Shown here piece after piece: positions 1 to 5,380 of a stretch of DNA of 5,380 nucleotides. Numbering within the stretch: position 1 is the first letter of the stretch; every line of letters starts with the position of its first letter. Source of the DNA: Candidatus Desantisiibacteriota bacterium (GTDB taxonomy: Bacteria > JACRDZ01); NCBI GenBank assembly GCA_016209155.1, contig JACQWU010000059.1, forward strand, positions 1-5,380, written 5' to 3'. Position numbers and translations under genes: made by a program. The notes under the pieces are model-generated. The model ran no database searches. It saw only the letters and a list, made by a program, of their open reading frames with translations, and was not told the origin of the DNA.

Positions 1-5
1 CAAAT

Positions 6-73
6 CCCTTTTTAAAGAAAAAAGGGGCGATTTTAGCTTTAAAACGCAAGCAAAATTGCTAAAATCGGGTTTG
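6..73. repeat. Nested inverted repeats upstream of the promoter
   Basis: A perfect 10-base inverted repeat, CGATTTTAGC at 28-37 and GCTAAAATCG at 58-67, encloses a 20-base spacer. A second potential hairpin pairs CCCTTTTT (6-13) with AAAAAGGG (19-26). CAAATCCC at 1-8 could also pair, with one bulged T, with GGGTTTG at 67-73, so the whole block may fold as one structure or as competing ones. It could be the terminator of a gene lying before the window, or a leader or operator element. No U-run directly follows the main stem, so a simple intrinsic terminator is not certain. Confidence 0.5.
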
Positions 74-131
74 TGCAATAGGCTCTATAAAAAATCTTTA
101 TTTTTTAGTAAATAAGAACATAATATTTTTC

Positions 132-160
132 TTGACAAATAATAAGAAATATATTATACT
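132..160 (+). promoter_or_regulatory. Sigma-70-type promoter for the zinc-ribbon genes
   Basis: A perfect -35 box TTGACA lies at 132-137 and a near-consensus -10 box TATACT at 155-160, with the optimal 17-base spacing. Transcription would start near 167, giving a short leader before the SD GGAGG at 175-179 and the ATG at 186. It is the clearest promoter in the window and probably drives 186-497 and perhaps the genes beyond. Confidence 0.8.
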
Positions 161-185
161 TATGATAAAGAAATGGAGGTAAAAT

Positions 186-299
186 ATGACCATGCTTAAA
201 TGTAAGAGATGTGGATGGATTTGGGTACCAAGAATAAAAAATGTGAAATTATGTCCTCATTGCAAAAGTTATTGCTGGAATAAATCTAAAGAAAAATAA
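186..299 (+). CDS. Small zinc-ribbon protein, 37 aa
   Basis: A complete 37-residue gene starts at ATG 186 behind GGAGG at 175-179. The protein has two zinc knuckles, CKRCGW (Cys6, Cys9) and LCPHC (Cys23, Cys26), separated by the segment WVPR, with an extra Cys30 and a basic tail. This arrangement (CxRCG, W-x-PR, CPxCKS, W-N-K) matches the common stand-alone bacterial and archaeal small zinc-ribbon type, which is usually annotated only as hypothetical. By analogy it binds one zinc ion through four cysteines; the partner (DNA, RNA or protein) is unknown. The first gene after the promoter, it ends in TAA directly abutting the next ATG. The good promoter and complete motif suggest it is intact. 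Confidence 0.8.
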   Translation: MTMLKCKRCGWIWVPRIKNVKLCPHCKSYCWNKSKEK

Positions 300-497
300 A
301 TGAAACGTAAAATATTGCATTGTCCTAAATGCGGTCAGTTTTTATTATTTAAAAAAGAATACGTTTATTGGCATAGATATGATTGTAAATGTGGTATAAT
401 ATTTTTAACATTAGGACGCGAGCCTTCTCAAATAGAAAGAATTGAAGTGGAAATTATAAAATCTAAATTTAAAAAAGTTTTTATAGAAAAATTATGA
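300..497 (+). CDS. Second small Cys-knuckle protein, 65 aa
   Basis: This 65-residue basic protein begins at the ATG touching the TAA of the preceding gene (297-299) and lies in the same reading frame. Cys8/Cys11 (CPKCG) and Cys29/Cys31 (CKCG) could form one zinc site, with an aromatic linker between them (YVYWHRYD). The C-terminal half is Lys-rich and probably helical. No convincing SD precedes the ATG, so it is probably translated by termination-reinitiation from 186-299; rare readthrough of the single UAA would give a two-domain protein of about 103 residues. I recognise no specific family beyond a zinc-ribbon-like fold. Codon use is very A+T rich, like its neighbour. Function unknown. Confidence 0.65.
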   Translation: MKRKILHCPKCGQFLLFKKEYVYWHRYDCKCGIIFLTLGREPSQIERIEVEIIKSKFKKVFIEKL

Positions 498-653
498 CTA
501 AATGTGAGATAAAATATAAAATATTAAAATTAAGTTAAAACTGGATTAATAGGATAGCCTGCATTAGATAGTTGGTATTTTATATATCGAAGAGAAATTA
601 ATATTTTTAAAAATAAAAAAGAGCTTGGTAAAAAAATAAATTTAAAAAAATAA
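494..653 (+). pseudogene. Possible decayed small gene between the zinc-ribbon genes and the peptidase remnant
   Basis: An ATG at 494 overlaps the TGA of the preceding gene and opens MTKCEIKYKILKLS before a TAA at 536. In another frame, KTGLIG (537-554) is followed by a TAG at 555-557. The same frame then stays open through PALDSWYFIYRREINIF and KNKKELGKKINLKK to a TAA at 651-653. The last stretch looks protein-like and ends just before the next SD, which suggests one small gene broken by a frameshift and a nonsense change. The region is so A+T rich that chance open frames are possible. Nothing else is visible in 498-660. Confidence 0.25.
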
Positions 654-662
654 GGAGAAAAT

Positions 663-1163
663 ATAAATATCGAAGTAATGATAGTTCCGTGAGAACGCTT
701 TATGCAGATATATTATCTGAAGCTCAAGGAGTGTACAACGGCATACACAAACTCTCAGAAATAAAGATATTTATCAGAGCAGCGAAGGCATGTTCTAAAT
801 TTAATTAAAGATTAAAAGAAGGTAGTTAATAAAGATTTAGTTGTTACAAATGCGATGCCTGGATTTGGCTGGCACGCATACGGATTAGCGGTGGATTATG
901 TCTTTGATGGCAATCTTCAGAAAATTGGATTGCAATGGTCATGGGATGATGCGGATTTAACGAAGCCAGGAAAGCAACCTTTACCGTGGAAAAGATTAGG
1001 CGGACTTGGAGCTTCGCTAGGATTAGAATGGGCGGGTTACTGGAAGCATTTTCCAGAATGTCCGCATTTTCAATCTGTTTATGGACTAAAAATAACACAG
1101 GTGTATAATATTCTTATCAATGAGGGATTGCCTGCTGTGTGGAAAATTTTAGATAAAAAATAA
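663..1163 (+). pseudogene. Broken M15-family metallopeptidase (endolysin type)
   Basis: The 3' part (855-1163) encodes the active-site half of a VanY/L-Ala-D-Glu-type M15 peptidase: WHAYGLAVD supplies zinc ligands His7 and Asp14 (numbered from Met855), and LEWAGYWKHFPECPHFQ supplies Glu68 and zinc ligand His71. This family cuts peptidoglycan stem peptides and commonly serves as phage endolysin. The N-terminal half is damaged. An SD AAGGAG (652-657) faces ATA at 663 where ATG would be expected. A one-base loss near 671 shifts the frame into SSVRTLYADILSEAQGVYNG, which resembles the usual N-terminus. That frame ends at TAA 806-808, and the open frame for the active-site half resumes only at about 816, apparently after an internal deletion. 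No SD precedes ATG 855, so a functional product is doubtful. No signal peptide is seen. Confidence 0.75.
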
Positions 1164-1181
1164 ATTAAAAGAGGTGAATAC

Positions 1182-1316
1182 ATGACCGATATGGAAAAGC
1201 TCCAGTGGAAACTGGATAATATGACGGAGTCAGAACCGGAACCGGAAACCTTTGACGATTGCGCCGGTTGTCAACAAGGCCGGACAACATGCTGGACGTG
1301 TCCAGTAATAAACTAA
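1182..1316 (+). CDS. Small acidic protein with two CxxC motifs, 44 aa
   Basis: This short gene starts at ATG 1182 behind GAGGTG at 1171-1176 and ends at TAA 1314-1316, inside the region just before the SD of the FISUMP gene. The product has an N-terminal segment rich in Lys/Glu/Trp, a SEPEPEPE-like acidic Pro-Glu stretch around residues 17-22, then CAGC (27-30) and CWTC (37-40), which could bind one zinc. The good SD, tight spacing and the cysteine pattern argue that it is real rather than chance. I recognise no family and cannot assign a function. Confidence 0.6.
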   Translation: MTDMEKLQWKLDNMTESEPEPETFDDCAGCQQGRTTCWTCPVIN

Positions 1317-1322
1317 AAGGAG

Positions 1323-1503
1323 GTGGAATATGGAAAAATTAATTGACATTGACGGCAATGCGTATTCGACTGTCCAGATTGGCAATCAAATTTGGACAAC
1401 AAAAAACCTCAGTACCACAAAATTTAATGACGGTACAGTCATACCTAATGTTATTGATGATGAGCAATGGTCAAAACTTATTACTCCCGGCTATTGTTTT
1501 TAT
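1323..1503 (+). repeat. Long direct repeat, copy 1 (5' end of FISUMP gene 1)
   Basis: The segment from the SD/start region (1323-1347) and then 1371-1503 recurs at 2917-2941 and 2944-3076. The 133-base block 1371-1503 differs from its partner by only two substitutions (1437 A versus G, 1481 T versus C). The 25-base start block differs by two. Copy 1 carries 21 more bases between the blocks, which encode IDGNAYS. Beyond 1503 the identity falls sharply. Confidence 0.9.
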
Positions 1504-1869
1504 GACAACACTGCAGATATATCCGCACGGGAGAAGTATGGAGCATTGTACAACTGGTATGCGGTGGATACGAAGAAACTGGCTCCTACGGGTTGGCATG
1601 TTCCTACGGATGCGGAATGGCAGACATTGTCGGATTTTCTTGGTGGAGATGGTGTGGCAAGGATAGAGATGTTTGAAGAATTTCTGTGTGGTTATCGTGG
1701 TTATGGTGCTAATTTCGATTACCAGGATTGTATTGGTGGTTGGTGGAGCACTGCTGAGTCCGATGCGTTACATGCGTACAGTCGTAATCTCTACTACAGG
1801 GATAGTATCCTGAATAGGGATGACGATGATAAGGTGTATGGATTCTCTGTCAGGTTGATAAAAGATTAA
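1330..1869 (+). CDS. FISUMP-domain protein 1, 179 aa
   Basis: The gene starts at ATG 1330 with an excellent SD, AAAAGGAGGTGG at 1315-1326. The sequence carries the hallmarks of the Fibrobacter succinogenes major paralogous (FISUMP, TIGR02145-type) domain in order: VQIGNQIWTTKNL, PGYCFYDN, KYGALYNWYAV, LAPTGWHVPTDAEW, CGYRGYG, GGWWST and a terminal GFSVRLIKD. Family proteins are usually secreted or surface proteins of unknown activity; this one has no signal peptide, which fits a virion or accessory protein rather than a Sec-exported one. Compared with copy 2 it lacks about 18 residues between SDFL and GYR, including the usual NESGFSAL core, so it may be a shortened or defective version. It is followed after 12 bases by the membrane protein gene at 1882. 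An adhesin-like role is inference. Confidence 0.85.
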   Translation: MEKLIDIDGNAYSTVQIGNQIWTTKNLSTTKFNDGTVIPNVIDDEQWSKLITPGYCFYDNTADISAREKYGALYNWYAVDTKKLAPTGWHVPTDAEWQTLSDFLGGDGVARIEMFEEFLCGYRGYGANFDYQDCIGGWWSTAESDALHAYSRNLYYRDSILNRDDDDKVYGFSVRLIKD

Positions 1870-1881
1870 GGAGAATAAAAA

Positions 1882-2085
1882 ATGAGCGACCAGAAAACAA
1901 TCATAGCAATTTGGCTGACTGCCATTTTTACAGCGATGATAATTTACTTTTTTCTCGTCCGCTTTGGCGATCAGGCGGGAGAGATCAAGCGCCTGCAAGT
2001 ACATATCAGCAGATTGGAATCCACGATTATTGAATATCAAAAAGCAATACCTGATACAATGTTATCAGCAGGGGAAATGCCATAA
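1882..2085 (+). CDS. Small membrane protein with coiled-coil tail, 67 aa
   Basis: ATG 1882 is preceded by AAGGAG (1868-1873) overlapping the stop of FISUMP gene 1, so translation is probably coupled. Residues 7-26 form one hydrophobic transmembrane helix, followed by Arg27 and a predicted amphipathic coiled coil at about 28-56 (GEIKRLQVHISRLESTIIEY). This single N-terminal anchor plus helical tail resembles inner-membrane spanins and other small phage lysis proteins in layout only; no family signature is visible. With a peptidase remnant upstream and another small membrane gene downstream, a lysis-related role is possible but unproven. Confidence 0.7.
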   Translation: MSDQKTIIAIWLTAIFTAMIIYFFLVRFGDQAGEIKRLQVHISRLESTIIEYQKAIPDTMLSAGEMP

Positions 2086-2099
2086 ATCAGGAGGAGTAA

Positions 2100-2213
2100 A
2101 TGGATAAGCACAGAATCTTCTTCGCGGGCTTTGGCTGCGGAATATTTTTTTGGTGGTTTATAGGCTTGATAATTGAAGCATGGCGAGAAGCAAGGAGGGG
2201 GAAAGTAAAATGA
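2100..2213 (+). CDS. Small membrane protein, 37 aa
   Basis: This gene has a strong SD (CAGGAGGAG, 2088-2096) before ATG 2100 and ends in TGA 2211-2213, which overlaps the next ATG (2210) in an ATGA junction typical of translational coupling. The protein starts MDKHRIFFAGFGCGIFF and has one hydrophobic, aromatic-rich helix at about residues 6-25, followed by a basic tail (EAWREARRGKVK). A truncated relative occurs at 5116-5169, so this is a duplicated gene family within the element. Function unknown; a small phage membrane protein. Confidence 0.65.
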   Translation: MDKHRIFFAGFGCGIFFWWFIGLIIEAWREARRGKVK

Positions 2214-2380
2214 AATACATTAAAAGGCCGGAAATTGTTCAGGCATTCCAGTGGAAAGGATCTCTGGATGCGGGGATATATCCGCAATGGTTCGATGAGC
2301 TGGTCAGTCGCAAAAGATTTACAACACATAGCTTAAATAACATAATTTTTACAGAAAATAATTATGTCTATGTGGTGTAA
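2210..2380 (+). CDS. Truncated phage protein of the MKY-K-P/AFQW type, 56 aa
   Basis: The start chosen is ATG 2210, because AAGGAGGGGG lies at 2191-2200 and because family members begin MKYxKRP-x-x-x-AFQW. An upstream in-frame ATG at 2180 would run through the SD itself. The protein matches the N-terminus of a common phage protein of unknown function (MKYIKRPEIVQAFQWKG, then PQWFDEL), which normally continues to a motif like YxVRG near its C-terminus. Here the frame stops at TAA 2378-2380 directly after NNYVYVV, and the expected motif appears in another frame as VIRGIAENVFEK at 2377-2412. The gene is therefore probably frameshifted and C-terminally truncated. It is coupled to 2100-2213 by the ATGA overlap. 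Confidence 0.65.
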   Translation: MKYIKRPEIVQAFQWKGSLDAGIYPQWFDELVSRKRFTTHSLNNIIFTENNYVYVV

Positions 2381-2398
2381 TTAGAGGTATTGCAGAAA

Positions 2399-2656
2399 AT
2401 GTTTTTGAAAAAATACTACTGCTCAAATCCTAAGTGGTATTGGGTGGCCGATCAGATCGGCGGCATTCTGTACGTCAATGATAATTTTTACAGTATGGAA
2501 AATATTGTTAATTGCCTAAAGCTGAATGTTACCGCAAAGGATTTATTTGCATGGTACACTAATAGCGTTGACGAGGCGATGAAAGGTGGTTCAATTAATC
2601 TGGTAAATTGGCTAAAATTAAAGAAAGGAGAAAGACTATGGGCGGAGGAAATTTAA
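2399..2656 (+). CDS. Small phage-type protein of unknown function, 85 aa
   Basis: ATG 2399 is preferred because GAGGT at 2384-2388 is well placed for it; a TTG at 2390 would lie only one base after that SD. The frame is the same as that of the preceding gene and is separated from it by a single TAA (2378-2380), so this could be the second half of one broken gene. The protein has an aromatic N-terminus (KKYYCSNPKWYWV), a central ILYVNDNFYSMENIV and a C-terminal SVDEAMKGGSINLVNW segment. This reminds me of short accessory proteins of tailed phages, but I cannot name a family. Its end overlaps the next gene by 19 bases. Confidence 0.6.
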   Translation: MFLKKYYCSNPKWYWVADQIGGILYVNDNFYSMENIVNCLKLNVTAKDLFAWYTNSVDEAMKGGSINLVNWLKLKKGERLWAEEI

Positions 2657-2940
2657 ATCATGCATATTTTCGTGTCAATGACATAGTAGACGATATTAAG
2701 AGACAGATGACCACGCCGTTACATCGGGCTTTCGCGGAGCATCTGTTAAAAGTATCAAAGGCGTTGCACGATTTGGAATGGATGTTTTCGGGCGATACGA
2801 AGCCAGGGGATGAAGTTGAATCTATCCGTGCGATTGTATCTCCACAGGAAGAACTGGCGCATACTATAGAGAGAGCTAATATAGTACTGGCGGAATTGAA
2901 AGATTGTCTTGAAAGAGTGGAACATGGAAAAGTTAATTGA
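2638..2940 (+). CDS. MGGG-type small phage protein, 100 aa
   Basis: ATG 2638 is chosen over the in-frame ATG 2608 because AAAGGAG lies at 2623-2629 and because the protein then begins MGGGN with an aromatic YF-R-V-x-DI segment, a start I associate with a family of small phage hypothetical proteins. The rest is predicted all-helical: a helix near residues 16-45 containing LHDLEWMFSGD, and a C-terminal helix (ELAHTIERANIVLAELKDCLERV). No catalytic motif is seen. The last residues (VEHGKVN) are encoded by the start region of FISUMP gene 2, read in another frame, so the original C-terminus was probably replaced when that copy arrived. Confidence 0.7.
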   Translation: MGGGNLNHAYFRVNDIVDDIKRQMTTPLHRAFAEHLLKVSKALHDLEWMFSGDTKPGDEVESIRAIVSPQEELAHTIERANIVLAELKDCLERVEHGKVN

Positions 2941-3076
2941 CGTTGTCCAGATTGGCAATCAAATTTGGACAACAAAAAACCTCAGTACCACAAAATTTAA
3001 TGACGGTACGGTCATACCTAATGTTATTGATGATGAGCAATGGTCAAAACTTACTACTCCCGGCTATTGTTTTTAT
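2917..3076 (+). repeat. Long direct repeat, copy 2 (5' end of FISUMP gene 2)
   Basis: This is the partner of 1323-1503. It includes the start region 2917-2941 and the 133-base block 2944-3076 with two mismatches to copy 1. It lacks 21 bases present in copy 1. Its left edge lies inside the 3' end of the gene at 2638, so it marks a likely recombination junction. Confidence 0.9.
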
Positions 3077-3496
3077 TACAATACGACCGATGTTAAGGCG
3101 CAGAAGAAATACGGCGTTTTATATAACTGGTATGCTCTGGAAAAACTTGCTCCCGCTGGTTGGCATATACCAACTGATGCAGAATGGCAGACGCTGTCAG
3201 ATTATCTTAGAGAAGATGCTATAGCGAGAGGAAAAATAAACGAGGCGGGAAATTGGCAATTATCCGATGTCGGAGCAATTAATGAGAGCGGATTCTCTGC
3301 TCTTTTGAGTGGTTACCGTCAGATCAATGGTTATTTCACTAATCAGAGTTACAGCGATAACTGGTGGAGCGCTACGATGTCCGATGCGTCAGTCGCGTAC
3401 GCATACTATCGTACCACTTCCCACTATCCCGACTACCTGCCTAGGTACTGCATCAATAAAACATGCGGGTTCTCTATCCGATTAGTGAAGGATTAA
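2924..3496 (+). CDS. FISUMP-domain protein 2, 190 aa
   Basis: The start is taken as ATG 2924 (MEKLIDVVQIG) by comparison with paralogue 1; an upstream in-frame ATG at 2909 is possible. The SD is weak (AAAGAGTGG, 2912-2920), and the gene overlaps the previous one by 17 bases, so coupling is likely. It keeps the whole FISUMP series: IGNQIWTTKNL, PGYCFYYN, KYGVLYNWYA, LAPAGWHIPTDAEW, INESGFSALLSGYR, DNWWSA and a final GFSIRLVKD. It lacks seven N-terminal residues of paralogue 1 but retains the 18-residue core that paralogue 1 has lost, so it is the more complete copy. The region after WWSA is rich in Tyr, Thr, Ser and His and is the part most different from paralogue 1. No signal peptide. Probable binding or surface protein; activity unknown. 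Confidence 0.85.
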   Translation: MEKLIDVVQIGNQIWTTKNLSTTKFNDGTVIPNVIDDEQWSKLTTPGYCFYYNTTDVKAQKKYGVLYNWYALEKLAPAGWHIPTDAEWQTLSDYLREDAIARGKINEAGNWQLSDVGAINESGFSALLSGYRQINGYFTNQSYSDNWWSATMSDASVAYAYYRTTSHYPDYLPRYCINKTCGFSIRLVKD

Positions 3497-3514
3497 AATG
3501 ACGAAAGCAAGAAA

Positions 3515-3688
3515 ATGAAAAACAAAAATACATGTAAAAGTTGTAAATGATTTCATTTAACTTACAAATTTGCATGGTATTGTTTATCTTGTATTCGACA
3601 ATGTAAAGATAATTTTGAATTTGGACCAGTAGATATTAAATGGCTTAAAAATATAAAAAACTATGAGGAGATTAAAAATGAAAAATAA
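3515..3688 (+). pseudogene. Small Cys-rich gene interrupted by an in-frame TGA
   Basis: ATG 3515 opens MKNKNTCKSCK and meets TGA at 3548-3550. The same frame then stays open for 45 codons, beginning FHLTYKFAWYCLSCIRQC and continuing with KDNFEFGPVDIKWL, to TAA 3686-3688. If the TGA is read as Trp (one base from TGG), the result is a 57-residue protein with CxxC, CxxC and a further Cys, a sensible zinc-knuckle design. Its end overlaps the start of the next gene, as elsewhere in the window. TGA serves as a normal stop for other genes here (for example 2213, 2940, 5119), so a nonsense mutation or sequencing error is the simplest reading. No strong SD precedes ATG 3515. Confidence 0.55.
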
Positions 3689-4235
3689 AGAATCCTATAT
3701 CTATCATCACCCATGCGGGTTTGATGTTTCGCTTACATCGTTTCTAAATTATTGTCATGCAACGGATTACTATAAGTTTTCTCCTACTGTTATAAATAAT
3801 AAAGAAAAGCACCCTATCTGTAATGGAGCAGGTCCGGCAGGATATGGTGCTATTGTACCAGATAAGATTTGGGGATTATCAATTACTGAAACTGCTAATG
3901 GTCATGATTGGAACTATCAGTTCGGAGAGACTTTAGAAGATAAAGAACAGGCAGATAGAACTTTTAGAGATAACATGGATCGTATTATTAGAATGGCATT
4001 TATGATTTCCATTCAAAAAGCGGAAAAATCTAATATAATTTTAAGACCGCTTTTGATCAAAAAAGCCAGAACTCTATACAATTTAAGATTATCTTGCGCT
4101 GATAAAATTTATTATAAGGCAGTTCAAATAGGAGGGAAATCTGCTTTTTGGGATAAAGGTATTTGTGATTTTACATGGGATAATATATCTCCTATTGATA
4201 CAAATCAAATGATTCTTCCTATAGTCTGCGCATAA
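3678..4235 (+). CDS. Phage protein with phospholipase A2-like His-Asp motif, 185 aa
   Basis: ATG 3678 is chosen because GAGGAG at 3665-3670 is well placed for it; an ATG at 3663 would lie before the SD. The N-terminal half contains HHPCGFDVSL, then CNGAGPAGYGAIVPDKIWGL (residues 48-67) and ITETANGHDWNYQFG (69-83). The Gly-rich loop followed by His76-Asp77 and Tyr80 resembles the calcium loop and HD catalytic dyad of prokaryotic phospholipase A2-like proteins and matches a class of phage/prophage proteins I recall with the pattern NG-GxxG-VPD-x-GLxIxExxxxHD. The C-terminal half is helical (TFRDNMDRII to YYKAVQIGG) and ends in an Asp/Trp-rich tail. No signal peptide. A membrane-lipid hydrolase role, for instance in entry or lysis, is inference. 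Composition is more A+T rich than the FISUMP genes. Confidence 0.7.
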   Translation: MKNKESYIYHHPCGFDVSLTSFLNYCHATDYYKFSPTVINNKEKHPICNGAGPAGYGAIVPDKIWGLSITETANGHDWNYQFGETLEDKEQADRTFRDNMDRIIRMAFMISIQKAEKSNIILRPLLIKKARTLYNLRLSCADKIYYKAVQIGGKSAFWDKGICDFTWDNISPIDTNQMILPIVCA

Positions 4236-4331
4236 AACGGTTAATCTAGAGTTAATCGGGCTTGATGGGGGCTTTTTAAACTCAGGCTATTTGTAAAGGG
4301 TGGACAAGAAAAGAAATTAAAGTAGTGCTAG

Positions 4332-4377
4332 ATCAGTGTACGGAGGGAGATTATGATAATCTACTCCGTACGCTGAT
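4332..4377. repeat. Long two-part hairpin
   Basis: ATCAGTGTACGGAG (4332-4345) pairs with CTCCGTACGCTGAT (4364-4377) over 14 positions with a single G-T wobble. After a small internal loop an inner stem AGATTA (4348-4353) pairs with TAATCT (4357-4362) around a three-base loop. It is the strongest inverted repeat in the window. The near-symmetry across both strands suits either an RNA hairpin (terminator or mRNA-processing site, although the T-run near 4395 is 18 bases away) or a DNA palindrome bound by a protein. Confidence 0.7.
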
Positions 4378-4442
4378 GAATTATTGTTGGTAGATTTTTA
4401 AATATGTTAACTTTGTGTGTTTATTATTTAATAAGTTAAAAG

Positions 4443-4494
4443 GAGAGTGGAGTGTGGAAATAAAAGGAGTAATGAGAGCAGGTTTTCCACTCTC
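4443..4494. repeat. Hairpin with two competing 5' arms
   Basis: GAGAGTGGA (4443-4451) is perfectly complementary to TCCACTCTC (4486-4494). A second arm, GTGGAAA (4454-4460), is complementary to TTTCCAC (4484-4490), which overlaps the same 3' strand. The two pairings exclude each other, as in attenuators or switching leaders, and the SD and start of the possible 16-codon peptide fall in this segment. Confidence 0.5.
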
Positions 4495-4534
4495 ACAGCG
4501 GTGATAATTTACATTAAAAATCAGGAGAGATACT

Positions 4535-5119
4535 ATGAAAATTAGGAGAGATGCCATGCAAATAAATCTTGACGTTCAATCACTTGCCGTGAGTGACGGT
4601 AATCTTTTTGCTAGGATTGATGGTGGTATTTTACGTTCCACAGATAATGGGAAAACCTGGACTCATATGGATATTGGATTGATAAATAATTACGTTCAAG
4701 TACTTGCTGTAAACGGTAGTAATCTTTTTGCTGGGACTTTGGGCAGTGGTGTTTTCCGTTCCACAGATAATGGTGAAACATGGATTCCAATAAATACCGG
4801 ATTGACAGACCTAAATATTTATGCACTTGCCGTGATTGGATCTGACCTCATCGTAGAGACTTGGAGTGGTATTGTTCATCTCTCCACGAATAAGGGTGAT
4901 ACTTGGACTGAAGAGTTCTTTTTATACAGGAAGAAAAAAGAAGACGTGATGAAAATAAATTTTAAGGACCTTCGACGTATGTGCAAATGGTGTTGGCAGG
5001 AATGCGGCACAGATGTGAGGTATTTTTGTGGTGGAGAAAAAAGAGACTGTATGGAAGAATCGTGTCTGTTAAATCAGGAAATCCCCAAAACCAACAAACT
5101 GGAAAGGATTATGAAATGA
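4535..5119 (+). CDS. Asp-box (BNR) repeat protein with Cys-rich tail, 194 aa
   Basis: Two starts are equally well equipped: ATG 4535 (SD AGGAGAGAT, 4523-4531) and ATG 4556 (the same SD again, 4544-4552). Numbered from 4556, residues 7-120 form three repeats of about 40 residues, each with LAV..., a LF/LIxxT-like strand and an Asp box: STDNGKTW, STDNGETW and the weaker STNKGDTW. Such repeats build beta-propeller blades in sialidases, photosystem assembly factor-like and many surface proteins; three blades are too few for a closed propeller, so this is a fragment, an oligomer or a spike-type element. No sialidase catalytic residues or signal peptide are visible. From about residue 132 a distinct Cys-rich segment follows (CKWCWQEC, YFCGG, RDC, ESC), possibly zinc binding and possibly a separate gene starting at ATG 4949 that has become fused in frame. 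Confidence 0.75.
   Translation: MKIRRDAMQINLDVQSLAVSDGNLFARIDGGILRSTDNGKTWTHMDIGLINNYVQVLAVNGSNLFAGTLGSGVFRSTDNGETWIPINTGLTDLNIYALAVIGSDLIVETWSGIVHLSTNKGDTWTEEFFLYRKKKEDVMKINFKDLRRMCKWCWQECGTDVRYFCGGEKRDCMEESCLLNQEIPKTNKLERIMK
4574..4915 (+). repeat. Three tandem Asp-box coding repeats
   Basis: Units run 4574-4693 (40 codons), 4694-4816 (41 codons) and 4817-4915 (33 codons, incomplete). Units 1 and 2 share long DNA stretches, such as GGTAATCTTTTTGCT-like and CGTTCCACAGATAATGG segments. Unit 3 is more diverged and has lost the second Asp of the Asp box. This indicates recent duplication of at least one unit. Confidence 0.75.
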
Positions 5120-5169
5120 ACCATTACACGATCTTCTGTATTGGCTTTGATTGCGGGATATTCATCTAG
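5116..5169 (+). pseudogene. Truncated copy of the small membrane protein gene at 2100
   Basis: ATG 5116 overlaps the TGA of the previous gene (ATGA) and encodes MNHYTIFCIGFDCGIFI before TAG 5167-5169. It aligns without gaps with MDKHRIFFAGFGCGIFF, the start of the protein at 2100, with 9 of 17 residues identical, and then stops where the homologue enters its hydrophobic Trp-rich segment. It is probably a nonsense-truncated paralogue. A 17-residue functional peptide cannot be excluded because the overlap with the upstream gene is typical of working genes here. Confidence 0.6.
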
Positions 5170-5183
5170 TGGTAGGAGAACAA

Positions 5184-5380
5184 ATGAACTTTCAAAACTC
5201 AAGTAGTCTTGCTGATTTTCAAGATAAAGTTTTCGTCAGATATCAAAATAGCGAAGGAATATTAACTTTAAAAAAAGAATTAAAACAATTAGAAAGTAAT
5301 TTATGGATTAAAACTGCGAGATTCACAGCCCCAAGTAATTTAGTTATACGTCATTTAATATTGATAGATTTAATTAAAGA
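5184..5380 (+). CDS. Unrecognised protein, 5' end only (65+ aa)
   Basis: ATG 5184 follows an SD TAGGAG (5173-5178) and the frame stays open to the window edge without a stop. The visible part starts MNFQNSSSLADFQDKVFVRY and continues with a Lys/Leu/Glu-rich, probably helical segment (LKKELKQLESNLW), then TARFTAPSNLVIRHLIL. No signal peptide, metal site or known motif is evident and I do not recognise the family. Its A+T-rich codon use resembles the gene at 3678 more than the Asp-box gene, suggesting a boundary between modules near 5170. Confidence 0.65.
   Translation, partial: MNFQNSSSLADFQDKVFVRYQNSEGILTLKKELKQLESNLWIKTARFTAPSNLVIRHLILIDLIK

What the first reader, a model, noticed from the sequence alone, without database searches (positions are those of the whole stretch)
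1323..3496. FISUMP pair with nearly identical 5' ends and strongly diverged C-terminal halves
The 133-base blocks 1371-1503 and 2944-3076 differ at two bases, yet the rest of the two genes differs widely, including at silent positions. In the ungapped 20-codon block 1783-1842 versus 3410-3469, about 5 residues agree. An abrupt switch from about 98% identity to strong divergence points to recombination or gene conversion that keeps one head on different tails. This is like variable receptor-binding modules of phages.
Basis: partly seen in the sequence, partly recalled or inferred. Interest (0 to 1): 0.75.

Follow-up and report, generated by a model that had tools for sequence, protein, structure and literature searches.

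The report
Twin binding genes with retroelement-scarred tails
A short, probably viral DNA piece carries two lectin-like binding genes whose first quarter was recently copied from one to the other, while their binding ends carry the codon fingerprint of diversity-generating retroelements, which rewrite binding surfaces; the parts are known, but this combination in one gene pair is unusual.

Summary
Two FISUMP (PF09603) genes, 1330-1869 and 2924-3496, share a 133-bp block with 2 mismatches; identity then drops abruptly at copy-2 residue 53 (third-position identity 0.96 to 0.53; permutation p=0.002; second sharpest of 73 same-locus FISUMP pairs). A gradual decline is excluded. The gene has three zones, not two: a homogenised head (about 160 bp), an anciently diverged body, and a hypervariable tail from residue 118 (copy 1) or 127 (copy 2) onward. 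The head is best explained by recent gene conversion or head replacement between paralogs. The tail needs another explanation. A related genome holds a complete diversity-generating retroelement (DGR) whose template repeat aligns with exactly this tail (30 of 31 template-variable differences at template adenines). At columns where that template has AAC/AAT, both window copies carry NNC/NNT codons in 25 of 27 positions, against 52-54% elsewhere (p=4e-5 and 7e-5). So the tails look like DGR variable regions, active or fossil. No template or DGR reverse transcriptase serving them was found: the contig is only 5.4 kb, and the genome bin's own DGR targets another gene. The predicted fold is C-type lectin. 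Function as a (pro)phage binding protein is inferred.

The parts
1330..1869 (+). FISUMP copy 1 (179 aa), PF09603/TIGR02145
   Evidence: Pfam E=1.8e-28, 100.5 bits vs cut-off 33.9; NCBIfam TIGR02145 75 bits vs cut-off 41.65
2924..3496 (+). FISUMP copy 2 (190 aa), PF09603/TIGR02145
   Evidence: Pfam E=4.3e-36, 125.4 bits; TIGR02145 91.5 bits; AlphaFold model pLDDT 80, C-type lectin fold hits
1323..1505 (+). Head tract of copy 1, from the ribosome-binding-site area through GYCFY
   Evidence: direct repeats 1323-1351/2917-2945 (90%) and 1371-1503/2944-3076 (131/133); change point
2917..3078 (+). Head tract of copy 2, homogenised with copy 1; lacks 21 nt equivalent to 1351-1371
1506..1680 (+). Body of copy 1, anciently diverged from copy 2 (dS saturated)
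3079..3301 (+). Body of copy 2
1681..1866 (+). DGR-variable-region-like tail of copy 1 (62 codons, ungapped against the template of a related DGR)
   Evidence: 25 of 27 AAY-equivalent columns are NNY, p=4e-5 vs rest of gene; template/variable pair in L222
3302..3493 (+). DGR-variable-region-like tail of copy 2 (64 codons)
   Evidence: 25 of 27 AAY-equivalent columns are NNY, p=7e-5
2638..2940 (+). Phage-type ORF (100 aa); its last codons (VEHGKVN) overlap the start of the FISUMP-2 head tract
   Evidence: relatives at 45-52% identity in three IMG/VR contigs, which end at 94-95 aa with unrelated C-termini
855..1163 (+). M15-type endolysin, probably N-terminally broken (upstream fragment in another frame, 662-805)
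   Evidence: PF13539 8e-9, above cut-off; PHROG endolysin 1.5e-10; three-frame translation

Best explanation
The pair are paralogous C-type-lectin-fold (FISUMP) binding proteins, probably on a (pro)phage contig. Two processes made the pattern. First, the 5' tract (about 160 bp: ribosome-binding-site area, start, first ~52 residues) was recently copied from one paralog to the other by gene conversion or short-homology recombination; it ends near residue 53, between the N-terminal strands and the body. Second, the last 62-64 codons are DGR-type variable regions: sites that were AAC/AAT in a template became NNC/NNT, changing the predicted ligand-facing loops while a W/R/L/K/G framework stays. Shown: the change point, the synonymous contrast, the codon footprint, and a related genome with a template, RT and FISUMP variable region. 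Inferred: that the window tails were made by such an element, that it may act or have acted in trans, and that the proteins bind host-surface ligands.
For: Abrupt synonymous change point at residue 53, p=0.002; head dS 0.07 vs saturated body and tail. The left end of the tract lies in the last codons of a phage ORF whose relatives end earlier with other C-termini. A DGR in a related genome (L222, G146) has a template aligned to FISUMP residues 127-190, 30 of 31 differences at template adenines, with a DGR-type RT beside it. With columns fixed by that template, 25/27 NNY in both window copies (p=4e-5, 7e-5); restricted to residues with free third-base choice 17/20 vs 93/174, p=0.005. FISUMP tails in L109, L066, L093 and phage G098 vary at codon positions 1-2 with fixed third bases. 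Published precedent: Fib_succ_major is a DGR target domain (PMC4159848, PMC8143477). C-type lectin fold: best Z 8.0 to the Lcl C-terminal domain, 7.6 to Bd2740, and most further rows are C-type lectins.
Against: No template copy of either tail in the bin and no RT on the 5.4-kb contig. The bin's own DGR (contig C97) targets an FGE-sulfatase gene and its template does not match the window. Between the two tails the third positions at AAY-equivalent columns also differ (14 of 27), so they are not recent products of one template. NNY enrichment is common across the family (mean 0.82 at these columns in 145 domains), so the footprint may be inherited rather than active. The window has no structural phage gene.
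Confidence: 0.68

Rival explanations
1. Pure modular recombination: a shared head was joined to two already diverged FISUMP bodies and tails from different phages; tail divergence is ordinary divergence under diversifying selection, without any retroelement.
For: Sharp breakpoint; other FISUMP pairs are mosaic at several positions (30, 31, 32, 48, 77, 80, 110, 124, 125); body dS also saturated; no template or matching DGR found.
Against: Does not predict NNC/NNT codons at columns fixed by an unrelated template (25/27 in both copies), nor the third-base excess among free-choice residues, nor the fixed third bases in relatives' tails.
Confidence: 0.22
2. Assembly artefact: the 133-bp shared block is a graph repeat through which an assembler joined unrelated sequences, so one of the genes is chimeric.
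For: The source is a fragmented metagenome bin of 352 contigs; the G098 phage contig ends inside an analogous FISUMP head repeat (127-bp terminal overlap).
Against: The two blocks carry two distinct mismatches and a 21-nt deletion, so both copies were resolved; both ORFs are intact and full-length domains.
Confidence: 0.06
3. A single duplication, followed by strong purifying selection on the head and fast divergence of the rest, without recombination.
For: Heads are somewhat more conserved than tails in many FISUMP pairs.
Against: The contrast is at synonymous sites (2/51 vs 29/54 third positions, p=6e-9); selection on protein cannot give dS 0.07 beside saturation.
Confidence: 0.04

Closest known systems
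DGR target proteins with C-type lectin variable domains (Mtd, TvpA; DUF1566 and Fib_succ_major targets of Bacteroides phages, PMC8143477)
   Same: C-terminal variable zone in a C-type lectin fold; NNY codons at template AAY sites; same Pfam domain reported as a DGR target; two target genes in one phage (Bacuni phages)
   Different: No template or RT found for the window genes; the paralogs additionally share a recently homogenised N-terminal tract
FISUMP target plus DGR in genome G146 (L222, genome of locus L104)
   Same: Template spans precisely the tail zone (residues 127-190 of copy 2); framework residues shared with the window (18/35 and 17/35)
   Different: Bacterial contig with adjacent RT and template; only one FISUMP target seen beside that RT
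FISUMP pair of phage contig IMGVR_UViG_3300031772_000002 (G098/L119)
   Same: Neighbouring FISUMP genes, identical at third positions over the sampled head (residues 31-77), different bodies, tails with mostly fixed third bases
   Different: The tails clearly share one template lineage; the window tails do not; the only RT on that contig is retron-like
Lcl C-terminal domain of Legionella (PDB 8q4e) and Bd2740 C-terminal domain (8oks)
   Same: C-type lectin-like fold
   Different: Low sequence identity (12-16%); no variable repeat tested

Membership tests
FISUMP / Fib_succ_major (PF09603, TIGR02145) | Profile match above curated cut-off over the full domain | tested here: met
   100.5 and 125.4 bits vs 33.9 over profile 1-187; TIGR02145 75 and 91.5 vs 41.65
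C-type lectin fold | Structural match over the domain | tested here: met
   Model pLDDT 80, pTM 0.81; top VIA-align rows are mostly C-type lectins spanning residues 2-190, best Z 8.0, rmsd 2.7 over 97 residues; Foldseek alone was weak (best E 0.07)
DGR target gene (variable region) | Codons at template AAC/AAT positions are NNC/NNT, with a conserved framework between them | tested here: met
   25/27 in both copies with columns set by a template from another genome; free-choice residues p=0.005
DGR target gene (variable region) | A homologous template repeat in the same genome, differences at template adenines | tested here: not met
   No second copy of either tail in the bin; the bin's only recognised DGR template does not match. 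The bin is 79% complete and the contig 5.4 kb, so absence is weak, but membership of an active DGR is not claimed
DGR target gene (variable region) | DGR-type reverse transcriptase serving the gene | tested here: inconclusive
   A DGR-type RT exists in the bin on contig C97 beside its own FGE-sulfatase target and template; no link to this contig
Gene-conversion / recombinant paralog pair | Abrupt change of synonymous identity with a defined tract | tested here: met
Phage receptor-binding protein | Incorporated at the virion tail and binds a host receptor | not testable with these tools
   Context only: endolysin remnant, an ORF with viral relatives, atypical tetranucleotide composition; FISUMP ends long tail-like proteins in L122, L120 and L009

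The most novel reading that the evidence does not exclude
The two genes form a two-layer diversification system: DGR mutagenesis, possibly supplied in trans by a host or co-resident element, rewrites the lectin face, while gene conversion keeps the N-terminal platform of the paralogs identical, with the exchange boundary near residue 53, the same place where other phages have circularly permuted the domain (body first, head last).
Probability: 0.15. Interest if true: 0.7.

Novelty: new variant of a known kind. Interest (0 to 1): 0.48.

Why it matters
It shows that a DGR footprint can be recognised in a gene on a small contig with no template or RT, by taking the AAY columns from a relative's template. 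It also separates two processes, recombination of the head and retroelement-type rewriting of the tail, that look like a single switch by eye. If the footprint holds across FISUMP genes in bins without any recognised DGR RT, it bears on how often variable regions are served from a distance or persist as fossils, a class the large DGR survey says its method would miss (remote targets, PMC8144416).

Tried and rejected
A DGR template in the window or bin matching the tails: none. De novo template search within fetched FISUMP loci: no hit outside FISUMP domains. The RT of phage G098 is retron-like, not DGR, and no template was found on the stretches of that contig searched piece by piece. RT search in G104, G105 and G106, whose FISUMP tails show the strongest footprint: none; unexplained. 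Exact head pattern in IMG/VR: none. Nucleotide match of the window to phages: none. Structure of the permuted L121 protein: failed without an alignment (pLDDT 30), so the permutation is a sequence observation only. PDB sequence search: nothing. Foldseek returned no significant PDB match; the fold call rests on VIA-align.

Full report
Observation. The two FISUMP genes are real, intact, and both above the Pfam and NCBIfam cut-offs. The shared tract also extends upstream to 1323/2917, before the start codons, and copy 2 lacks 21 bases of it (codons 8-14 of copy 1).

Abruptness. Third-position identity falls from 0.96 to 0.53 at residue 53 of copy 2. Of 73 same-locus FISUMP pairs this is the second strongest change point; 11 pairs, including this one, reach p<=0.01. 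Third positions differ in 2 of 51 head codons and 29 of 54 codons of the next stretch (counts, Fisher p=6e-9). Estimated dS is 0.07 in the head and saturated beyond. Selection on protein cannot produce this, so the head was homogenised by recombination. The direction is not proven. A hint that copy 2 was the recipient is that its tract starts inside the last codons of a phage-type ORF (2638-2940) whose viral relatives end at 94-95 aa with unrelated C-termini.

Three zones. The gene is head, body and tail. The body (to residue 117 in copy 1, 126 in copy 2) looks like ordinary old paralog divergence. The tail is different. In 143 full-length relatives the tail alternates invariant residues with columns of very high entropy. 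In pairs from L109, L066, L093 and phage G098, tails differ mainly at codon positions 1 and 2 with the third base fixed (for example 21, 22 and 4 differences at positions 1, 2 and 3). Among 22 distinct tails found with one probe, almost all from two related bins, all four bases occur at positions 1-2 of the same columns while the third base mostly stays C or T by column. That is the expected product of AAC/AAT template codons under adenine-specific mutagenesis.

Direct link to a DGR. The genome of locus L104 (G146) has a DGR-type RT, a template repeat and a FISUMP target within 4 kb (L222). Template and variable repeat differ at 31 sites, 30 of them template adenines. The template translates to LPGGNRNNNGNYNNIGNNGNWWSSTENNTNNAWNRNLNNNNGNANRNNNNKKNGFSVRCLRD, an Asn-rich version of the FISUMP tail, and aligns to residues 127-190 of window copy 2 and, without gaps, to 118-179 of copy 1.

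Test on the window. Taking the 27 AAY columns of that template as fixed in advance, 25 of 27 codons are NNY in copy 1 and 25 of 27 in copy 2, against 52% and 54% in the rest of each gene (p=4e-5 and 7e-5). Because residue preference alone could raise this, I also counted only residues with a free third-base choice: 17 of 20 against 93 of 174, p=0.005. The copy-2 alignment needed a two-residue insertion placed by hand; MAFFT's own placement gave the same 25/27 for copy 2 and 18/20 for copy 1. Across 145 FISUMP domains the mean is 0.82 at these columns vs 0.56 elsewhere, so the footprint is a family feature and may be inherited.

What is missing. The contig is 5.4 kb. No second copy of either tail exists in the bin. 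The bin does contain a DGR, on contig C97: FGE-sulfatase target, RT, and template, 9 of 10 differences at template adenines. Its template does not match the window. The two window tails also differ at third positions of the AAY columns (14 of 27), so they are not recent copies from one template. Whether a DGR acts on them now is open.

Setting. Evidence that the contig is phage-derived is moderate: an M15 endolysin, probably broken; an ORF with IMG/VR relatives; an ORF similar to a Vibrio phage protein; and a tetranucleotide profile (correlation 0.69) outside 16 length-matched pieces of the bin (0.77-0.94). The predicted structure aligns mainly to C-type lectins. A host-binding role is inferred.

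Literature. Fib_succ_major has been listed as a DGR target domain (PMC4159848), including in Bacteroides uniformis phages with two targets (PMC8143477). I found no paper on homogenised heads of FISUMP paralogs in the open-access library, which is not the whole literature.

Noticed in passing
L121:9953-10681, L122 ORF ending at 6647, L120 ORF ending at 10756: In three phage contigs the FISUMP head (profile ~3-55) stands after the body at the very C-terminus of the protein, ending near GAYCxY (GAMCYY in L120): an apparent circular permutation [body][head] whose joint lies near the window's breakpoint. In L121 the next gene starts at once, leaving no room for a lost body.
   Followed up: partly
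G105 and G106 (loci L109, L093, L171-L200): About a dozen or more FISUMP tails per bin with a strong AAY-mutagenesis footprint, yet no RVT_1 or DGR-type RT found in either bin, nor in G104. Fossil arrays, remote elements or incomplete bins.
   Followed up: partly
G000:C97 (locus L004: target 58-885, RT 1291-2403, template 2349-2464): A complete-looking DGR with an FGE-sulfatase target in the window's own genome bin; 9 of 10 substitutions at template adenines.
   Followed up: yes
G098 contig ends (L159 start, L160 end): The 164-kb phage contig has a 127-bp terminal overlap lying inside the repeated FISUMP head, so the number of FISUMP copies there is unresolved.
   Followed up: partly
window 662-1163: M15 endolysin whose N-terminal part lies in another frame with stops between: probably a broken lysis gene.
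   Followed up: partly
window 2095-2180 and 5100-5175: Two short ORF starts (MDKHRIFFAGFGCGIFF and MNHYTIFCIGFDCGIFI) are similar: a second small duplicated element in the same contig.
   Followed up: partly
window 4535-5119: BNR/sortilin-like repeat protein fused to a cysteine-rich C-terminal stretch; possibly a third adhesin-like gene on the contig.
   Followed up: no
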